Shown here: positions 1-64,000 of the stretch, one piece after another
Layout: every line of letters begins with the position of its first letter
Position numbering within the stretch: position 1 is the stretch's first letter
From: an uncultured Alphaproteobacteria bacterium
GTDB taxonomy: Bacteria; Pseudomonadota; Alphaproteobacteria; HIMB59; GCA-002718135
Direction: 5' to 3'
DNA: 64,000 nt
Assembly (NCBI GenBank): GCA_902628835.1
Contig: CACOPD010000001.1
Span: 233,347 to 297,346, forward strand
Notes under the pieces: generated by a model
The model's input: the letters and a program-made list of their open reading frames with translations, nothing else
What the model was told of the DNA's origin: nothing
The model's database searches: none
Translations under genes and position numbers: made by a program

Positions 1-400
1 ATATGAATGTATCTGCTATTGAAGCTTTAAACTTATCATCCTCCATATTTTCAATACCAGTATCAATTTGTGTCTCTAAAATTATTCTAGATAAATTATC
101 TGATCCAGAGTAATCTCTTGAAGAAAAGTTAATACTTTCTCCATCAGTTACCGAAAATCCAAAATTCATAAAAAGTGGTAAAAAAGTAAAAAGACCAAAA
201 ATTAATATATTAGGAAATAAAAACAAGTATGGTAAACTTTTTGTACCACTTAGTCTTTGTGCTAATTCTATTGGCCATCCAATAACTGACATGAGTCTAG
301 AAATATTTCCAATGACTCCTTTGGATAGTAAAAACCCAATAAACAAATAAATAAATATTACAAAATACCAGTAGTTAAAATTTAATAAATTTTCAGACAT
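1..400 (-). CDS. Sugar ABC transporter permease, N-terminal part (cut by window edge)
   Basis: This gene is absent from the ORF track because it runs off the window. Reading the minus strand from an ATG at 400 gives an open frame starting MSENLLNFNYWYFVIF that stays open to base 1. It has one N-terminal hydrophobic helix, then a basic stretch and the segment PYLFLFPNILIFGLFTFLPL. That segment is typical of the first core membrane helix of MalF/UgpA-type permeases (binding-protein-dependent transport, inner membrane). It lies directly downstream of a family-1 binding protein, so the two should belong to one sugar importer. The extra N-terminal helix is seen in some MalF-like permeases. The second permease and the ATPase must lie outside the window. 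The substrate is unknown; the neighbouring isomerase suggests a monosaccharide. Confidence 0.8.
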   Translation of the reverse strand, partial: MSENLLNFNYWYFVIFIYLFIGFLLSKGVIGNISRLMSVIGWPIELAQRLSGTKSLPYLFLFPNILIFGLFTFLPLFMNFGFSVTDGESINFSSRDYSGSDNLSRIILETQIDTGIENMEDDKFKASIADTFI

Positions 401-408
401 TAATTTAA

Positions 409-435
409 CTAAGGCCGATTTTAAATCGGCCTTAG
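409..435 (-). terminator. Intercistronic hairpin after the sugar-binding protein gene
   Basis: A perfect 12-bp inverted repeat, CTAAGGCCGATT / AATCGGCCTTAG, with a 3-nt loop, sits between the binding-protein stop and the permease start. There is no long T-tract, so it is more likely a partial terminator or 3'-end stabiliser that raises binding-protein mRNA relative to the permease. Confidence 0.7.
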
Positions 436-444
436 AATTAAAAT

Positions 445-1695
445 TTATTCAGCAATCTTCGCAGCTACATCTGCATCAATTGCTGCCAAAGCTTCGTCAA
501 GAGTCATCTCTCCTGTAATTGCTTTAGTGATATAGTCAGGAACAATCCCATATATTGCAAAGTTTTTATTATAACCTTGGAACCAATAAGCTTGAGGGGT
601 TGTATCAGCCGCTTTTCCTGCATTTGCTGCGAAAATTGCAAGACCTTCCGCAACATTTGGACTTACACCAGCATAATCAATACCAGATTTTTGTAAGCCT
701 TGGTGAGCTGTAATATTACTTGTTGCTGCAGCAAATTTTTCTGCGTTGTCAGTTTGTGACATAAAATCAATAAATGAAGCAGCAGCTTCAGGATTATTAG
801 TAGACTTAAAAGCCACTATTCCAGATCCACCTGGCATAGCACCACATCCACCAGGGCCACATGGAATCGGCACAACTTTCCACTCAAAATCTGTAATATT
901 AGTATCATAGTTTCCAAGCATCCAAGAGCCAGACATATGCATAGCAACTGTTCCATCTAAGAATAAAGGAGCTGCATTTTTATATGCTGTTCCTGATCCA
1001 GCAGGCCATCCTTCTGCAGGCATTAAACCTTCTTTATGCCAACCAACAAATACCTCAGAAAATTTTCTAAATCCTTCATCAACTAAAATTGGTGTTCCAT
1101 TTTCGTGAAACTTTGCTCCATAAGAAAAAGCTGGACCTGCCCATCTATGAGCAGTTCTATCTAAAGCCAAACCTGCAGTTAAACCAAGTTCTGATTTTAC
1201 TTGTCTTAAAGCATCAGCCCAATCATCCCATGTAGCACCTTCTTCAGGCATATCTACACCTGCATCTTCAAACATTGTAACATTTACATAAGGTCCTGTA
1301 ACAGTTAATTGAGTTTGCCAACCGTAAATACCATCGTCACCTGAAGGTTTTCTGTACCAAGGAAGTGTTGCGCCATAATTTGCTTCCCAATATGAAGAAT
1401 CAACATAAGGCTTAAGATCTAAATAGAATTTATTTAATCCTCCTAAATTTGTTACTCTAGCCAAATCTGGTGCAGCACCTGATTCTAATTGATTTTCTAG
1501 TTGTTCTCTTATTACTTCATATCCAACTGTTTCAATATTTAATGTATGACCAGTTGATGCTTCCCATGACTTAGCCATGTCTGCAATAGTATCACATTCA
1601 TTAATATCCTGATAACATATGAACTTCAATTCTGCTGAATTTGCAGTAAATGAAGCTGAAGTAACAAAAAGAAAAATAGCTAATATTCTTTTCAT
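445..1695 (-). CDS. ABC transporter sugar-binding protein (extracellular solute-binding family 1)
   Basis: A periplasmic binding protein of 416 residues, normal length for the MalE/UgpB-like family. It starts with a Sec signal peptide (MKRILAIFLFVTSASFTANS), probably cleaved after Ala21. Family-1 features include the segment DGTVAMHMSGSWMLGNY near residue 250 and a C-terminal helical region with DYITKAITGEMTLDEAL. It captures a sugar and hands it to the permease encoded just downstream. The start is supported by a strong GGAGG ribosome site upstream of ATG. It is transcribed divergently from the isomerase gene at 1864; the 168-bp spacer should hold both promoters. The ligand cannot be read from the sequence; fucose or another deoxy sugar is a guess from the neighbour. 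Confidence 0.88.
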   Translation of the reverse strand: MKRILAIFLFVTSASFTANSAELKFICYQDINECDTIADMAKSWEASTGHTLNIETVGYEVIREQLENQLESGAAPDLARVTNLGGLNKFYLDLKPYVDSSYWEANYGATLPWYRKPSGDDGIYGWQTQLTVTGPYVNVTMFEDAGVDMPEEGATWDDWADALRQVKSELGLTAGLALDRTAHRWAGPAFSYGAKFHENGTPILVDEGFRKFSEVFVGWHKEGLMPAEGWPAGSGTAYKNAAPLFLDGTVAMHMSGSWMLGNYDTNITDFEWKVVPIPCGPGGCGAMPGGSGIVAFKSTNNPEAAASFIDFMSQTDNAEKFAAATSNITAHQGLQKSGIDYAGVSPNVAEGLAIFAANAGKAADTTPQAYWFQGYNKNFAIYGIVPDYITKAITGEMTLDEALAAIDADVAAKIAE

Positions 1696-1863
1696 AATTC
1701 CTCCATTTAAATTTAATAAAATATTGATAACACGAACCCATACGAATTCAAAAAAAAATTAATATAATTTATAAGAAAATTAGTGATTATTTATATAATT
1801 AGTCTTTGAATTTTTTTATTTTCATGGTTTGAGAGAAAATTATTAACTATAGTTGAAATAATA

Positions 1864-3231
1864 ATGATTGGATACCTGGGATTAGCACGAGAGACTTTTG
1901 ATGTACCTTTTGCAATGTCTAAGTTTTTAGAAGGTAAAAAAGTTCTACGAAATATATTTACTGAAATAAAAGGAATTGATTATTTAATTACTAATAATGA
2001 ATTATCAGATAAAGCATTTAAATATTTTAAAGATAATAATTTTAAAAAAATTATAATTTTTCAAACTACATTTACAGATGCAAAATTTTTACTACACTTT
2101 GCTAGAAAGATAAATAAATCTTTGTGTATCGTTGCCTTTCCAGAACCACGAACTGGAAAGAGATTAAGACTTAATTCAGTATGTGGATTAAATTTAGGAA
2201 TGCACTCATTAATTAAAAATAATATTAATGCTGAATTCATATTATATAATAATCATAAAGACGTAGAAAAAAAAATTAAAAAATTTATTAATAAAAAAAT
2301 TTATAGCAATAAAATAATTGAATGGAAACAGATTAGAAAAAAAAGTAATAAAAAAATAGATATAAAGAAACAAAAAATTGGACTTGTTGGTGAAAGACCT
2401 GAAGGTTTTGATACATGTGATTATTCATTATTAGAAGTTAGGAAAAAATTAAATTTTGATATTAAAAAAATAAAATTAAATGAACTATTCTCAGAAGCTA
2501 AAAAAATTAAAAAGTCAGTTTTAAATTCAACACAAATAAAAATTGAGAAAAATTTGAAGAATTCAAAAAAATTAAATCAATATGAATTAAAAAAAAGTAT
2601 TTCAATATACCATGGATTAAATACACTGCACACAAAACACGATGTTCAAGCATTTGCAGTTAGATGTTGGCCAGAAATGTTTACACAATTTGGTTGTGCT
2701 TCTTGTGGTCCTATGGCTATGATGAATGAAAAAAAAATTAGCAGTGCTTGCGAAGCAGACGTTTTAGGAGGAATAAGTTGCAACATATTAAACCAATTAA
2801 ACAATCAACCTTCTTTACTAGTGGATATTGTCGATATAGATGAAAAAGATAATTCTGTTGTTTTTTGGCATTGTGGGCTAGCGCCTCTTAGCATGTCTAA
2901 AAAAGGTGATGCAAAAGCGGATATACATTCTAATAGAAAAAAACCGCTACTTCACAATTTTGCTTTTAAACCTGGAGATATAACAATATTCAGAGTTTCA
3001 AAATCAGCAAGCAAATTAAAATTTTTTGTACTTAAGGGGAAAGTGATCAATAGGAAAAATTCATTTGCAGGAACTTCAGGTGTGGTCAGTTTTGGCAAAA
3101 ATACAAAAAATAAAATAGAAAAAATGTTTAAAGGTGGACTTGAACATCACGTTGCTTTTACTTATGGTGACTATTATAACGAAATTGTTAATCTAGGTAA
3201 TCAAATGAAAATTCCAACATACACAGTATGA
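1864..3231 (+). CDS. L-fucose/L-arabinose isomerase-like protein
   Basis: A cytoplasmic protein of 455 residues in the fucose/arabinose isomerase-like superfamily, which interconverts aldoses and ketoses at a metal centre. The N-terminal two thirds form the Rossmann-like domains (GLVGERPEGFDTC near 173). The catalytic part carries RCWPEMFTQFGCASCGPMAM near 267-286 and ACEADVLGG near 295-303, which should supply acidic metal ligands. The C-terminal GLEHHVAFTYGD near 425-436 supplies the histidine. It is shorter than true FucI (about 590 residues), as is usual for FucI-like relatives. Its last bases overlap the start of the next gene by four (ATGA), so the two are co-translated. The real substrate could be a deoxy sugar, another aldose or, given the converging sulfonate operon, a sulfo-sugar; none of these is shown. 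Confidence 0.78.
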   Translation: MIGYLGLARETFDVPFAMSKFLEGKKVLRNIFTEIKGIDYLITNNELSDKAFKYFKDNNFKKIIIFQTTFTDAKFLLHFARKINKSLCIVAFPEPRTGKRLRLNSVCGLNLGMHSLIKNNINAEFILYNNHKDVEKKIKKFINKKIYSNKIIEWKQIRKKSNKKIDIKKQKIGLVGERPEGFDTCDYSLLEVRKKLNFDIKKIKLNELFSEAKKIKKSVLNSTQIKIEKNLKNSKKLNQYELKKSISIYHGLNTLHTKHDVQAFAVRCWPEMFTQFGCASCGPMAMMNEKKISSACEADVLGGISCNILNQLNNQPSLLVDIVDIDEKDNSVVFWHCGLAPLSMSKKGDAKADIHSNRKKPLLHNFAFKPGDITIFRVSKSASKLKFFVLKGKVINRKNSFAGTSGVVSFGKNTKNKIEKMFKGGLEHHVAFTYGDYYNEIVNLGNQMKIPTYTV

Positions 3232-4328
3232 GCAAAAGTTTTAAATATGGGATAATAGGCGCTGGATCAATGGGTCGCGAACATATCAGAAATGTCAATA
3301 TAATTGATAGAGCAGAAATTGTTGCTTTAAGTGATCCAAATAATGAATCAATTAATCAATCTTTATCGTTACTTAATAAAAAAGTTCCATGTTTTACAAA
3401 CTATAATGAAATGATACAAGCTGATCTTGTTGATGGGTACATAATCTCTACTCCCAATTTTACTCACATAGATGTATTAAAAGATGTAGTTAAAACAAAG
3501 AAACATATCCTAGTAGAAAAGCCGTTATGTACAACAATTAAAGATTGTATCGAATTCAGAGATTTAACTAAAAATTATCCAGGTTTAATTTGGACCGCAA
3601 TGGAATATAGATATATGCCCCCTGTAAAAAGAATGATTGATGAAATTCATAATAAAACAATTGGTAATTTAAAAATGTTATCAATTAGAGAACACCGATT
3701 TCCTTTTTTAGTTAAGGTGAATAACTGGAATCGATTTGCAGAAAATACAGGAGGCACATTAGTTGAAAAATGCTGTCATTTTTTTGATCTAATGAGGTTA
3801 ATTGTGAATAGTGAAGCGAAACAAGTTTATGCAAGTGGCAATCAAGATGTTAATCATTTAAATGAAAAATATAACAATAAAACTCCTGATATTCTTGATA
3901 ATGCCTATGTAATTGTTGATTTTCAAAATGGAGTTAGAGCTTTGCTTGATCTCTGTATGTTTGCTGAAAACTCAACAAATCAAGAGGAGTTATGTGCAGT
4001 TGGAGATATCGGTAAAATTGAAACTGCTGTACCTTCAGCTAGTTCAGGTAAAAACTCATCTGAATTAAGGATTGGATATCGAGGAAGAAATTTTGAAAAT
4101 GGAAAAACTCTTAATGAGCTTGTGGAAGTTGATGAAGAGATTTTAAAAGTAGGAAATCATCATGGCTCTACATATTATGAGCATATTTCATTTCTTGATT
4201 CTATTAAAAACTCTAAACCAGCTGCTGTAAGTCTAAATGATGGTTTACAAGCAGTTGCTATTGGTGAAGCTGCCGAAATTTCTATAAAAGAAAATAGAAT
4301 TGTGAGAATGGATGAATTTAAAATTTAA
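3228..4328 (+). CDS. Gfo/Idh/MocA family oxidoreductase
   Basis: An NAD(P)-dependent sugar or cyclitol dehydrogenase of 366 residues, the usual family length. The N-terminal Rossmann fold shows GIIGAGSMGREH near residues 9-20, and the family's EKP motif appears as ILVEKPLCTT near 92. The C-terminal half is the substrate domain (GGTLVEKCCHFFDLMR near 172, with a likely catalytic His). It starts inside the stop codon of the isomerase-like gene, so the pair probably acts on one sugar. Its stop lies two bases from the stop of the converging slcC-like gene. The family covers many substrates (inositol, glucose, xylose and others), so the exact reaction is open. Confidence 0.85.
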   Translation: MSKSFKYGIIGAGSMGREHIRNVNIIDRAEIVALSDPNNESINQSLSLLNKKVPCFTNYNEMIQADLVDGYIISTPNFTHIDVLKDVVKTKKHILVEKPLCTTIKDCIEFRDLTKNYPGLIWTAMEYRYMPPVKRMIDEIHNKTIGNLKMLSIREHRFPFLVKVNNWNRFAENTGGTLVEKCCHFFDLMRLIVNSEAKQVYASGNQDVNHLNEKYNNKTPDILDNAYVIVDFQNGVRALLDLCMFAENSTNQEELCAVGDIGKIETAVPSASSGKNSSELRIGYRGRNFENGKTLNELVEVDEEILKVGNHHGSTYYEHISFLDSIKNSKPAAVSLNDGLQAVAIGEAAEISIKENRIVRMDEFKI

Positions 4329-4330
4329 AA

Positions 4331-5254
4331 TTAAGAAAAAAATTCGTTTGTTTTATTCATAATAAACTCACTTACTCTTGTATTGGATTCTTCTGTAACT
4401 CCTGCATTATGAGGTGATAAAATACAATTCATATCATTTGTAATACTTTTTAAAAATATTTTGTTTACTGGCTCATGTTCATAAACATCTAATGCAAATC
4501 CTGAAATATAATTATTATTATATGCTTCAAGAAGATCAATTTCTTTTATAATTCCTCCCCTAGAAGAATTAATTATAATTGGCTTATTATTCATTTTTTG
4601 AAATATTTTTTTATCAAATAAATATTTCGTTTCGTTATTTAATGGTACATGTATAGAAATTATATCAGCTAAATAAAGAATATTTTCAAAAGTTACTTTT
4701 TTAACATTATTTTCTTCCATTTCTTGAGAGGTTATAAAAGGATCAAATGCAATAGTAGTAACTTCAAAAGCATTTATAAGCTTTAAAACTTTTTTTGCTA
4801 TATGACCAAATCCTATTAGTCCTAAAATTTTTCCCTTTAACTCATTCGTAGTAATTGACGTTCTAGGCCATTGTCCACTTTGTGTTTTTGCATTTATTAA
4901 CTTTGTTTTCTTTAATAGGCTAAGTGAAGAGCTTATTACATATTCTGCTACAGAGTCAGCATTCATCCCAGTAGCTGGTTGAACAAATATATTATTTTGT
5001 TTACAGTATTCAGTGTCAATATTATCTAGACCTACACCAAGTCTACCAATGTACTTTAAATTTTCTGCTTTCTCTAAGATAGATTTATTTAAATTTGTTT
5101 TATTTCTTACAATTATTCCATCAAATTTATTAATTTCTTTTTTTAAATAATTAGAATTTTCCCAAATATCTTTTTTATAGATTACATTAAAATCTTTACT
5201 TAATATTTTTAATGCTTCTTGATCTATAAATTCTGTAATTAAAATATTTATCAT
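4331..5254 (-). CDS. slcC: (S)-sulfolactate dehydrogenase-like 2-hydroxyacid dehydrogenase (SlcC-like)
   Basis: A cytoplasmic NAD-dependent D-isomer-specific 2-hydroxyacid dehydrogenase of 307 residues. The NAD fold carries GLIGFGHIAKKV near 145-156, and the catalytic triad reads as Arg232 (SSRGG), Glu261 (HEP) and His282 (PHNAG). Segments IGRLGVGLDNID, PATG..ADSVAEYV and AGVTEESNTRVS closely match, from memory, the SlcC (S)-sulfolactate dehydrogenase of Chromohalobacter. That enzyme oxidises sulfolactate to 3-sulfopyruvate. It is the last gene of the operon that also encodes ComD and ComE, which decarboxylate sulfopyruvate, so context and similarity agree. It overlaps the kinase gene by four bases (ATGA). 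A 3-phosphoglycerate dehydrogenase role is unlikely because it lacks the SerA C-terminal domains and sits in a catabolic operon. Confidence 0.78.
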   Translation of the reverse strand: MINILITEFIDQEALKILSKDFNVIYKKDIWENSNYLKKEINKFDGIIVRNKTNLNKSILEKAENLKYIGRLGVGLDNIDTEYCKQNNIFVQPATGMNADSVAEYVISSSLSLLKKTKLINAKTQSGQWPRTSITTNELKGKILGLIGFGHIAKKVLKLINAFEVTTIAFDPFITSQEMEENNVKKVTFENILYLADIISIHVPLNNETKYLFDKKIFQKMNNKPIIINSSRGGIIKEIDLLEAYNNNYISGFALDVYEHEPVNKIFLKSITNDMNCILSPHNAGVTEESNTRVSEFIMNKTNEFFS

Positions 5255-6159
5255 TTAATTTTACTAATTTTTATTTTTTTTGAAAATTTATTAACTAAAC
5301 TAATTGTAGGTATTGAATATATGCCCCCTCTTTGCATACATTTTAAAGTTGCAGCAGCAGATGCAAAAATAATACTTTCTATATTTGATTTATTTAGAGA
5401 TAAGGCTGATGCGAAAGCTCCATGAAATACATCTCCTGCACAATTTGTTTCAACTGTTTTAACATTTGGAATTTTACAGTGATACAATGAATTGTTATCT
5501 ACCCAAAGAACACCTTGGGAACCTATTGTAACTGCTACAAATTTTTGTGTTTCATTAAATATTTCAAAAAGAGCAGTTTTCATATTTGAATTTCGCTTAT
5601 ATGTTTTTAAACCCTCTTCAGAAAATATGGGATGGGAAGCATTTTTAACAATTTGAGATATATGTGATGTTTTTTTAAAATTATCTAAATCAGCAACACA
5701 TTTAATATTATTTTTGTTAGTCTTTTTGGCAATTTGAGTAGCTATTCTAATCCACCTCATATCTACTGCATAAATATCTTTTTTTCTAAAATCTAAATTT
5801 GGTATTTTCTTATAATTAAGTAACTTTGGATCATTATAAGCAGCTAGCAATCTTTCACCATTTATATCTTCAATTACAAAACTTTGGGAAGATTTACATT
5901 TTTTTATTGAAATAGATTTATTGATATTAATTTTAAATTTTTTAAATTCATTTTTTAAGAAAACAGAAGTGTCATCATCTCCAAATTTTCCAATAAATTC
6001 AGTATCACATCCCAATTTTTTAGCAGTAAATGCTGATACTGCTGCCGAACCGCCTAACCTTTTATCAATACCTTTAGATAAAACTTTAATTGGTTTTTTT
6101 GGAAACTGATCTATCCTACTTATATTATCTAAAAATATTGATCCTACACAAATGATCAT
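5251..6159 (-). CDS. PfkB-family sugar kinase, resembling 6-deoxy-6-sulfofructose kinase YihV
   Basis: A ribokinase-fold kinase of 302 residues. The N-terminal substrate side has GGSAAVSAFTAKKLG near 36-50; the ATP/catalytic motif is CAGDVFHGAF with the presumed base Asp243 (the usual first Gly is Cys). Several segments resemble E. coli YihV as I remember it: KSSQSFVIEDINGER, MRW, FSEEGLK, FASAAATLKC and RGGIYSIP. Lys25 and Arg135 align by eye with YihV Lys27 and Arg138, which I recall as sulfonate-binding; the Asn109 position is Ala107 here. Its neighbours SlcC and ComDE handle C3 sulfonates. A sulfofructose kinase role is therefore plausible but unproven, since related PfkB kinases of other sugars share much of this pattern and no sulfofructose-phosphate aldolase is visible nearby. 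Confidence 0.7.
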   Translation of the reverse strand: MIICVGSIFLDNISRIDQFPKKPIKVLSKGIDKRLGGSAAVSAFTAKKLGCDTEFIGKFGDDDTSVFLKNEFKKFKININKSISIKKCKSSQSFVIEDINGERLLAAYNDPKLLNYKKIPNLDFRKKDIYAVDMRWIRIATQIAKKTNKNNIKCVADLDNFKKTSHISQIVKNASHPIFSEEGLKTYKRNSNMKTALFEIFNETQKFVAVTIGSQGVLWVDNNSLYHCKIPNVKTVETNCAGDVFHGAFASALSLNKSNIESIIFASAAATLKCMQRGGIYSIPTISLVNKFSKKIKISKIK

Positions 6160-6169
6160 AAATATTTAT

Positions 6170-6739
6170 TTAGAGGTATTTAACTATACCTATAAACTTT
6201 CTAAATCTATCTCTGATCGTTATAGGGTTTAGAGGAATTGGATCAATTTTGACATTCCCAGAATTAATTTTAGAGATAATTACGTAAGAATTATTTTGAT
6301 CTTCAATAGCTTTTGATAATTCATTTACTGTTTCATCTCCAGAACATTCAACTACATTTTTACAACCAGCGCCTATTGCAACATCTTTTAAAGAGGTATT
6401 TTCATCAGTAAAAGTCCTTTGATCTCCTGTTGATCCATATGATCCATTATCAATAATTAATAATGTATAATTTGATGGTGCTCTATTACCAATTGTTGCT
6501 AATGTATTCATATTCATTAAAACAGATCCATCACCATCTATACTAATAACATGTTTGTTTTGAGATAATGACAAGCCCAAACCGATAGAAGAAGACAAAC
6601 CCATACTGCCTAACATATAAAAAAAGTTTGGTTGATCATTAATTTTATATAATTCTTGAGATGGAAGACCTATATTACAAATAACTAAGTTATCTTTAAG
6701 AATATTTTGTATTTTATTTAATAAGTCAAAGCGGTTCAT
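6170..6739 (-). CDS. comE: Sulfopyruvate decarboxylase, beta subunit (ComE)
   Basis: The thiamine-diphosphate-binding (PP-domain) subunit of a two-chain decarboxylase, 189 residues, the size of methanogen ComE. The ThDP/metal motif reads GDGSVLMNMNTLATIG and ends in DNGSYGSTG, near residues 74-106. With ComD it converts 3-sulfopyruvate to sulfoacetaldehyde and CO2. In methanogens this serves coenzyme M synthesis; in bacteria it serves sulfolactate breakdown. Its start overlaps the ComD stop (ATGA), so the two are made together. The alternative is phosphonopyruvate decarboxylase, a close relative, but that enzyme is usually a single chain and no PEP mutase is seen here. Confidence 0.85.
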   Translation of the reverse strand: MNRFDLLNKIQNILKDNLVICNIGLPSQELYKINDQPNFFYMLGSMGLSSSIGLGLSLSQNKHVISIDGDGSVLMNMNTLATIGNRAPSNYTLLIIDNGSYGSTGDQRTFTDENTSLKDVAIGAGCKNVVECSGDETVNELSKAIEDQNNSYVIISKINSGNVKIDPIPLNPITIRDRFRKFIGIVKYL

Positions 6740-7236
6740 TTATCATCTTTCATTAAATTGAAATCACATAATATAGCAACTGGTGACTCAACAACTTTAG
6801 CATGTTTGCTAAATGTTGAAATTTTCTCAAGATCATTTTCTGAAGAACAATGCAACATAGGTATTCTTAAAGTTTGTAAAATATCTTCAGTTATTTTAGC
6901 CATTCCACCTTGTGCTCCTACTGGCTCACCTGGTGTACCTCTGTAACTAATTAGAAATACAACAGGCATTTGATATAATTGTAATAAAGAAACAATTGCA
7001 TTCACTGAATTTCCTATTCCTGTATTCTGCATCATTATACAAGGGAATTTGTTTCCTAAATAAGCTCCAGCACAGATACCCATACCTTCTTCCTCACGTG
7101 GTACAGCAGAATAGTAAACATCCTTATCTTTTTCAAGAATATCAATCATGTTAGCTAATAACTTACAAGGAACACTTAAGTAAAAATCTACACCACCCTT
7201 TTTTAAATTATCGATAATTTTTTTACTGATTTTCAT
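6736..7236 (-). CDS. comD: Sulfopyruvate decarboxylase, alpha subunit (ComD)
   Basis: The pyrimidine-binding (PYR-domain) subunit, 166 residues, matching the small ComD size. The segment VPREEEGMGICAGAYLG near 45-60 contains the glutamate that activates thiamine diphosphate, followed by MMQNTGIGNSVNAI. It pairs with ComE to form the active site at the subunit interface. It sits between the aldose epimerase and comE in the long minus-strand operon, with a short spacer of about 46 bases upstream. It is too short to be an acetolactate synthase or a full decarboxylase, and the split arrangement is diagnostic for ComDE-type enzymes. Confidence 0.85.
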   Translation of the reverse strand: MKISKKIIDNLKKGGVDFYLSVPCKLLANMIDILEKDKDVYYSAVPREEEGMGICAGAYLGNKFPCIMMQNTGIGNSVNAIVSLLQLYQMPVVFLISYRGTPGEPVGAQGGMAKITEDILQTLRIPMLHCSSENDLEKISTFSKHAKVVESPVAILCDFNLMKDDK

Positions 7237-7282
7237 TTTTTTTGATGTCTATAGATATAAAATGATTAAACAATAAATTAAT

Positions 7283-8335
7283 TTATTTAAAATCATTTCT
7301 TAATTTTATTTTAGTGTTTGAAGTATATTTTTCACCTTTTTTTAATATAGTTGATGGAAAATTTGGTTGATTAATAGCATCGGGGAAAATTTGTGTCTCT
7401 AAACACATTCCATATTGTAAACCATAATTTCTATCATGTTTTCCGTTGTATGACTCCTTCATCATGTTACCGGTATAAAATTGTATTCCAGGTTGATCAG
7501 TTGAGTATTCTACTCCCATGCCGGTACTTTTACTATAAATGGAAGCTATAGATTTATCAATTGAATGATTTTTAAGAACATAATTATGATCGATCCCACC
7601 ACTGTCTAAAAAAGTATTATTTATTTCAAACGAATTATTTAGATCATATTTTGTATTAACTACATCTAATAGCTTGCCTGTAGGGATTGAGCCTTCATCA
7701 GTTTCACAAATTTGACTAGATGATATTTTAACAACATGTTCTGTAATATTTTTGTAATTATCTTTATGACCATGAAAGTTCCAATAATTATGATTAGTTA
7801 TATTAACAATAGTATCTTGATCTGTAGTAGCATGAAAAGAAATTAACATTTCGTTGTTATTATTTAACTCGTAAATAGTTTTACAATCTAAGTTGCCAGG
7901 ATAATTTTCTTCTAAATGATTAGAATAGTAAGTGAGCTCTACTTTTATGCTGTCACTTTTTTTATTTATATTAGCTATTTGCCAAATCTTTTTATTGAAA
8001 CCTTCTTTTCCACCATGAAGATGATCAGGAGCTGTGTTAGGATATAAATTATAATCCTCCCCATTAAGACTAAATTTACTTTGCCCTATTCTATTACAAA
8101 CTCTTCCAATAATTGAATTGAAATATCCATGAGCTTCCAGGCAATCATCTAAATTACCATAACCTAATAATACGTCCTCTGTTTCAGAGTCATTAGAAGA
8201 AGTTGGAATACATACTTCACTTATATAGCCACCATATGTATAAAAGCTAAAACTGTAATTATTTGAGTTAATAATATTGACTATATCAATATCTAAACCT
8301 TTATCATTTTGAAGTTTGGTAATTTTATATTCCAT
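7283..8335 (-). CDS. Aldose 1-epimerase (mutarotase)
   Basis: A GalM-type mutarotase of 350 residues, the full family length. It interconverts alpha and beta anomers of a sugar after uptake. Visible motifs are the conserved arginine stretch GRVCNRIGQSKF near residue 77, HLHGGKEGFNKKIW near 104, the catalytic His region NHNYWNFHGH near 185 and the catalytic Glu in CLETQIFPDA near 315. The start ATG overlaps the stop of the upstream DMT permease (TAATG), so it is part of the operon. Its presence argues that the family-5 ABC importer in the same operon brings in a sugar rather than a peptide. A sulfoquinovose mutarotase role would fit the YihV-like kinase but is inference. Confidence 0.88.
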   Translation of the reverse strand: MEYKITKLQNDKGLDIDIVNIINSNNYSFSFYTYGGYISEVCIPTSSNDSETEDVLLGYGNLDDCLEAHGYFNSIIGRVCNRIGQSKFSLNGEDYNLYPNTAPDHLHGGKEGFNKKIWQIANINKKSDSIKVELTYYSNHLEENYPGNLDCKTIYELNNNNEMLISFHATTDQDTIVNITNHNYWNFHGHKDNYKNITEHVVKISSSQICETDEGSIPTGKLLDVVNTKYDLNNSFEINNTFLDSGGIDHNYVLKNHSIDKSIASIYSKSTGMGVEYSTDQPGIQFYTGNMMKESYNGKHDRNYGLQYGMCLETQIFPDAINQPNFPSTILKKGEKYTSNTKIKLRNDFK

Positions 8336-9234
8336 TATGTTTTTCTTAATCTTTGAAAATTATTTTTTCTTTGTTGAAGATAAATGATTAATCCACCTAA
8401 AACTATGAAAAAAGTACCTGGAAAGAGTTGGTCAACTGGCCATTCTGCAAAAAATATCCAACCTAAAATAAGTGCAAAAAATATTTCAATGTAATCAAAT
8501 GGCATAATTTTACTAAGTTCTGCTTTTCTAGCACCGTAGATTAATAATAAAGTTCCAGATCCTCCTGCAATTCCCATAACACAAACTAATAAGAAATCAT
8601 TTATACTTTTAAAATTTTCCCACATACCAAAAAACATTACTAACATACATGCAACTATGATTGTCCCTGTTTGACCATATAAGTTAATAAGTGGTGAAGG
8701 AACATGATACTGAAAACTTAAAGAAGTTACCCTTGCTAACGAATATCCTAAAGCAGCAAGTATAGGAAGTAGTAGCATATAATTAAAATCTGATGACCAA
8801 GGTTGCATAATTAAAACGATACCTGCAAAACCAGAAATTACTGCACTCATTTTGTACCAACCAAATTTTTCACCTAGTATAGGAATAGCAAGAAGAGTAA
8901 CCATCATAGGTCCTGTGTATTCCATGGTAGCCACTAAAGCAAATGGGAGGTAAGCATAAGAAGTGTAGAGACACAATTGTGCCAAGGCTACAAAAACTCC
9001 ACGAAATAATCCTAGCTTCCATTGTGTTATTTTTATTTGTCTACCGTTTCGGTGCCAATCTTGTGAAAAATATAGAGCAATAACACATGGGATCATCCCA
9101 AATAAATTTCGAAAGACAGAAAGTTGAGCTGCTGGATAGTCATTTCGCAAAAACTTTATCGCAATGCCCATACAATCTAATAAAAATAGACCTGAGAGAG
9201 ATAGAATTACTGCAATTAATAAATTGTTCTTCAA
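8335..9234 (-). CDS. DMT-superfamily permease (EamA family)
   Basis: An inner-membrane protein of 299 residues with about ten hydrophobic helices arranged as two EamA repeats (first ending near GIVLIMQPW, second near LGGLIIYLQQ). Members export or import small metabolites, and the substrate cannot be predicted. The start codon is TTG: TTGA overlaps the stop of the upstream ATPase by three bases, which supports it. The next Met, at residue 22, would remove the first helix. A C-terminal basic tail (QQRKNNFQRLRK) should be cytoplasmic. Placed between importer genes and catabolic genes, it might export an intermediate or end product such as a small sulfonate, but nothing in the sequence proves this. 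Confidence 0.83.
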   Translation of the reverse strand: MKNNLLIAVILSLSGLFLLDCMGIAIKFLRNDYPAAQLSVFRNLFGMIPCVIALYFSQDWHRNGRQIKITQWKLGLFRGVFVALAQLCLYTSYAYLPFALVATMEYTGPMMVTLLAIPILGEKFGWYKMSAVISGFAGIVLIMQPWSSDFNYMLLLPILAALGYSLARVTSLSFQYHVPSPLINLYGQTGTIIVACMLVMFFGMWENFKSINDFLLVCVMGIAGGSGTLLLIYGARKAELSKIMPFDYIEIFFALILGWIFFAEWPVDQLFPGTFFIVLGGLIIYLQQRKNNFQRLRKT

Positions 9235-10223
9235 CTACAATTTGCACAACATTGATCAACCCAATGTTCTGGTTCAACCTCTATTAAACCCATTTCAGTT
9301 TTACCATTCCTGCAATTATCACATGGATTAGGACATCTTGTTCTAAATACACAACCTGAAGGAGGATTTAGTGCACTTGGTATCTCACCTTTTAGTTCTA
9401 TCGCTCTTGATTTATTTTCTGGATCTATTGAAGGAATGGATGAGAGTAATGCTTTTGTGTATGAATGTTTAGGATTTTTAAATAATTTTCTTGATGGAGC
9501 CATCTCAACTATATGCCCTAAATACATTACAGCAACAATATCACAGACGTGAGCAACTACACTTAAATCGTGACTGATAAATAAGTAAGTAAGATTAAGT
9601 TCATTTTGAAGTTGTTTTAAAAGATTTAATATATCTGCTTGTATTGATACATCTAATGCAGCAACACTTTCATCTGCAACAATAAATTTAGGATTGCTTA
9701 CTAAGGCTCTTGCTATTGAAATACGCTGCCTCTGACCTCCAGAAAAGGCATGGGGAAATCTTCTTAAATGTTCAAGATTTAATCTACATTTAGATGCTAT
9801 ATCTCTAACTCTATCATCAGTCTCTTGCCTTGAATTAGTTATTCTCATAACTTCTAAAGGTTCAGCAATAATATCTCTGACCGTCATTCTTGGACTTAAA
9901 GCTGCATAAGGATCTTGAAAAATTAATTGTGCTTTTTTTCTATATTCTTTTAAATCTTGTTTATTGATATTTGTTAAATCATAATCTCTTTCATCATCAT
10001 GAAAAATAACGTTTCCTGAACTAATTTTATTAGCTCCAAGTATTGCTCTTCCTAATGTTGTTTTTCCAGATCCTGATTCGCCGACTAATCCAAAAAATGA
10101 TCCTTTTTTAATTTTTATATTAATATTGTTTACAGCATGTATTTTTTGTTTTTTTGAAATAAAGTTCTCTTGATAATCAAAATTAACTGAAACATTATTT
10201 ACTGATATTAAATTCTCACTCAT
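9231..10223 (-). CDS. Oligopeptide/oligosaccharide-type ABC transporter ATPase (DppF-like)
   Basis: An ABC ATPase of 330 residues from the ATG at 10223. The ORF track starts at an upstream TTG (10235), but that would overlap the previous gene, whereas the ATG follows its stop by two bases. Walker A is GESGSGKTT, the signature is FSGGQRQRISIARAL, and Walker B ends in FIVADESVAALD. The C-terminal extension has the Cys pattern of DppD/DppF-type ATPases (GCVFRTRCPNPCDNC ... DQCCANC). It energises the importer together with the partner ATPase upstream. Its last 85 bases of conserved tail are identical to the partner's, which points to recent gene conversion. Confidence 0.9.
   Translation of the reverse strand: MSENLISVNNVSVNFDYQENFISKKQKIHAVNNINIKIKKGSFFGLVGESGSGKTTLGRAILGANKISSGNVIFHDDERDYDLTNINKQDLKEYRKKAQLIFQDPYAALSPRMTVRDIIAEPLEVMRITNSRQETDDRVRDIASKCRLNLEHLRRFPHAFSGGQRQRISIARALVSNPKFIVADESVAALDVSIQADILNLLKQLQNELNLTYLFISHDLSVVAHVCDIVAVMYLGHIVEMAPSRKLFKNPKHSYTKALLSSIPSIDPENKSRAIELKGEIPSALNPPSGCVFRTRCPNPCDNCRNGKTEMGLIEVEPEHWVDQCCANCS
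9269..9353 (-). repeat. 85-bp exact repeat shared by the two ATPase genes (copy 1)
   Basis: By base-by-base comparison, 85 consecutive bases here equal 10264..10348. They encode the Cys-rich tail from about CVFRTRCPNPCDNC to GLIEVEP. Identity includes third codon positions, while flanking codons differ. Confidence 0.85.
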
Positions 10224-10225
10224 AG

Positions 10226-11206
10226 CTAACCACAATTAATACAACATTGATCGACCCAGTGTCCTGGTTCAACCTCTATTAAACCCATTTCAGTTTTACC
10301 ATTCCTGCAATTATCACATGGATTAGGACATCTTGTTCTAAATACACATCCAGAAGGTCTATCTAATGGACTTGGAATATTTCCAGGAATTGGTCTTAAA
10401 GGTGCATCTAGATTATTTACATCAGGAAGCGCTTCCAATAAGCCCTTTGTATAAGGGTGCTTTGGGTTTTTCAAAATTTTATTCACCGGTCCTTTTTCTA
10501 CTACACTCCCAAGGTACATAACTGCAACATCATCTGCAATTTGAGCTATTACACCTAAGTCATGTGTAATAAAAATAACACCCATTTGATATTCTTGAAT
10601 AATATCTTTTATTAAATTGATAACTTGTGCCTGAATTGTAACATCTAAAGCAGTAGTAGGTTCATCAGCTAATAATAGTTTTGGCATTGTAGATAATGCC
10701 ATAGCAATCATCGCTCTTTGACGCATACCTCCAGATAATTCGAATGCATATTGATTAAATCTTTTTTCAGCATCGGCAATTCCAACTCTTTGAAGCATAT
10801 TTATAGAAATTTCTTTAGCTTCATTTTTATTAATATCTTTATGTATTAATAACTGCTCAACCATCTGAGAACCAATTTTTATTGCTGGAGCAAAACTCGC
10901 CATAGGTTCTTGAAATATCATTGATACTTTTCCACCTCTTATTTTTTTTAAATCATCCTTTGAAGTAAACCTTAAGACATTTTCATCATCTAAAATTATT
11001 TCAGCATCATTGTTATAATTTGTATTACCTGGATTTAATTGCATAATTGCTTTTGCTGTAACTGATTTACCAGATCCAGACTCACCAACTATACCGAGTA
11101 CCTTGCCTTGATCTAATGATAATGAAATATTTTCAACTGCTGTAATTCTACCTTCATCAGTATCAAATTTAACATCTAAGTTTTTTACCTCTAATAAGTG
11201 ACTCAT
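10226..11206 (-). CDS. Oligopeptide/oligosaccharide-type ABC transporter ATPase (DppD-like)
   Basis: The second ABC ATPase of the importer, 326 residues. Walker A is GESGSGKSVTAKA near 40, the signature is ELSGGMRQRAMIAMAL near 158, and Walker B is LLLADEPTTALD near 178. The C-terminal tail carries the same Cys cluster as its partner (RCPNPCDNCRNG ... QCCINC), of the type proposed to bind an iron-sulfur cluster in DppD/DppF-like subunits. It forms a heterodimer with the downstream ATPase at the cytoplasmic face of the two permeases. The spacer to the permease gene is one base. The internal ATPase cores differ clearly between the two genes although the tails are nearly identical. Confidence 0.9.
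   Translation of the reverse strand: MSHLLEVKNLDVKFDTDEGRITAVENISLSLDQGKVLGIVGESGSGKSVTAKAIMQLNPGNTNYNNDAEIILDDENVLRFTSKDDLKKIRGGKVSMIFQEPMASFAPAIKIGSQMVEQLLIHKDINKNEAKEISINMLQRVGIADAEKRFNQYAFELSGGMRQRAMIAMALSTMPKLLLADEPTTALDVTIQAQVINLIKDIIQEYQMGVIFITHDLGVIAQIADDVAVMYLGSVVEKGPVNKILKNPKHPYTKGLLEALPDVNNLDAPLRPIPGNIPSPLDRPSGCVFRTRCPNPCDNCRNGKTEMGLIEVEPGHWVDQCCINCG
10264..10348 (-). repeat. 85-bp exact repeat shared by the two ATPase genes (copy 2)
   Basis: Second copy of the tail repeat described at 9269..9353. Immediately outside the block the two genes diverge in base sequence. Confidence 0.85.
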
Positions 11207-11207
11207 A

Positions 11208-12368
11208 CTACTTTACCTTATGAGGATCAGCAGCATCACGTAATCCATCACCTACGTAAACAAATGTTAAAATTAATACGACTAAGAAAAATACAGGAAT
11301 AAAATACCATTGATAATTTAAAAGTACATCTGCCTTGGTTGCATTCTGCAAAAGTACACCTAGAGAATTTACGGGTTCTCTCAAACCTAATCCTATAAAA
11401 CTTAAAGCAGTTTCAGATAATAACATGTATGGAAAACTAATTACTAAATCGACAATAATATAGCTTGTGAAACTTGGTAATAAGTGCCTTATAATAATAT
11501 GAGTAGATGATGCTCCACATAGTTTTGCAGCAAGAATATATTCTTGGCTTCTTTCACTAAGTAGATGAGTTCTTACTCTTCTTGCAAGTGTCGGCCACGA
11601 AATTAATCCAAGTAAACATGATATAAAAAAGAAACGCAATTCAGAACTCCATTCTAATGGCGCAAAGGCAGCAAGACACATAAATAAAGGTATTGGTGGT
11701 ACCGTTCGAATTGCATCAGTAAACATCTGCAATACACTATCAATCCATCCACCATAATAACCTGATATCCCACCTATAATTAGCGATAGTACAAATGATA
11801 TAAAAACTCCAAGTGTGCCTACAGCTAGCGAAATGTAAATTGCACTTAAGGTTCTACTAAATAAATCTTTTCCTGCCTTATCTGTTCCAAATATATGGAT
11901 TCCACCCTCTTCAACACCGAATAAATGAGTATTAAATGTAAAACCTGGAATTTTAAAATCTAAAATCTTTCCTGGAAGATTTATATTAAAATCAAAAACT
12001 TTATACTCCCATCCTTCAACAAAGAAATAAACATATCTTCTTTTTTCAGTATCAACTTTATAAACCCATCTGAAATTTGTATCTGCTCCTCTATACTTTT
12101 CTAATGTGTGTAGAAATGGTCTAGCTGAAAATCCGTTATCATCCCAAAACATTGGAATTTGAGGTGCTCCATTTTCATAATCTTTATCTCTTCCTTTAAT
12201 TGTTGGATCGTAAGGAGATAGAAAATCTGCAAAAAGACTACAAATAATCATAAATAGTAAAATAGATCCAGCAATCATAGCAGATCTATTTCCAAAAAAG
12301 CGTGTTCTTACTAACTGCATCTGCGTTGCAGTATAATAAGCCTCTTTTTTTTGATTACTAACCTCCAC
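11208..12368 (-). CDS. ABC transporter permease, DppC/AgpC-like
   Basis: An inner-membrane permease of 386 residues, longer than classical DppC (about 300) because of a periplasmic insert of roughly 100 residues after the first helix (FLHTLEKYRGADTNFRWVY to GIHIFGTDKAGKD). The core has five helices and the coupling motif EYILAAKLCGASSTHIIIRHLLP near 276. Permeases with this insert are, as I recall, found in alpha-galactoside (Agp) and related sugar importers of family-5 binding proteins. The start is GTG, within the end of the upstream permease gene (about 11 bases of overlap); the next Met at 17 would lose part of the cytoplasmic N-terminus only, so the start is not certain. Confidence 0.87.
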   Translation of the reverse strand: MEVSNQKKEAYYTATQMQLVRTRFFGNRSAMIAGSILLFMIICSLFADFLSPYDPTIKGRDKDYENGAPQIPMFWDDNGFSARPFLHTLEKYRGADTNFRWVYKVDTEKRRYVYFFVEGWEYKVFDFNINLPGKILDFKIPGFTFNTHLFGVEEGGIHIFGTDKAGKDLFSRTLSAIYISLAVGTLGVFISFVLSLIIGGISGYYGGWIDSVLQMFTDAIRTVPPIPLFMCLAAFAPLEWSSELRFFFISCLLGLISWPTLARRVRTHLLSERSQEYILAAKLCGASSTHIIIRHLLPSFTSYIIVDLVISFPYMLLSETALSFIGLGLREPVNSLGVLLQNATKADVLLNYQWYFIPVFFLVVLILTFVYVGDGLRDAADPHKVK

Positions 12369-13371
12369 CCATAACTCCTTTTCTTATTCTTGGATCAATT
12401 ATAGCTAAAATAATATCCGTTATAAAATTAACAAAAACAATTGTTGCTGTTAAAAGAAAAATAATTGCGCCTGCTAATTGCTGATCATTTGATCTGGCTA
12501 AAGCTTCAATCAATAGTGCGCCAGCTTCCGTAAGAATTAAAATTAATGCTACAATTGGTAATGCACTAAATATTCGATTAAGGTCAAAACCTATAGAATT
12601 AATAACTGGACCTAAAGAATGTTTTGCAGGATATCTCCACAACAAACTCATCCCTGATATTCCTCTAGCTCTTGCTGCCATTACATATAATTTATCATTT
12701 TCATCTAGCATCAGTGCTCTAACTGTCTGAAGAGCAAAAGCTGTTGCGTTCCATCCTAAAACAAAAATTGGAAGCCAAGCTCTACTTAAAAAATCAAATA
12801 ATTTTGCTGATGACCAAGGTTCATTTTCATATTCTTGAGAGAACAAACCTGTCATTGTATCTCCATAATAAACAGTCATAAAAAGCATAATACAAAGAGC
12901 TACTAAAAAATTGGGAAGGGCAATTCCAAGATAACTAATAAATTTAAGTGTATTATCTAATGACGCATATCTTGTCGTGGCTGATATGATCCCAACTGGT
13001 ATTGCAATTAAATATGAAAATATTAGTGCAACCAAACATATCGTTAGAGATAAAGTAAATCTTCCACTTAATAACTCATTAATATTCATTCTTAAAATAC
13101 AACTGTCACCAAAATCTCCATTAAAAACTATATTGGAAACCCATTTGCCATATCTATACAAAAAAGGTTTATCTAGACCTAAACGAATTTTTTCTTTTTC
13201 TATATCTTCATAAGTTATTTGTGATCCTTGTGTATTTTTAAATGCTAAATATCTTTCAGCACAAGTTCCAGGAACTAATTCCATTAACGAAAAAACAATA
13301 AAGCAAACAAGTAACAAAGTTATAATTGCAAGTCCTGCCCTTGTGAGAGTAAATTGTATAAAATTAATCAT
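12358..13371 (-). CDS. ABC transporter permease, DppB-like
   Basis: An inner-membrane permease of 337 residues, normal DppB/OppB length. Helix 1 (LAIITLLLVCFIVFSLMELVPG) is followed by a periplasmic loop with DIEKEKIRLGLDKPFLYRYGKW, the typical DppB pattern, and later by the EAA-like coupling segment MAARARGISGMSLLWRYPAKHS near residue 231. It pairs with the DppC-like permease to form the channel. It is separated from the binding-protein gene upstream by an intrinsic-terminator-like hairpin, so it is probably expressed at a lower level than the binding protein. Confidence 0.9.
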   Translation of the reverse strand: MINFIQFTLTRAGLAIITLLLVCFIVFSLMELVPGTCAERYLAFKNTQGSQITYEDIEKEKIRLGLDKPFLYRYGKWVSNIVFNGDFGDSCILRMNINELLSGRFTLSLTICLVALIFSYLIAIPVGIISATTRYASLDNTLKFISYLGIALPNFLVALCIMLFMTVYYGDTMTGLFSQEYENEPWSSAKLFDFLSRAWLPIFVLGWNATAFALQTVRALMLDENDKLYVMAARARGISGMSLLWRYPAKHSLGPVINSIGFDLNRIFSALPIVALILILTEAGALLIEALARSNDQQLAGAIIFLLTATIVFVNFITDIILAIIDPRIRKGVMGGG

Positions 13372-13407
13372 ATTTAATAATTAGGAGACAAGAATAATTA
13401 AAAAAAG

Positions 13408-13436
13408 AAAAGCGGCAATATATAATTGCCGCTTTT
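13408..13436 (-). terminator. Intercistronic terminator/attenuator after the family-5 binding protein
   Basis: A 12-bp perfect stem, AAAAGCGGCAAT / ATTGCCGCTTTT, with a 5-nt loop, read on the minus strand. It is followed there by a T-rich run (CTTTTTTT), giving a textbook intrinsic terminator shape. It lies between the binding-protein stop (13458) and the permease start (13371), so it should reduce read-through into the transporter and catabolic genes. Confidence 0.85.
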
Positions 13437-13457
13437 TCTATTATTTATTGAGTTAAA

Positions 13458-15512
13458 TTACTCGTCTAACCACCATTGAGTAGCTAGGTATGGGTATGTT
13501 CTATAATACTCATACGAAGTAGTTTTAAACTGCGTAAAGTTTTTCAAAGCATTTCTGTGATAAGTCGGGAAAGGTGCTTTCACCGTACCAATCAATAGAC
13601 TTTGCTCTGTTAACATTGTTGCAATTTTTTCTCCCCACTCATTAGACTCAGCAGTACCAAGTGCATAAGATTGGAATTTATCAATTCCATCACTTAAGTC
13701 ATATACCCACTGAGGTGGTTTAGTACCTTCGTCACCATTACTATCAATGTATGCTGCCCAATCTAAACCTTGTGTGTGGTTAAAGTAGTTACCAAAAGGA
13801 GGTTTAAATGTTTCTGGGTTACCAGCAACAATTGCTAATGGTTGACCTTTGTCCCAAACGTGAACATCAAGTTGGTTTGCAGCTTGCGAACCACGATATT
13901 CATCTGGAGTTACCTCTTTAAAAGTAGTTTTCACTCCTACTTCATTAAAGTATCTTGCAACAAGTTCAACTTCAACACCACCAATACCTTGAGTAGCGTA
14001 GTCTATGTTAATAGCTAGAGCATCACCATTTGGTAATTCTCTAAATCCATCACCATCAACGTCTTTTAATCCTACTTCATCAAGAAGAGCATTTGCTCCA
14101 TCTGGATCGTATTGAGTCATATGCATTTTTATACTTTCAGGAACGAAGTCAGGTGCAGGAGAAAATCCTACAAACTGCTCAACTTTACCTAAGCCGTAAT
14201 ATGCAACTTCGTTGATCTCATCTCTATTCATCGCAATTGACATTGCTTGACGGAAACGAATATCTCCATAGACTTTACGTTTTTCAGGATCAGGATGTGT
14301 TACATTAAAACTAAATAATGCAGCACCACAACCTGGATTGATTTGAACTTGATATCCACCAGACTCAGCACCATCAAGTAATTGAGGAGCAGACTCTAAT
14401 TGAACAGACTGTGATTTATAATCAACTTCACCATTAACAAGTTTTAACAATCTTATTTCATTTTCATTGATGTATCTTTCATTTTGATAATCAATGTATG
14501 GTAATTGATTTCCAGCTGTATCAACTTGGAAAAAGTATGGGTTAGCTGCATAGACTCTACCTTCAGTAGTATCCTCAATAGTCATATAAGCTTCTAATGA
14601 AGGATAAGCTGCATAAGGTAATCCAGCAACTAGATCTGGTTTAGCTAGTAAAGGAGTTGGAGTATCAGTCCAACCAGAGTTACCATAATATGCTGCTAGA
14701 GCATCATAACCATTTTCAAATCCTAAAGCTTGTGCATTTGCATCAGCATTTGAATCAATTTCCGGATGGAATTGTTCTAGGAAATGTGAAGGCATGAAAA
14801 ACTGGTTATATGACCATGCAATAGTTGCAGTTAAACCAGGAAATGGAGATGGCAAATTAAATCTTACTGTTTGATCATCAATTACATCAACAGTCATTGG
14901 CTCACCACCAACTAATAGATATGGATATGGTTTTTCACGAATATTTGTATTCATCATCAAATCTTCGTACCAAAACTCAACATCTCTTGCCACAAAAGGT
15001 TCCCCGTTTGACCACTTGTGACCTTTACGTAACATGAATGTTAAAGTAGTGAAATCATCATTCCACTCATAATCTTTAGCAACGTTTGGAACGATTGTAG
15101 TTAAGTCATCTGCGAAACGTAATAAGTTAACGTGTCTTGTAGATAACATGTCTGAAGTTCCAGCTTCAGTTGCGTTAGATAAGAAGTTTATTGTATTTCC
15201 ATATTTACCAATAGACTCATACGGCACTACAACAAGAGGTTCATCAGGTAATCTATCCTCAACTGAAGGAAGGCTTCCTGGGTTACCTTGTATTGTAGCG
15301 TTAATGCTTGCAATATTAGGGTTATCTGAAAACTTCATTGTACAATCAGCTGCACTTTCATATTCTGATAACTCATATTGCTGAGGGTATTTTCCGCCTG
15401 TTTGTCCGTCGTTCATTGTTGAACCTTGACAATGACCATCTGCAAAAGAGCTTCCACTCCATACAAAAGTTGCGGAAGAAAATACTAACGCTATGAATAG
15501 TTTTTTAAACAT
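13458..15512 (-). CDS. ABC transporter substrate-binding protein, family 5 (DppA/AgpA-like)
   Basis: A large periplasmic binding protein of 684 residues with a Sec signal peptide ending at SSFA-DGH (about residue 24). It shows the family-5 signature region LTFMLRKGHKWSNGEPFVARDVEFWYED near 150 and the C-terminal lobe with IRFRQAMSIAMNRDEIN near 415. It is much longer than peptide-binding DppA (about 510) and closer to AgpA-type proteins that bind oligosaccharides, as I recall. A strong AAGGAG ribosome site precedes the ATG. It is the first gene of the eleven-gene operon that ends in comDE and slcC, so its ligand is probably a sugar or sulfo-sugar derivative that the operon degrades; this is inference. 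Confidence 0.88.
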   Translation of the reverse strand: MFKKLFIALVFSSATFVWSGSSFADGHCQGSTMNDGQTGGKYPQQYELSEYESAADCTMKFSDNPNIASINATIQGNPGSLPSVEDRLPDEPLVVVPYESIGKYGNTINFLSNATEAGTSDMLSTRHVNLLRFADDLTTIVPNVAKDYEWNDDFTTLTFMLRKGHKWSNGEPFVARDVEFWYEDLMMNTNIREKPYPYLLVGGEPMTVDVIDDQTVRFNLPSPFPGLTATIAWSYNQFFMPSHFLEQFHPEIDSNADANAQALGFENGYDALAAYYGNSGWTDTPTPLLAKPDLVAGLPYAAYPSLEAYMTIEDTTEGRVYAANPYFFQVDTAGNQLPYIDYQNERYINENEIRLLKLVNGEVDYKSQSVQLESAPQLLDGAESGGYQVQINPGCGAALFSFNVTHPDPEKRKVYGDIRFRQAMSIAMNRDEINEVAYYGLGKVEQFVGFSPAPDFVPESIKMHMTQYDPDGANALLDEVGLKDVDGDGFRELPNGDALAINIDYATQGIGGVEVELVARYFNEVGVKTTFKEVTPDEYRGSQAANQLDVHVWDKGQPLAIVAGNPETFKPPFGNYFNHTQGLDWAAYIDSNGDEGTKPPQWVYDLSDGIDKFQSYALGTAESNEWGEKIATMLTEQSLLIGTVKAPFPTYHRNALKNFTQFKTTSYEYYRTYPYLATQWWLDE

Positions 15513-15561
15513 ATATTTTCTCCTTATAAGATAAATTTATCGTATGATTAATCGTATACAA

Positions 15562-15599
15562 TTTGATATTTTTATCAAAAAAATTTAACTGTTTTGATA
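15562..15599. promoter_or_regulatory. Candidate operator in the divergent promoter region: TTTGATA-N4-TATCAAA plus a third half-site
   Basis: A perfect 7-bp inverted repeat with a 4-nt spacer occupies 15562..15579, and the same half-site TTTGATA recurs at 15593..15599. They lie between the divergent starts of the binding protein (15512) and the hydrolase (15651). An imperfect palindrome centred on GATTAATC lies next to them at about 15545..15554. The regulator is unknown. Confidence 0.45.
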
Positions 15600-15650
15600 G
15601 GTTTTTTTTTAAAAAATTGTGTATTTCTTATTGACGAAATACTTTAGGTT

Positions 15651-17198
15651 ATGGCTAAATTTATGAAAAAACATAAAAAATCTGTACTTTTTATATGTGC
15701 TGACCAATGGCGTTTTGACTGCTTTAGTTTTCTAAATCATCCTTATGCTATTACACCAAACTTAGATAAGCTTGCTAATCAAAGTGTTGTTTTTAAATCG
15801 CATTTTGCCGGAATTGTACCTTGCGGTCCATCTAGAACTACTATGCTTACGGGTTTATACCCATTTATACATCGCTCAGTATATAATGGCGCCCCTCTAG
15901 ATAAAAGATTTACAAATATTGCTAAAGAGGTTCGTAAACTAAATTATAATCCAAGTCTTTATGGGTATACAGATACATCTTGGGATCCAAGATACTTAGA
16001 CCCAAAAGATAAAAAAAATTTTACTTATGAATCTCCAATGGAAGGTTTTGATGATGGTTGTGTTTTACCTGGAGGAAAACCAGAACCCTGGGCTAAACAT
16101 CTTAATCAAAATGGTTTTGAAATTAATAAAGCAGAAGATTTGTACAAAGGAAGAAATCCTAAAGACGATCAAGCATATATTTATGAACCATATTATATTC
16201 CAACTGAATTTTCAGATACCGCATTTTTAGCAGACAAAGTTGTTAATGATTTAAAAAAAGTCAAAGATCCATTTTTTATGCATGTATCTTTTTTAAAACC
16301 ACACCCACCATTCCATGTTTCTGAACCATGGTTTAGCAAATTTAATCCAGATAATATTAATTTATTTAAAAATGATATTTCACTAAAAGAATTATCAAAG
16401 AAACATCCTTTACTTGAAGATTTATGTAAAAAATTTTTATTGAAAGAAAATTTTTCTGAAATTAATTATAATCTTTTAAGAGATCAAGATATCAAAAATA
16501 TAATGAGTGTCTATTTTGCTATGTGTGCTGAAGTAGATTTTAATATTGGTAAAATTTTAAATGCTCTAAAAGAATCAGGGCAAGAAGAAAATACAATGAT
16601 AATTTTTACTAGTGATCATGGAGAGATGTTAAATGAAAATAATTTATGGGGAAAATTAGGTTGGTGGGACTCTTCTTATAGAATTCCATTATTTATTTAT
16701 GTACCCCAAAATAGCGCGAAGGAAATTAACCACTTAACTGAATCTGTAGATGTTGCTCCTACAATTTTAGAATGGCTTGGTGGTGAGATTCCAATTGATT
16801 GGAATGGTCAATCACTAATGCATAATATTAACGATCAATATGAAAAATCACCTTTTAAAGAATTTGTTGTTTTTGATTATGATTTTAGAGAAAGCACTGA
16901 ATTTGTTAAAGATAAAAAATTAGCACCTGAACAATGCAATCTATCAGTTATTAGAAATAATAAATGGAAATATGTTCATTTTCCTTCATTTCCTTGTTTA
17001 TTATTTGACTTAGAAAAGGATCCTCAAGAAATAAATGATCTATCAAACCTAAGAGAATTTCAAGACATTAAAAATGAACTAGTATCAAAATTGTTAAGTC
17101 ACCGCATGATTCATCAGGAGAGACAATTATCAAATACTAAACTTTCTAGTGTAGGTGTAAAAACAAATTCTGGACCATCTAGCAGAAAAATGGAATAA
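15651..17198 (+). CDS. Phosphonate monoester hydrolase / sulfatase-family enzyme
   Basis: An alkaline-phosphatase-superfamily hydrolase of 515 residues. The sulfatase signature CGPSRTTMLTG puts the formylglycine-precursor Cys at residue 58, after the metal-binding segment ICADQWRFD. The second metal site is FTSDHGEMLNENNLWGK near 325. Length and motifs such as KPHPPFHVSEPW, YRIPLFIYV, ESVDVAPTILEWLGG and WKYVHFPSFPCLLFDL follow phosphonate monoester hydrolase (PMH) rather than classical arylsulfatases, as I recall that family. PMHs are promiscuous and cleave phosphonate monoesters, phosphodiesters and sulfate esters, so the real substrate is open. No signal peptide is seen, so it should be cytoplasmic, and a maturase must exist elsewhere. 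Met5 is an alternative start. Confidence 0.83.
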   Translation: MAKFMKKHKKSVLFICADQWRFDCFSFLNHPYAITPNLDKLANQSVVFKSHFAGIVPCGPSRTTMLTGLYPFIHRSVYNGAPLDKRFTNIAKEVRKLNYNPSLYGYTDTSWDPRYLDPKDKKNFTYESPMEGFDDGCVLPGGKPEPWAKHLNQNGFEINKAEDLYKGRNPKDDQAYIYEPYYIPTEFSDTAFLADKVVNDLKKVKDPFFMHVSFLKPHPPFHVSEPWFSKFNPDNINLFKNDISLKELSKKHPLLEDLCKKFLLKENFSEINYNLLRDQDIKNIMSVYFAMCAEVDFNIGKILNALKESGQEENTMIIFTSDHGEMLNENNLWGKLGWWDSSYRIPLFIYVPQNSAKEINHLTESVDVAPTILEWLGGEIPIDWNGQSLMHNINDQYEKSPFKEFVVFDYDFRESTEFVKDKKLAPEQCNLSVIRNNKWKYVHFPSFPCLLFDLEKDPQEINDLSNLREFQDIKNELVSKLLSHRMIHQERQLSNTKLSSVGVKTNSGPSSRKME

Positions 17199-17205
17199 TT
17201 AAGAT

Positions 17206-18255
17206 ATGTTAACTACTGTTATAGGCGCCTATCCAAAACCAAAGTACTTAAAAATTACTGATTGGTTTAATGCTTCTGGTGGTACAGATACTGAATATCC
17301 AACGAAATTTTATGAAGATGAAATAAAAAAGATGGGAGATAATGTTGAAGACTTATTTGATAAAGCTACCAAAGAAATAATTAGTGATCAGGAAGAATGC
17401 GGTATTGATATACTCACCGATGGTGAAGTTAGAAGAGAAAATTATATTCACTACCATTGTAGGCATTTAGAAGGAATTGATTTTACTAATCTCTCAGAAA
17501 AGGTTGCCAGAACTGGTAATTATAAATGCTGGTTACCAACAATAACCTCAACAGTTAAAGCAAAAGAATCTTTTTTAGTTGAAGAATGGAAAAAAAATCA
17601 AAGCTTAACCAATAAAGATTTAAAAATTACTATTCCTGGACCAATGACTATAACAGACACCATAGCAAATACATTTTATGATTCAGATGAACATTTGGGC
17701 GAAGACTTAGCTGATGCCATTAATGTAGAAGTTAAAAGATTAGTTGATGCAGGGTGTAAATATATTCAAGTCGATGAACCGTTGTTTGCTAGAAAACCAG
17801 AAAATGCTCTTAATTTTGGAATCAAAAACCTAGAAAGATGTTTTAAGGATATAAATAATCAAAGTATTGAAAAAATTACTCATATTTGTTGTGGCTATCC
17901 TGATAAATTAGATGCAGTAGATTATCCAAAAGCGCCTTTAGATTCTTACAGTAAAATCAGTAAAGTGTTAGATGAATCAATTATAGATACAGTTTCTATT
18001 GAAGATGCTCATAGATATAATGATTTAAATTTTTTAAAAGATTTTAAACAAACAAAAGTTATTTTTGGTTTAGTAAAAATAGCAAGCTCTCAAGTTGAGA
18101 CTAAAGAAGAAATAGTCTCTAGGGTAAATGAAGCATTGAAATTTATTGATAAGGAACAATTAATTGTTGCTCCTGATTGCGGTCTTGGTCACTTACCTCG
18201 AGATTTGGCAAAAATAAAATTAAAGATAATGGTAGAAGCTTCTAATAGTTTCTAG
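17206..18255 (+). CDS. Core-MetE-type methyltransferase (cobalamin-independent methionine synthase C-terminal domain protein), copy 1
   Basis: A single-barrel protein of 349 residues that corresponds to the catalytic C-terminal half of MetE and lacks the N-terminal half. Zn ligands can be read as HIC (near residue 226), Glu in SIEDAHR near 266 and Cys in VAPDCGLGHLPRD near 325. Stand-alone core-MetE proteins use methyl donors other than polyglutamyl methyl-folate, or act in thiol alkyl transfer such as epoxyalkane:coenzyme M transferase. It starts seven bases after the hydrolase stop and probably shares its transcript. Whether it makes methionine or takes part in catabolism of a methylated or sulfonated compound cannot be decided from the sequence. 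Confidence 0.78.
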   Translation: MLTTVIGAYPKPKYLKITDWFNASGGTDTEYPTKFYEDEIKKMGDNVEDLFDKATKEIISDQEECGIDILTDGEVRRENYIHYHCRHLEGIDFTNLSEKVARTGNYKCWLPTITSTVKAKESFLVEEWKKNQSLTNKDLKITIPGPMTITDTIANTFYDSDEHLGEDLADAINVEVKRLVDAGCKYIQVDEPLFARKPENALNFGIKNLERCFKDINNQSIEKITHICCGYPDKLDAVDYPKAPLDSYSKISKVLDESIIDTVSIEDAHRYNDLNFLKDFKQTKVIFGLVKIASSQVETKEEIVSRVNEALKFIDKEQLIVAPDCGLGHLPRDLAKIKLKIMVEASNSF

Positions 18256-19367
18256 TGTACTAGAGTTTCTGGATTAGCATAATCATAATTTAAATCATCA
18301 GCAATAGCTTTATAAGTAACGGCCCCTTTAAAAATATTTAAGCCATTCATAAAATTTTTATCATTTTTTAACGCATCTTTAAAACCGTTAGAAGCTAAGT
18401 TTTGAATAAATGGTAAAGTGACTGCATTTAAAGCAAGTGTGGAAGTTCTTGGAACTCCGCCAGGCATATTTGCAACACAATAATGAACAACACCATCAAC
18501 AACATATGTAGGGTTTGCATGAGTTGTTGGTTTACTAGTTTCAACACAACCACCTTGATCAATTGCAACATCAACAATTACAGATCCACTTTTCATCTCC
18601 TTGATCATGTCCTTAGTTATAATCTTTGGAGCATTAGAGCCTGGAACAAGTACGCCACCAATTAGTAAATCGCATTCAGAAATATAATCTTTTAGATTTA
18701 TTTTATCGCTATGCAGTGGTTCTATTTTATCTCCAAATTTTTCTTGTAATTCTTCTAATCTCTTTTCTGACTTATCAACGATAAAAACTTTTGCTTGCAT
18801 ACCAGTAGCAATTATTGCTGCATTTTCACCTACAACACCTCCACCTAATATTAATACATTCCCAGGTGAAACTCCAGGTGCGCCACCTAATAGCAAACCA
18901 CTTCCACCTTTATGTTTTTCAAGTGAATACGCACCTGCTTGTATTGACATTCTGCCTGCAACAGCACTCATAGGAGCCAATAGAGGTAATTTATTGTTAT
19001 GATCACTTACAGTTTCATAAGCTATACAAATTGAATTTGAATCAATTAAGCCCTTCGTTAATTCTGGAGCTGCTGAAAGATGTAAATAAGTAAATAAAAT
19101 TTGGTTTTCTCTTATCATTGCTACTTCATTCATTAGAGGTTCTTTTACTTTTATAATCATTTCAGAATCATTGAAAATATCCTCAGCTGAATTTACAATT
19201 TTTGCACCTGATAATTCATAATCACTATTAGAAAAGCCAGCACCAACACCAGCATCTTTTTGTATTAAGACTGTATGCTTATCTTTAATTAATTCTTGAA
19301 CACTTTGTGGTGTAAGCCCTACTCTAGACTCTTGAGCCTTAATCTCAGATGGAACACCTATTTTCAT
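18252..19367 (-). CDS. ald: Alanine dehydrogenase
   Basis: An NAD-dependent alanine dehydrogenase of 371 residues, the family's standard length. The N-terminal substrate side shows MKIGVPSEIKAQESRVGLTP with the conserved Arg and the catalytic lysine region IIKVKEPL near 72; the NAD fold is ILGGGVVGENAAIIATGM near 172, and NMPGGVPRTST near 300 is the family signature. It oxidises alanine to pyruvate and ammonium. It follows the omega-transaminase gene with a TAATG overlap, so the two are coupled: the transaminase makes alanine from pyruvate and Ald regenerates pyruvate, as in bacterial taurine and hypotaurine degradation. Confidence 0.93.
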   Translation of the reverse strand: MKIGVPSEIKAQESRVGLTPQSVQELIKDKHTVLIQKDAGVGAGFSNSDYELSGAKIVNSAEDIFNDSEMIIKVKEPLMNEVAMIRENQILFTYLHLSAAPELTKGLIDSNSICIAYETVSDHNNKLPLLAPMSAVAGRMSIQAGAYSLEKHKGGSGLLLGGAPGVSPGNVLILGGGVVGENAAIIATGMQAKVFIVDKSEKRLEELQEKFGDKIEPLHSDKINLKDYISECDLLIGGVLVPGSNAPKIITKDMIKEMKSGSVIVDVAIDQGGCVETSKPTTHANPTYVVDGVVHYCVANMPGGVPRTSTLALNAVTLPFIQNLASNGFKDALKNDKNFMNGLNIFKGAVTYKAIADDLNYDYANPETLVH

Positions 19368-20707
19368 TATCTATCATGCATATAATTTGAGATACCAGTT
19401 CTTAGCTTTTCAATTATCTCATCAATATGTTTTTTTTCACAAATAAATGGTGGCGCAACAATTAAACAATCGCCAGTTGCTTTTAAGCTTAATCCTGCTT
19501 CAAATAATTTTTTAAAACAAGCATATCCAGCTTTTCCTAAACGCTCATCCATTTTAATATCTATTCCTCCCATCATTCCATATCCTCTTATGTCAGTAAT
19601 GATGTCCAAATCTTTTAAAGAAAATAAGCCATCTAAAAAGTATGGAGACATATCTTTAGCTCTATTAAATAAATCTTCTTTCTCAATAATATCTTGCATA
19701 GCTAATCCTGCTGCCATTGAAACAGGAATAGCTGAATAAGTATATCCATGAAAAAATTCAATAGCGCCTGTAGGTGATGCATCAACTATGGTATCATAGA
19801 TATGATCACGTGAGGCAACTGCTCCTAATGGCACAACACCATTGGTAATAGCTTTAGCCATTGTCATGATATCAGGACATACTCCAAATGCTTGTGCTCC
19901 AAATGGTGCTCCCATTCTTCCCCAACCTGTAATAACTTCGTCAAAAATTAAAAGTATTCCATGTTTGTCACATATTTCTCTAAGTCTTTTCAGATAACCT
20001 TTTGGTGGAACTAAAGTTCCTGTCGAACCTGCTACAGGCTCAACAATACATGCAGCAATATTTTCTGCACCTATGTTACCTGCAATTCTCTCTAAATCAT
20101 CTGCAAGATCTGCTCCTGTTTCTGGCTCGCCTTTTACAAATAAGTTTTCAGGTAAATGTGTGTGTCTTAGATGATGAACATTTGGCATAAGAATATTCGA
20201 GAAAGTTTTTCTATTTGCAATCATACCTCCAACAGAAATACCTCCAATGTTCATTCCATGATAACCTCTTTCTCTTCCTACAATATGTGATCGATGACCC
20301 TCACCCTTTGCTTTGAAATATGCTATTGCAGTTTTAATAGCTGTTTCAACAGCAGAAGAACCACAAATTGTAAAAAAGATTTTATTTAAATCTTCTGGTG
20401 TGTGTTTAGAAACTTTTCTTGCTAAATCGAATGAACCCCCAAAACCTTGTTGAAATGGTTGAACATAATCTAATTGTTCTAATTGATTTGATACAGCTTC
20501 TCTTATCTCAGGTCTTGAATGACCTGCTGGACTACAAAATAATCCAGAGCTTGCATCAATTAATTTGTTTCCATAATGATCTGTATAATAAACACCTTCA
20601 GCTTTAACCATTAATCTTGGACTGTTTTTATAGTCTCTATTAGATGTGAATGGCATCCAATGTTCTTCTAACGAATTTGGTATTTCAGTTCTTTTTTCTA
20701 AATCCAT
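19367..20707 (-). CDS. Omega-amino acid:pyruvate aminotransferase (class III; beta-alanine or taurine/hypotaurine type)
   Basis: A PLP-dependent class III aminotransferase of 446 residues. The N-terminal EEHWMPFTSNRDYKNSPRL is typical of beta-alanine/omega-amino acid:pyruvate transaminases. The cofactor region reads GSSAVETAIKTA near 113, ILLIFDEVITGWGRMG near 250, and MTMAKAITNG near 285 holds the PLP lysine. Likely donors are beta-alanine, taurine, hypotaurine or homotaurine, with pyruvate as acceptor. The coupled alanine dehydrogenase downstream and the divergent phosphate acetyltransferase favour a taurine-like substrate whose product, sulfoacetaldehyde, is cleaved by the Xsc encoded at 42 kb. 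The choice among donors is inference. Confidence 0.82.
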   Translation of the reverse strand: MDLEKRTEIPNSLEEHWMPFTSNRDYKNSPRLMVKAEGVYYTDHYGNKLIDASSGLFCSPAGHSRPEIREAVSNQLEQLDYVQPFQQGFGGSFDLARKVSKHTPEDLNKIFFTICGSSAVETAIKTAIAYFKAKGEGHRSHIVGRERGYHGMNIGGISVGGMIANRKTFSNILMPNVHHLRHTHLPENLFVKGEPETGADLADDLERIAGNIGAENIAACIVEPVAGSTGTLVPPKGYLKRLREICDKHGILLIFDEVITGWGRMGAPFGAQAFGVCPDIMTMAKAITNGVVPLGAVASRDHIYDTIVDASPTGAIEFFHGYTYSAIPVSMAAGLAMQDIIEKEDLFNRAKDMSPYFLDGLFSLKDLDIITDIRGYGMMGGIDIKMDERLGKAGYACFKKLFEAGLSLKATGDCLIVAPPFICEKKHIDEIIEKLRTGISNYMHDR

Positions 20708-20826
20708 ATTTTTTCTCTTAATTTTTCTTGAGTATATGAAAATCTAGCTAAATCAAAGAATATTTGTTTATCTAGATAGAAATATCATAGGAAAAAATGT
20801 AGCAGTGGTATACAGAGAGACAAAAA

Positions 20827-21726
20827 ATGAATGCTATACCTGAAGATCTTAAAAATAAAGCTTTGGAAACACCAAATATACCTGCAGCAGTAGTATGTCC
20901 TAATCAAGATAGTATTTTATCAGCAGTAAAGGAGAGTGTTGACATAAACTTGATAAACCCCATTCTTATTGGGAATAAAAAAATGATTAATGAAACTGCT
21001 TCAAAAATTAACCTGGATATTTCAGAATATAATATTGTTGAAACTGAAAATGAAGAAGAAAGTGCATCAGTTGCTTGTAAAATGTCCAATGAGAATAAAA
21101 CTAAAATTATAATTAAAGGTAATCTTCATACAGACATACTGATGAGATGTTATTTGAAAAAAGAATTTAATTTACTTGATGGCAAAAGGTTAAGTCATAT
21201 TTGGCATATGACAACACCTCAACTTAAAAAACCTCTATTTATAACAGATGGAGCTTTGAATGTTTTACCTAGAATAGATATTAAATTACAAATACTGAAT
21301 AATGCTGTTCAATTTTGTAATAAATTAGGAATTGAAACACCTAAAGTTGCTATCTTGTCTGGTACAGAAGACCCAATTGATAGTATGCCAAGTTCAGTAG
21401 AAGCCAAAAAAGTCATGGAGCTATCAATAGAACAAAATATTAATGCTATTGTTCATGGACCATTAGCTTTTGATAATGCTGTGTCAATAGAAGCCGCTAA
21501 GACAAAGAAAATTGAAAATGAAGTAGCCGGAAAAGCTGATATTTTGTTAGTTCCTAATTTAGAAACAGGTAATTCACTTTCTAAAATGATGGTGTATTTC
21601 ATGGATGCATGTGCAGCAGGTATTGTTATTGGTGGAAAAATACCTGTAGTTGTTCCAAGCAGAGCTGACAGTAAAATTTCAAAACTAGCATCAATTATGG
21701 CTGCAGTAGTAGCTGTCAAAGATTGA
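20827..21726 (+). CDS. pta: Phosphate acetyltransferase (PTA/PTB family)
   Basis: A short phosphotransacetylase-family enzyme of 299 residues without the N-terminal regulatory domains of E. coli Pta. Family segments are INPILIGNKKMI near 44, ITDGALNVLPRIDIKLQILNNAV near 138-160, and DILLVPNLETGNSLSKMMVYFM near 238-259. It interconverts acetyl phosphate and acetyl-CoA. In sulfonate users a pta of this kind accompanies xsc and converts the acetyl phosphate released by Xsc to acetyl-CoA. Divergent placement beside the omega-transaminase/Ald pair supports this. Phosphate butyryltransferase activity is the main alternative. A GAGAGA-like ribosome site precedes the ATG. Confidence 0.8.
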   Translation: MNAIPEDLKNKALETPNIPAAVVCPNQDSILSAVKESVDINLINPILIGNKKMINETASKINLDISEYNIVETENEEESASVACKMSNENKTKIIIKGNLHTDILMRCYLKKEFNLLDGKRLSHIWHMTTPQLKKPLFITDGALNVLPRIDIKLQILNNAVQFCNKLGIETPKVAILSGTEDPIDSMPSSVEAKKVMELSIEQNINAIVHGPLAFDNAVSIEAAKTKKIENEVAGKADILLVPNLETGNSLSKMMVYFMDACAAGIVIGGKIPVVVPSRADSKISKLASIMAAVVAVKD

Positions 21727-21752
21727 TTTATATATAAAATTATTAAAAACTA

Positions 21753-22610
21753 ATGCTCGTTAGACATTATTTATTAATCCTTATTATTACTTTTTTATTT
21801 GGTAGTGCGTATCCAGTCCAAAAAGTGATTTTTAATGAAAATGTTCCACCACTTTTAATGGGAAGTTTAAGAATGCTTGTAGTATTTGTATGCTTAATAC
21901 CTTTCTGGAAATTTAAAATACCTGATAGAAAATATTGGTTACCTCTTCTCTTTTTTTCAATTTCGATGGGTTTTTTAGCTAATGTTTTTATGACACTTTC
22001 TTTAAATGAAGCAAATATTGTTTCTCCAATAATTATAGGATCTCAACTTGCTGTTCCTTTTGCAATATTATTAAGCTCTCTTTTTTTAAAAGAAAAAGTA
22101 AGTATTAAAAAATGGGTTCTTATATTCGTTTCTTTTTTTGGTATAATTTTACTAGGTTTTGATCCATTAATAAGAAATGAAATATTTGCATTAATACTTA
22201 TTAGTCTGATGGCATTCTTTTATGCTAGTGCACAAGTTTTCTCGAGATATCTAAAAGACTTAGAAGTTACAATGACAAATGCAATAATGGGTTTAACAGG
22301 ATTCATATTTCTAATTATTTCATCAGCGATATTTGAAGGACAAACTTTTAAAGAGATTAATGAGATTAGTCTTCAGTCATGGTTACTAATATTACATTCA
22401 GGTATTTTTGTATCATTGGTAGCGCATATGTCGATGTTCTATTTATATAGAATTTACCCAGTAAATAGGGTGTTTCCCTTTTACGCTTTGTTCCCTGTGT
22501 TTGGTGTACTATTAACTTTTTTAATCTTTTATGAAATCCCATCAATTATTACAATCATTGGCGGATTAATTGTAATTTTATCATCTTATTTTATTAATAA
22601 AGAAAACTAA
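21753..22610 (+). CDS. DMT-superfamily permease (EamA family)
   Basis: An inner-membrane protein of 285 residues with about ten hydrophobic helices in two EamA repeats. The first helix carries FGSAYPVQKVIF, the usual N-terminal family pattern, and the C-terminus ends in GGLIVILSSYFINKEN. It follows pta by 26 bases on the same strand and is probably co-transcribed. Members move amino acids, sugars or small acids in either direction, so it could export a by-product or import a substrate of the neighbouring transaminase route; no substrate can be assigned. It is unlike the other DMT permease at 8335 apart from the general family pattern. Confidence 0.83.
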   Translation: MLVRHYLLILIITFLFGSAYPVQKVIFNENVPPLLMGSLRMLVVFVCLIPFWKFKIPDRKYWLPLLFFSISMGFLANVFMTLSLNEANIVSPIIIGSQLAVPFAILLSSLFLKEKVSIKKWVLIFVSFFGIILLGFDPLIRNEIFALILISLMAFFYASAQVFSRYLKDLEVTMTNAIMGLTGFIFLIISSAIFEGQTFKEINEISLQSWLLILHSGIFVSLVAHMSMFYLYRIYPVNRVFPFYALFPVFGVLLTFLIFYEIPSIITIIGGLIVILSSYFINKEN

Positions 22611-22620
22611 TAAATAAATT

Positions 22621-23694
22621 TTATTTTAAAGTTTCTAAGCCAGAAGATAAATTAATCTCTCCAGTTTGACGTGACTTATTAAATTCTTTGATTCTATCAA
22701 ATACATTGATTCCTATTTGATTATAGATATCTAGCAGATCTATTAGAACCCAGTTTTCTCTGATAAGACCACCTTCTAGTCTCCAAAAATCTAAACTCCT
22801 CATTTCAAGTGGTTGATTTGAAGGAGCGATACCCATCCATCCATCATTTGTAATCGTCAATCTCATATTAGGCCATCCAGTTTCACATACGTAATTTCCC
22901 TCATGAATCCAGTGTGTTTGAAGATCTTCCATCCCTTCGAATGCTAATTTTTCATTGGAAGAACCTCCTTTTCTATCTGGCATTGCTCTTAAGAATGGAA
23001 TTTGGTGCCAATGTCTAAAACCAGCTATACCTCTCCCTGTTCCAATCCCAGCTGGTCCGTACCAATTAAGATTTGGATGCCAATATTTTTCTAGATTCAT
23101 AATTTTTGGATCAGGATTTTTTGGGTGTAAGGACAAATCATGAAGCATATTTATTACATGATCGAAGTTTTCTTTATTTTCTCCTTTTATAGATAAGCCA
23201 TCACCAGGCATCGGCGATGGTGTACATAAAAAAGCTCCTAGTTGTGGTGCCATTGGCCATGAATTTGCTTGTATCATAAGTTCAGGCAGATCCCATATAC
23301 ACTGCATCTCAGTGATCTTATTTTCTTCAATCTGAAAAAATTCGTGATAACGCATATGAATTAAATTACCAGTAGGTTGAATATCTAAATATGGTTTGAA
23401 AAAAGTTCCCATATAGTTACCCATGGTACCAATCCAATTCTTTCCTTCAGGAGTTTTTCCTGCCATAAAAATCATATCTCTTCTTTCAAGATCAGGTACA
23501 CTTTCCAATAATGGCAATAAGCATTTAGAAAGAAAATTATTTAAACTTTTAAAAGTTCCAAAGGGATGACAAAAATTAAATAAGGAATCTTTTGTAAAAT
23601 ATTTATTTAGTGATGTTTCAATTGTATTTTTGTCAAAAGTTTGAGTTGCTAATTGATAGTCTAAAAAATATTTTTTTAATTCTTCAGATTTCAT
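22621..23694 (-). CDS. Tandem SnoaL-like (NTF2 fold) protein, subfamily A copy 1
   Basis: A two-domain SnoaL-like protein of 357 residues from the ATG at 23694, which overlaps the SDR stop as TAATG; the ORF track uses a TTG fifteen bases upstream. Domain 1 (about 1-150) ends in the SnoaL-type WDLPELMIQAN; domain 2 (about 195-345) begins with EKYWHPNLNWYGPAGIGTGRG and ends in NWVLIDLLDIYNQIG. The conserved Asp of the W..xD..L..Q.G pattern is present in both. SnoaL folds act as cyclases, isomerases, hydratases or lactone-modifying enzymes, so the reaction is unknown. It shares a coupled transcript with the SDR and HAD genes and the sugar importer upstream. Confidence 0.75.
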   Translation of the reverse strand: MKSEELKKYFLDYQLATQTFDKNTIETSLNKYFTKDSLFNFCHPFGTFKSLNNFLSKCLLPLLESVPDLERRDMIFMAGKTPEGKNWIGTMGNYMGTFFKPYLDIQPTGNLIHMRYHEFFQIEENKITEMQCIWDLPELMIQANSWPMAPQLGAFLCTPSPMPGDGLSIKGENKENFDHVINMLHDLSLHPKNPDPKIMNLEKYWHPNLNWYGPAGIGTGRGIAGFRHWHQIPFLRAMPDRKGGSSNEKLAFEGMEDLQTHWIHEGNYVCETGWPNMRLTITNDGWMGIAPSNQPLEMRSLDFWRLEGGLIRENWVLIDLLDIYNQIGINVFDRIKEFNKSRQTGEINLSSGLETLK

Positions 23695-24461
23695 TATTTG
23701 GCAGTCCAACCACCATCTATCACTAGGGAAGAGCCGGTCATCATAGATGAAGCATCTGATGCTAAGTATACTACCGCAGTAGCAATATCACTTTCTGTTG
23801 CTACTTTACCTAAAGGGATATTTTGAATTACAGATTTTTTAAAGTTTTTATCTTTAAAAAATTTTTTAACCATTGGAGTTTCTACAAATGTGGGACAAAC
23901 TGAATTTACCCTAATATTATGTTTTGCTAAGTCCAATGCCATTCCTTTAGTCAAACCTTCGACCCCAAATTTAGTCATATTATATACACTTCGAAGAGGC
24001 GCGCCTACTTTTCCTAATTGTGATGAAATATTGATTATCGATCGATCTATTTTTTTTTTATTATTTGATTTTAACATAATTTTTGATCCAAGTTGTGCAA
24101 TATCAAATGTTGCTTTAATGTTTAGGTCTACAACTTCACTCATATCTTTTCTTTTAATCTTAGTAAAATATTCTGGCCTGTTAGTACCTGCGTTATTAAC
24201 TAATATGTCTAATTTTGTTATTTCAGAAAATATTTTTTTTATTTCTTTTAGATTAGTAACGTCGCATAAATAGTAATTACATTTTCTTTTCAGTTTTTTA
24301 ATTTTATTGCTTACTGATATAAGATCTTTTTCTGTACGACTTATTATTATTAAGTTCGCACCTGCTTCTGCTAAAGCAATAGCACATGCCTTGCCAATAC
24401 CTTTTCCTGCACCTGTAACTAGCGCTGTTTTATTTTTAACACTTAAATCTTTTAAAAACAT
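23694..24461 (-). CDS. Short-chain dehydrogenase/reductase (SDR)
   Basis: A classical SDR of 255 residues. The NAD(P) motif is TGAGKGIGKA near residue 16, NNAG near 88, and the catalytic Ser-Tyr-Lys reads INISSQLG and YNMTKFG near 145-165. The C-terminal ASDASSMMTGSSLVIDGGW is the usual family ending. It oxidises or reduces a hydroxyl or keto group of a sugar or related compound. It lies between the HAD-like gene and a SnoaL-like gene in the operon fed by the importer at 25-28 kb, so the substrate is likely a sugar-derived intermediate. The exact reaction cannot be assigned. Confidence 0.85.
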   Translation of the reverse strand: MFLKDLSVKNKTALVTGAGKGIGKACAIALAEAGANLIIISRTEKDLISVSNKIKKLKRKCNYYLCDVTNLKEIKKIFSEITKLDILVNNAGTNRPEYFTKIKRKDMSEVVDLNIKATFDIAQLGSKIMLKSNNKKKIDRSIINISSQLGKVGAPLRSVYNMTKFGVEGLTKGMALDLAKHNIRVNSVCPTFVETPMVKKFFKDKNFKKSVIQNIPLGKVATESDIATAVVYLASDASSMMTGSSLVIDGGWTAK

Positions 24462-24472
24462 AATTGAATTAT

Positions 24473-25132
24473 TTATATTGAAAAAATTGATTGATCTAAC
24501 AAATTCATTTTTTTAATGCACATATCAAAGTTATCATCAATGTGGTAGTCCCCTGGAAAACCAATACATTTGATCCCTGCTTGCACTGCTGAATTACTAC
24601 TTTCTTCAGTATCTTCTATTGCAAGACATTCTTCAGGAAGTAAATTTAAATTTTTTAAGGTCACCTCATATATTTCTGGATGAGGTTTTTCATTTTTAAC
24701 ATATGATTTATTACCTATGAAATCAAAATCTTCTTTTGAGATGTGACTTGAAAGACTCTCAAATACTGCATCAACATTGTTTACAGTTGTAGATGTAGAG
24801 AAACCTAATTTAATATTATTATCTTTTGTATACTTGATAATTTCTAGAATACTCTTTCTTAATTTTTGCTTGTTTTGAATTATAAACGAACTGAAGATTT
24901 CTGTTTTTCTATTTCTTATTTTTGCAGCATCTACATTCATATTATTTTTTTCTGCAAAATCTTCTACTCTTTTTGTTCCACCTGATTTTTTTAGTAAAAT
25001 TTTATAATCTTGTTCATCCCAATGCCATTCTAATCCAGCTTCCTTAAAGGCTTCATTAAATGAATTTCGTTGAATGTCAGATGATTCGATTAGTGTACCG
25101 ATTGATCCAAAAAGTAAGGCTTTGTATTTCAT
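24473..25132 (-). CDS. HAD-superfamily protein lacking the motif I aspartates
   Basis: A CbbY/beta-phosphoglucomutase-like HAD protein of 219 residues. Motif II appears as FSTSTT near 113, motif III lysine in VKNEKPHPE near 143, and motif IV as AIEDTEES near 171. Motif I, normally DxDGT, reads FGSIGT near residues 8-13: both the nucleophilic Asp and the acid/base Asp are replaced. The nucleotide sequence confirms this reading and shows no frameshift. I recall similar FGSIGT or FGAIGT forms in alphaproteobacterial relatives, so it may be a conserved non-hydrolytic subfamily rather than decay. It sits between the permease gene and the SDR gene in one operon. Catalytic function is doubtful. Confidence 0.8.
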   Translation of the reverse strand: MKYKALLFGSIGTLIESSDIQRNSFNEAFKEAGLEWHWDEQDYKILLKKSGGTKRVEDFAEKNNMNVDAAKIRNRKTEIFSSFIIQNKQKLRKSILEIIKYTKDNNIKLGFSTSTTVNNVDAVFESLSSHISKEDFDFIGNKSYVKNEKPHPEIYEVTLKNLNLLPEECLAIEDTEESSNSAVQAGIKCIGFPGDYHIDDNFDMCIKKMNLLDQSIFSI

Positions 25133-25157
25133 ATTAAATAACTAAATGTTTTTAATA

Positions 25158-26039
25158 TTAACCTTTTACTGCACCAGCAGTTAAACCACTAATTAATTGT
25201 CGTTGAAAAAACATTATGATCATAAATAAGGGTGCGGTTGCAGATACAACACTAGAAACTGCCCACATATAATTTCCACTATGTTCAATTGTACCTAAGT
25301 AAGCATTTATTTTTGGAACCATTGTATAATTTTGTTGATTAAGGAGAAGTGAAGTAACTGTGAAATCATTATAGGCTAACATCATACTAAATAATCCTGC
25401 AGTAATAACACCTGGCCACATAACTGGCATAATAACATAACGAAACGCTTGAAAATAACTACAACCATCAATTAATGCACTTTCATCAAGCTCTTTAGGA
25501 ACCGTTTTAAAAAAAGAGTAAAGCAGCCATAAGGTAAAAGGTTGATTGATTGCTACTAACACTATTATTGTAGTTGGAAGTATCCCCCACACATTTAATT
25601 GAAAGAAAGGAAATAAATAACCAGACACTAATGTAATATGAGGCATTGCTCTAAATATTAAAGCAGCTATTAAAATCCAAAAAGTATATTTATAAGTTGA
25701 TCTAGACAATGCATAAGCACCTAGAGTTCCAAGAAATAAAGAAATAGTTACAACAGATATGGTAATAATAATCGTATTTAACGTTGCTTTCCAGAATTCA
25801 CCTTCTGTCCAGGACTCTACATATGCTTTTACAGTTGAAGTATCTCCTGTTTCAATGAGAGTATTGACACCAGTTACAGCAAACATCCAGTCAGCTCTTG
25901 AAAAGAAATCGGCTTTTACTTTAAAAGATCCCCAAAATGTCCATATAAAAGGAAAAACAGACACTACTAACCAAATTATTATAAATAAACTATTTATTAA
26001 AATTAGTTGTTTTGAATATCTATTTATTTTTGATTCCAT
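25158..26039 (-). CDS. Sugar ABC transporter permease, MalG-like
   Basis: An inner-membrane permease of 293 residues, normal for the MalG/LacG group. Helix 1 is LFIIIWLVVSVFPFIWTFWGSF; the core ends with the coupling motif ELDESALIDGCSYFQAFRYVIMP near 187. It forms the channel with the MalF-like permease whose gene overlaps by a short spacer upstream. The first periplasmic loop is long (about 60 residues, with AVTGVNTLIETGDTSTVKAYV), a feature shared by some alpha-glucoside-type importers. No ATPase gene accompanies it in this window. Confidence 0.9.
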   Translation of the reverse strand: MESKINRYSKQLILINSLFIIIWLVVSVFPFIWTFWGSFKVKADFFSRADWMFAVTGVNTLIETGDTSTVKAYVESWTEGEFWKATLNTIIITISVVTISLFLGTLGAYALSRSTYKYTFWILIAALIFRAMPHITLVSGYLFPFFQLNVWGILPTTIIVLVAINQPFTLWLLYSFFKTVPKELDESALIDGCSYFQAFRYVIMPVMWPGVITAGLFSMMLAYNDFTVTSLLLNQQNYTMVPKINAYLGTIEHSGNYMWAVSSVVSATAPLFMIIMFFQRQLISGLTAGAVKG

Positions 26040-26040
26040 G

Positions 26041-27069
26041 TTATCTTTCTGTTCTAAACTCTCTCCAAGTTCTAATTAAAACTGGTGTTAACAAGAAGGC
26101 TACACCAATAATGGTTAACATGGATGTAGCACCAGCTGATCCAAATAACATTTTGTTCTCACTTCTTAAATCATTGTAAATCATCCAGGAAAGTGATTGA
26201 GCAACTCCTTCCGCAGCAAAACCTATTATAGGTTCAAGAACTCTAAAATTATCCATAAGACAAATTAGTATAATAAATGTTGCAACTGGATAAAGATGTG
26301 GAATAACTATGTGTCTTACTCTTTCATAGCGTGAGGCTCCATCAATGATTGCCGCTTCAATAGGATCTTGAGGTACAGTTTGTAAAGCAGCATAAAATAC
26401 AACAAAAGCAAAAGGTGTATTATGCCAAATTCCATAAATAATTAAAGTTATCCATGTTAATTGACTTGATGATTTTAATGATAAATTAGGATCATCAAAT
26501 AAATATTGAATTGTTGCTCCTAAAATACCTTTAGCATCTATCATCCAGAATAAAACGAGTGAACCAATTAAGGGTGTAACAATCATTGGAAGAATGACTC
26601 CAAAAATTGTTGGACCCTTCAGACTTTTTGTAAGAGTATTAATACTTAAGGCAACTATGAATCCTAAAACAACAACAGGAGGTGTAACAGCAAAACAAAA
26701 TGTAAGAGTGAATAAAAGTGCCTTATAAAATGGCAAATTCAGCAAGATATCTATAAACTCGGACATTGAGGAAGAATTTCCCCAAGCTTCTTTAATTTCT
26801 TCAAAAGCCAAATGATTTCTATCACCGTATGTTCCTAAACCATTAAATCTTCCTAGAGGCTGTTCCTCTTGTAACTTTGTAGTGGCCTCAATGTCTACTT
26901 TAGTTTCCGTTTTACATCCAAATGGATCACATTTTTCTACCTCCATTAAAATCTGCTCAGGTTCAATATGTAGTGATTGAAAAAAGCTTGAGATAATTGG
27001 AAGACCTATAAACAATAACATGGCCAAGCCACTTGGAAAGAAAAACCAAAAAAATGTTTTATGAGGCAT
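26041..27069 (-). CDS. Sugar ABC transporter permease, MalF-like
   Basis: An inner-membrane permease of 342 residues. Helix 1 (FWFFFPSGLAMLLFIGLPIISSFFQSL) is followed by a large periplasmic loop of about 90 residues containing a CDPFGC pair. The core carries five helices and the coupling segment DPIEAAIIDGASRYERVRHIVIPHLYP near 232. It pairs with the MalG-like permease. The gene follows the binding-protein gene after a strong terminator-like hairpin and precedes malG-like by one base. The two Cys in the loop could form a disulfide in the periplasm. Substrate unknown. Confidence 0.9.
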   Translation of the reverse strand: MPHKTFFWFFFPSGLAMLLFIGLPIISSFFQSLHIEPEQILMEVEKCDPFGCKTETKVDIEATTKLQEEQPLGRFNGLGTYGDRNHLAFEEIKEAWGNSSSMSEFIDILLNLPFYKALLFTLTFCFAVTPPVVVLGFIVALSINTLTKSLKGPTIFGVILPMIVTPLIGSLVLFWMIDAKGILGATIQYLFDDPNLSLKSSSQLTWITLIIYGIWHNTPFAFVVFYAALQTVPQDPIEAAIIDGASRYERVRHIVIPHLYPVATFIILICLMDNFRVLEPIIGFAAEGVAQSLSWMIYNDLRSENKMLFGSAGATSMLTIIGVAFLLTPVLIRTWREFRTER

Positions 27070-27087
27070 TTAATTCTTGTTAAAAAA

Positions 27088-27115
27088 AAAGTGGAACATA
27101 ATTATGTTCCACTTT
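27088..27115 (-). terminator. Intercistronic terminator/attenuator after the sugar-binding protein
   Basis: A 28-base perfect palindrome (AAAGTGGAACATAA and its complement) read on the minus strand and followed there by a run of nine T. It lies between the binding-protein stop and the permease start, as after the two other binding-protein genes of the window. Confidence 0.87.
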
Positions 27116-27135
27116 ATCATGTTTAATTAATAGGT

Positions 27136-28371
27136 TTATAGAAAACCTTGCTCAGTAGCTTTTGCTACGTAAGCAGCTTCTACATCAGCCAATGCTTTTT
27201 CAGCAGACTCATTACCTTGAAGAAATTCAACAAGTTCCGTGCTTAAAGCACCATGTAATAAAGCCATGTATGGTAAGCTTGGGTAAGGTGTTGCACCTCT
27301 ATTAGCAGCGTCAACAACTGGTCCAGCAGTATCTCCTGGAGTATAACCATCAATTAACCAAATTGTTGCATTTGGATTAGCGTTTGCCATCTCTGTTGAA
27401 GTTGCTGCACCTAGAAGAGCTCTAAATGATGCTTCTGCATTTGCATCAGATGTATTTGTTGCAATACCAAATCCATCCCACCAAAGAGTTGTAGCAGGTT
27501 TACTTCCACCGCCAACTGTTGGAGAATTAGCTAGTCTTGTATCTGCTTTGATCATTTGATCACCTTCATCATCTAATAATGATGCTGCACCAGAGTTCCA
27601 AACATGCATTAATGCTACGTTGCCTGACTCCCATTCTTCTTTAACTGCATTTGTATCTTGAGTTAAGAAATCTGGGTTACTAACTTCTGTTAATCTTTTT
27701 AGCATATTAAGAGCAGCTACACCTTTGTCATTATTGACACTTACTTCTGCTGTTCCAGCTTTAAAGAAATCACCGCCGTGACCTAGGTACATATTTACAA
27801 ACTCTTGACCAAGGTTCCAACCAGATTTGAATGCTCCAGCATATGGATTAGCCATTTTACCAGAAGCCTTAATTTTTTCTGCAGCTGCAATTACTTCTTC
27901 ATAAGTTGAAGGAACAGCTATACCTAAATCATTAAGAATGCTCTCTCTGTACCAAAGATGCTGCGCATTAGCCATAAAAGCTATTGCATATATCTTACCG
28001 TCAATCACGATTTTTTGGTTGTCTTGTAATGCACTTCCGTATTTAGCAACTAAATCATCAAGTGGACGAATTAAGTTATCATTCATTAAAGTTGTGATTG
28101 AACCGTTAGTTACAAGTTTAGCTGAGAACTCAGCTGGGTTAGCTGATAAAGCTGCAACTTGTAATTTATTATGATCAACGGAGTGAGTTACAGAAAAATC
28201 TGCTCCATCTCCTGCACAACTTTTTACTTCATCCATGAAAATTCTGTATGTTGTAAATTCGTTTGCTAGAATCTTTATTGATCCATCTGTTACTCCACAA
28301 GGTGAGTGCCCATCAGCAAACGCACTTGTGCTAACAAAAGAGAATAATAAAGCTATTAATAGTTTTTTCAT
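27136..28371 (-). CDS. Sugar ABC transporter substrate-binding protein (family 1)
   Basis: A periplasmic protein of 411 residues with a Sec signal peptide MKKLLIALLFSFVSTSAFA cleaved before DGH. Family-1 features include DGKIYAIAFMANAQHLWYRESILNDLG near 123-150 and WESGNVALMHVWNSGAASLLDDEG near 247. A Cys pair (residues 25 and 52) may form a disulfide, as in related glucoside-binding proteins. It is the first gene of an operon with two permeases, HAD-like, SDR and SnoaL-like genes, and is divergent from a LacI-type regulator, the normal layout for a regulated sugar uptake and breakdown operon. The ligand is unknown. Confidence 0.88.
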   Translation of the reverse strand: MKKLLIALLFSFVSTSAFADGHSPCGVTDGSIKILANEFTTYRIFMDEVKSCAGDGADFSVTHSVDHNKLQVAALSANPAEFSAKLVTNGSITTLMNDNLIRPLDDLVAKYGSALQDNQKIVIDGKIYAIAFMANAQHLWYRESILNDLGIAVPSTYEEVIAAAEKIKASGKMANPYAGAFKSGWNLGQEFVNMYLGHGGDFFKAGTAEVSVNNDKGVAALNMLKRLTEVSNPDFLTQDTNAVKEEWESGNVALMHVWNSGAASLLDDEGDQMIKADTRLANSPTVGGGSKPATTLWWDGFGIATNTSDANAEASFRALLGAATSTEMANANPNATIWLIDGYTPGDTAGPVVDAANRGATPYPSLPYMALLHGALSTELVEFLQGNESAEKALADVEAAYVAKATEQGFL

Positions 28372-28394
28372 ATATTTCCCCTTATTAATTAAAG

Positions 28395-28469
28395 TGTGAA
28401 ATTCACATTTATCTATAATTGCTTTATATTAGTATTATAAAATATTGCAATAATATGAATTGATATTCA
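28395..28469. promoter_or_regulatory. Divergent promoter region with palindromes (candidate LacI-family operators)
   Basis: Between the binding-protein start (28371) and the LacI-family start (28503) lie three palindromes: TGTGAA-A-TTCACA at 28395..28407, TATTGCAATA at 28443..28452, and TGAAT-N4-ATTCA at 28456..28469. LacI-type regulators bind such symmetric sites near their own genes, so one of them is probably the operator. Which one cannot be decided by eye. Confidence 0.5.
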
Positions 28470-28502
28470 ATAACTTGCATAATTGAAATAGGGGATAAAA
28501 CC

Positions 28503-29504
28503 ATGAATTCTAATAAGACTGCGACATCACAAGACGTAGCAAAGCTAGCTGGAGTATCTCAATCAGCAGTTTCAAGGTGTTTTACTAGAGGTGCTAGTAT
28601 TTCAAGTAGAACAAAATTAAGAGTTTTAGAAGCTGCTAAAAAATTAAAGTATAAAGCGCCTAATATTTCAAATGGTTTAGTATCAAATGAGGATAGTGGT
28701 TTAGTTGCTGTCATATTACCGTATGTAACAAGCAGGTATTATCCTGAGGTTTTAATAGAATTACATGAAGCTCTTAGGTTGGGTGGTTTTAGAATTCTTT
28801 TAATCACAACTGATGATGGAGAAGAGTTAGATGAAAAATTAATCCAACCATATCTAAAAGAAAAATTGATAGCTATTGTATCAGCAACAAAACCAACTGA
28901 TAGTTTTGTAGAAAGTTGTAATGCAAAAAGAATTCAATTTATTGCGTACAATAGATCGTGGGATATTCCAACCTTAAGCTCGGTTGCATGTGATCATCGA
29001 AATGGCGGCCAAATGGTGGCTGAATACTTTATAAAAAATAAACATCAAACAATTGGATTAATTGAAGGTCCCAAAGGTTCATTTGTCAGTGATGAAAGAT
29101 CAAAAGGATTTAAACAATATTTAAAAAGTTTAAAAAAAATAAAACTCATTACGGAAAGAGGTTTTTTTACGTATGATGGAGGATATCAAGCAGTTGAAAA
29201 AATCTTAAAAAATAAAAATATCAGTGCCATATTTTGTGCTGACGATACGATGGCATTTGGAAGTTTAGATTATATTAAAAAAAATACTAATTTAAAAATA
29301 CCAAAACAGGTAGAACTAATTGGTTATGATGATATTTCTATGTCAAACTGGAAATCATATGATCTTACAACAGTGAGACAGCCAATAAGACAAATGTCAA
29401 AACTAGTTACACAATTAATCGATGAATTTATTCAAGATCCTGACTATGAGTCTATAAATCATATTGTTCAAGGTAGACTTATAAAAAGAAAGACTACAAG
29501 GTAA
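28503..29504 (+). CDS. LacI-family transcriptional regulator
   Basis: A repressor of 333 residues with an N-terminal helix-turn-helix and hinge (SQDVAKLAGVSQSAVSRCFT near 9-28, then ISSRTKLRVLEAAKKLKY) and a periplasmic-binding-like effector domain (residues about 60-330; FCADDTMAFGSLDYI near 240, ELIGYDDISMSNW near 277). It should bind DNA as a dimer and release it when a sugar or derivative binds. It is divergent from the sugar-importer operon at 22.6-28.4 kb, its likely target, and lies beside the SnoaL cluster, which it may also control. Confidence 0.92.
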   Translation: MNSNKTATSQDVAKLAGVSQSAVSRCFTRGASISSRTKLRVLEAAKKLKYKAPNISNGLVSNEDSGLVAVILPYVTSRYYPEVLIELHEALRLGGFRILLITTDDGEELDEKLIQPYLKEKLIAIVSATKPTDSFVESCNAKRIQFIAYNRSWDIPTLSSVACDHRNGGQMVAEYFIKNKHQTIGLIEGPKGSFVSDERSKGFKQYLKSLKKIKLITERGFFTYDGGYQAVEKILKNKNISAIFCADDTMAFGSLDYIKKNTNLKIPKQVELIGYDDISMSNWKSYDLTTVRQPIRQMSKLVTQLIDEFIQDPDYESINHIVQGRLIKRKTTR

Positions 29505-29533
29505 TTAATTAATTTACATTTAAGAAAAATATT

Positions 29534-29953
29534 TTACTTAAATTTCAATCCCATTTGTTCAAAAACACCATGGTTATCGACCATTACATAGTTGTCTAAA
29601 AACTTTCCTTCTTTAATAGTCCAAAAGTCTGAAAATTGCATTTTAATAGCTTTGCCTGTAGGCTCAACACCTAGATATGTGCCACTATGTGTTCCAGTCA
29701 AAAAACCAGTAGCACTTATCCATTCACCTTCAGCAACTACAATATCATTTTTCACATGATAATCTGGAAATGCTTCATAAAAAGGTTTTAAGACTTTATA
29801 TTTAAAATTTTCTATACCATAAATATCGCCAAAGCCTGGTGGGCCATGCCAAACCATATCGTCGTGCCAATATTTATGTTGTGCTTCTAAATCTTGAGCA
29901 TTTAGTGCATCATACATATTTTCTAATAACTGTTTACTATCGTTTATATTCAT
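29534..29953 (-). CDS. Single-domain SnoaL-like polyketide cyclase/isomerase-fold protein
   Basis: A one-domain SnoaL-like protein of 139 residues from the ATG at 29953. The ORF track's GTG at 29962 lies within an AGGTG ribosome-site-like stretch, so the ATG is preferred. It shows HDDMVWHGPPGFGDIYG near 29, the central TGFLTGTHSGTYLGVEPTGK, and the C-terminal VMVDNHGVFEQMG with the conserved Asp. This is the canonical SnoaL length, unlike its two-domain neighbours. It overlaps the end of the upstream 383-residue SnoaL gene and is probably translated together with it. Its reaction is unknown; ester cyclases, hydratases and isomerases all occur in the family. Confidence 0.75.
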   Translation of the reverse strand: MNINDSKQLLENMYDALNAQDLEAQHKYWHDDMVWHGPPGFGDIYGIENFKYKVLKPFYEAFPDYHVKNDIVVAEGEWISATGFLTGTHSGTYLGVEPTGKAIKMQFSDFWTIKEGKFLDNYVMVDNHGVFEQMGLKFK

Positions 29954-31088
29954 TTTTATCACCTAATAATTGCATTAATATTGCCAGCTCATTAAATCCT
30001 GTCCATTCTTTTATAATTTTATTATTTTTAATTTCCCATTGAGTAATTCCCCACAGATAACATTCTCTATTTGTAGGTGGTCCATAAATACCATTACCCT
30101 TATGAGTCCCTACCGCACCCCACCGTATTGAAATTAAAAATCCATCTTTTGTATTACCCATCCAATATAAGTCTTCAATACTAAGTGCTAGGTCTGGAAA
30201 GGAAGCTACTATTGATATTATAAACTTTCTTAGTTGCTTAACACCTTTAAATTTACGTCCAGTTGAACCTTCAAATTCAATGTTATTAGAAAAAACATCA
30301 TTAATAGCAGAGAAATTTCTTCTATTCCAAATTGTGTCATAAACTGCATGAACAAACTTTCTAACATTTTGGACTGTTTTTGGAATTTCATAGCTAATAG
30401 GTTTTAGTTTTGTAATTTTTCTTTTAGGTTTAGAATTTTTAAAGTCTGGAGCAAATGGTCCAATACTTCCTTCATTTGCGATTTGTTTTGCAACTTGATG
30501 CAAATCTAAACCTAGTTGCTTTATCAAACCTGCTGTATCATAAACAACATTTTCGTAATATATTTCATTATTTTTTGCTACACAGTTTGCGATGCAAAAT
30601 AATCTAACAGTCTTCCCTGTAGGTTTAGAAAATTTACTAAACCCGGAATTAGTTCCAGTTATTATTGTTCTATGAGACGTATGAAAACTTGCTTTTTCGT
30701 CTCCAGCCCAAATTACTTCATCTGCAAATAACCTAATATCTGGAAAAGCATTGTTAGTATGAACAGTATCTGAAACAATTTTTTCTGATCCAAATTGTAA
30801 TCCGAATTCATCCCATACGCGGCAATCTTTACTGTACGTATCGTATATGTATCCAATATTTTTTTCTTCCCAAATTGTATAGGTAATTCTAACAATATAA
30901 TCGATAATATTTTTATATTGTGCTTCAAAACCTTTCATAGATTGTGGTTTTAATTTTTTAGGATTTGGATTTAAAGATTTAAAATTTCCACCTCCACCAT
31001 ACGCTTTTAAAGATATGTCAAAATTTTTAGGCATGTGATGATCTTTTAATTGCATTGGTCTTAAATCTTTTACTTTTTTGTTTTTCAT
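29937..31088 (-). CDS. Tandem SnoaL-like protein, subfamily B copy 1
   Basis: A two-domain NTF2-fold protein of 383 residues. Domain 1 (about 50-190) starts MKGFEAQYKNIIDYIVRITYTIW and ends YENVVYDTAGLIKQLG; domain 2 (about 235-380) starts VRKFVHAVYDTIWNRRN and ends WTGFNELAILMQLLG. A basic N-terminal extension of about 50 residues precedes domain 1. It is clearly paralogous to the 330-residue protein at 33351 (both share MKGF..Q, SHR and PTGK motifs) but differs from the A-type proteins. No signal peptide is present. The gene is divergent from the A-type gene at 31203, sharing a promoter region with palindromes. Function unknown. Confidence 0.75.
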   Translation of the reverse strand: MKNKKVKDLRPMQLKDHHMPKNFDISLKAYGGGGNFKSLNPNPKKLKPQSMKGFEAQYKNIIDYIVRITYTIWEEKNIGYIYDTYSKDCRVWDEFGLQFGSEKIVSDTVHTNNAFPDIRLFADEVIWAGDEKASFHTSHRTIITGTNSGFSKFSKPTGKTVRLFCIANCVAKNNEIYYENVVYDTAGLIKQLGLDLHQVAKQIANEGSIGPFAPDFKNSKPKRKITKLKPISYEIPKTVQNVRKFVHAVYDTIWNRRNFSAINDVFSNNIEFEGSTGRKFKGVKQLRKFIISIVASFPDLALSIEDLYWMGNTKDGFLISIRWGAVGTHKGNGIYGPPTNRECYLWGITQWEIKNNKIIKEWTGFNELAILMQLLGDKNEYKR

Positions 31089-31138
31089 AAATTAAATTTT
31101 CCCAAAGTATTATTCTTATACTTCTGATACAATTAAAT

Positions 31139-31177
31139 AATTTCAATGCAATGAAATTTTATTCAAAAAAATGAATA
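31139..31177. promoter_or_regulatory. Two palindromes between divergent SnoaL genes (candidate operators)
   Basis: At 31139..31158 lies an 18-of-20 palindrome, AATTTCA-N6-TGAAATT with a TGCA centre; at 31160..31177 lies TATTCA-N6-TGAATA. The second is matched at the 35.3-kb divergent promoter. Both have the form TTCA-N6-TGAA, suggesting one regulator, possibly the LacI-type protein at 28503. Confidence 0.5.
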
Positions 31178-31202
31178 TTGTTATTTTATTTTAATTAATA
31201 TA

Positions 31203-32213
31203 ATGACAGCCAATATGCTTGATCTCCAGGAAGAAAAAAAATTAGTCCTCAACTATTTTAATGATCTTGATAATGCAGAAAATGATGAACTTGTTGAAAT
31301 AATTTCTAAATATACATCAGATAATTTTCATATGAGGTGCACACATCCTTTTAATGAAATAAAGGGAGCTGAAAATGTTGCTAAAAATCTATGGGAACCA
31401 ATTAAAAAATCCTTCAATCCTGTTCAAAGAAGAATGGATATTTTTTATGCAGGTGTAAATTCTCATGACGAAAATCAAGGAAGATGGGTTTCAAGTATGG
31501 GTCACTTAATGGGTATATTTAAAAAAGATTTTTTAGGTTTAAGGCCCAATAATAAATCTGTGTTGTTGAGATATGCTGAATTTTATAAAATAGAACATAA
31601 CAAGATAACTGAAGGTGCATTTTTCTTAGATCTTATGAATTTTATGCAACAACTAGGCCTTTCCATTATTCCAGAATCAACTGGTTTTGTATGTATAACT
31701 CCAGGACCAATGAATCATAGAGGTTTAAAATTTAGTTTATCAGATAAAAAAGAAGGAGAGAAAACATTAGAACTTATTCATCGAATGCGTGATCGCTTAG
31801 TTGAAGGATCTAAAATGAAATCTTTAAAAGATGAATTAGAGCTTGATTGGAAAAAAGATATGATTTGGTGGGGGCCTGGAGGAATAGGTGCATCATATAC
31901 TATAGATGGATATATGAAAGGTCACTCTGGTCCTTTTGAAGAAGGTTTAGAATTTGTTAAATTTAATGGACACATCTTAAGTAGTGCTGAAGATGATTTA
32001 GGAGGTTGGTTTGGTTGGCCAAATCTCATCATGAAACCTAAAGATGGATACTTAGGTTTAACTAAATCTGCTGACACTGAATCTGAAATGAGAGTAGTTG
32101 ATTTATATAGAAGAGATGGTGATAAAATTGCAGAAAATTGGATATTTATTGATCATCTCCATTTCTTAAAAAAATTTGGAATTGATTTATTAAATCAAGC
32201 CAAAAATAAGTAA
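31203..32213 (+). CDS. Tandem SnoaL-like protein, subfamily A copy 2
   Basis: A two-domain SnoaL-like protein of 336 residues. Domain 1 has HPFNEIKGAENVAKNLWEPIKKSF near 47 and ends FFLDLMNFMQQLG; a linker with TPGPMNHRGLKF follows; domain 2 has WWGPGGIGASYTIDGYMKGH near 222 and ends NWIFIDHLHFLKKFG. The layout matches the proteins at 22621 and 35416, including the linker motif of the form P.PM..DG/RG. It converges with the core-MetE gene, its stop lying immediately next to that gene's stop. No signal peptide or membrane segment is seen. The family fold is clear, the reaction is not. Confidence 0.75.
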   Translation: MTANMLDLQEEKKLVLNYFNDLDNAENDELVEIISKYTSDNFHMRCTHPFNEIKGAENVAKNLWEPIKKSFNPVQRRMDIFYAGVNSHDENQGRWVSSMGHLMGIFKKDFLGLRPNNKSVLLRYAEFYKIEHNKITEGAFFLDLMNFMQQLGLSIIPESTGFVCITPGPMNHRGLKFSLSDKKEGEKTLELIHRMRDRLVEGSKMKSLKDELELDWKKDMIWWGPGGIGASYTIDGYMKGHSGPFEEGLEFVKFNGHILSSAEDDLGGWFGWPNLIMKPKDGYLGLTKSADTESEMRVVDLYRRDGDKIAENWIFIDHLHFLKKFGIDLLNQAKNK

Positions 32214-33341
32214 TTATATTACTTTAGAAGCAAGTTTAGTGCCTTCAACTAATGCATGGAGTTTTTCATAACATATATTTTCATCGATCTTTCCAAATCC
32301 TGCAAAAGTACTAAAACCACAATCAGTTCCAGCCATTAGTTGATCTTTTGGAATAACAGTTGAAAATTGTATTAATCTATCAGCCACTACTTCGGGGTGC
32401 TCAACAAAGTTTGATGTTGAATCTATTACACCTGGCACTAAAACTTTATCTTTAGGAAGTTTTATTTCTTCAAAAACTTTCCATTCGTGTGCATGACGTG
32501 GATTTGATGACTCAATTAAAAAATATTTTATTTTAGATTTTAAAATTATTGGTAAAATTTTCTCAAGAGCAATATCATGGGTATGAGGTCCTTCATAATT
32601 ACCCCAACAAATATGCATTCTTGTCATTTCATTATCAACATTTTGTAAAGCTGTATTTAAACACTCAATTTGTATTTCTGCCCTTTTTAAAAACTCATCT
32701 TCTGAAAGATCTTTAAAATTCATATGTCTAGCTAAAGCTAAATCTGGACAGTCTAATTGAACTTGAATATTTGCATCAGTAATCATTTCATATTCAGTGG
32801 CCATTATGTTTGATAACTTATTTAAATATTCATCATCACTATTATAAAATTTGTTTGGCATAAAAACATTTATTACACCTGGTGATGCTGCATTCATGAA
32901 TGCTTTTGTATGATTGAATTTTTTCAAGGCATTATTAAAATTAGCAATGTCATTTAATAAAGATATTTCATCTTTTATTTTTAATTCATCTGTACAACAT
33001 GGCCTAGAGTATGTTGGTGTCCCACCACTTTTTGCAATTTTGTCTTTATACTCTGGAAAATCATCTAAGTCAGCTGGCGCTCTTCTCTCACTTTCACCAG
33101 AAAAACCTTCAATTCTATCTTTAATATAAGTAGCATAACTTATTTTACTCATCTCTCCATCACTAATAAAATCAACCCCTACTTCAAGTTGCCTTTTTAC
33201 TATTTGATCTACGTTTGACGCTAAGACTTCTTCAAATTTCTCTTTGCTGTATTCATCACCTTTATCTTTCGCAAAAAGTAATTCCGATAACTCTTTTGAT
33301 CTTGGGAGACTTCCTACATGTGTTGTTAAGATAGATGTCAT
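32214..33341 (-). CDS. Core-MetE-type methyltransferase, copy 2
   Basis: A single-barrel protein of 375 residues related to the C-terminal half of MetE. It begins ILTTHVGSLPRSKEL; Zn ligands are readable as HIC in RMHICWGNYEG near 242, Glu in FLIESSNPRHAHEW near 278, and Cys in AGTDCGFSTFAGFG near 345. It is only distantly similar to copy 1 at 17206, so the two are not a recent duplication. Stand-alone proteins of this group include core methionine synthases and thiol alkyl transferases such as epoxyalkane:coenzyme M transferase. Encoded just downstream of a B-type SnoaL gene and a bicupin on the same strand, it is more likely part of a catabolic route than of methionine synthesis. Confidence 0.75.
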   Translation of the reverse strand: MTSILTTHVGSLPRSKELSELLFAKDKGDEYSKEKFEEVLASNVDQIVKRQLEVGVDFISDGEMSKISYATYIKDRIEGFSGESERRAPADLDDFPEYKDKIAKSGGTPTYSRPCCTDELKIKDEISLLNDIANFNNALKKFNHTKAFMNAASPGVINVFMPNKFYNSDDEYLNKLSNIMATEYEMITDANIQVQLDCPDLALARHMNFKDLSEDEFLKRAEIQIECLNTALQNVDNEMTRMHICWGNYEGPHTHDIALEKILPIILKSKIKYFLIESSNPRHAHEWKVFEEIKLPKDKVLVPGVIDSTSNFVEHPEVVADRLIQFSTVIPKDQLMAGTDCGFSTFAGFGKIDENICYEKLHALVEGTKLASKVI

Positions 33342-33350
33342 TATTTTATA

Positions 33351-34343
33351 TTATCCAGTTTTTAATAATATTTGTTTCCAAATCATTGTTTCATCATAAA
33401 GAACCCATTCATTCTTAATGCCTCTAGGACCAAATTCAACATGATTAATTCCCATAACATAAATTTTTGCATTAGAAGGATTACCAAAAATACCAGCTCC
33501 TTCATGTTTACCTACTAAAGACCATCTTACAGCAGCTTTTTTTGGTTGTGCTTTCTCTTCAGTAAAAGCAATATGCTCTATTGTAAATAAGGCGTTTGGA
33601 AATGAAGATCTTAATGCATTCCAAAATTTTATTGCTTCATCTTTTCCATAATGAATTTGACCACCAGGTTGATATTGTTGAATTGATCTATCGTAATTAT
33701 CATTAATGGTTTTTTCAGGATTAACATTCATAATTGAACTTAGAATATTGCTGTAGTTTTCTCCAATATTACCTGATGGCAGTACTGGAGATTTATAAAT
33801 TGATTTAATTGGTGTATTTTCATCAAACGGCTTAGTTGATTTTTCTGGGCCGCCCTCTTTCATAATTAAATCATTTGCATAATGTTTAGGATCAATTCCA
33901 ATTTGTCTAACAATAGCTCCCTGATCTCTCACAAGCCATTCATCATAGACTTGATTATTCATACATGCACAATCAGCAATCGTTCGATAGTATAGTTTTT
34001 TACCAGTAGGTTTTCCATACATACCATCTTGATTATGAGTTGAAGTTGAGAGTATTCGGTGTGAAGAAAAATAACCCTCTTCATCGTTTCCAGTCCAAAT
34101 TACATCTTCACCAAGTAATGTTCTATCTGGAAACAATTTTTTACTTTCTCTAGTACTTTTTATTACAGGATCAGCTCCATAAATTACTCCACTAGGTGAT
34201 CTAGTAGGTGTAGGGAGAGTCACTTCTGGAGTATCAGCATAATATTCATTTATTGCTTCAACATCATTATTTTCCCATATTTGATAAGTAATCTTTAAAA
34301 TATAATCAGGCAAATCTTTGAACTGATTATCAAAACCTTTCAT
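33351..34343 (-). CDS. Tandem SnoaL-like protein, subfamily B copy 2
   Basis: A two-domain NTF2-fold protein of 330 residues, paralogous to the 383-residue protein at 29937 but without its N-terminal extension. Domain 1 starts MKGFDNQFKDLPDYILKITYQIW and ends EWLVRDQGAIVRQIG; domain 2 covers about 205-328 (HYGKDEAIKFWNALRSSFP near 237, AAVRWSLVGKHEGAGIFG near 273) and ends NEWVLYDETMIWKQIL. The shared SHR and PTGKK segments suggest a common ligand type. It is flanked by the bicupin gene upstream and core-MetE downstream with spacers of about ten bases, so the three form an operon. Reaction unknown. Confidence 0.75.
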   Translation of the reverse strand: MKGFDNQFKDLPDYILKITYQIWENNDVEAINEYYADTPEVTLPTPTRSPSGVIYGADPVIKSTRESKKLFPDRTLLGEDVIWTGNDEEGYFSSHRILSTSTHNQDGMYGKPTGKKLYYRTIADCACMNNQVYDEWLVRDQGAIVRQIGIDPKHYANDLIMKEGGPEKSTKPFDENTPIKSIYKSPVLPSGNIGENYSNILSSIMNVNPEKTINDNYDRSIQQYQPGGQIHYGKDEAIKFWNALRSSFPNALFTIEHIAFTEEKAQPKKAAVRWSLVGKHEGAGIFGNPSNAKIYVMGINHVEFGPRGIKNEWVLYDETMIWKQILLKTG

Positions 34344-34351
34344 GAAGTTTA

Positions 34352-35323
34352 TTAGTTAGTTTGTCTTATAATATATAAGTTACCGGTAGTATCACCTATT
34401 TGTCTAATCGATCGAAGTGAATTTTTTGGTACTGAAAAAGTATCTTTAGCCCCAATGACTATTTTTTCTTCATTACATTGGATTTCCCACTTACCATCTA
34501 AACAATGAAAAACTTCTGACTTTTCTAATGTGTACTCATGAATATGTGCATCTTTACCCTGTAAGAGAGATAAACTAAAACCTGTTTTATGAGGGATGTA
34601 AGGTTCTAACGTTTTATTATGAATATCGAATTTATCGATATAATTAATTATTTTATTAGAGTTGTAGTGCTCATCATCGACAAAATATTTATCTCCTTGA
34701 TCAAATCTGATTACATATTTTTCAATTTCTGAGGAAGAATAATGATCAAAAGTTTCTAGTTCTTGCTCCTTTAATGGTTGAATAATTTTATCCTCATCAG
34801 GAATTTCTTGTTTCTCTGTATCAATCAAAGAATTGTCATCCATTAACACCATGCCTGAGTCTTTTGCATCTTTTAAAAGTTTTGGTGTCCATGTTATTAC
34901 ACCAGGATCATTTTCACCAAGAACTACAAACATTAATGCTTCATCTTTACTAACATTTTGAAAACCTCTAAACATATTTGTTGGAAAGGAAGCTACATCT
35001 CCACTATTAAGTATTACTTCACCTTCAGTGCCATCAACACCCCAATAAAATCTCCATGAACCTTGATGAATAATGAAAACCTCAGCTGTTGTATGGCTAT
35101 GTAATCCTGAGCCATTCATGGGTGCTGCACTTACTGCCCCTATATTAAAACCATGCTCTTCAGCAATTTTGACATTTTGTTTTGCATCTTCACTAACTCC
35201 TGGTCCAATTACGGAATAATTTTTTCTATCTTGGTGTCCTTTTAGTTTACCTTCAACAAAGGGAATATTACTTGGAACTAGTTCGTTAAATTTAGCTAAT
35301 CTTGAAGTAATATTAATTGACAT
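34352..35323 (-). CDS. Bicupin-domain protein
   Basis: A two-cupin protein of 323 residues. Cupin 1 (about 60-150) has HSHTTAEVFIIHQGSWRFYWG with metal-ligand-like histidines and Glu, then GDVASFPTNMFRGFQN. Cupin 2 (about 240-320) has HIHEYTLEKSEVFHCLDGKWEI and a degenerate second motif (DTFSVPKNSLRSIRQ). A polar, acidic linker separates them. Such proteins act as dioxygenases, isomerases or sugar-binding proteins. It is the first gene of the minus-strand operon bicupin-SnoaL-core-MetE and is divergent from a SnoaL gene. No signal peptide is present. The substrate cannot be read from the sequence. Confidence 0.78.
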   Translation of the reverse strand: MSINITSRLAKFNELVPSNIPFVEGKLKGHQDRKNYSVIGPGVSEDAKQNVKIAEEHGFNIGAVSAAPMNGSGLHSHTTAEVFIIHQGSWRFYWGVDGTEGEVILNSGDVASFPTNMFRGFQNVSKDEALMFVVLGENDPGVITWTPKLLKDAKDSGMVLMDDNSLIDTEKQEIPDEDKIIQPLKEQELETFDHYSSSEIEKYVIRFDQGDKYFVDDEHYNSNKIINYIDKFDIHNKTLEPYIPHKTGFSLSLLQGKDAHIHEYTLEKSEVFHCLDGKWEIQCNEEKIVIGAKDTFSVPKNSLRSIRQIGDTTGNLYIIRQTN

Positions 35324-35338
35324 ATATTAATGATATTT

Positions 35339-35376
35339 TATTCATTTTTTTTGAATAATATTCATATTATTGAATA
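35339..35376. promoter_or_regulatory. Four alternating TATTCA/TGAATA half-sites between divergent bicupin and SnoaL genes
   Basis: TATTCA at 35339, TGAATA at 35352, TATTCA at 35359 and TGAATA at 35371 form overlapping palindromes, including TATTCA-N6-TGAATA (35359..35376) identical in form to the site at 31160..31177. They fill the promoter region between the divergent starts at 35323 and 35416. Confidence 0.5.
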
Positions 35377-35415
35377 AATCAATTATTATTTAATTTTATA
35401 GTGTGATAATTTAAA

Positions 35416-36513
35416 ATGGCAAAAATAGATGACAATTTTGATACAGGACAAAAAACTTTTGAAAATATAATTCACGTTGACTTAGATCCAAAACAAAATA
35501 TTAAAAATAAAAAACATTTTAAAAATCTTTTAAATCATATAGCTGAGTCTTCACTCGAAGATTTAGATAAATCTCTAAGAAATTTTTATCATGATGAAGC
35601 TGAATTGAATGCTTTTTATCCAATCAACGAAATTAAAGGAATTAATGAAATTAAGAAACAATTATGGGCTCCATTAAAAAAATCATTTCCTGATCTTGAG
35701 AGAAGAAATAATCTTGTCATTGGTGGTTCGTTTCAAGATAAAGTTTTTGTTTCTTTTATAAGTCATCTAACAGGCACATTTGTAAATGAATGGTTAGGTG
35801 TACCACCTACAAATAAAACCATTTATTTAAGAACTTGTGAAGCTCACCAAATTACAAATAATAAAATTATTAAATCATATATTTTGATAGACACTGTTGA
35901 TTTTATTCGCCAAGCAGGTCATTTACCAATAAACAAATCGTTGGGTATTGAAGAAATGTGGCCAAGCCCAATTACAGGAGATGGTGAAAATAATGAAAAT
36001 CTAGATAAAGAATTATCTCTTCAATCACTTAATTTGGATCTCGAAATGCAAAGAAGTTTAAATATTAAACCTGAAAATGAACCAGGACTGAATAAAGATC
36101 AATTAAGAGATAAACTGATTAATCATCCACAGAAAAAATATTGGCATCCTAAAATGATGTGGTACGGACCATCAGGTATTGGGACTGCAAGAGGCCTTGA
36201 AGGATTTGTTGATCATCATCAACTTCCCTTTCGTTTAACATTCAAAAATAGAGACTATTGGAAAATTGGACATTATATTGAAATTGGAGACGGCAATTAC
36301 TCAATGACCGGAGGTTGGCATAGTATTGAAACGACCCATGGATCACAGGAATGGCTTGGTTTTCCAGCAACTAATAAAAAAGTTACAATGAGAGTTATGG
36401 ATTTTTATTTAAACCATGAGGGTTTAATTAGAGAAAATTGGGTGCCTATTGATATTGCACATATTTTAAATCAAATAGGTATTGATATATTTAAATTAAT
36501 TCATACAAAATAA
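35416..36513 (+). CDS. Tandem SnoaL-like protein, subfamily A copy 3
   Basis: A two-domain SnoaL-like protein of 365 residues. Domain 1 has [30 protein letters not shown] near 74 and ends [14 protein letters not shown]; the linker has WPSPITGDG; domain 2 has [21 protein letters not shown] near 238 and ends [15 protein letters not shown]. It is closest to the protein at 22621 (shared PDLERR, KYWHP, YGP.GIGT.RG). An N-terminal extension of about 30 residues precedes domain 1. It is followed after two bases by the HisD-family gene, so the two are certainly co-transcribed and probably act on the same compound. Reaction unknown. Confidence 0.75.
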
Positions 36514-36515
36514 TT

Positions 36516-37835
36516 ATGGCAATTGAGTATTTAAAAAAAGGTTTAGATGAAAAACAAAGGGTTGAAGATAACGATAAAGTAAAAAAAGTTGTTGAGGAAA
36601 CTTTAAGTAAAATTGAAACACAAGGAGATAAATATATTAGAGAATTATCACAAAAATTTGATAATTATTCACCAGATAACTTCAGATTAAGTGAAGAGGA
36701 AATTAATCAATTAATAAGTGAAGTCTCCGACAATGACAAAGAAGATATTAAATTTGCTCAAAAACAAGTAAGGTCATTTGCTGAAGCACAACTTAAATCT
36801 TTAAGTGAATTAGAAGTAGAAACTCATCCAGGTGTGATTCTTGGTCATAAAAATATACCAGTACAAGCAGTTGGTTGTTATGTACCTGCTGGTAAATTTC
36901 CTATGGTAGCATCCGCACATATGTCAGTTGTTACTGCGTCTGTTGCTGGGGTACCTAGAATTGTAGCCACCACTCCACCTTTTAAAGGTAAACCTAACCC
37001 AGCAGTCGTTACTGCAATGAAAATGGGTGGCGCTCACGAAATTTATGTTTTGGGAGGAATGCAAGGAGTAGGTGCAATGGCTATTGGTACAGAAACGATT
37101 AAACCTGTAGATATGCTTGTTGGACCTGGTAATGCATTTGTTGCTGAAGCAAAAAGACAATTGTATGGCAGAGTTGGTATCGATTTATTTGCTGGTCCAA
37201 CTGAAACAATGGTTATTGCAGATAATACAGTTGATGGTGAAATGTGTGCAACAGACTTATTGGGACAAGCAGAACATGGATATAATTCCCCAGCAGTGAT
37301 GATAACAAACTCAAGAAAACTTGCAGAAGATACATTTAAAGAAATTGATAGAATTTTAGAAATTTTACCTACTAAAGAAACAGCAAGTACAAGCTGGAGA
37401 GATTATGGAGAAATGATTTTATGTGATACCTATGAGGAGATGTTATCTAAAGCAAATGAAATAGCTTCAGAGCATGTTCAAGTTATGACAGAAAAAGATG
37501 ATTGGTTTTTAGAAAATATGACATCTTATGGGGCCCTATTTTTAGGTGCTAGAACTAATGTTGCTAATGGTGACAAAGTAATAGGTACTAACCATACTCT
37601 CCCTACTAAAAAAGCTGGTAGATATACTGGAGGTTTATGGGTTGGTAAGTTTATTAAAACTCACACTTATCAAAAGATTACGACAGATGAAGCTGCAACA
37701 CTTATCGGAGAATATGGTTCTAGGCTTTCACATTTAGAAGGTTTTATTGGTCATGCAGAACAATGTAATGTAAGAGTTAGACGATACGGAAAGAAAAATG
37801 TTGGATATGGAAAACCAGCTGGAGAGAAAATTTAG
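36516..37835 (+). CDS. HisD-family dehydrogenase, sulfopropanediol 3-dehydrogenase (HpsN)-like
   Basis: An NAD-dependent dehydrogenase of the histidinol dehydrogenase fold, 439 residues. Features typical of the family are [21 protein letters not shown] near 113, [22 protein letters not shown] near 200, [25 protein letters not shown] near 250 and SEHVQVM near 330. AEHGYNSP and [10 protein letters not shown] match, as I remember them, HpsN-type enzymes that oxidise 2,3-dihydroxypropane-1-sulfonate to sulfolactate rather than biosynthetic HisD. No other his gene is nearby. It is co-transcribed with an A-type SnoaL gene. If it is HpsN-like, its product would enter the SlcC-ComDE-Xsc route. Other non-histidine HisD relatives with different alcohol substrates remain possible. 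Confidence 0.72.
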
Positions 37836-37836
37836 C

Positions 37837-38232
37837 TTATTTTAATTCCCCTTTAACTCTCATTTCATTTCTAATTTTTGTTGCGGAAATATCATGTATC
37901 TCTTTTCCTAAATCATGTTCAGTAAATGAATAACCAACTCCTCTTCCATAAGAAATATCAATAATGTTTGGAACCTTAACAACTACATATTCTTTACCAT
38001 CAGTAAAACCATGTTGAGCTAAACCTTCATTAATTTTTGCTTTTACTTGTTCAAATTGAAATGGATTGTCAGCTTGACCTTCTACACCTGCATCTACACC
38101 TCCCACGTCACGATACATAATACATACCTGACCTGTTTTCTGAAGTGCCCTTTTAAATAATTCTGTATGTCCATCATGCCATGGTTGCCATCTACCTAAC
38201 ATTTGTACTGTTGGTTTTTTCCAATCAAACAT
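37837..38232 (-). CDS. Small nucleotidylyltransferase (HxGH, ISxTxIR family)
   Basis: A compact protein of 131 residues with both signatures of the nucleotidylyltransferase superfamily: HDGH in GRWQPWHDGHTELFKRAL near 12-30, and ISATKIRNEM near 115. Proteins of this fold transfer AMP or CMP to a phosphate or sulfate acceptor. It is far shorter than ATP sulfurylase (about 390 residues). It overlaps the end of the APS-kinase-like gene by eight bases and forms an operon with it and CysQ. An adenylyltransferase making a PAPS precursor, or a cytidylyltransferase making an activated headgroup, are both possible. Confidence 0.75.
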   Translation of the reverse strand: MFDWKKPTVQMLGRWQPWHDGHTELFKRALQKTGQVCIMYRDVGGVDAGVEGQADNPFQFEQVKAKINEGLAQHGFTDGKEYVVVKVPNIIDISYGRGVGYSFTEHDLGKEIHDISATKIRNEMRVKGELK

Positions 38233-38638
38233 TTTTAATCTCCTTTGCTAGATTTTCTATTTCTTCATCTGATAAAAATTTAGTTATTTTAATGTCAGTT
38301 TTAGTCGGTTGTTCAAACATTTTATTTGTATCTTCAAACCTACCTTCTTTAATAGTATCAAGCCAGATAACAAAATCAGGCTCAAAAGCTTCTCTTGCTT
38401 TTTCAGTTGGTGCTACAAAGTCACAAATTACCCATCTTCCATTTTGTTTTTCAAAATCAGCAAATGTTTTCATTCTATTGGCTTGTCGTATTCTTCCTTC
38501 CATCGTAAAATCCCAATCGTTTGCTGACTTCCTTACTACATCTGCGTTATACCAAGCACAATTATCAATTACTTTAATAAGTCTTTCTGCTAACCAAGTT
38601 TTACCAGCTCCAGGAAGGCCACAAATAAGTATTTTCAT
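38225..38638 (-). CDS. Short adenylylsulfate kinase-like protein (CysC-like)
   Basis: A P-loop kinase of 137 residues, shorter than canonical APS kinase (about 200). Walker A is GLPGAGKTWLAERL near residue 7; the region WYNADVVRKSANDWDFTMEGRIRQANRM near 31-60 parallels the APS kinase DGDNVR..L..DLGF..EDR..N.RR block, and PTEKAREAFEPDFVIWLDT near 80 parallels its sulfate-binding C-terminal part. It would phosphorylate adenylylsulfate to PAPS, or a related nucleotide. CysQ upstream, which removes the 3' phosphate from PAP, supports a PAPS-linked role. The mini nucleotidylyltransferase downstream may supply the substrate. Confidence 0.72.
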   Translation of the reverse strand: MKILICGLPGAGKTWLAERLIKVIDNCAWYNADVVRKSANDWDFTMEGRIRQANRMKTFADFEKQNGRWVICDFVAPTEKAREAFEPDFVIWLDTIKEGRFEDTNKMFEQPTKTDIKITKFLSDEEIENLAKEIKNV

Positions 38639-38649
38639 ATGTTTATAAT

Positions 38650-39441
38650 TTAAATTTTAGCGATAAAGTTAGGGTTAATAACACTTTCTTTCGTGTTGTA
38701 TAGTAATTTATTTTCATTAAAATCTTTAATTGAGCCTCCAGCCTCTTCAAGAATAATATGTCCCGCAGCAATATCCCATTCTGAAGTTGGACCTAATCTA
38801 GGATAAATATTTGCTTTACTTTCAGCTAAGTAGCAAAATTTTAGAGAACTACCAATTTGGATTAATTCAAAATTATTACAATTATTATTTATCCAATTAT
38901 CAAAATCTTTATTAGAATGTGATCGACTACCAATAACCTTTGTTAAATTACTTTTGTCTTTTACAGAATTCATTTTTATAAAATCTTTAGTTGTTTCAAT
39001 ATTTGACTCTGTAATTAATTTATATGCACCATAGTTTTTTAAACCATAATAAAGCAAAGATTTAGCAGGAGCATATATAATTCCAAATATTGGTGAGTTA
39101 TTTTTTATTAATGCAATATTAACTGTAAATTCTCCATTTTTTTTTATAAATTCTTTAGTTCCATCTAATGGATCTATTAACCAATATGAATTCCAAGTTT
39201 TTCTTTCTTGCCATTCTACTAAACTTTCTTCGCTTAATATAGGAACATTCGGGCTATAAGATTTTAATCTATTTAAAATTAAATTATTTGATTTTATATC
39301 AGCTTCAGTAATAGGTGAGTTATCATCTTTTATTTCTACATTAAAAGATTTTTTATATATTTTTTGAATTTCTTTACCTGCATCTATGGCAATGTTTAAT
39401 ATTTTTAATATATTTTTTGATTTATATAATTCTAAGTTCAT
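38650..39441 (-). CDS. cysQ: 3'(2'),5'-bisphosphate nucleotidase CysQ
   Basis: An inositol-monophosphatase-fold enzyme of 263 residues. Metal-binding motifs are LSEESL near 70, WLIDPLDGTKEFIKKNGEFTVNIAL near 87-111, and WDIAAGHIILEEAGG near 220. It hydrolyses 3'-phosphoadenosine 5'-phosphate to AMP, relieving inhibition by this product of sulfotransferases and PAPS reductase. Length and the DPLDGTKEF signature fit CysQ better than inositol monophosphatase. It is followed by the CysC-like and nucleotidylyltransferase genes with spacers of 11 bases or less, which argues for a PAPS-linked pathway in this operon. Confidence 0.85.
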   Translation of the reverse strand: MNLELYKSKNILKILNIAIDAGKEIQKIYKKSFNVEIKDDNSPITEADIKSNNLILNRLKSYSPNVPILSEESLVEWQERKTWNSYWLIDPLDGTKEFIKKNGEFTVNIALIKNNSPIFGIIYAPAKSLLYYGLKNYGAYKLITESNIETTKDFIKMNSVKDKSNLTKVIGSRSHSNKDFDNWINNNCNNFELIQIGSSLKFCYLAESKANIYPRLGPTSEWDIAAGHIILEEAGGSIKDFNENKLLYNTKESVINPNFIAKI

Positions 39442-39476
39442 AATTCTTTTTATTAGAATATTTTTATCAATTACAA

Positions 39477-40388
39477 TTAAATATAAATGAAATACATATA
39501 TCCAAAATACAGACTCAATCCGATAATTCCATAAATACGTCCAATTTTTTTTGCAAAAATCATAAATACTAATATTAATGCTGTAATTGATATCATGAAA
39601 TATAAGTCTTGGTTTGCTAAGACTGCAGGAACTTTAAAATTACCAAAAAATGAACTAATACCTAGAACACCTAATACATTATAAATATTAGACCCCAGAA
39701 TATTTCCTAAAGCAAAATCAATCTTTTTTCTAAATGCAGAAACAATACCAACTGCGAGTTCTGGGAGAGAAGTTCCAAAAGCTACTAATGATAATCCAAT
39801 TACTGAAGCTGGAACATTATATGTTCTTGCAATATTAATTGCCGAATTAACTAGTAAATCTGCACCAAAGACTAAACATACTATGCCTATTATAATTAAT
39901 ATTAATGAGATTGTTATTGAATAATTGTTTTTATCTATTTCTAAATTATTAATTTCTCCTTTTTTTATTTGAATATACATTAGGTAAATTAATGATGTAA
40001 TTGCAAATAATCCAAAAATAAAATTAAAATAAAAAAAAGTCATAATAATTAATATAATTCCTAAAATAATATTTATCCAAGCTTGGTTAATCTGATTTTT
40101 ATTTATATTTACAATTGGAAAAATTAATGTTGTTGTGGCCATTACAAGTATCAAGTTTGCAATATTACTTCCAACTACAGCGCCTAAAGCAAGATCTGAA
40201 AAATCATTAAGAACTGCATTAATACTGCTTGCCAATTCAGGTAATGATGTTCCCCCGGCTACAATTACAACACCAATTGCAAACAATGAGATATTAATTT
40301 TTTTTCCAAAACTAACTGAACCTCTTATAATTATTTCAGCACCTAAAACTAGAAGCCCTAATCCAATAATCGAAAATAAAATATCCAT
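39477..40388 (-). CDS. CaCA-family sodium/calcium antiporter (YrbG-like)
   Basis: An inner-membrane exchanger of 303 residues with about ten helices and the two alpha repeats of the family: GTSLPELASSINAVLNDFSDLALGAVVGSNIANL near 47-80 and GTSLPELAVGIVSAFRKKIDFALGNILGSNIYNVLG near 208-243. These carry the ion-binding Glu and Asn residues. It probably exports calcium in exchange for sodium. It lies just upstream of cysQ on the same strand with a 35-bp spacer and may share its transcript, without an obvious functional link. Confidence 0.9.
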   Translation of the reverse strand: MDILFSIIGLGLLVLGAEIIIRGSVSFGKKINISLFAIGVVIVAGGTSLPELASSINAVLNDFSDLALGAVVGSNIANLILVMATTTLIFPIVNINKNQINQAWINIILGIILIIMTFFYFNFIFGLFAITSLIYLMYIQIKKGEINNLEIDKNNYSITISLILIIIGIVCLVFGADLLVNSAINIARTYNVPASVIGLSLVAFGTSLPELAVGIVSAFRKKIDFALGNILGSNIYNVLGVLGISSFFGNFKVPAVLANQDLYFMISITALILVFMIFAKKIGRIYGIIGLSLYFGYMYFIYI

Positions 40389-40462
40389 TGAAAATTTTTA
40401 ATTATTTAAGTTAGTTATATGTTTAAATTAAATAGTATATAATAAATAAATTTTTCTAAATT

Positions 40463-42067
40463 ATGAAAGAAAGTTTTGACTATATTATTATTGGTGCAGG
40501 TACTGCAGGTTGCATATTAGCAAATAGACTTTCAGAGAATGAAAATATCAAAGTACTTTTGATTGAGGCTGGGGGCAAAGATACTAATCCTTGGATACAT
40601 ATTCCTGGGGGTTATTTTAAAACAATGCATAATTCTGAAACTGACTGGTGTTTTACAACCGAAGAAGAGGAATTTTGCAACAACAGAAAAATGCTTATCC
40701 CAAGAGGAAAAACGTTAGGTGGTAGTTCATCAATTAATGGCATGCTTTATATAAGAGGTCATGCGAATGATTATAATTATTGGAGACAATTAGGTAATAT
40801 TGGATGGTCTTGGGAAGATGTTTTACCGTATTTTAAAAAATCAGAAGATTATAGGATCTCCAAAAGTGACTTTCATGGAAGTGGTGGGCCAATCAAAGTT
40901 GAAAAAATTAGATCAAAATTTAAATTATTAGATTTATTTTTGGAAGCGTCTCAAGAGTTTGGTTATAAAAAAAATAATGACTTCAATGATGGTGATAACG
41001 AAGGAATGGGTTATTTCCCTATGACAATTGATAAAGGGTATAGATGTAGTGCTGCAGTTGCTTTCTTAAATCCTATCAAAAATAGAAAAAATTTAAAAAT
41101 TATTACTAAGGCACATGTTAAAAATTTAATCTTCGAAAATTTAAAAGTAAAAAATGTAAATTTATGGAAAAACAATGAAGAATTTTCATATTCTGTAAAT
41201 AAAGAAGTTTTATTGTCAGCAGGAACAATTGGATCTCCTCACATATTACAAGCTTCGGGTATTGGTCCAGGTAAATTGTTAAATGAAAATAATATTAGTA
41301 TTGTAAAAGAAATTAATGGTGTTGGAAAAAATTTGACTGATCATTTAATGTTAAGGCCAGTTTACAAAATTAAAAACTTAGAAACATTAAATGACATATA
41401 TCATAGTTTTACAAAAAAATTTTTAACGGGTTTAAATTATTTAATTTATAAAAAAGGACCCTTAACAGTTGGGGCAAGTTATTTATGTGGATTCATTAAA
41501 AGTGATTCTTATTTAGAAAACCCTAATTTACAATTTCATATTTCACCCGCTAGTACTGATTTATTAGGGAAAGCAGGATTACATAAATTTCCAGCATTCA
41601 CTCCTACAATAACAAATATTCGTCCAACAAGTAGAGGTTCAATAAAAATTAAATCTTCAGATACAAGAATTTATCCTCAAATAAAAATGAACTATTTATC
41701 TACTGATGAAGATAGGGAAATTGCTGGAAAATCTATTAAAATTGTAAGAAAAATAGTTTTAGAATCAAAAGCATATAAAAATTATGAACCAGAAGAATAT
41801 AGACCGGGAATACAATTTAAAGATAATGAATCTCTAGCAAAAGAAGCTGGTAAATTTGCAAACACTATTTTTCATCCAGTAAGTACATGTAAAATGGGTA
41901 ATGATGAAAACTCAGTTGTAAGTGATAATCTTAAAGTAAAAGGAATAGATAACTTAAGAGTTGTCGATGCATCTGTGATGCCAACTATAACATCAGGTAA
42001 TACGAATGCCCCTACTATGATGATTGCTGAAAAAGCATCAGACTTAATTATTAACGATCAGAAATAA
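40463..42067 (+). CDS. GMC-family FAD-dependent oxidoreductase (choline dehydrogenase-like)
   Basis: An FAD-dependent alcohol dehydrogenase/oxidase of 534 residues, standard GMC length. FAD-binding motif IIIGAGTAGCILANRLSE near 8; GGSSSINGMLYIRGH near 85 is the first GMC signature; SAGTIGSPHILQASGIGP near 253 is the second; the catalytic His lies in IFHPVSTCKMG near 473. It oxidises a primary or secondary alcohol to an aldehyde or ketone in the cytoplasm, passing electrons to the respiratory chain or oxygen. It converges with xsc, the two stop codons being adjacent. BetA-like activity on choline is possible, but no betaine genes are nearby and many GMC proteins use other alcohols. Confidence 0.87.
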   Translation: MKESFDYIIIGAGTAGCILANRLSENENIKVLLIEAGGKDTNPWIHIPGGYFKTMHNSETDWCFTTEEEEFCNNRKMLIPRGKTLGGSSSINGMLYIRGHANDYNYWRQLGNIGWSWEDVLPYFKKSEDYRISKSDFHGSGGPIKVEKIRSKFKLLDLFLEASQEFGYKKNNDFNDGDNEGMGYFPMTIDKGYRCSAAVAFLNPIKNRKNLKIITKAHVKNLIFENLKVKNVNLWKNNEEFSYSVNKEVLLSAGTIGSPHILQASGIGPGKLLNENNISIVKEINGVGKNLTDHLMLRPVYKIKNLETLNDIYHSFTKKFLTGLNYLIYKKGPLTVGASYLCGFIKSDSYLENPNLQFHISPASTDLLGKAGLHKFPAFTPTITNIRPTSRGSIKIKSSDTRIYPQIKMNYLSTDEDREIAGKSIKIVRKIVLESKAYKNYEPEEYRPGIQFKDNESLAKEAGKFANTIFHPVSTCKMGNDENSVVSDNLKVKGIDNLRVVDASVMPTITSGNTNAPTMMIAEKASDLIINDQK

Positions 42068-43837
42068 TTATTGAACTACCGTATCTTTAGGATCAATTCC
42101 AGCAACTTCAACTGGTGCCTTCATAGCATCTCTTCTAAAAGGTTCCCCTAACTCTTGATTTAACATTACTTCTATAAAAGTAGTTATACCTTCCATTTGA
42201 TCCTTGCAAGATTGTTGTAGAGCTTCTGTTAGTTCCTCTTGAGTGTGGACTTTAACACCTTTAAAACCGCATGCTTCTGCAATCTTTGCATAACTTAATT
42301 TGGGATCAAGTTCTGTGCCAACAAAATTATTATTGTACCAAAGTGTAGTATTTCTTTTCTCAGCTCCCCATTGATAATTTCTAAAGATTATCATTGTAAT
42401 ATCTGGCCAACCTTCTCTATTACAAGAAGTCATTTCACTCATGCTAATTCCAAATGCACCATCACCTGCAAAGCCAACAACTGGTGTATTAGGACAACCT
42501 ATTTTTGCTCCAATTACAGATGGAAAACCATAACCACATGGCCCAAATAAACCAGGTGCCAAATACTTTCTGCCATTCTCAAATGTTGGATAAGCATTGC
42601 CGATTGCACAATTATTTCCTATATCACTTGATATAATTGCATCTTGGGGTAATCCTGCTTGAATAGCTCGCCATGCCATTCTTGGTGACATTTTTTCTGG
42701 TTCTCTATCTCGTGAATCTTTATTCCAAGATGTGCCAGGATCATCTTCTTCATGATCAAGACCAGTTAATGTTTGTAGCCAAGCTGACTTTGTCTTATGA
42801 ATTAACTCCTCTCGTTCTTTTCTATCGTTATCACCTGCATTTGTTGTAAGGTTTTCTAAAATTTGTTCTGCAACTAATTTTGCATCTCCACAAATACCAA
42901 CACTTATTTTTTTTGTTAAACCAATGCGATCAGAATTGATATCAACTTGAATGACATCTGCATTTTTTGGCCAATAATCTATTCCATAACCTGGTAAAGT
43001 TGAGAAGGGATTTAATCTTGTACCAAGTGCGAGAACTACATCTGCCTTAGATATTATTTCCATTGCTGCTTTAGATCCATTGTATCCTAAAGGGCCAACC
43101 GCAAGAGGATGTTTGCCCGGAAAACTATCATTATGCTGATATCCGCAAGCAACTGGAGCACTTAATTTTTCTGCAAGTTTTTTACAATCATCAATAGCGT
43201 CAGCTAAAATCACTCCGGCGCCAGATAAAATAACTGGGAATTTTGCATTAGATAAAAGATTTGCGGCTTCTTTAATTGCTTCAATTCCACCAGAAGGCCT
43301 TTCAAATTTGATAATAGGTGGCAGTTCAATATCAACAACTTGGGTCCAAAAATCTCTAGGTATATTTAATTGAGCAGGAGCAGATCCTTTTATAGCTTTT
43401 GAAATAACTCTATTTAAAACTTCTGCAACTCTGGAGGGATCTCTTACTTCTTCTTGATAACAAACCATATCTTTAAATAAATTCATTTGCTCAACTTCTT
43501 GGAAACCTCCTTGACCAATAGTTTTATTAGCTGCTTGAGGAGTAACTAAGAGCATTGGAGTATGATTCCAAAAAGCAGTTTTTATAGGCGTAACCAAGCC
43601 AGTTATACCAGGTCCATTTTGCGCAATGCACATTGCGATTTTACCAGTTGATCTAGTGTAACCATCGGCCATAATTCCGCCGTTTGACTCATGAGCAACA
43701 TCCCAAAATGTTATTCCAGCTTTAGGGAAAAGATCTGATATCGGCATAAATGCTGATCCAATTATTCCAAAAGCGTGTTGAATACCGTGTTTTTGTAAAA
43801 CTTTTACGAAAGCTTCTTCAGTTGTCATTTTTGCCAT
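42068..43837 (-). CDS. xsc: Sulfoacetaldehyde acetyltransferase (Xsc)
   Basis: A thiamine-diphosphate enzyme of 589 residues. It cleaves sulfoacetaldehyde with phosphate to acetyl phosphate and sulfite, the key C-S bond-breaking step for taurine, isethionate, sulfolactate and related sulfonates. The N-terminal MTTEEAFVKVLQKHGIQHAF, IIGSAFMPISDLFPKAGI, NKTIGQGGFQEVEQM and LNPFSTLPGYGIDYWP segments match Xsc closely as I know it and differ from acetolactate synthase. The ThDP motif is GDGAFGISMSEM near 455. An AGGGG ribosome site precedes the ATG. It stands alone, about 35 kb from comDE and 20 kb from pta, its pathway partners. Promoter and uvrC promoter must share the 133-bp upstream spacer. 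Confidence 0.93.
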   Translation of the reverse strand: MAKMTTEEAFVKVLQKHGIQHAFGIIGSAFMPISDLFPKAGITFWDVAHESNGGIMADGYTRSTGKIAMCIAQNGPGITGLVTPIKTAFWNHTPMLLVTPQAANKTIGQGGFQEVEQMNLFKDMVCYQEEVRDPSRVAEVLNRVISKAIKGSAPAQLNIPRDFWTQVVDIELPPIIKFERPSGGIEAIKEAANLLSNAKFPVILSGAGVILADAIDDCKKLAEKLSAPVACGYQHNDSFPGKHPLAVGPLGYNGSKAAMEIISKADVVLALGTRLNPFSTLPGYGIDYWPKNADVIQVDINSDRIGLTKKISVGICGDAKLVAEQILENLTTNAGDNDRKEREELIHKTKSAWLQTLTGLDHEEDDPGTSWNKDSRDREPEKMSPRMAWRAIQAGLPQDAIISSDIGNNCAIGNAYPTFENGRKYLAPGLFGPCGYGFPSVIGAKIGCPNTPVVGFAGDGAFGISMSEMTSCNREGWPDITMIIFRNYQWGAEKRNTTLWYNNNFVGTELDPKLSYAKIAEACGFKGVKVHTQEELTEALQQSCKDQMEGITTFIEVMLNQELGEPFRRDAMKAPVEVAGIDPKDTVVQ

Positions 43838-43970
43838 AATAAAACCCCTAATATATTATTCTTACCTACATTAAATTAATTATTAAATGAACTACAATAA
43901 TCTTGTTAGTTATTTATTAATTTTATAAAATTCCTATTTAATGAAAAATTAATTATTTACGATTGATAAA

Positions 43971-45803
43971 ATGACGCTTCTTGGACAAGAGATTATTAAG
44001 GCTACATCAAAAACTTTACCAAATCAACCTGGTGTTTACCAAATGCAGGATGATAAAGGTAATATTTTATATATTGGAAAAGCAAAGGTATTATCAAATA
44101 GAGTAAAAAATTATTTATCTCTAAATAACCTAACCAGAAGAATTCAAAGAATGGTTAGTCTAACTAAATCAATGAACTTTTTTGTTACAAATACAGAATT
44201 AGAAGCAATTATCCTTGAATGTAATTTAATTAAAAAACATAAGCCAAGATTTAATGTTCTTCTAAGAGATGATAAATCATTCCCTTATATATTTATTTCT
44301 TCAGAGCATGATTTTCCTAGAATTGAAAAACATCGTGGTCCACAAAAGAAAAAGGGAAGATATTATGGACCGTTTGCAAGTCCAGATGCAGTAAATAGAA
44401 CAATTAATACAATACAACGCATATTTCTTTTAAGATCATGCACAGATAAAGAGGTTAATGCAAGAAATAAATTGTGCTTCAATTATTATCTTAAAAGATG
44501 CTCTGGTCCTTGCGGAGGAAAAATAACAAAAGAAGCCTATTCGAAATTAATAGAGGCAGCAGATGATTTTCTCAGTAGTGGTAATTCTCAAAAAATACAA
44601 AAAAATTTTACAGATCAAATGTATAAAGCTTCAAAAAAAAATAATTTTGAATTAGCGGCATCTTTAAGAGACAGGCTTAAAGCTTTAAAACATATTGAAC
44701 AAAATAATTCAATTAAAATTAAGGATATTAAAAATGCTGACATTTTTGCAATAAAATCAAATGAAGGCAAAACATGCATTTATGGAAGTTTTTTTAGAAA
44801 TAATACTTCTTATGGTGGTAAAGCTTTCTACCCTGATCATGACAACTTATTAGATCATGAAGAAATAATGTTAGGCTTCTTAAATATATTTTATGCAGAA
44901 AAAGATATTCCTGAAACAATTATTACTAACATAGCTATTGATAAAAAAAATAATTCACAAATTTTAGGAAAAAATTTTGATAAAACAAAATTCATTAAGC
45001 CATTAAAAGGGCCTAAAAAAAATTTACTTAAATTTGCAGAAAAAAATTCTAAAATAAATTTAGATATTAAATTAAATAAACTTAAATCTTTTGATAATTT
45101 TAATTTAGAAATTAAAAAAATATTTAAACTCAAAGATGAAATTATAAAAATAGAAGCTTACGATAACAGCCATACATTTGGAAAACATCCTGTAGGTGTA
45201 ATGGTTGCCTATAATCAAAATGGATTTGTAAAATCAAATTATAGAAAATTTAATATTAAATTTGATCTTGAAGAAAACAAAAATAAAGTTGATGATTATT
45301 ATATGATGAAAGAAATGCTTACTAGGAGATTTAGTAATTCAAAATTTCAAGACGAATTAGATTTGCCAAGTTTATTACTTATAGATGGAGGTAAAGGGCA
45401 ATATAATTCAGCAAAAAAAGTATTAGATAAATTAAAAATAGATATACCAATAATTTCTATGGCTAAAGGTGAAGAAAGAGATTCAGGTAGAGAGATACTT
45501 ATACATGATAAATTTACACATAGATTAAATGAAAATAATCCACTTCTTCATTTTTTACAAAATATTAGAGATGAGGTTCATAGATTTGCAATAACAACTC
45601 ATCGATCAAAAAGAGCAAAGATGAGCATTAAATCTGTTTTTGATGATATAGAAGGAGTAGGTCCTGAAAGAAAGAAAATTTTAAAAAAACACTTTGGCAC
45701 AGTGGAGAAATTAAAATTAGCTAGTTTAGATGAATTAAAAGAGGTCAAATCTATACCTGAGTCAATTCTAACAAAAATTTATGAATATTTTCATAGCGTT
45801 TAA
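43971..45803 (+). CDS. uvrC: Excinuclease ABC subunit C
   Basis: The nucleotide-excision-repair endonuclease subunit, 610 residues, usual length. The GIY-YIG domain opens with LPNQPGVYQMQDDKGNILYIGKA near 17-39; a UvrB-binding (UVR) motif lies near 200-235; the C-terminal RNase H-like nuclease half has EAYDNSHTFGKHPVGVMV near 400 and LLIDGGKGQYNSAKKVL near 465; a helix-hairpin-helix pair (IEGVGPERKKILKKHFG) ends the protein. It cuts DNA on both sides of a lesion with UvrB. It begins the block uvrC-pgsA-moaD-moaE, a common alphaproteobacterial order. Confidence 0.96.
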   Translation: MTLLGQEIIKATSKTLPNQPGVYQMQDDKGNILYIGKAKVLSNRVKNYLSLNNLTRRIQRMVSLTKSMNFFVTNTELEAIILECNLIKKHKPRFNVLLRDDKSFPYIFISSEHDFPRIEKHRGPQKKKGRYYGPFASPDAVNRTINTIQRIFLLRSCTDKEVNARNKLCFNYYLKRCSGPCGGKITKEAYSKLIEAADDFLSSGNSQKIQKNFTDQMYKASKKNNFELAASLRDRLKALKHIEQNNSIKIKDIKNADIFAIKSNEGKTCIYGSFFRNNTSYGGKAFYPDHDNLLDHEEIMLGFLNIFYAEKDIPETIITNIAIDKKNNSQILGKNFDKTKFIKPLKGPKKNLLKFAEKNSKINLDIKLNKLKSFDNFNLEIKKIFKLKDEIIKIEAYDNSHTFGKHPVGVMVAYNQNGFVKSNYRKFNIKFDLEENKNKVDDYYMMKEMLTRRFSNSKFQDELDLPSLLLIDGGKGQYNSAKKVLDKLKIDIPIISMAKGEERDSGREILIHDKFTHRLNENNPLLHFLQNIRDEVHRFAITTHRSKRAKMSIKSVFDDIEGVGPERKKILKKHFGTVEKLKLASLDELKEVKSIPESILTKIYEYFHSV

Positions 45804-45830
45804 AAAATTCTTAATCTACAAAGAATAGAA

Positions 45831-46373
45831 ATGAATATATCAAATATTCTTACAGTAATTAGAATAGCTATAATCCCAATTATAGTGCTTTGTATATATC
45901 TTACAAATCCATACTTTGGCTGGATTGCCTTTATTTTATTTTGTTTAGCTGGAATAACAGATTACTTTGATGGTTATTTAGCAAGACTAAGAAATGAAGT
46001 AACAAATTTTGGAACATTTCTTGATCCAATTGCTGATAAATTATTAGTAGCAGCAGTTATTCTTATTTTAACTTCTAAGGGTGTAATAAAAGACTGGGAT
46101 ACTATTCCAGCCCTAATAATATTATTAAGAGAAATAACAGTATCAGGTTTAAGGGAATACTTAGCAGGGATAAAAATTAGTATACCGGTTTCAAGAATTG
46201 CAAAAGCAAAAACCTTCCTTCAACTAGCCGCACTTGGATTACTTATATTATCCGAGAGTAACCTAAATTTATTATTTATTATTTATTTAGGTAAGACTTT
46301 TCTTTGGATTGCCGGAATTCTAACTCTCTACACAGCCTATGATTATATTAAAGGATCAATAAAACATTTTTAA
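45831..46373 (+). CDS. pgsA: CDP-diacylglycerol-glycerol-3-phosphate 3-phosphatidyltransferase
   Basis: An inner-membrane phospholipid synthase of 180 residues with four to six helices. The CDP-alcohol phosphotransferase motif is complete: DYFDGYLARLRNEVTNFGTFLDPIADK near 44-70, with all four Asp ligands. It makes phosphatidylglycerol phosphate. Position directly after uvrC is the usual alphaproteobacterial arrangement. Confidence 0.95.
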   Translation: MNISNILTVIRIAIIPIIVLCIYLTNPYFGWIAFILFCLAGITDYFDGYLARLRNEVTNFGTFLDPIADKLLVAAVILILTSKGVIKDWDTIPALIILLREITVSGLREYLAGIKISIPVSRIAKAKTFLQLAALGLLILSESNLNLLFIIYLGKTFLWIAGILTLYTAYDYIKGSIKHF

Positions 46374-46374
46374 A

Positions 46375-46620
46375 ATGAGAATTCGATATTTTGCCTGGAT
46401 TAAGGATATAACAAATAAAGAAGACGAAATAATTGATATAAATCACCCTAAAACCATACAAGAATTAAAAAAATATTTAGAAAACTTATATCCAGGGTTA
46501 AAAAAACATTTTTTACAAGATGTTTTAAGATTTGCAGTTAATCAAGAATATGTTTCAGAAGATTTGAATTTAAAACCAATTGATGAAATTGCAATCTTTC
46601 CGCCAGTTAGTGGTGGTTAA
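46375..46620 (+). CDS. moaD: Molybdopterin synthase sulfur-carrier subunit
   Basis: A ubiquitin-like sulfur carrier of 81 residues ending in the required Gly-Gly (FPPVSGG), which is thiocarboxylated and donates sulfur to precursor Z. The fold's N-terminal strand is MRIRYFAWIKDITNKEDE. It starts one base after pgsA ends, and its stop overlaps the start of moaE (TAATG), so the two subunits are made in concert. Confidence 0.93.
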   Translation: MRIRYFAWIKDITNKEDEIIDINHPKTIQELKKYLENLYPGLKKHFLQDVLRFAVNQEYVSEDLNLKPIDEIAIFPPVSGG

Positions 46621-47036
46621 TGATAAAAATACAAAAAAAAAATTTTAATTTAGAAGAAGAAATAGAAAAAATTAAAAATAAACATTCAGACATAGGGGCG
46701 CTAACTTCTTTTGTTGGGTATGTAAGAGATTTAAATAACAATAAAGATGTAAAATATTTAAATTTAGAAGTTTATCAAGAAATGGCATTTAAGGAATTAA
46801 CAAAAATTGAAAATAACGCTACTAAAAAATGGAGCTTAATTGATACTTTAATTATCCATAGATATGGAAAACTAAATGTTAATGAAAAAATAGTTTTAGT
46901 TAGTTGTTTTTCACAACATAGAAAAGATAGCTTTGATGCTTGTGAGTTTATTATGGATTATTTAAAGAAAGATGCACCATTCTGGAAAAATGAATTTTAT
47001 TATAAAGATAATGAATGGTTAAAAAATTCTAACTAG
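46620..47036 (+). CDS. moaE: Molybdopterin synthase catalytic subunit
   Basis: The large subunit of molybdopterin synthase, 138 residues. Conserved segments are DIGALTSFVGYVRDLNN near 25-41, LNLEVYQEMAFKELTKI near 49, IIHRYGKLNVNEKIVLVSCFSQHRKDSFDACEFIMDYLKKDAPFWKNE near 80-126, with the active-site Lys in KKDAPFWK. It inserts two sulfurs into precursor Z using MoaD. Its end overlaps the end of the converging ilvE-like gene by eight bases. Confidence 0.94.
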   Translation: MIKIQKKNFNLEEEIEKIKNKHSDIGALTSFVGYVRDLNNNKDVKYLNLEVYQEMAFKELTKIENNATKKWSLIDTLIIHRYGKLNVNEKIVLVSCFSQHRKDSFDACEFIMDYLKKDAPFWKNEFYYKDNEWLKNSN

Positions 47037-47913
47037 CGTTTTTAACCATATCGCTAAAATCATTCATAAATTTAAAAGTAGTAGTATTATCACCAGTATT
47101 ATATTTAAAATCATCAATAGATTTAATAGGAGTAATTTCTGCAGCAGTTCCTGTTAAAAAAGCTTCATCATAATTTCCAATCTCCTCAGGCATTAAATGC
47201 TTTTCTGTTATTTTAAAACCTTGATTGGTTGCCATTTCAATAACTGTTTGACGTGTAATCCCATTAAGAAAACAATCTGGTATAGGAGTATGGATATTGT
47301 TATCTTTAATAAAAAAAATGTTTGCTCCTGTTCCTTCAGCAACATAACCTCTGTAATCTAGCATCAAGGCATCGTGATAGCCTTTTTTTTCTGCAAATTC
47401 TTTTGACATAGTACAAATAATGTATGGGCCAGAAGCTTTTGCTTCATATGGAGCGGTGTCTGGTGCAGGTCTTTTCCAAGGAGATGTAATTAATCTCAAA
47501 CCTGCTTTTTGATCTTCAATTTTGAAATAAGTCGCCCAATCATCCCAAACAGCAATGGCTACATTAATATTTGATTTACCTGTAGATAAACCCATTTGAT
47601 CTCCACCTCTCCAAGCAAGTGGTCTTACATAACAATTTTTGTAATTCATTTTATCAATAAGTTCGTATTTTGCTTTATTAATTTGATCATGCGTGAAAGG
47701 AATTTCCATTCCAATTATTTCAGCAGATTTAAAAAATCTTTTAGTATGCTCCTCTGCTTTAAAAATCTTACCATTGTAGGCTCTTTCCCCTTCAAACACT
47801 GCACTTGCATAATGAAGACCTTGGGAGATTACATGGGAATTTGCATCCTGCCATGGAATTATTTTACCATTCATCCAAATCCATCCATCTCTATTTTCAA
47901 ATGATTTAAGCAT
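47029..47913 (-). CDS. ilvE: Branched-chain-amino-acid aminotransferase
   Basis: A fold-type IV PLP enzyme of 294 residues. The PLP lysine is in YEAKASGPYIICTMSKEFAEKKGYHDALMLD near 154, preceded by NCYVRPLAWRGGDQMGL and followed by GYVAEGTGANIFFI; FLTGTAAEITPI near 254 is the phosphate-binding region. It catalyses the last step of leucine, isoleucine and valine synthesis. D-amino acid aminotransferase and 4-amino-4-deoxychorismate lyase are relatives, but the length and motifs fit IlvE. It is divergent from the marR-like gene, as in many alphaproteobacteria. Confidence 0.92.
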   Translation of the reverse strand: MLKSFENRDGWIWMNGKIIPWQDANSHVISQGLHYASAVFEGERAYNGKIFKAEEHTKRFFKSAEIIGMEIPFTHDQINKAKYELIDKMNYKNCYVRPLAWRGGDQMGLSTGKSNINVAIAVWDDWATYFKIEDQKAGLRLITSPWKRPAPDTAPYEAKASGPYIICTMSKEFAEKKGYHDALMLDYRGYVAEGTGANIFFIKDNNIHTPIPDCFLNGITRQTVIEMATNQGFKITEKHLMPEEIGNYDEAFLTGTAAEITPIKSIDDFKYNTGDNTTTFKFMNDFSDMVKNAS

Positions 47914-47972
47914 GTTCTTTATTAACTTTTTTTAATGACAATTGACTATCAGTGATGCATAATTAAGTCAAT

Positions 47973-48461
47973 ATGGCTGACCTAAATAAATTGTTAACAC
48001 CTCTTTTTTTAAATGAAGGGGAAATTAGGAAGATTATAGAGCTATTATTTTTCTCATATAGAGATTTTACAGAAGGTCCTGATAAAATTTTGGAAAAAAT
48101 AAATTTTGGCAGAGCACATCATAGGGTGATATATTTTGTTGGAAAGCAAAAAAATCTTACAATTAAGGAACTTCTTTCGATATTGAAAATAACTAAACAA
48201 AGTTTGTCTAGAGTATTGAACCAACTTGTAAACGAAAAATATATTATATTATCTGTTGGTGAGGATAAACGTACTAAGAAATTAATACTTTCAAAAAAAG
48301 GTCAAGAATTAGAAAAAAGATTGTCTGAAATTCAAATAAAAAAAATACGTAATGTTTTATTAAAATTTAATGAAATGGATATAAATGGTTTTAAAAAAAT
48401 TTTATATGAGATGGTTAATGATACAAATAAAAAAAAGTTTAATGATATAAACAAATTATAA
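47973..48461 (+). CDS. petP: MarR-family transcriptional regulator (PetP-like)
   Basis: A winged-helix regulator of 162 residues. Helices around AHHRVIYFVGKQKNLTIKELLSILKITKQSLSRVLNQLVNEKYI (about 48-92) form the HTH, and the wing is LSVGEDKRTKKLILSKKG. In Rhodobacter a MarR-type PetP precedes the response regulator PetR and is linked to cytochrome bc1 expression; the gene order here is the same, and the stop of this gene overlaps the start of the next (TAATG). The name is by synteny; direct evidence of a bc1 role is lacking. Confidence 0.82.
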   Translation: MADLNKLLTPLFLNEGEIRKIIELLFFSYRDFTEGPDKILEKINFGRAHHRVIYFVGKQKNLTIKELLSILKITKQSLSRVLNQLVNEKYIILSVGEDKRTKKLILSKKGQELEKRLSEIQIKKIRNVLLKFNEMDINGFKKILYEMVNDTNKKKFNDINKL

Positions 48462-49141
48462 TGATTAAAAATATCTTAATTGTTGATGATGATAAAAGAT
48501 TAAGAGAGCTACTAAAAGATTATTTAACAGAAAAAAAGTTAAAGATATATTTAAGTGAAGATTTTAGTGAAGCAAAAGAAATATTATCATATATAGTATT
48601 TGATCTGATCATTCTTGATAGGATGATGCCAAGTGGTGATGGTATAGGACTAATTGAATTTATAAAAAAACTTTCTAATACTCCAGTAATAATGCTTACT
48701 GCAATGGGCGAAAACAAAGATAAAATTGATGGATTAAAGATTGGAGCAGATGATTATTTGTCAAAACCATTTGAACCAGAGGAGTTATTTTTACGAATTA
48801 AGAAATTATTAAATTTATTTGAAAACCTTAAAAATAATAAAATTAAGATTTCCTTTGGGGAATTTACTTTTGATACATCCAATTTCGTATTACAAAAAAA
48901 TGATAGATTAATTTATTTAACTGAAGGAGAAAACAATTTACTTTTAAAATTAATAAATAAAAAAAATGATATTGTTTTACGGGAAGAACTTGCAGACCAA
49001 GAATTTGATGAAACTGAACTTAGAAAAGTTGATGTTCAAGTTACGCGTTTGAGGCAAAAAATTGAAATAAATGCAAAACAACCTCAGTTTATTAAAACTA
49101 TAAGAGGCAAAGGATATAAATTAATTTGTAATGAAATTTAA
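48461..49141 (+). CDS. petR: OmpR-family response regulator (PetR-like)
   Basis: A two-component response regulator of 226 residues. The receiver domain (about 1-120) has the acidic pair DDD near 9-11, phospho-acceptor Asp in LIILDRMMP near 52, and Lys in YLSKPFEPEE near 104. The C-terminal winged helix (about 130-226) ends with VQVTRLRQKIE and IRGKGYKLI. It starts within the stop codon of the MarR-type gene and overlaps the start of the kinase gene, forming a three-gene operon. PetR/OmpR by synteny. Confidence 0.9.
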   Translation: MIKNILIVDDDKRLRELLKDYLTEKKLKIYLSEDFSEAKEILSYIVFDLIILDRMMPSGDGIGLIEFIKKLSNTPVIMLTAMGENKDKIDGLKIGADDYLSKPFEPEELFLRIKKLLNLFENLKNNKIKISFGEFTFDTSNFVLQKNDRLIYLTEGENNLLLKLINKKNDIVLREELADQEFDETELRKVDVQVTRLRQKIEINAKQPQFIKTIRGKGYKLICNEI

Positions 49142-50433
49142 TGATTAGAAAAATAATACCTTCTACGCTAATTGGAAGATCAATAATTATCATCTTTGTA
49201 CCTATAATTATTATAGTCCTACTCACTTCTTTTGTTTTCTATCAAACCTCATGGAGTATTATTTCTAAAAGACTAACGGAGTCTGTAGCTGCTGATATTA
49301 ATGTTTTAGTAAAATTAATTGATAGTGATCTTACTGATAACGCAGTTAATATAGCAAATCAGGATTTTAAAATGAAAATCAATATTATTAATGATAAACA
49401 ATTATCGTCTTCAAAATTTAGCTTAAATTCTGGAATATTATCTAAGAGATTAAATCAATCCTTAAGTAATTTGAAAAAAAAGTTTGATTATGATCTGTCT
49501 AATCTCGAGGAAGGTGTCCTAATATATATTCAAATTGAGGAAGATATTTTAGAAATTAATGTAGACAAAGATAGATTATATAGTGAATCTGCTTTTGTCT
49601 TTCTGCTTTGGATGATTTTTGCTTCTATAATTCTTTTTTTTATGTCTTATTTTTTAATGAGCAGACAATTAAGACCTCTCAAAAGACTAGCAATAATTGC
49701 TGAAACATTTGGAAGGGGTTTAGACGCTCCAGATATTAAAACTGCAGGTGCATATGAAATAAGGCAAACGGCCAATGCTTTCAATCAGATGAGGACAAGA
49801 ATTAAAAGATTTTTAAAGCAAAGAACAGAAATGCTAGCTGGTGTTAGCCATGATCTTAGAACTCCTTTAACAAGAATGAAATTACAAATTTCATTGATGA
49901 AAGATGAAAAAGCAAAATCTGAACTAGAAGTAGATGTTAATGAAATGACTTCAATGTTAGATAGTTATGTCAGTTTTGTAAAAACAGAATCTCCTGAACC
50001 AATAGAAACAATTATAATAAATGAACTAATTGGAGAGATTGTTAAAACTATTGAAAAAAATAGTGTTAAGTTTTTTGTTAATGAAAACAACACTATTCAA
50101 ACCTCTGGAAGACAAATCCAACTTAAAAGAGCTTTCAATAATATTATTGATAATTCTAAAAGATATGCAAAAAAAATTGAAATAAATCTTTATACAAATG
50201 AAAAAGATTGTGTCATTGAGTTTAATGATGATGGTGAGGGTATACCAAGAGATAAATATGAAGATGTATTTAAACCTTTTTTTACTTTAGATCCCTCCAG
50301 GAACAAACTTAAAGGAGAAAGTGGTTTAGGATTAACTATTACAAGGGATATTATTAGATCACACGGAGGTGATGTTAAGCTTTCCCAGTCAAATTTTGGA
50401 GGCCTTCAACTTAAAGTTTTACTTCCTCTTTAA
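49141..50433 (+). CDS. Sensor histidine kinase (EnvZ-like)
   Basis: A membrane histidine kinase of 430 residues. TM1 is IIIIFVPIIIIVLLTSFVFY near 15-34, TM2 is FVFLLWMIFASIILFFMSYF near 150-170, with a periplasmic sensor of about 115 residues between. A HAMP linker follows (LMSRQLRPLKRLAIIAETFGRG), then the H-box AGVSHDLRTPLTRMK near 234, N-box NIIDNSKRYAK near 337, and G boxes DDGEGIP and ESGLGLTI. It phosphorylates the response regulator encoded just upstream; the genes overlap by one base. The signal is unknown. Confidence 0.92.
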   Translation: MIRKIIPSTLIGRSIIIIFVPIIIIVLLTSFVFYQTSWSIISKRLTESVAADINVLVKLIDSDLTDNAVNIANQDFKMKINIINDKQLSSSKFSLNSGILSKRLNQSLSNLKKKFDYDLSNLEEGVLIYIQIEEDILEINVDKDRLYSESAFVFLLWMIFASIILFFMSYFLMSRQLRPLKRLAIIAETFGRGLDAPDIKTAGAYEIRQTANAFNQMRTRIKRFLKQRTEMLAGVSHDLRTPLTRMKLQISLMKDEKAKSELEVDVNEMTSMLDSYVSFVKTESPEPIETIIINELIGEIVKTIEKNSVKFFVNENNTIQTSGRQIQLKRAFNNIIDNSKRYAKKIEINLYTNEKDCVIEFNDDGEGIPRDKYEDVFKPFFTLDPSRNKLKGESGLGLTITRDIIRSHGGDVKLSQSNFGGLQLKVLLPL

Positions 50434-50435
50434 TT

Positions 50436-50783
50436 TTAAAATAATTTTCCCCCATTATTTACTATTTTGTCTGGAGATAATAACACTGGCTCAGATTCTG
50501 TGTCTGGCACACCAAGAACTAATACTTCCGAGGTAATTTTACCAATTTGTTTAGGTTCAAAATTTATTACAGCAATAACTTGCTTGTTAATTAGATCATC
50601 AGTTTTATAATATTTTTGTAATTGTGCTGAAGTTTTTTTGATACCAATTTTATCTCCAAAATCTATTTTCATAACTATTGATGGTTTTTTAAGTTCATTA
50701 TATTCATGAGCCTCAATTACAGTGCCTATTCTTATATCTACATTTTCAAATTCTTTGTTACTAATAAAATTTTGAGAACTCAT
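50436..50783 (-). CDS. csaA: CsaA-like tRNA-binding-domain protein
   Basis: A small OB-fold protein of 115 residues of the EMAP/tRNA-binding type. FENVDIRIGTVIEAHEYNELKKPSIVMKIDFGDKIGIKKTSAQL is the usual CsaA N-terminal half, and QVIAVINFEPKQIGKITSEVLVLGV the C-terminal half. CsaA was described as a chaperone-like protein that interacts with SecA and also binds tRNA-like ligands. Its start overlaps the stop of the upstream COQ9-like gene (ATGA). Confidence 0.87.
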   Translation of the reverse strand: MSSQNFISNKEFENVDIRIGTVIEAHEYNELKKPSIVMKIDFGDKIGIKKTSAQLQKYYKTDDLINKQVIAVINFEPKQIGKITSEVLVLGVPDTESEPVLLSPDKIVNNGGKLF

Positions 50784-51316
50784 GAAAATTTTAAAACTTT
50801 TTCGATATTGTTTAAATATTTATCTAAAACACTCATAGTTTTTTCTAAACTTTCATTTTCATCATTAAACCAAGTAAATAGGGTTATATAATAAAGTGCA
50901 AAAATAATTTTTATTTTTAAGGCACCTTGAATACCGTTAAGATTAATATTAGCAAAAGTTGCGATTAAAATTTTACTCTCAATTGATTTAGGAATAAGTT
51001 TTAACACATCTTGTGGCCTGGACATAAAATGATTAATTATATTTTTTACAGAAGCTCTATATTCATTTAATATATCATAACGGGCCATCATAATTTCAAA
51101 TAACATATCTCTTTGTGATGACTTTTCTATATTATCAAGATTTTTTTTTAAGAGAAAATCAAAAAAATCATTGATATTTAGGATTAAATCAATTTTATTA
51201 TTCATATCTCGCACTTTAATATTAGATAAGAAATTTTTAAGATTAATATCTTTTAATTTTTTCTTCTCTAAATATTGTAAAGTTTTTTTTGCTAGAGATA
51301 TTTTATTTTGATTCAC
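50780..51316 (-). CDS. COQ9-family/TetR-C-terminal-like protein
   Basis: An all-helical protein of 178 residues. The segment SQRDMLFEIMMARYDILNEYRASVKNI near 82-108 is the recognisable motif of alphaproteobacterial COQ9-like proteins (annotated TetR family or COQ9). These have a TetR fold and are linked to ubiquinone synthesis. The N-terminal 70 residues are basic and lack a clear HTH. It lies between proC and csaA with overlaps on both sides. A lipid-binding accessory role in ubiquinone synthesis is the best guess; the similarity is limited to one segment. Confidence 0.65.
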   Translation of the reverse strand: MNQNKISLAKKTLQYLEKKKLKDINLKNFLSNIKVRDMNNKIDLILNINDFFDFLLKKNLDNIEKSSQRDMLFEIMMARYDILNEYRASVKNIINHFMSRPQDVLKLIPKSIESKILIATFANINLNGIQGALKIKIIFALYYITLFTWFNDENESLEKTMSVLDKYLNNIEKVLKFS

Positions 51317-52128
51317 TTTGCTTTACCTTGTTGTTTTGCTCTTTTATAAGCTGCATGAAAAACTTGTTTGAAAATTTTGTCAACTTTATGCATTTTCATT
51401 TTTTTTATTCCTGCTTCGGTTGTACCTCCTCTTGTTGCAACGGTTTCAACCATTTTTTCAGCTGAGGTATTATTGGAATTTAATAAATTTAAAGATCCTT
51501 TAAAAGTTTCATTTATTAAAATTTTAGCTGTGTTTTTGGTAAAACCTAAATTAACTGCAGATTTTTCCATAATATCAATTAAATGAAATATAAAACCCGG
51601 ACCACTTCCTGACACAGCAGTTGCTTTGTCTATGAAAGCTTCATTATTAAAAAAAAGAGTTTTGCCACTCAAAGAAAACAATTTATCAATCTCTTTAGTT
51701 TCTTTTTTATTAACAGATTTATTAGTATAGATACAATGAACGCCCTCTCCTATTAATGCAGGCATGTTTGGCATTACTCTTACAATTTTGTTTATATTTA
51801 ATATTTTATTTTTAAAAATTTCTGTTTTTTTCCCAGCTATTACACTTATTGCTATAGATTTTTTGTTAAAATTTTTATTTTTTAATTCTTTAAGAACATG
51901 TGTTAATTCAAGAGGTCGAGTTGCAAATATTATAAAATCAAAATTTTTTTGATCGTTTATATTATTAATTGATTTAAAAAATTTTATCTTCTTATTTCTA
52001 TTTCTATTTTTAAGAATTTTGTATTTTTTTTTATCTACAACGCTGATGGTGTAATTCTTGGAGTTAGACCATCTAGACATTAAAGATTCTCCCATATGAC
52101 CACATCCAATTAATAAGATATTTTTCAT
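51313..52128 (-). CDS. proC: Pyrroline-5-carboxylate reductase
   Basis: The last enzyme of proline synthesis, 271 residues. The N-terminal NADP fold is LLIGCGHMGESLMSRW near 5-20; RVMPNMPALIGEG near 116 and VSGSGPGFIFHLIDIM near 167 are family motifs, and TVATRGGTTEAGIKKM near 232 is the ProC signature. It reduces pyrroline-5-carboxylate to proline. The gene's end overlaps the COQ9-like gene by four bases (ATGA). Confidence 0.94.
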   Translation of the reverse strand: MKNILLIGCGHMGESLMSRWSNSKNYTISVVDKKKYKILKNRNRNKKIKFFKSINNINDQKNFDFIIFATRPLELTHVLKELKNKNFNKKSIAISVIAGKKTEIFKNKILNINKIVRVMPNMPALIGEGVHCIYTNKSVNKKETKEIDKLFSLSGKTLFFNNEAFIDKATAVSGSGPGFIFHLIDIMEKSAVNLGFTKNTAKILINETFKGSLNLLNSNNTSAEKMVETVATRGGTTEAGIKKMKMHKVDKIFKQVFHAAYKRAKQQGKAK

Positions 52129-52160
52129 CTATTTATAATATAGCAGTTTTATTATAAAAT

Positions 52161-52649
52161 TTAAGCTCTACCAATAACTTCAAAATTAGAGAATTTTATA
52201 GCTTCTTTAGGGGAGATATCGTCAAAGAGAACTTGTTGGAAACTTGGATAAAATTTTTCACATTCATAAATTCCAATATCGACAAGATCTTCAAATTTTT
52301 TATGCAATGTTTCTGTTGAATTATTTGATAATAACGTATGTCTAAAAGCTGGGATACCATTTTTACTTGTTATATCAAAATGTCCAATCCATAAGTTCTC
52401 ATTTATGAGTCCTAGCAGTTCATACGCTTTATTGAGTTTAGTTTCAGGAAACTTAATATCAAAAGTTATTGAAAAACTAAGCGCATTAATATTCTCAGAC
52501 CATGTGAAATATAATCTGTAAGCACACCAATGGGATGCAATCTCAGCTACTAATTCATGATCAGCAGCTCTACTAAAATTCCATTTTTTTTGATGAATAA
52601 CATCTTCAATGATATCAATCGGGTTTAACAATATATTCTCATTTTCCAT
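52161..52649 (-). CDS. YbjN-domain protein
   Basis: A protein of 162 residues with the YbjN fold (SAM-like alpha/beta, related to type III secretion chaperones). Typical segments are HELVAEIASHWCAYRLYFTWSENINALSF near 28 and ELLGLINENLWIGHFDITSKNGIPAFRHTLL near 77-107. In alphaproteobacteria a YbjN gene commonly precedes proC, as here. Its biochemical role is not established; E. coli YbjN affects motility and stress responses. Confidence 0.85.
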   Translation of the reverse strand: MENENILLNPIDIIEDVIHQKKWNFSRAADHELVAEIASHWCAYRLYFTWSENINALSFSITFDIKFPETKLNKAYELLGLINENLWIGHFDITSKNGIPAFRHTLLSNNSTETLHKKFEDLVDIGIYECEKFYPSFQQVLFDDISPKEAIKFSNFEVIGRA

Positions 52650-52757
52650 ACACTATGTAGTCATTGCACACAAAATTAGTACTATATATTGATTACTAAA
52701 TTGAACTCGTATTTTGCAAGGAAAAATCTATAAAAAATGTTAATTAGTTGAGGATTC

Positions 52758-53048
52758 CTACCTTTTTGATTTCTTTTTAATAGTTTTTTTCTTTTTGACT
52801 GATTTTTTCTTAGATTTTAAAGGCCTTGAAGATGTTTTTTTTAATTTTTCATTTTCCATCATTACTTTTTGCACCATTCTTTTCAGTACTTCAAATTCAT
52901 CTTTTTTAACGAGATTCATTTTTTTTATTATTTTGTTAACTCGTAAAGATACAATTGTTTCAATCTCCTCCTTAACACCTGAAAAAGTGCTCATAGCATC
53001 TACTGCAAATTTTGATAAATCAGAAAGTATTTTGTTTCTATCAACCAT
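52758..53048 (-). CDS. UbiK/BMFP-family accessory protein
   Basis: A small protein of 96 residues. The first 70 residues form the amphipathic helix plus coiled coil of the BMFP/UbiK family (ILSDLSKFAVDAMSTFSGVKEEIETIV, then KDEFEVLKRMVQKVMMENEKL). The C-terminus is a lysine-rich tail (KKKSVKKKKTIKKKSKR) that is unusual for the family. UbiK helps ubiquinone synthesis enzymes in proteobacteria. It is divergent from lgt, with only 23 bases between the starts. Confidence 0.78.
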   Translation of the reverse strand: MVDRNKILSDLSKFAVDAMSTFSGVKEEIETIVSLRVNKIIKKMNLVKKDEFEVLKRMVQKVMMENEKLKKTSSRPLKSKKKSVKKKKTIKKKSKR

Positions 53049-53071
53049 GTTATAATATTAAATATAGATAA

Positions 53072-53863
53072 ATGAATTTTATTCAACCATCAATAGATCC
53101 TGTCATCTTATCAATCGGTTTCATTGAGATAAGATGGTACAGTTTAGCATATATCTTAGGATTTCTATTAGGAATTTATATTATAAAAAAATTAAACACA
53201 ATTTATGGAAATCAATACAGTAATAAAAATATAGATAGCTTTCTTATTTGGGCAGTATTAGGAGTAATTATCGGGGGACGAACAGGTTATGTTATTTTTT
53301 ATCAACTTAATGAATTTTTAACTAATCCTTTTTATCTATTTAAAATCTGGAATGGAGGTATGTCATTTCATGGTGGATTAACGGGTATAATAATAAGTAC
53401 TTTAATATTTACAAAAATTAATGGAAAAAGTTTTTTCTATCTATCTGATTTAGTTTCAATCGTTGCTCCTATTGGACTATTCTTTGGGAGAATTGCAAAC
53501 TTTATTAATACAGAGCTAATAGGTAGACCAACAGATTTTTATATATCTGTTATTTATCCATCAATAGATAATATACCGAGACATCCTTCTCAAATATATG
53601 AAGCTTTTCTTGAGGGAATCATTTTATTTATCATATTATTAATCTGTTTTTATAAGATAAAAAAATACAAAATTTACGGAGTAATTAGCGGTCTTTTTTT
53701 AATATTTTATTCGATATTTAGATTTTTAATTGAGTACGTAAGAGAACCAGATTTGCACCTAGGATTATTTTTTAATTTTATTTCAATGGGTCAAATACTA
53801 TGTATACCTTTTTTTATTTTTGGAATATTAATAATTCAAAATGTTAAGCAAAAAAAAAATTAA
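53072..53863 (+). CDS. lgt: Prolipoprotein diacylglyceryl transferase
   Basis: An inner-membrane enzyme of 263 residues with about seven helices. The Lgt signature GLFFGRIANFINTELIGRPT near 133-152 is present, with WNGGMSFHGGLTG near 91 and RHPSQIYEAFLEG near 170 containing catalytic residues. It attaches diacylglycerol to the lipobox cysteine of prolipoproteins. It overlaps the start of midA by 23 bases. Confidence 0.95.
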   Translation: MNFIQPSIDPVILSIGFIEIRWYSLAYILGFLLGIYIIKKLNTIYGNQYSNKNIDSFLIWAVLGVIIGGRTGYVIFYQLNEFLTNPFYLFKIWNGGMSFHGGLTGIIISTLIFTKINGKSFFYLSDLVSIVAPIGLFFGRIANFINTELIGRPTDFYISVIYPSIDNIPRHPSQIYEAFLEGIILFIILLICFYKIKKYKIYGVISGLFLIFYSIFRFLIEYVREPDLHLGLFFNFISMGQILCIPFFIFGILIIQNVKQKKN

Positions 53864-54893
53864 TAAAATAAAACTTCTTAACAATAAAAAAAATTTTCGT
53901 TTAGATAAATTTATAGAATTAGCTCTTTTCTCAAGTAATGGTTATTACTTAAGAAAAAAACCCGTAGGAAGAAAATTTGACTTTGTTACATCTCCAGAAA
54001 TTTCACAAATGTTTGGAGAAATTATTGGTGTTTATTTACTTTATCATTGGAAAGAAAAAATTAACTCAAGATTTAATTTAATTGAATTAGGTCCAGGCAA
54101 TGGAACCTTATTTAAAGACATCGAAAGAACTGCACAGATAATTCCAAGCTTTTTTGAAAATGCTAATGTTAATTTAATAGAAATAAATAAAGAATTAAGA
54201 AAAATACAGGAAAAGAATTTAAAATATTTTAAACAATCAAAAATTAGATGGTCTAAAGCTTTAAATTTCAAATCTAAACTACCTTCAATAATATATTCAA
54301 ATGAATTCTTTGACTGTTTTCCTGTAAGGCAATTTTTATACAATGATAATCATTGGTTTGAAAAATATGTGAAATATAATGAAAAAGAAAATAAATATTA
54401 TTCTATAAATAAACGAGTAATTAGTAAAAAAATATTAAACATTTTAAGTAAACACATAAAACAAAAAATTTATGAAGTTTCTTATTCAAGAAATAAATAC
54501 TTTGATAAAATTTGTAAACATCTAAAAAAGAATAGGGGTATATGTATTTTAATCGATTATGGATATAATGAGAAAATTAAAAACTTTACTTTACAAGCAA
54601 TATATAATCATAAAAAAACCAGTATATTTGAAAATGTAACCCAACAAGACATTTCAAGTCATGTAAATTTCGATGAATTAATTGAAATAGCGAAACAAAA
54701 CAAATTAAAAATAAACGAATTTGTATCACAAAGAGATTTTTTAATAAAATATGGAATATTAGAACGAAAGAAAGAATTGCTATCTAAAAAATCAAATTTA
54801 AAGAAAAATTTAATAGACGAAGAAGTAGATAGATTAATTAATGTTGATAGGATGGGAAAATTGTTTAAATGCCTTGTTGTTTCTAGCTTATGA
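53841..54893 (+). CDS. MidA/NDUFAF7-like SAM-dependent methyltransferase
   Basis: A methyltransferase of 350 residues of the family of human NDUFAF7 (MidA), which methylates an arginine of a complex I subunit. Family features are the N-terminal SSNGYYLRKKPVGRKFDFVTSPEISQMFGEIIG near 32-64, SAM motif IELGPGNGTLFKDI near 83, and IIYSNEFFDCFPVRQF near 151. The C-terminal half is AT-rich and lysine-rich, as is common in this genome. The order lgt-midA-pgeF is conserved in alphaproteobacteria. Confidence 0.9.
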   Translation: MLSKKKINKIKLLNNKKNFRLDKFIELALFSSNGYYLRKKPVGRKFDFVTSPEISQMFGEIIGVYLLYHWKEKINSRFNLIELGPGNGTLFKDIERTAQIIPSFFENANVNLIEINKELRKIQEKNLKYFKQSKIRWSKALNFKSKLPSIIYSNEFFDCFPVRQFLYNDNHWFEKYVKYNEKENKYYSINKRVISKKILNILSKHIKQKIYEVSYSRNKYFDKICKHLKKNRGICILIDYGYNEKIKNFTLQAIYNHKKTSIFENVTQQDISSHVNFDELIEIAKQNKLKINEFVSQRDFLIKYGILERKKELLSKKSNLKKNLIDEEVDRLINVDRMGKLFKCLVVSSL

Positions 54894-55654
54894 TTACTAA
54901 AAATTATTTTACACATGCAAAAATTAAACCTTTTGTTAAAGCTGGTTTTTTTACTAGAAATGGTGGAGTATCCAAAAAAGAAAACTATTCGTTGAACTGT
55001 AGCTTAAACCGCAAGGATACTAAAATAAATGTAAAAAAAAATATTAATATTTGTCTGAAAAATTTAAATATCAAAAAAAAGGTAAAATTTATTAGTCAAA
55101 TACACTCCAACAAAATCATCAAAATTAATAGAAAAAATATAGGTAAAAAATATTCTGGAGATGGGTTAATAACAGATAATAAGCAAATAGCTTTAGGAGT
55201 TTTAACCGCAGATTGCTGTCCAATTTTTATTTTTGATAAAAATAAAAAATATATTTGTGCTCTTCATTCAGGCTGGAAAGGGGCATTAAAAAATATAGCT
55301 GCTAAAGGTGTAGAATTTTTTGTAAAACAAAAAATAATAAAAAAAAATATCGTCGTTCTTGTTGGCCCTTGTTTAGGCTTTAAAAACTTTGAAGTATCAA
55401 AAAACTTTAAAAACAAGTTTATTAGCAAAAATAAAAAATACTCTATTTTCTTCAAATATAAAAATAAAAACAAAGATTTATTTAATTTAAGAAGATTGAT
55501 TAATTATCAGTTTAAGGAATTAGGTATTAAAAATATATATAACATTGACAGAGATACTTTCTCTAATAAGAGAATTTTTTTCAGTCATCGTAGGGAATCA
55601 CAGAAATTTAGAGATACTGGAAGAATGCTTAATATCGTTGCATTTAATGATTAA
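54890..55654 (+). CDS. pgeF: PgeF/YfiH-family (laccase-domain) protein
   Basis: A protein of 254 residues of the YfiH/DUF152 family, now understood as peptidoglycan-editing factor or purine nucleosidase-like. Zn/active-site motifs are FISQIHSNKI near 64-73 (His), LTADCCPIFIFD near 102 (Cys), and HSGWKGALKNIA near 124 (His). Length is normal. The start overlaps the midA stop by four bases (ATGA). Confidence 0.92.
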   Translation: MITKNYFTHAKIKPFVKAGFFTRNGGVSKKENYSLNCSLNRKDTKINVKKNINICLKNLNIKKKVKFISQIHSNKIIKINRKNIGKKYSGDGLITDNKQIALGVLTADCCPIFIFDKNKKYICALHSGWKGALKNIAAKGVEFFVKQKIIKKNIVVLVGPCLGFKNFEVSKNFKNKFISKNKKYSIFFKYKNKNKDLFNLRRLINYQFKELGIKNIYNIDRDTFSNKRIFFSHRRESQKFRDTGRMLNIVAFND

Positions 55655-55701
55655 TTTTAGTTGATCTATTATAATTCTAATATAGTAGTTAATTTGATTA
55701 T

Positions 55702-56637
55702 ATGAAAATAATCGCCTGTAATAGTAGCAAATCCTTAGCAGAAAAAATTTCTAAACATATTGATGTTCCATTAGCTGATGCATCTGTTAGAACTTTTAAT
55801 GACAGAGAAATATTTGTTGAAATAAATGAAAATATAAGAGGTGAAGATGTTTTTATAATTCAATCTACTTCACATCCAGCAAATGACCATTTAATGGAAC
55901 TTTTAATTACAATTGATGCTGCAAGAAGAGGTTCAGCTAAAAGGATTACTGCTGTTATCCCATATTATGGTTATGCAAGACAAGATAGAAAGACTGGGCC
56001 TAGAACACCAATCACTGCCAAACTTGTTGCAAATTTAATTACATCCGCGGGCGCTGATAGGGTATTAACAATGGATTTACATGCTGGTCAAATTCAAGGT
56101 TTTTTTGACATTCCTTTAGATAATATTTTTTCTGTAAGACCGATAATCGATGATGTTAAAGAAAGATTTAATGGAAACAAAGATTTAGTTGTTGCTTCAC
56201 CTGATGTTGGTGGTGTTGTTAGAGCCAGAGCTTTTGCTAAGAGGTTAGAGGCTGGACTAGCAATTGCCGATAAAAGAAGAGAAAAGGCTGGGGAGTCTGA
56301 AGTGATGAATATTATCGGAGATGTAAAAGATAAAACATGTATTTTACTAGATGATATAGCTGACTCTGCAGGCACGTTATGTAATGCTGCAGAAGCTCTA
56401 AGTAAAAATGGGGCTAAAGAAATTTATTCTTATATTGTGCATGGAGTATTATCTGGTGATGCACTAAAAAAGATTGAAAATTCGAGCATAAAAGAGTTAG
56501 TTTTAACAGATACAATTGAGCCTTCTAAAGAGGTAAAAAGCACAAAAAACATTAGACATATTAGTATTGCTCCTTTAATGGGTGATGCGATTAAAAGGAT
56601 TAACACTGACACTTCAGTGTCCGCCCTTTTCGATTAA
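55702..56637 (+). CDS. prs: Ribose-phosphate pyrophosphokinase
   Basis: PRPP synthase of 311 residues, class I length. Motifs: [11 protein letters not shown] near 34, [16 protein letters not shown] near 55, [21 protein letters not shown] near 94-114, [17 protein letters not shown] near 127, and the PRPP loop [11 protein letters not shown] near 215. It makes PRPP for nucleotide, histidine and tryptophan synthesis. It precedes rplY, as is typical in proteobacteria. Confidence 0.96.
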
Positions 56638-56648
56638 TTTTTAGTTTT

Positions 56649-57326
56649 ATGAGTGATTTTAAAGCGATAGAAAGAAACAAAGACATTGGTTCAAATCATA
56701 GTCTTTTAATGAAAGGATTAGTTCCTGGTATTATTTATGGCAAGGGAACTGAGCCTAAGAAAATTGCTCTAGAAGATAAAATACTCAAAAAATTAATGGG
56801 TACTGGTTCTTTTTATTCAACAATTATAGATCTTGATGTTGATGGAAAGAAAGAAAAAATACTTCCTAAACAATTACAATACCATCCTGTAAGTGATAGA
56901 CTTATACATTTTGATTTTCTAAGAGTGCAAGAAAATACAAAAGTAAACGTTGAAATTCCTATTGAGTTTTTAAATCAAGATAAATGTCCTGGTTTAAAAA
57001 AAGGTGGAGTTTTAAATACCGTTAGAAGACTTGTTGAACTAACATGTAATGCAAATAATATACCTAGCAAACTAGAATTTGATTTAATTGAAAGTGAAAT
57101 TGGTGATGCAGTTAAAATTAGTAATATTCTACTACCTGAAGGAGTTGCTCCTACTATTTCAGATAGAGATTTTGTAATAGCTACTCTTGTTCCGCCAACT
57201 GTAGAAGTTGAAACTAAAACTGAAGAAACAACTGAAGAAAGTTCAGCAGAAGGTGGTGAAGAGAAATCAGAGGAAAAGAAGGAAGAATCTTCTGATAATA
57301 AAGAAGAAAATAAAGAATCTAAGTAA
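56649..57326 (+). CDS. rplY: 50S ribosomal protein L25 (CTC/TL5 type)
   Basis: A ribosomal protein of 225 residues with the N-terminal L25 domain (IIYGKGTEPKKIALED near 29) that binds 5S rRNA, a TL5-type C-terminal domain (VNVEIPIEFLNQDKCPGLKKGGVLNTVRR near 97), and an acidic, low-complexity tail rich in Glu and Ser (about 185-225). The long acidic tail is common in alphaproteobacterial L25. Confidence 0.94.
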   Translation: MSDFKAIERNKDIGSNHSLLMKGLVPGIIYGKGTEPKKIALEDKILKKLMGTGSFYSTIIDLDVDGKKEKILPKQLQYHPVSDRLIHFDFLRVQENTKVNVEIPIEFLNQDKCPGLKKGGVLNTVRRLVELTCNANNIPSKLEFDLIESEIGDAVKISNILLPEGVAPTISDRDFVIATLVPPTVEVETKTEETTEESSAEGGEEKSEEKKEESSDNKEENKESK

Positions 57327-57347
57327 CTTTACTTTATATTTTATTAT

Positions 57348-57908
57348 ATGTTTTTAATTTGTGGACTTGGGAACCCAGGTGTAAATTACAAAAATACCAG
57401 ACATAATATAGGTTTCCATTTAGCGGATAATATAATCTCACATTTTAATTGGGATAAAATTAAAGAAGATAAAATAAAAGAATTATATTCAGGTGTAATT
57501 AATAATCAAAAAATCTTTGTGCTAAAACCTCTTACATTCATGAATTTATCTGGAAAAGCTGTTTCAGAAATTGTGAATTTTTATAAAATAAAATTAGACC
57601 ATACTTTTGTTATACATGATGACCTTGATTTAGAATTATCGAAAGTAAAAATAAAACAAGGTGGTGGAAACGGAGGTCATAATGGATTGGAAAGTATTGA
57701 CCAATTTATAGGGGAAAATTATTTTAGAATACGTATTGGAATTGATCATCCTGGACATAAAGATTTAGTTTCAAGTTATGTTTTAAATAAATTTTCAAAA
57801 TCAGAAGAAGAAATAATAAATAAAAAAATTGATAAAATGGTTAAAAATATAGAATTAATATTTTCAGATATTCCTCTATTTCTAACAAAAATAAATGAGC
57901 AAAATTAA
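57348..57908 (+). CDS. pth: Peptidyl-tRNA hydrolase
   Basis: An enzyme of 186 residues that recycles peptidyl-tRNA. Motifs: CGLGNPGVNYKNTRHNIGFHLAD near 4-26 with the catalytic His20, KPLTFMNLSGKAV near 62, and VIHDDLDLELSKVKIKQGGGNGGHNGLESI near 87-116. Order rplY-pth-ychF is the usual proteobacterial arrangement. Confidence 0.96.
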   Translation: MFLICGLGNPGVNYKNTRHNIGFHLADNIISHFNWDKIKEDKIKELYSGVINNQKIFVLKPLTFMNLSGKAVSEIVNFYKIKLDHTFVIHDDLDLELSKVKIKQGGGNGGHNGLESIDQFIGENYFRIRIGIDHPGHKDLVSSYVLNKFSKSEEEIINKKIDKMVKNIELIFSDIPLFLTKINEQN

Positions 57909-57910
57909 TT

Positions 57911-59011
57911 ATGGGATTTAAGTGCGGGATAGTTGGATTACCAAATGTTGGTAAATCTACTTTATTTAATGCTCTTACCCAATCAAATAAAGCAGAGGCG
58001 GCAAATTATCCATTTGCAACTATAGAACCAAATATAGGAAGAGTTGCAGTGCCCGATGACAGATTAGACAAACTTGCAATCATTGGAAAAAGTGAAAAAA
58101 TAATCCCATCTTTCATGGATTTTGTTGATATTGCAGGATTAGTAAAAGGAGCCTCTCAAGGAGAAGGTTTAGGAAATAAATTTTTAGGACATGTTAGAGA
58201 AGTTGACGCAATAGCTCATGTTGTGAGATGCTTTGAAGATACTAACATTACTCATGTATCATCAAAAATTGATCCACTAGATGATATTGAAACAATAAAT
58301 TTAGAATTGCAATTGGCTGATCTTGAAAGCTTAAATAATAAAAAAATTAGTTTAGAAAAAAAATTAAAAGCAAATGATAAAGAAGCTAAACATCAATTTG
58401 AGATAATAAATAAAATTTTACAAATGCTAGATGCAAATAGTATCTTAAAAATTGATGAGTTTGCTAGCAATGAAATTGACTTTGTAAATAGTCTAAACTT
58501 AATTAGTCTTAAGCCAACTATGTACATATGTAATGTAGATGAAGAATCGATACATACTGGAAACGAATTATCAAAAAAAGTCATCGAGTTTGCCAAAAAA
58601 AACAATCATTCTGTAGTTTTAATTTCTGCATCAATAGAAGCACAAATAGCAGAATTAGATAATGAAGAAGAAAAACTTGAATTTCTTAAAGAACTTAATT
58701 TAGATCAAACAACATTGAATAAGGTTATAAAATCAGGATATGAACTTTTAGGTTTGATAAACTATTTTACATGTGGTCCAAAAGAAACAAGATCATGGAC
58801 AATAAAAAAAGAAACACTTGCACCTCAAGCTGCTGGAAAAATTCATACTGATTTTGAAAAAGGATTTATTAGAGCAGAGACTGTCTCTTATAACGACTAT
58901 ATAGAAAATAATGGTGATGCTGGAAGTAGAGATTCTGGAAAGTTAAGACAAGAAGGTAAAGATTATATTGTCAAAGATGGTGATGTAATGAACTTTTTAT
59001 TTAATGTCTAA
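57911..59011 (+). CDS. ychF: Redox-regulated ATPase YchF (Obg-family)
   Basis: A P-loop NTPase of 366 residues. G1 is GLPNVGKSTLFNALT near 8, switch region AANYPFATIEPN near 31, G3 DIAGLVKGASQGEGLGNKFLGHVREVD near 73-99, an NxxE replacing NKxD (ICNVDEES near 208) that gives ATP specificity, and a C-terminal TGS domain (YFTCGPKETRSWTIKKETLAPQAAGKIHTDFEKGFIRAE). It overlaps the end of petC by four bases on the opposite strand. Confidence 0.96.
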   Translation: MGFKCGIVGLPNVGKSTLFNALTQSNKAEAANYPFATIEPNIGRVAVPDDRLDKLAIIGKSEKIIPSFMDFVDIAGLVKGASQGEGLGNKFLGHVREVDAIAHVVRCFEDTNITHVSSKIDPLDDIETINLELQLADLESLNNKKISLEKKLKANDKEAKHQFEIINKILQMLDANSILKIDEFASNEIDFVNSLNLISLKPTMYICNVDEESIHTGNELSKKVIEFAKKNNHSVVLISASIEAQIAELDNEEEKLEFLKELNLDQTTLNKVIKSGYELLGLINYFTCGPKETRSWTIKKETLAPQAAGKIHTDFEKGFIRAETVSYNDYIENNGDAGSRDSGKLRQEGKDYIVKDGDVMNFLFNV

Positions 59012-59757
59012 GTAACGTCTCGCCAAAGTCTATTTTTTGCTAAATAAACAATTGTTCCAAGGATAATAAAGAATAATATTACTTTAATTCCTAAATTTTT
59101 TCTTTCTTCCATTTCTGGTTCCGCAGCCCAATGAAGAAAGTGAGTTACGTCAGCAGATAACTGTTGTGCGTTGTTATCTGTTCCATCATCATAATCTACA
59201 CTTCCATCAGCTAAAGGTGCTGGCATCGCTATTTGATTTCCAGCCATCCATTTATTGTACCACATTCCATTACCTACCTCCATTCCCTTTGGAGGTTCGA
59301 CATATCCTAAAAGCAGATTATAAATATAATCAACTCCATATTTTCTAGCTTTTGTAATTACACTCAAATCTGGAGGATAAGCTCCATTATTATTTGCTCT
59401 CGCTTCATTATCATTTGCGTATGGATTAACAAATCTGTCTGCTGGTCTAGCTGGTCTTTCAAACATCTCACCATCATCATTTGGACCATCTAAGACAGTA
59501 TATTCAGAAGCAATTACTTTTACTTGAGCTTCAGAAAAACCAACATCAATTAGATCTCTGTAATATAGTAGTTTCATTGAATGACATCCCGCGCATACTT
59601 CTCTGTAGACTTTGTAACCTCTTTGAATTGCAGCTCTATCAAAAGTTCCAGTTACACCTTTAAAAGACCAATCATGTTTTGGCATTTTTTCAGTGCTCAT
59701 TTCTGCGGCAAATATATTTGAAGAGAAGAATAGAAAAATAATAAGTAATAGGCGCAT
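59008..59757 (-). CDS. petC: Cytochrome c1 of the bc1 complex
   Basis: A periplasmic, membrane-anchored c-type cytochrome of 249 residues. Signal peptide MRLLLIIFLFFSSNIFAA; heme-binding CAGCH at residues 55-59, followed by the c1 signature MKLLYYRDL; a probable Met ligand in IAMPAPLADG near 178; and a C-terminal helix (VILFFIILGTIVYLAKNRLW) that anchors it. It carries electrons from the Rieske protein to soluble or membrane cytochrome c. Third gene of petABC, one base overlap with petB. Confidence 0.96.
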   Translation of the reverse strand: MRLLLIIFLFFSSNIFAAEMSTEKMPKHDWSFKGVTGTFDRAAIQRGYKVYREVCAGCHSMKLLYYRDLIDVGFSEAQVKVIASEYTVLDGPNDDGEMFERPARPADRFVNPYANDNEARANNNGAYPPDLSVITKARKYGVDYIYNLLLGYVEPPKGMEVGNGMWYNKWMAGNQIAMPAPLADGSVDYDDGTDNNAQQLSADVTHFLHWAAEPEMEERKNLGIKVILFFIILGTIVYLAKNRLWRDVT

Positions 59758-61049
59758 TATAAATTTGTATCTTTTTGCATTGCTGGTGAAGGCATTCCTG
59801 CCTCTCCTGCGCCAATATTAGGCATTATGTTTTTAGCATAAACATCACTAATACTAAGCGGCAGCTTGCTAGGTTTCTCTATCCAACCAACAAATGGTGT
59901 AATAATGAAGAAAAAACCAAAGTAGTAAAGTAAGCCCACTCTTGCAATTAAAAGATATAAACCTTCAGCAGGAAGCATTCCAACATAACCTAATGCAAAG
60001 AAGTTAACGAAAAAACCCATCATAAACCATTTATACATTGGTCTATAGTTACAACTTCTTACTTTTGATCTATCAAGCCAAGGTAACACAAATAAAATTG
60101 CGATTGCACCAAACATTAACAGAACTCCTCCGAGTTTGTCTGGGACAGCTCTTAAAATTGCATAGAAAGGAGCAAGATACCAATTAGGTACGATGTGAGC
60201 AGGCGTAACGAGCGGATCTGCAGGTATATAATTATCAACTTCTGACATTAAGTTTGGTCCAAAAAATATTACTGCAGATATAGCAACTCCAAAGGCACAC
60301 ATAGCTACAGTATCTTTAATTAACATATATGGAAAAAAGTTTACTGAGTCTTTATTACTTTTAATCTCGATTCCATCTGGATTATTAGATCCATGAACAT
60401 GAACAGCAGCAACGTGTAATGCTACAACACCAAAAATAACGAAAGGTAAAACATAATGAAGAGCAAAGAAACGATTCAAAGTTGCATTTCCAACATTGTA
60501 ATCACCAAGAAGCCATGTTTTTAATCCTTCACCAATAATTGGTATAGCACTAAATAAATTAGTTATAACGGTTGCCCCCCAGTAAGACATCTGTCCCCAG
60601 GGTAAAGTGTAACCAAGGAAAGAAGTTGCCATCATTAAAAGAAATATGAATACACCTAAAATCCAATTAAGTTCTCTTGGATATTTATAAGAACCAAAAT
60701 ACATTGCCCTTACAATGTGAATATAAACTATTATAAAGAAAAAAGATGCTCCATTGGAATGTATATATCGCATTAACCAACCGTAATTGACATCTCGCAT
60801 TATTCTCTCAACACTATCAAATGCCATATCAGTGTGTGGTGTGTAATTCATTGCAAGAAAAATTCCACTAACAATCATTGTAATAAGTGTAATTGTCGCT
60901 AATGCACCAAAACTCCAAAAATAATTACAATTTTTAGGCATTGGATAATCACCATATTCTTTTTTGAAATAAGAAATAATTGGTAAACGAAATTCTATCC
61001 AATTAAGGACAGGATTTTTAAATTGATGTACTTTTCTATTCTTATCCAT
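59757..61049 (-). CDS. petB: Cytochrome b of the bc1 complex
   Basis: The integral cytochrome b of 430 residues with eight helices. Heme b ligands lie in helices with GWLMRYIHSNGASFFFIIVYIHIVR and RFFALHYVLPFVIFGVVALHVAAVHVHG; the Qo-site motif is present as the family PEWY variant VPNWYLAPFYAILRAVPDKLGG. It oxidises ubiquinol at the periplasmic side and reduces quinone at the other. The PNWY reading instead of PEWY is a natural variant seen in some groups, including as I recall some alphaproteobacteria. Confidence 0.96.
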   Translation of the reverse strand: MDKNRKVHQFKNPVLNWIEFRLPIISYFKKEYGDYPMPKNCNYFWSFGALATITLITMIVSGIFLAMNYTPHTDMAFDSVERIMRDVNYGWLMRYIHSNGASFFFIIVYIHIVRAMYFGSYKYPRELNWILGVFIFLLMMATSFLGYTLPWGQMSYWGATVITNLFSAIPIIGEGLKTWLLGDYNVGNATLNRFFALHYVLPFVIFGVVALHVAAVHVHGSNNPDGIEIKSNKDSVNFFPYMLIKDTVAMCAFGVAISAVIFFGPNLMSEVDNYIPADPLVTPAHIVPNWYLAPFYAILRAVPDKLGGVLLMFGAIAILFVLPWLDRSKVRSCNYRPMYKWFMMGFFVNFFALGYVGMLPAEGLYLLIARVGLLYYFGFFFIITPFVGWIEKPSKLPLSISDVYAKNIMPNIGAGEAGMPSPAMQKDTNL

Positions 61050-61051
61050 AT

Positions 61052-61582
61052 TTATCCAATCTTTATAGTATTATCATTTAAAAAGGCATAGGGTGGAATG
61101 TCCAAGTTTTTTGGCGCTGGTCCTTTTCTTATTCTTCCTGATGTATCATAATGTGAGCCATGACATGGGCAGTACCAGCCGTCATACTCACCTTTCATAT
61201 CTGAAACTTTCTGACCAAGTGGAACACATCCTAGGTGTGTACATACTCCTACTAAAACTAACCATTCCTCTTTTTGCACTCTATCTGAGTCATCTTGTGG
61301 ATCTCTTAAATCGGATGCTTGAACCATTTTTGCTGCATCAATCTCTTCTTTTGTTCTTTTCTTAATGAAAACAGGTTTTCCACGCCATTTTATTGTTATA
61401 CTTTGACCCTCTTCAATAGCACTAATGTCTACTTCAGTTGATCCCGCTGCTAAGGTATCTTCTGCTGGACTCATACTTTTTAGAAACGGCCAGATAAATG
61501 CAGCTGTACCAACAGCACCAAGGGTTACTGTGCTCAGTTGAAGAAAATCTCTTCTTTTATTTTTTTTGGGTTTTTTAGCCAT
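61052..61582 (-). CDS. petA: Rieske iron-sulfur protein of the bc1 complex
   Basis: The [2Fe-2S] subunit of 176 residues. A twin-arginine-type N-terminus ([17 protein letters not shown]) and one uncleaved helix anchor it. Cluster motifs are CTHLGC (Cys114, His116, Cys119) and CPCHGSH (Cys138, Cys140, His141), then the Pro loop [12 protein letters not shown]. It is the first gene of the petABC operon. Confidence 0.96.
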
Positions 61583-61677
61583 TTATTTAGAATTTCTTAT
61601 ATCTTAAATACGTAAAAAAGTACTTTTTATATATGTGCCAGCGTGACGCAATTAATAAAATAATGTAGTAAAAATCT

Positions 61678-62124
61678 ATGAGAATTGCACTATTTGAACC
61701 TGACATACCCCAAAATGCAGGAAACATATTTAGACTAGGTGCATGTCTTGGATTACCAGTAGATATAATAGAACCAGCTGGTTTTTTGATCGATGATAAA
61801 AGACTCAAAAGAGCATCAATGGATTATTATGATTACCTAAAATTGAAAAAACATTTAAGCTGGGAAAAATTTTATGAATGGGCACAAAAAAATTCATATC
61901 GACTCATTCTTCTAACAACAAAAAGTAAAAAAAGTTTTTTTGATTATAAGTTCCAATCAAATGATATTATTTTATTTGGGAGAGAAAGTGCTGGGGCCCC
62001 AGATTATGTCCATAGCTCTGTCGACGAAAGGTTAACAATACCAATGATAAAGGGGCCTAGATCAATTAATCTTAGTAGTTCAGTTGCAATAGTAGCTAGT
62101 GAAATGTTACGCCAATTAAATTAA
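61678..62124 (+). CDS. trmL: tRNA (cytidine(34)-2'-O)-methyltransferase
   Basis: A SPOUT methyltransferase of 148 residues. Motifs: ALFEPDIPQNAGNIFRLGACLG near 4-25, LFGRESAGAPDYV near 100, and the knot-forming C-terminus IPMIKGPRSINLSSSVAIVASEMLRQL. It methylates the wobble nucleotide of leucine tRNAs. It is divergent from petA, and its end overlaps the pirin gene's end by four bases. Confidence 0.94.
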   Translation: MRIALFEPDIPQNAGNIFRLGACLGLPVDIIEPAGFLIDDKRLKRASMDYYDYLKLKKHLSWEKFYEWAQKNSYRLILLTTKSKKSFFDYKFQSNDIILFGRESAGAPDYVHSSVDERLTIPMIKGPRSINLSSSVAIVASEMLRQLN

Positions 62125-62978
62125 GCTAAGTTTCCCATCTTTCCTTCTTGATAGTCCATCATAGCTTGCTTGATTTCTCCCTCAGAATTAGCCACAAAAG
62201 GTCCATAACGTGCTACAGGTTCTTTGAGAGGCTTTCCGGCTAAAACTAGATAGGACCCCTTTTCAGATATTGACGTAAGTTGAATCTCATCACTTGACTG
62301 ATCAAAGTAAATCATATCACCTTTATTAGCGATTTTATCATTGTCGTTGAATTGTAACTGACCATCAATAATATAGATCATAAGATTTTGTTCTTTATTG
62401 ACATTAAACTTTGTCATATCTGGTTTTGAAAATTGAATATCAAATATTGATACAGGTGAATATGTTTGAATTTTAGATTTGGTTTTGTTTATTTCACCCA
62501 CAAGAACTTTAATTTCTATATTCTTATTTTCAGATACTGTTGGAATAGTGTTTCTTTTAATATGTTGATACCAAGGTTTAACTTTTTTATTTTTTTGAGG
62601 AAGGTTAACCCAGATTTGTAATCCTTGCATGATACCTCCACTCTTCTTAAATTTTTCTGTTACCAATTCAGAGTGAATTAAACCTGATCCAGTTGTCATC
62701 CATTGTACATCGCCAGTTTCAATTTCAGCTTGTCCACCAAATGAATCTCTGTGTTCTACCTCACCACCAAGCATGTAAGTAATTGCCTCAAATCCACAAT
62801 GAGGATGCGCAGGCACACCAGTTGCACCTCCTGGTTCATAATTAATTGGGCCAAAATGATCAAAAAGAAGGAATGGATCGTTTTCTCTCATACCGGGGAC
62901 AGGGAAAGCTCTCGTTACAGGTATCCCATCACCCTCGAAAGTCTTCATACACTCTTTAATTTCTTTTATTTTTCTCAT
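62121..62978 (-). CDS. Pirin-family protein
   Basis: A bicupin of 285 residues. Motifs: DPFLLFDHFGPINYEPGGATGVPAHPHCGFEAITYMLGGEVEHRDSFG near 35-82 with the metal ligands His58, His60, His102-type and Glu104-type positions, and HSELVTEKFKKSGGIMQGLQIWVNLP near 101. The C-terminal cupin ends with AGKPLKEPVARYGPFVANSEGEI. Pirins act as quercetinase-like dioxygenases or as regulators; the cellular role here is unknown. It is divergent from the 27-residue peptide gene. Confidence 0.9.
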   Translation of the reverse strand: MRKIKEIKECMKTFEGDGIPVTRAFPVPGMRENDPFLLFDHFGPINYEPGGATGVPAHPHCGFEAITYMLGGEVEHRDSFGGQAEIETGDVQWMTTGSGLIHSELVTEKFKKSGGIMQGLQIWVNLPQKNKKVKPWYQHIKRNTIPTVSENKNIEIKVLVGEINKTKSKIQTYSPVSIFDIQFSKPDMTKFNVNKEQNLMIYIIDGQLQFNDNDKIANKGDMIYFDQSSDEIQLTSISEKGSYLVLAGKPLKEPVARYGPFVANSEGEIKQAMMDYQEGKMGNLA

Positions 62979-63021
62979 AAATTTGTTTAAAAGTTATTCA
63001 TATATAGATATAGGTATCATT

Positions 63022-63105
63022 ATGAAAAATCAAAATCCAAATCCACCAAAGTGTGGTTGCAGTTGTAGCTGTTGCTGTACTTGTGAAGGTGGAGGGTGCT
63101 GTTAA
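63022..63105 (+). CDS. Small Cys-rich peptide, 27 residues (candidate metal-binding peptide)
   Basis: This small gene is not in the ORF track. An ATG at 63022 opens a 27-codon frame ending with TAA at 63105. The product begins MKNQNPNPPK, then has nine cysteines in seventeen residues, as CGCSCSCCCTCEGGGCC. There is an AGG-type site (ATAGGT) about eight bases upstream and a terminator-like hairpin that starts inside its last codons. AT-rich sequence upstream contains TATAGATAT as a possible -10. The Cys pattern suggests zinc or other soft-metal binding, like a miniature metallothionein. It lies between pirin and the end of znuA. Reality of the gene is likely but unproven. Confidence 0.6.
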   Translation: MKNQNPNPPKCGCSCSCCCTCEGGGCC

Positions 63106-63116
63106 TTAACACCCTC
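63092..63116 (+). terminator. Hairpin at the end of the Cys-rich peptide gene
   Basis: GAGGGTG and CACCCTC form a 7-bp stem around an 11-nt AT-rich segment that itself contains the palindrome GTTAATTAAC. It is followed by AATTTAAATTT rather than a pure T-run. It also lies downstream of the converging znuA end and may act in both directions. Confidence 0.6.
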
Positions 63117-63145
63117 AATTTAAATTTAATATTTAAAATATATTT

Positions 63146-64000
63146 CTAACAACCTTTAAGTTCATCTCCTAGATTCGTTATTAACTTAAAATAAAGATCT
63201 TTATTTATGTCAATATTGGCACCTAAAGGATCAAAAACACCCGTTTTGATATTCATGTCTTCAGCTATCGTTGTAATTATCTTTGGATTAAACTGAGGTT
63301 CAGAGAAGATACATTTTATTCCTCTATCCTTAATTACATCTTGAATATCAGCAATCTGTTTGGCACCAGGTAAAACATCCGTATTCAAAGTTAGCGCTCC
63401 AGCAGCTCTAACCCCAAATCTTTCTTCAAAGTATTGATAAGCGTCATGGAAGACAACAAACTTTGCGTCTTTATTTATTCCTTTTTCAATATCGTTAACT
63501 AGTTGATCTAGCGCTTGGATTGTTGCTTGTGCATTAGCTTCATATTTATTCTTATTTGCTGGATCCAAATCACCTAACTCATGTGCAATTTCATGTACCA
63601 TTTCTTTAGCATTCATTGGATCTAGCCAGATGTGAGCATCGAATTCACCATGTGCATGACCGTGGTGATCGTGTCCACTGTGATCGTCATGATCTTCATG
63701 ATCATCATGGTCGTCATGGTCATCGTGGTCGTTGTGATCATCGTGGTCGTCGTGATTATCGTGATCATCATGGTCGTCATGGTCATCATGATCATCATGG
63801 TCATCGTGGTCATCGTGGTCGTCGTGATCATCGTGATCATCGTGGTCATCGTGGTCGTCAAAAATTGATTCTTCTCTAAACTTTAATTTATTAATAGTTT
63901 CAACTTCCATGAACTCTACAACTTCTGCATTTTTAACAATTGACTCAAGAGGTCTCTCCATAAATGTTTCAATACTTTCACCAACCCAGAATATGATATC
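63146..64000 (-). CDS. znuA: Zinc ABC transporter substrate-binding protein ZnuA (5' end outside the window)
   Basis: A periplasmic zinc-binding protein of the cluster A-I family. The ORF track starts at an internal Met, but the frame stays open to base 64000 and encodes DIIFWVGESIETF before it, which fits the ZnuA motif, so the gene is partial here. Zn ligand regions include AHIWLDPMNAKEM, FVVFHDAYQYFEERFGV and IFSEPQFNPK. Between about residues 46 and 110 of the visible part lies an extreme His/Asp-rich loop, about twenty HDD units, then HSGHDHHGHAHGEFD. Such loops occur in ZnuA as zinc-capture or chaperone-like elements, but this one is unusually long and regular. Confidence 0.9.
   Translation of the reverse strand, partial: DIIFWVGESIETFMERPLESIVKNAEVVEFMEVETINKLKFREESIFDDHDDHDDHDDHDDHDDHDDHDDHDDHDDHDDHDNHDDHDDHNDHDDHDDHDDHEDHDDHSGHDHHGHAHGEFDAHIWLDPMNAKEMVHEIAHELGDLDPANKNKYEANAQATIQALDQLVNDIEKGINKDAKFVVFHDAYQYFEERFGVRAAGALTLNTDVLPGAKQIADIQDVIKDRGIKCIFSEPQFNPKIITTIAEDMNIKTGVFDPLGANIDINKDLYFKLITNLGDELKGC
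63646..63859 (-). repeat. Tandem 9-bp-like repeat encoding the HDD loop of ZnuA
   Basis: Codons CAC/CAT-GAT/GAC-GAT/GAC repeat about twenty times, with scattered changes (HDN, HND, HED). Synonymous codon mixing makes the DNA repeat imperfect and long open frames appear in three other frames across it; those are artefacts of the repeat. Confidence 0.88.

Follow-up and report, generated by a model that had tools for sequence, protein, structure and literature searches.

A conserved 27-residue peptide with nine cysteines in marine Alphaproteobacteria, most likely a miniature metal-binding protein

Introduction

The beta domain of vertebrate metallothioneins, part of a larger eukaryotic protein, holds nine cysteines with CxC/CxxC spacing in one cluster of about 30 residues, and the bacterial SmtA/BmtA proteins, which buffer zinc, are about 56 amino acids long. 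SmtA binds four zinc ions (PMC10612145). Another bacterial example, MymT of Mycobacterium tuberculosis, was found as an unannotated small Cys-rich ORF and acts as a Cu(I) sink that is needed for copper resistance (PMC7558416). Among fungi, the copper metallothioneins of Neurospora crassa and Agaricus bisporus have 26 amino acids and seven Cys in the arrangement X2-[CXC]-X5-[CXC]-X3-[CXC]-X2-C-X3 (PMC4755600). In the metallothionein of Yarrowia lipolytica (fungal family IV), which contains a CCC motif, all Cys join a Cu4Cys8-9 cluster (PMC13107397).

In this study we describe a small gene in a window of 64,000 nucleotides, by which we mean the whole 64 kb stretch of DNA that was analysed. Its coding features are:

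63022-63105, forward strand: peptide coding sequence, ATG to TAA, 27 amino acids plus TAA, seen in translation, conservation and pN/pS
63052-63102, forward strand: nine-Cys core CGCSCSCCCTCEGGGCC, a predicted metal-thiolate cluster, with Cys invariant in both families that carry it

The product, MKNQNPNPPKCGCSCSCCCTCEGGGCC, resembles the metallothioneins of N. crassa and A. bisporus in its length, its lack of histidine and aromatic residues, its CxC motifs and its Gly/Ser spacers. In contrast to their seven Cys it has nine, with a CCC motif and a terminal CC, and it is bacterial; no sequence homology was detected and the likeness is one of resemblance only. With the Y. lipolytica protein it shares a Cys-free N-terminal tail, a central CCC motif and eight to nine Cys, but that protein is longer and eukaryotic, and the similarity is by description, no homology having been detected. 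Like MymT it is a bacterial, overlooked small Cys-rich ORF; however, MymT (4.9 kDa) is about twice its size, and searches of Pfam, NCBIfam and PDB gave no sequence match. SmtA/BmtA are likewise bacterial and Cys-rich but longer, with His ligands and a zinc-finger fold, and the Pfam/NCBIfam scans returned no match to their family at E values up to 10. The number of Cys equals that of the vertebrate beta domain, where they belong to a single cluster domain. No relative of the peptide was found in Pfam, NCBIfam or PDB, the Pfam and NCBIfam scans being empty even at E up to 10, and it is unrecognised by any protein-family model searched. In the literature on metallothioneins in SAR11 and marine bacteria we found no description of it.

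Results

Composition of the peptide

The Cys residues occupy positions 11, 13, 15, 17, 18, 19, 21, 26 and 27, all within the last 17 residues, and make up 9 of 27 residues (33%), whereas the peptide has no histidine and no aromatic residue. This is the composition of a metallothionein: a small protein with about 20-33% Cys, CxC/CC motifs and few or no aromatic residues. The core follows the pattern CxCxCxCCCxC...CC, the N-terminus is Pro/Asn-rich and Cys-free, and a signal peptide is absent. Nine Cys in such a short frame are far beyond chance. Among the short ORFs of the window (30% GC) this one alone reaches at least five Cys per 17 residues, and 150 dinucleotide-preserving shuffles of the 64 kb window gave a maximum of seven Cys per 17 residues, once, and never nine. 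The first-pass annotation had described a Cys-rich ORF of 27 residues with nine Cys in the last 17 and a znuA gene a few dozen bases away. Translation of the forward strand reproduces the former exactly at 63022-63105, and the stop codon of a convergent znuA lies 40 bp downstream of the ORF.

Conservation and selection

In a whole-genome search the peptide turned up in the majority of genomes of the genus, and a second form of it in a different family of that order. When both forms were combined in one profile, 110 of the order's 162 genomes gave a match: 74 belong to the first family (f1) and 36 to the second (f2). The two family forms (…KCGCSCSCCCTCEGG[GD]CC and …DCGCSCSCCCTCGDGCC[Q/N/S]) differ outside the core, and f2 has the nine-Cys spacing of f1 minus one residue before the final CC, with the same spacer residues. 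None of the nine Cys varies among the distinct intact alleles (37 in f1, 17 in f2), where TGT and TGC interchange freely, and the Gly/Ser/Thr spacers of the core are nearly invariant in both families. Ser14 is encoded by AGY in f1 and by TCN in f2, which argues that the residue, not the codon, is what is kept. We obtained pS 0.43 and pN 0.029 in f1 (pN/pS 0.068; 37 distinct nucleotide alleles) and pS 0.40 and pN 0.030 in f2 (pN/pS 0.074; 17 distinct alleles). Strong purifying selection acts on the amino-acid sequence in two families, chiefly on the nine Cys and the Gly/Ser/Thr spacers.

Conserved Cys positions and purifying selection in relatives were what the first-pass annotation had proposed to look for, and both were found, with invariant Cys and a pN/pS of about 0.07. 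It had also held that frameshifts or lost Cys codons in close relatives would speak against the gene. Only one frameshifted copy was seen, in genome AG-337-F02 (L005, L052 and L208, all the same locus), where the last two Cys are lost and the frame is extended to 47 amino acids; it may reflect real decay or a sequencing/assembly error. Apart from this copy the Cys positions are conserved and selected as in a metallothionein. We consider the ORF almost certainly a genuine protein-coding gene.

The contrary reading is that there is no protein gene here, and that the ORF arose by chance or marks a structured RNA or regulatory element between convergent genes. In znuA-adjacent copies the 3′ end of the ORF does form a hairpin, and the ORF folds better than its dinucleotide shuffles (z -2.4). 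However, the predicted RNA folding is due to synonymous codon content, the mRNA folding no better than synonymous resamplings (mean z -0.53 and +0.12). The fold is not the same in the two families, most relatives lack the hairpin, and a search of Rfam gave no match above the cut-off. Neither double-sided compensatory pair changes nor stability in excess of that from coding, as a structured non-coding RNA would show, were found. Synonymous changes dominate, and this codon pattern already refutes the non-protein reading, whose probability we put close to nil.

Signals around the gene

Two elements flank or overlap the coding sequence:

63012-63015, forward strand: weak Shine-Dalgarno-like AGGT, retained where pirin flanks the gene, not where murJ does, and missing in f2
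63092-63116, no strand assigned: hairpin GAGGGTG/CACCCTC, formed by the last codons, the stop codon and the 3′ flank; MFE -12.3 kcal/mol, z -1.8

The plausible ribosome site claimed at first is present, as a modest AGGT, but it is not kept in murJ-flanked relatives or in f2. Similarly, the hairpin that was assigned to the gene as its own is real, but it consists in part of the last codons and is restricted to znuA-adjacent copies (mean MFE -18.9, versus about -4.6 to -5.8 in others). Codon 25 is GGG (Gly) in all 21 distinct znuA-adjacent sequences and in 0 of 29 elsewhere, where it is GAT (Asp) or another Gly codon. A clear, classical T-run after the hairpin is missing; the hairpin is probably a terminator common to the convergent peptide and znuA genes. 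A promoter scan gave no convincing promoter for the peptide, and a metal-responsive promoter element for it was not found. A perfect Zur-type palindrome, AATGTTATAATATAACATT, occurs between znuA and znuC only. The peptide gene has no Zur box upstream, as a member of a Zur regulon would, and the window contains none when up to 3 mismatches are allowed.

Genomic neighbourhood

In the window the peptide gene lies between two genes of the opposite strand:

62121-62978, reverse strand: pirin (Pfam Pirin, 6.3e-31), the divergent upstream neighbour in most genomes of the carrier genus of f1 (g1), replaced by murJ in others
63146-64000, reverse strand, continuing past the window edge: znuA (Pfam ZnuA, 2.9e-40), binding protein of a zinc ABC transporter, in which His and Asp form a long repeat

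Wherever the flanks of an f1 copy are long enough, the 3′ end of the zinc cluster faces the peptide gene in convergent orientation. Either znuA is directly adjacent, or a gene for an 84-amino-acid protein (h84)/WD40 or DUF1636 is adjacent and znuA follows 2.4-2.9 kb beyond. In one locus (L252) znuA is complete and is followed, on the opposite strand, by znuC-znuB and a gene for a Fur-family regulator. The full cluster of L253 comprises znuA, a COG0523-type GTPase, WD40 and the 84-amino-acid protein; znuC-znuB and a Zur-like regulator of the Fur family lie on its other side. The names COG0523, WD40, ZnuB/C and Fur are those we presume from reading the sequences and do not come from a profile search. 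Some COG0523 proteins have been linked to zinc homeostasis (PMC2770081).

Several side observations concern this cluster. In many g1 genomes a COG0523-WD40-84aa(-DUF1636) block stands between znuA and the peptide; in others, including the genome of the window, it is missing there and the peptide stays (its absence beside znuA in the window's clade rests on direct neighbour reading). The 84-amino-acid protein (MFNRKTQNVEKIRNLKHLISKKYKLPENTIISIAELSCHEPDCPPIETVITARNEDGS...) is found in L253, L254 and other g1 loci between the WD40/COG0523 genes and DUF1636 and is absent beside znuA in the window's clade. It has no Pfam/NCBIfam match and is probably an undescribed member of the zinc-limitation set. 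In ZnuA itself there is a very long repeat of low complexity, (HDD)n/(DHD)n (63640-63865, reverse strand, in the window; also in L252, L253 and L255), whose length varies among relatives and which is possibly a zinc-harvesting loop that expands by repeat slippage.

The surroundings differ in f2. There the peptide has as neighbours a proteasome-type protease and either a methyltransferase or an uncharacterised protein, with no metal-related gene nearby; znuA is on another contig or more than 10 kb away. A search for the protease neighbour in genomes that lack the peptide did not find it. In some f2 genomes (L031, L037, L043) a convergent gene for a secreted-looking, Tyr/Asn-rich protein of 93 amino acids (MKTYLTIFLILPYITFGFCYEPSPPWSKPSKP...), with no Pfam match, lies just downstream of the peptide.

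Distribution

When 85,462 species genomes were scanned with the pattern CGCSCxCCC[TA]C (Ser as AGY), 70 loci matched, all in uncultured alphaproteobacterial single-cell/MAG records and in ‘Pelagibacterales bacterium SAG-MED31’. Evenly drawn samples of the class (386 genomes) and the phylum (398 genomes) yielded no convincing profile match outside the order; weak partial matches (E 0.005-0.06), most within longer frames, were rejected as chance. Plasmids gave zero matches to the peptide. Viral contigs gave 120 matches to the degenerate pattern CGC[S]CxCCCxC, of which those translated were low-complexity poly-Cys frames, as are typical of antisense or shifted reading, and not homologues, and zero matches to a stricter pattern. 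All clear matches fall within two genera of a single marine order, contrary to the expectation of the first-pass annotation that the gene might be widespread. The carrier lineage is consistent with AEGEAN-169/HIMB59 (SAR11 subclade V), which has been described (PMC10308909).

Within the order the gene is patchy. Four other f1 genera gave no match even at E 10, a search that had no positive control of its own although the same profile finds matches elsewhere. The peptide is absent from an f2 genome of a single contig, 99% complete (G037), and from some intact znuA-murJ loci: in G062 and G066 the two genes are adjacent with no ORF remnant between them, so the absence there is real and not only a matter of incompleteness.

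Metal exporters

P1B-type heavy-metal ATPases were found in none of 20 genomes of the order, and a CDF exporter in no peptide carrier tested, with both searches positive in 14 of 14 control genomes. Among the 20 genomes CDF exporters occurred in one non-carrier genus only, plus one weak sub-threshold match in another. This apparent lack of standard metal exporters in the 20 genomes is unusual. Close relatives without the peptide also lack P1B and CDF exporters; the absence of exporters is therefore context and not a correlate of the peptide.

Discussion

Nine thiols in 17 residues, together with the absence of histidine, aromatic residues and a signal peptide, point to an intracellular metal-thiolate peptide. 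Judging from these sequence features we consider it likely that the gene product works in the cytosol as a metallothionein-like peptide whose thiolates buffer Cu(I) and/or Zn(II). As main ligand we judge Cu(I) somewhat likelier than Zn(II); buffering of Zn(II) next to the zinc-uptake locus follows closely. The Pro/Asn-rich N-terminus would be a disordered tail, and the C-terminal core of 17 residues may wrap a small cluster of soft metal ions, for which nine thiolates would suit Cu(I)4-6 or Zn(II)3. As a buffer or sink the peptide would hold free metal low. Since no P1B or CDF exporters were detected in the carriers tested, a metal sink would be useful, and such buffering would make sense in small genomes without detected P1B ATPases or CDF antiporters.

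A more specific role in zinc metabolism might be suggested by the position of the gene, and zinc storage or sensing had indeed been proposed because of the neighbouring znuA. The peptide might then be an accessory of the znu system that stores or passes on Zn(II) from ZnuABC or tunes Zur by cytosolic zinc buffering. Each f1 copy with enough flank adjoins the zinc cluster at its 3′ end and retains this position in the window's clade, which lacks the intervening genes there, and Zn3Cys9 is a classical cluster size. However, the gene is convergent with znuA and hence not in the znu operon; a conserved co-directional linkage with znu is seen in neither family, the gene being always convergent in f1 and unlinked in f2, on another contig or more than 10 kb from znuA. 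The only Zur box is that between znuA and znuC and not at the peptide, Cu(I) is at least as likely a ligand, and some genomes with znuA have no peptide (G062, G066). A zinc-specific function drawn from znuA adjacency is family-specific, unproven and weakly supported, and we consider it rather unlikely. The znuA-side position appears to be a genomic location particular to one family, in whose znuA-adjacent clade the two convergent genes share a hairpin as terminator; it does not look like an operon link.

Two other functions appear less probable still. The thiols could serve redox or thiol chemistry (disulfide, persulfide or Fe-S related) rather than metal storage, and nine of them in a tiny chain might work as a redox sink; yet a simple thiol pool would not need spacing and spacers nearly frozen across two families, and the dense CxC/CCC pattern is typical of metal-thiolate clusters, which would make such a role improbable. 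A RiPP precursor, with a Cys-rich core that undergoes modification and export (to serve, for instance, as a metallophore), would likewise be short, with a Cys-free N-terminus and a Cys-rich C-terminus, and the precursors of methanobactin and bufferins are small Cys-containing peptides. But the N-terminal part has only 9-10 residues, no maturase lies beside the peptide in either family, and the DUF692 enzyme (PF05114) of methanobactin/3-thiaglutamate type, a maturase that such a RiPP would require in the genome, was absent from seven carrier genomes while the control search was positive. We regard a RiPP precursor as very improbable.

The first-pass annotation had seen a real, overlooked gene and plausibly a miniature metallothionein, and this is well supported by purifying selection, invariant Cys and the lack of a database family. 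Most likely, as far as its sequence allows us to judge, the peptide is a miniature metal-binding protein. More tentatively, it might be the first representative of a family of bacterial metallothioneins, ultra-short and so far unrecognised, in which a minimal nine-thiolate cluster would be the main safeguard against metal excess in streamlined ocean bacteria without conventional metal exporters. Should it bind metal, the bacterial metallothioneins known to us would be about twice as large. It would also suggest that genome-streamlined cells, here abundant open-ocean bacteria in a setting where copper and zinc are scarce yet toxic, can swap exporters for a sink of 27 residues, and would show that very short Cys-rich genes of marine bacteria are real, yet missed by the family libraries searched.
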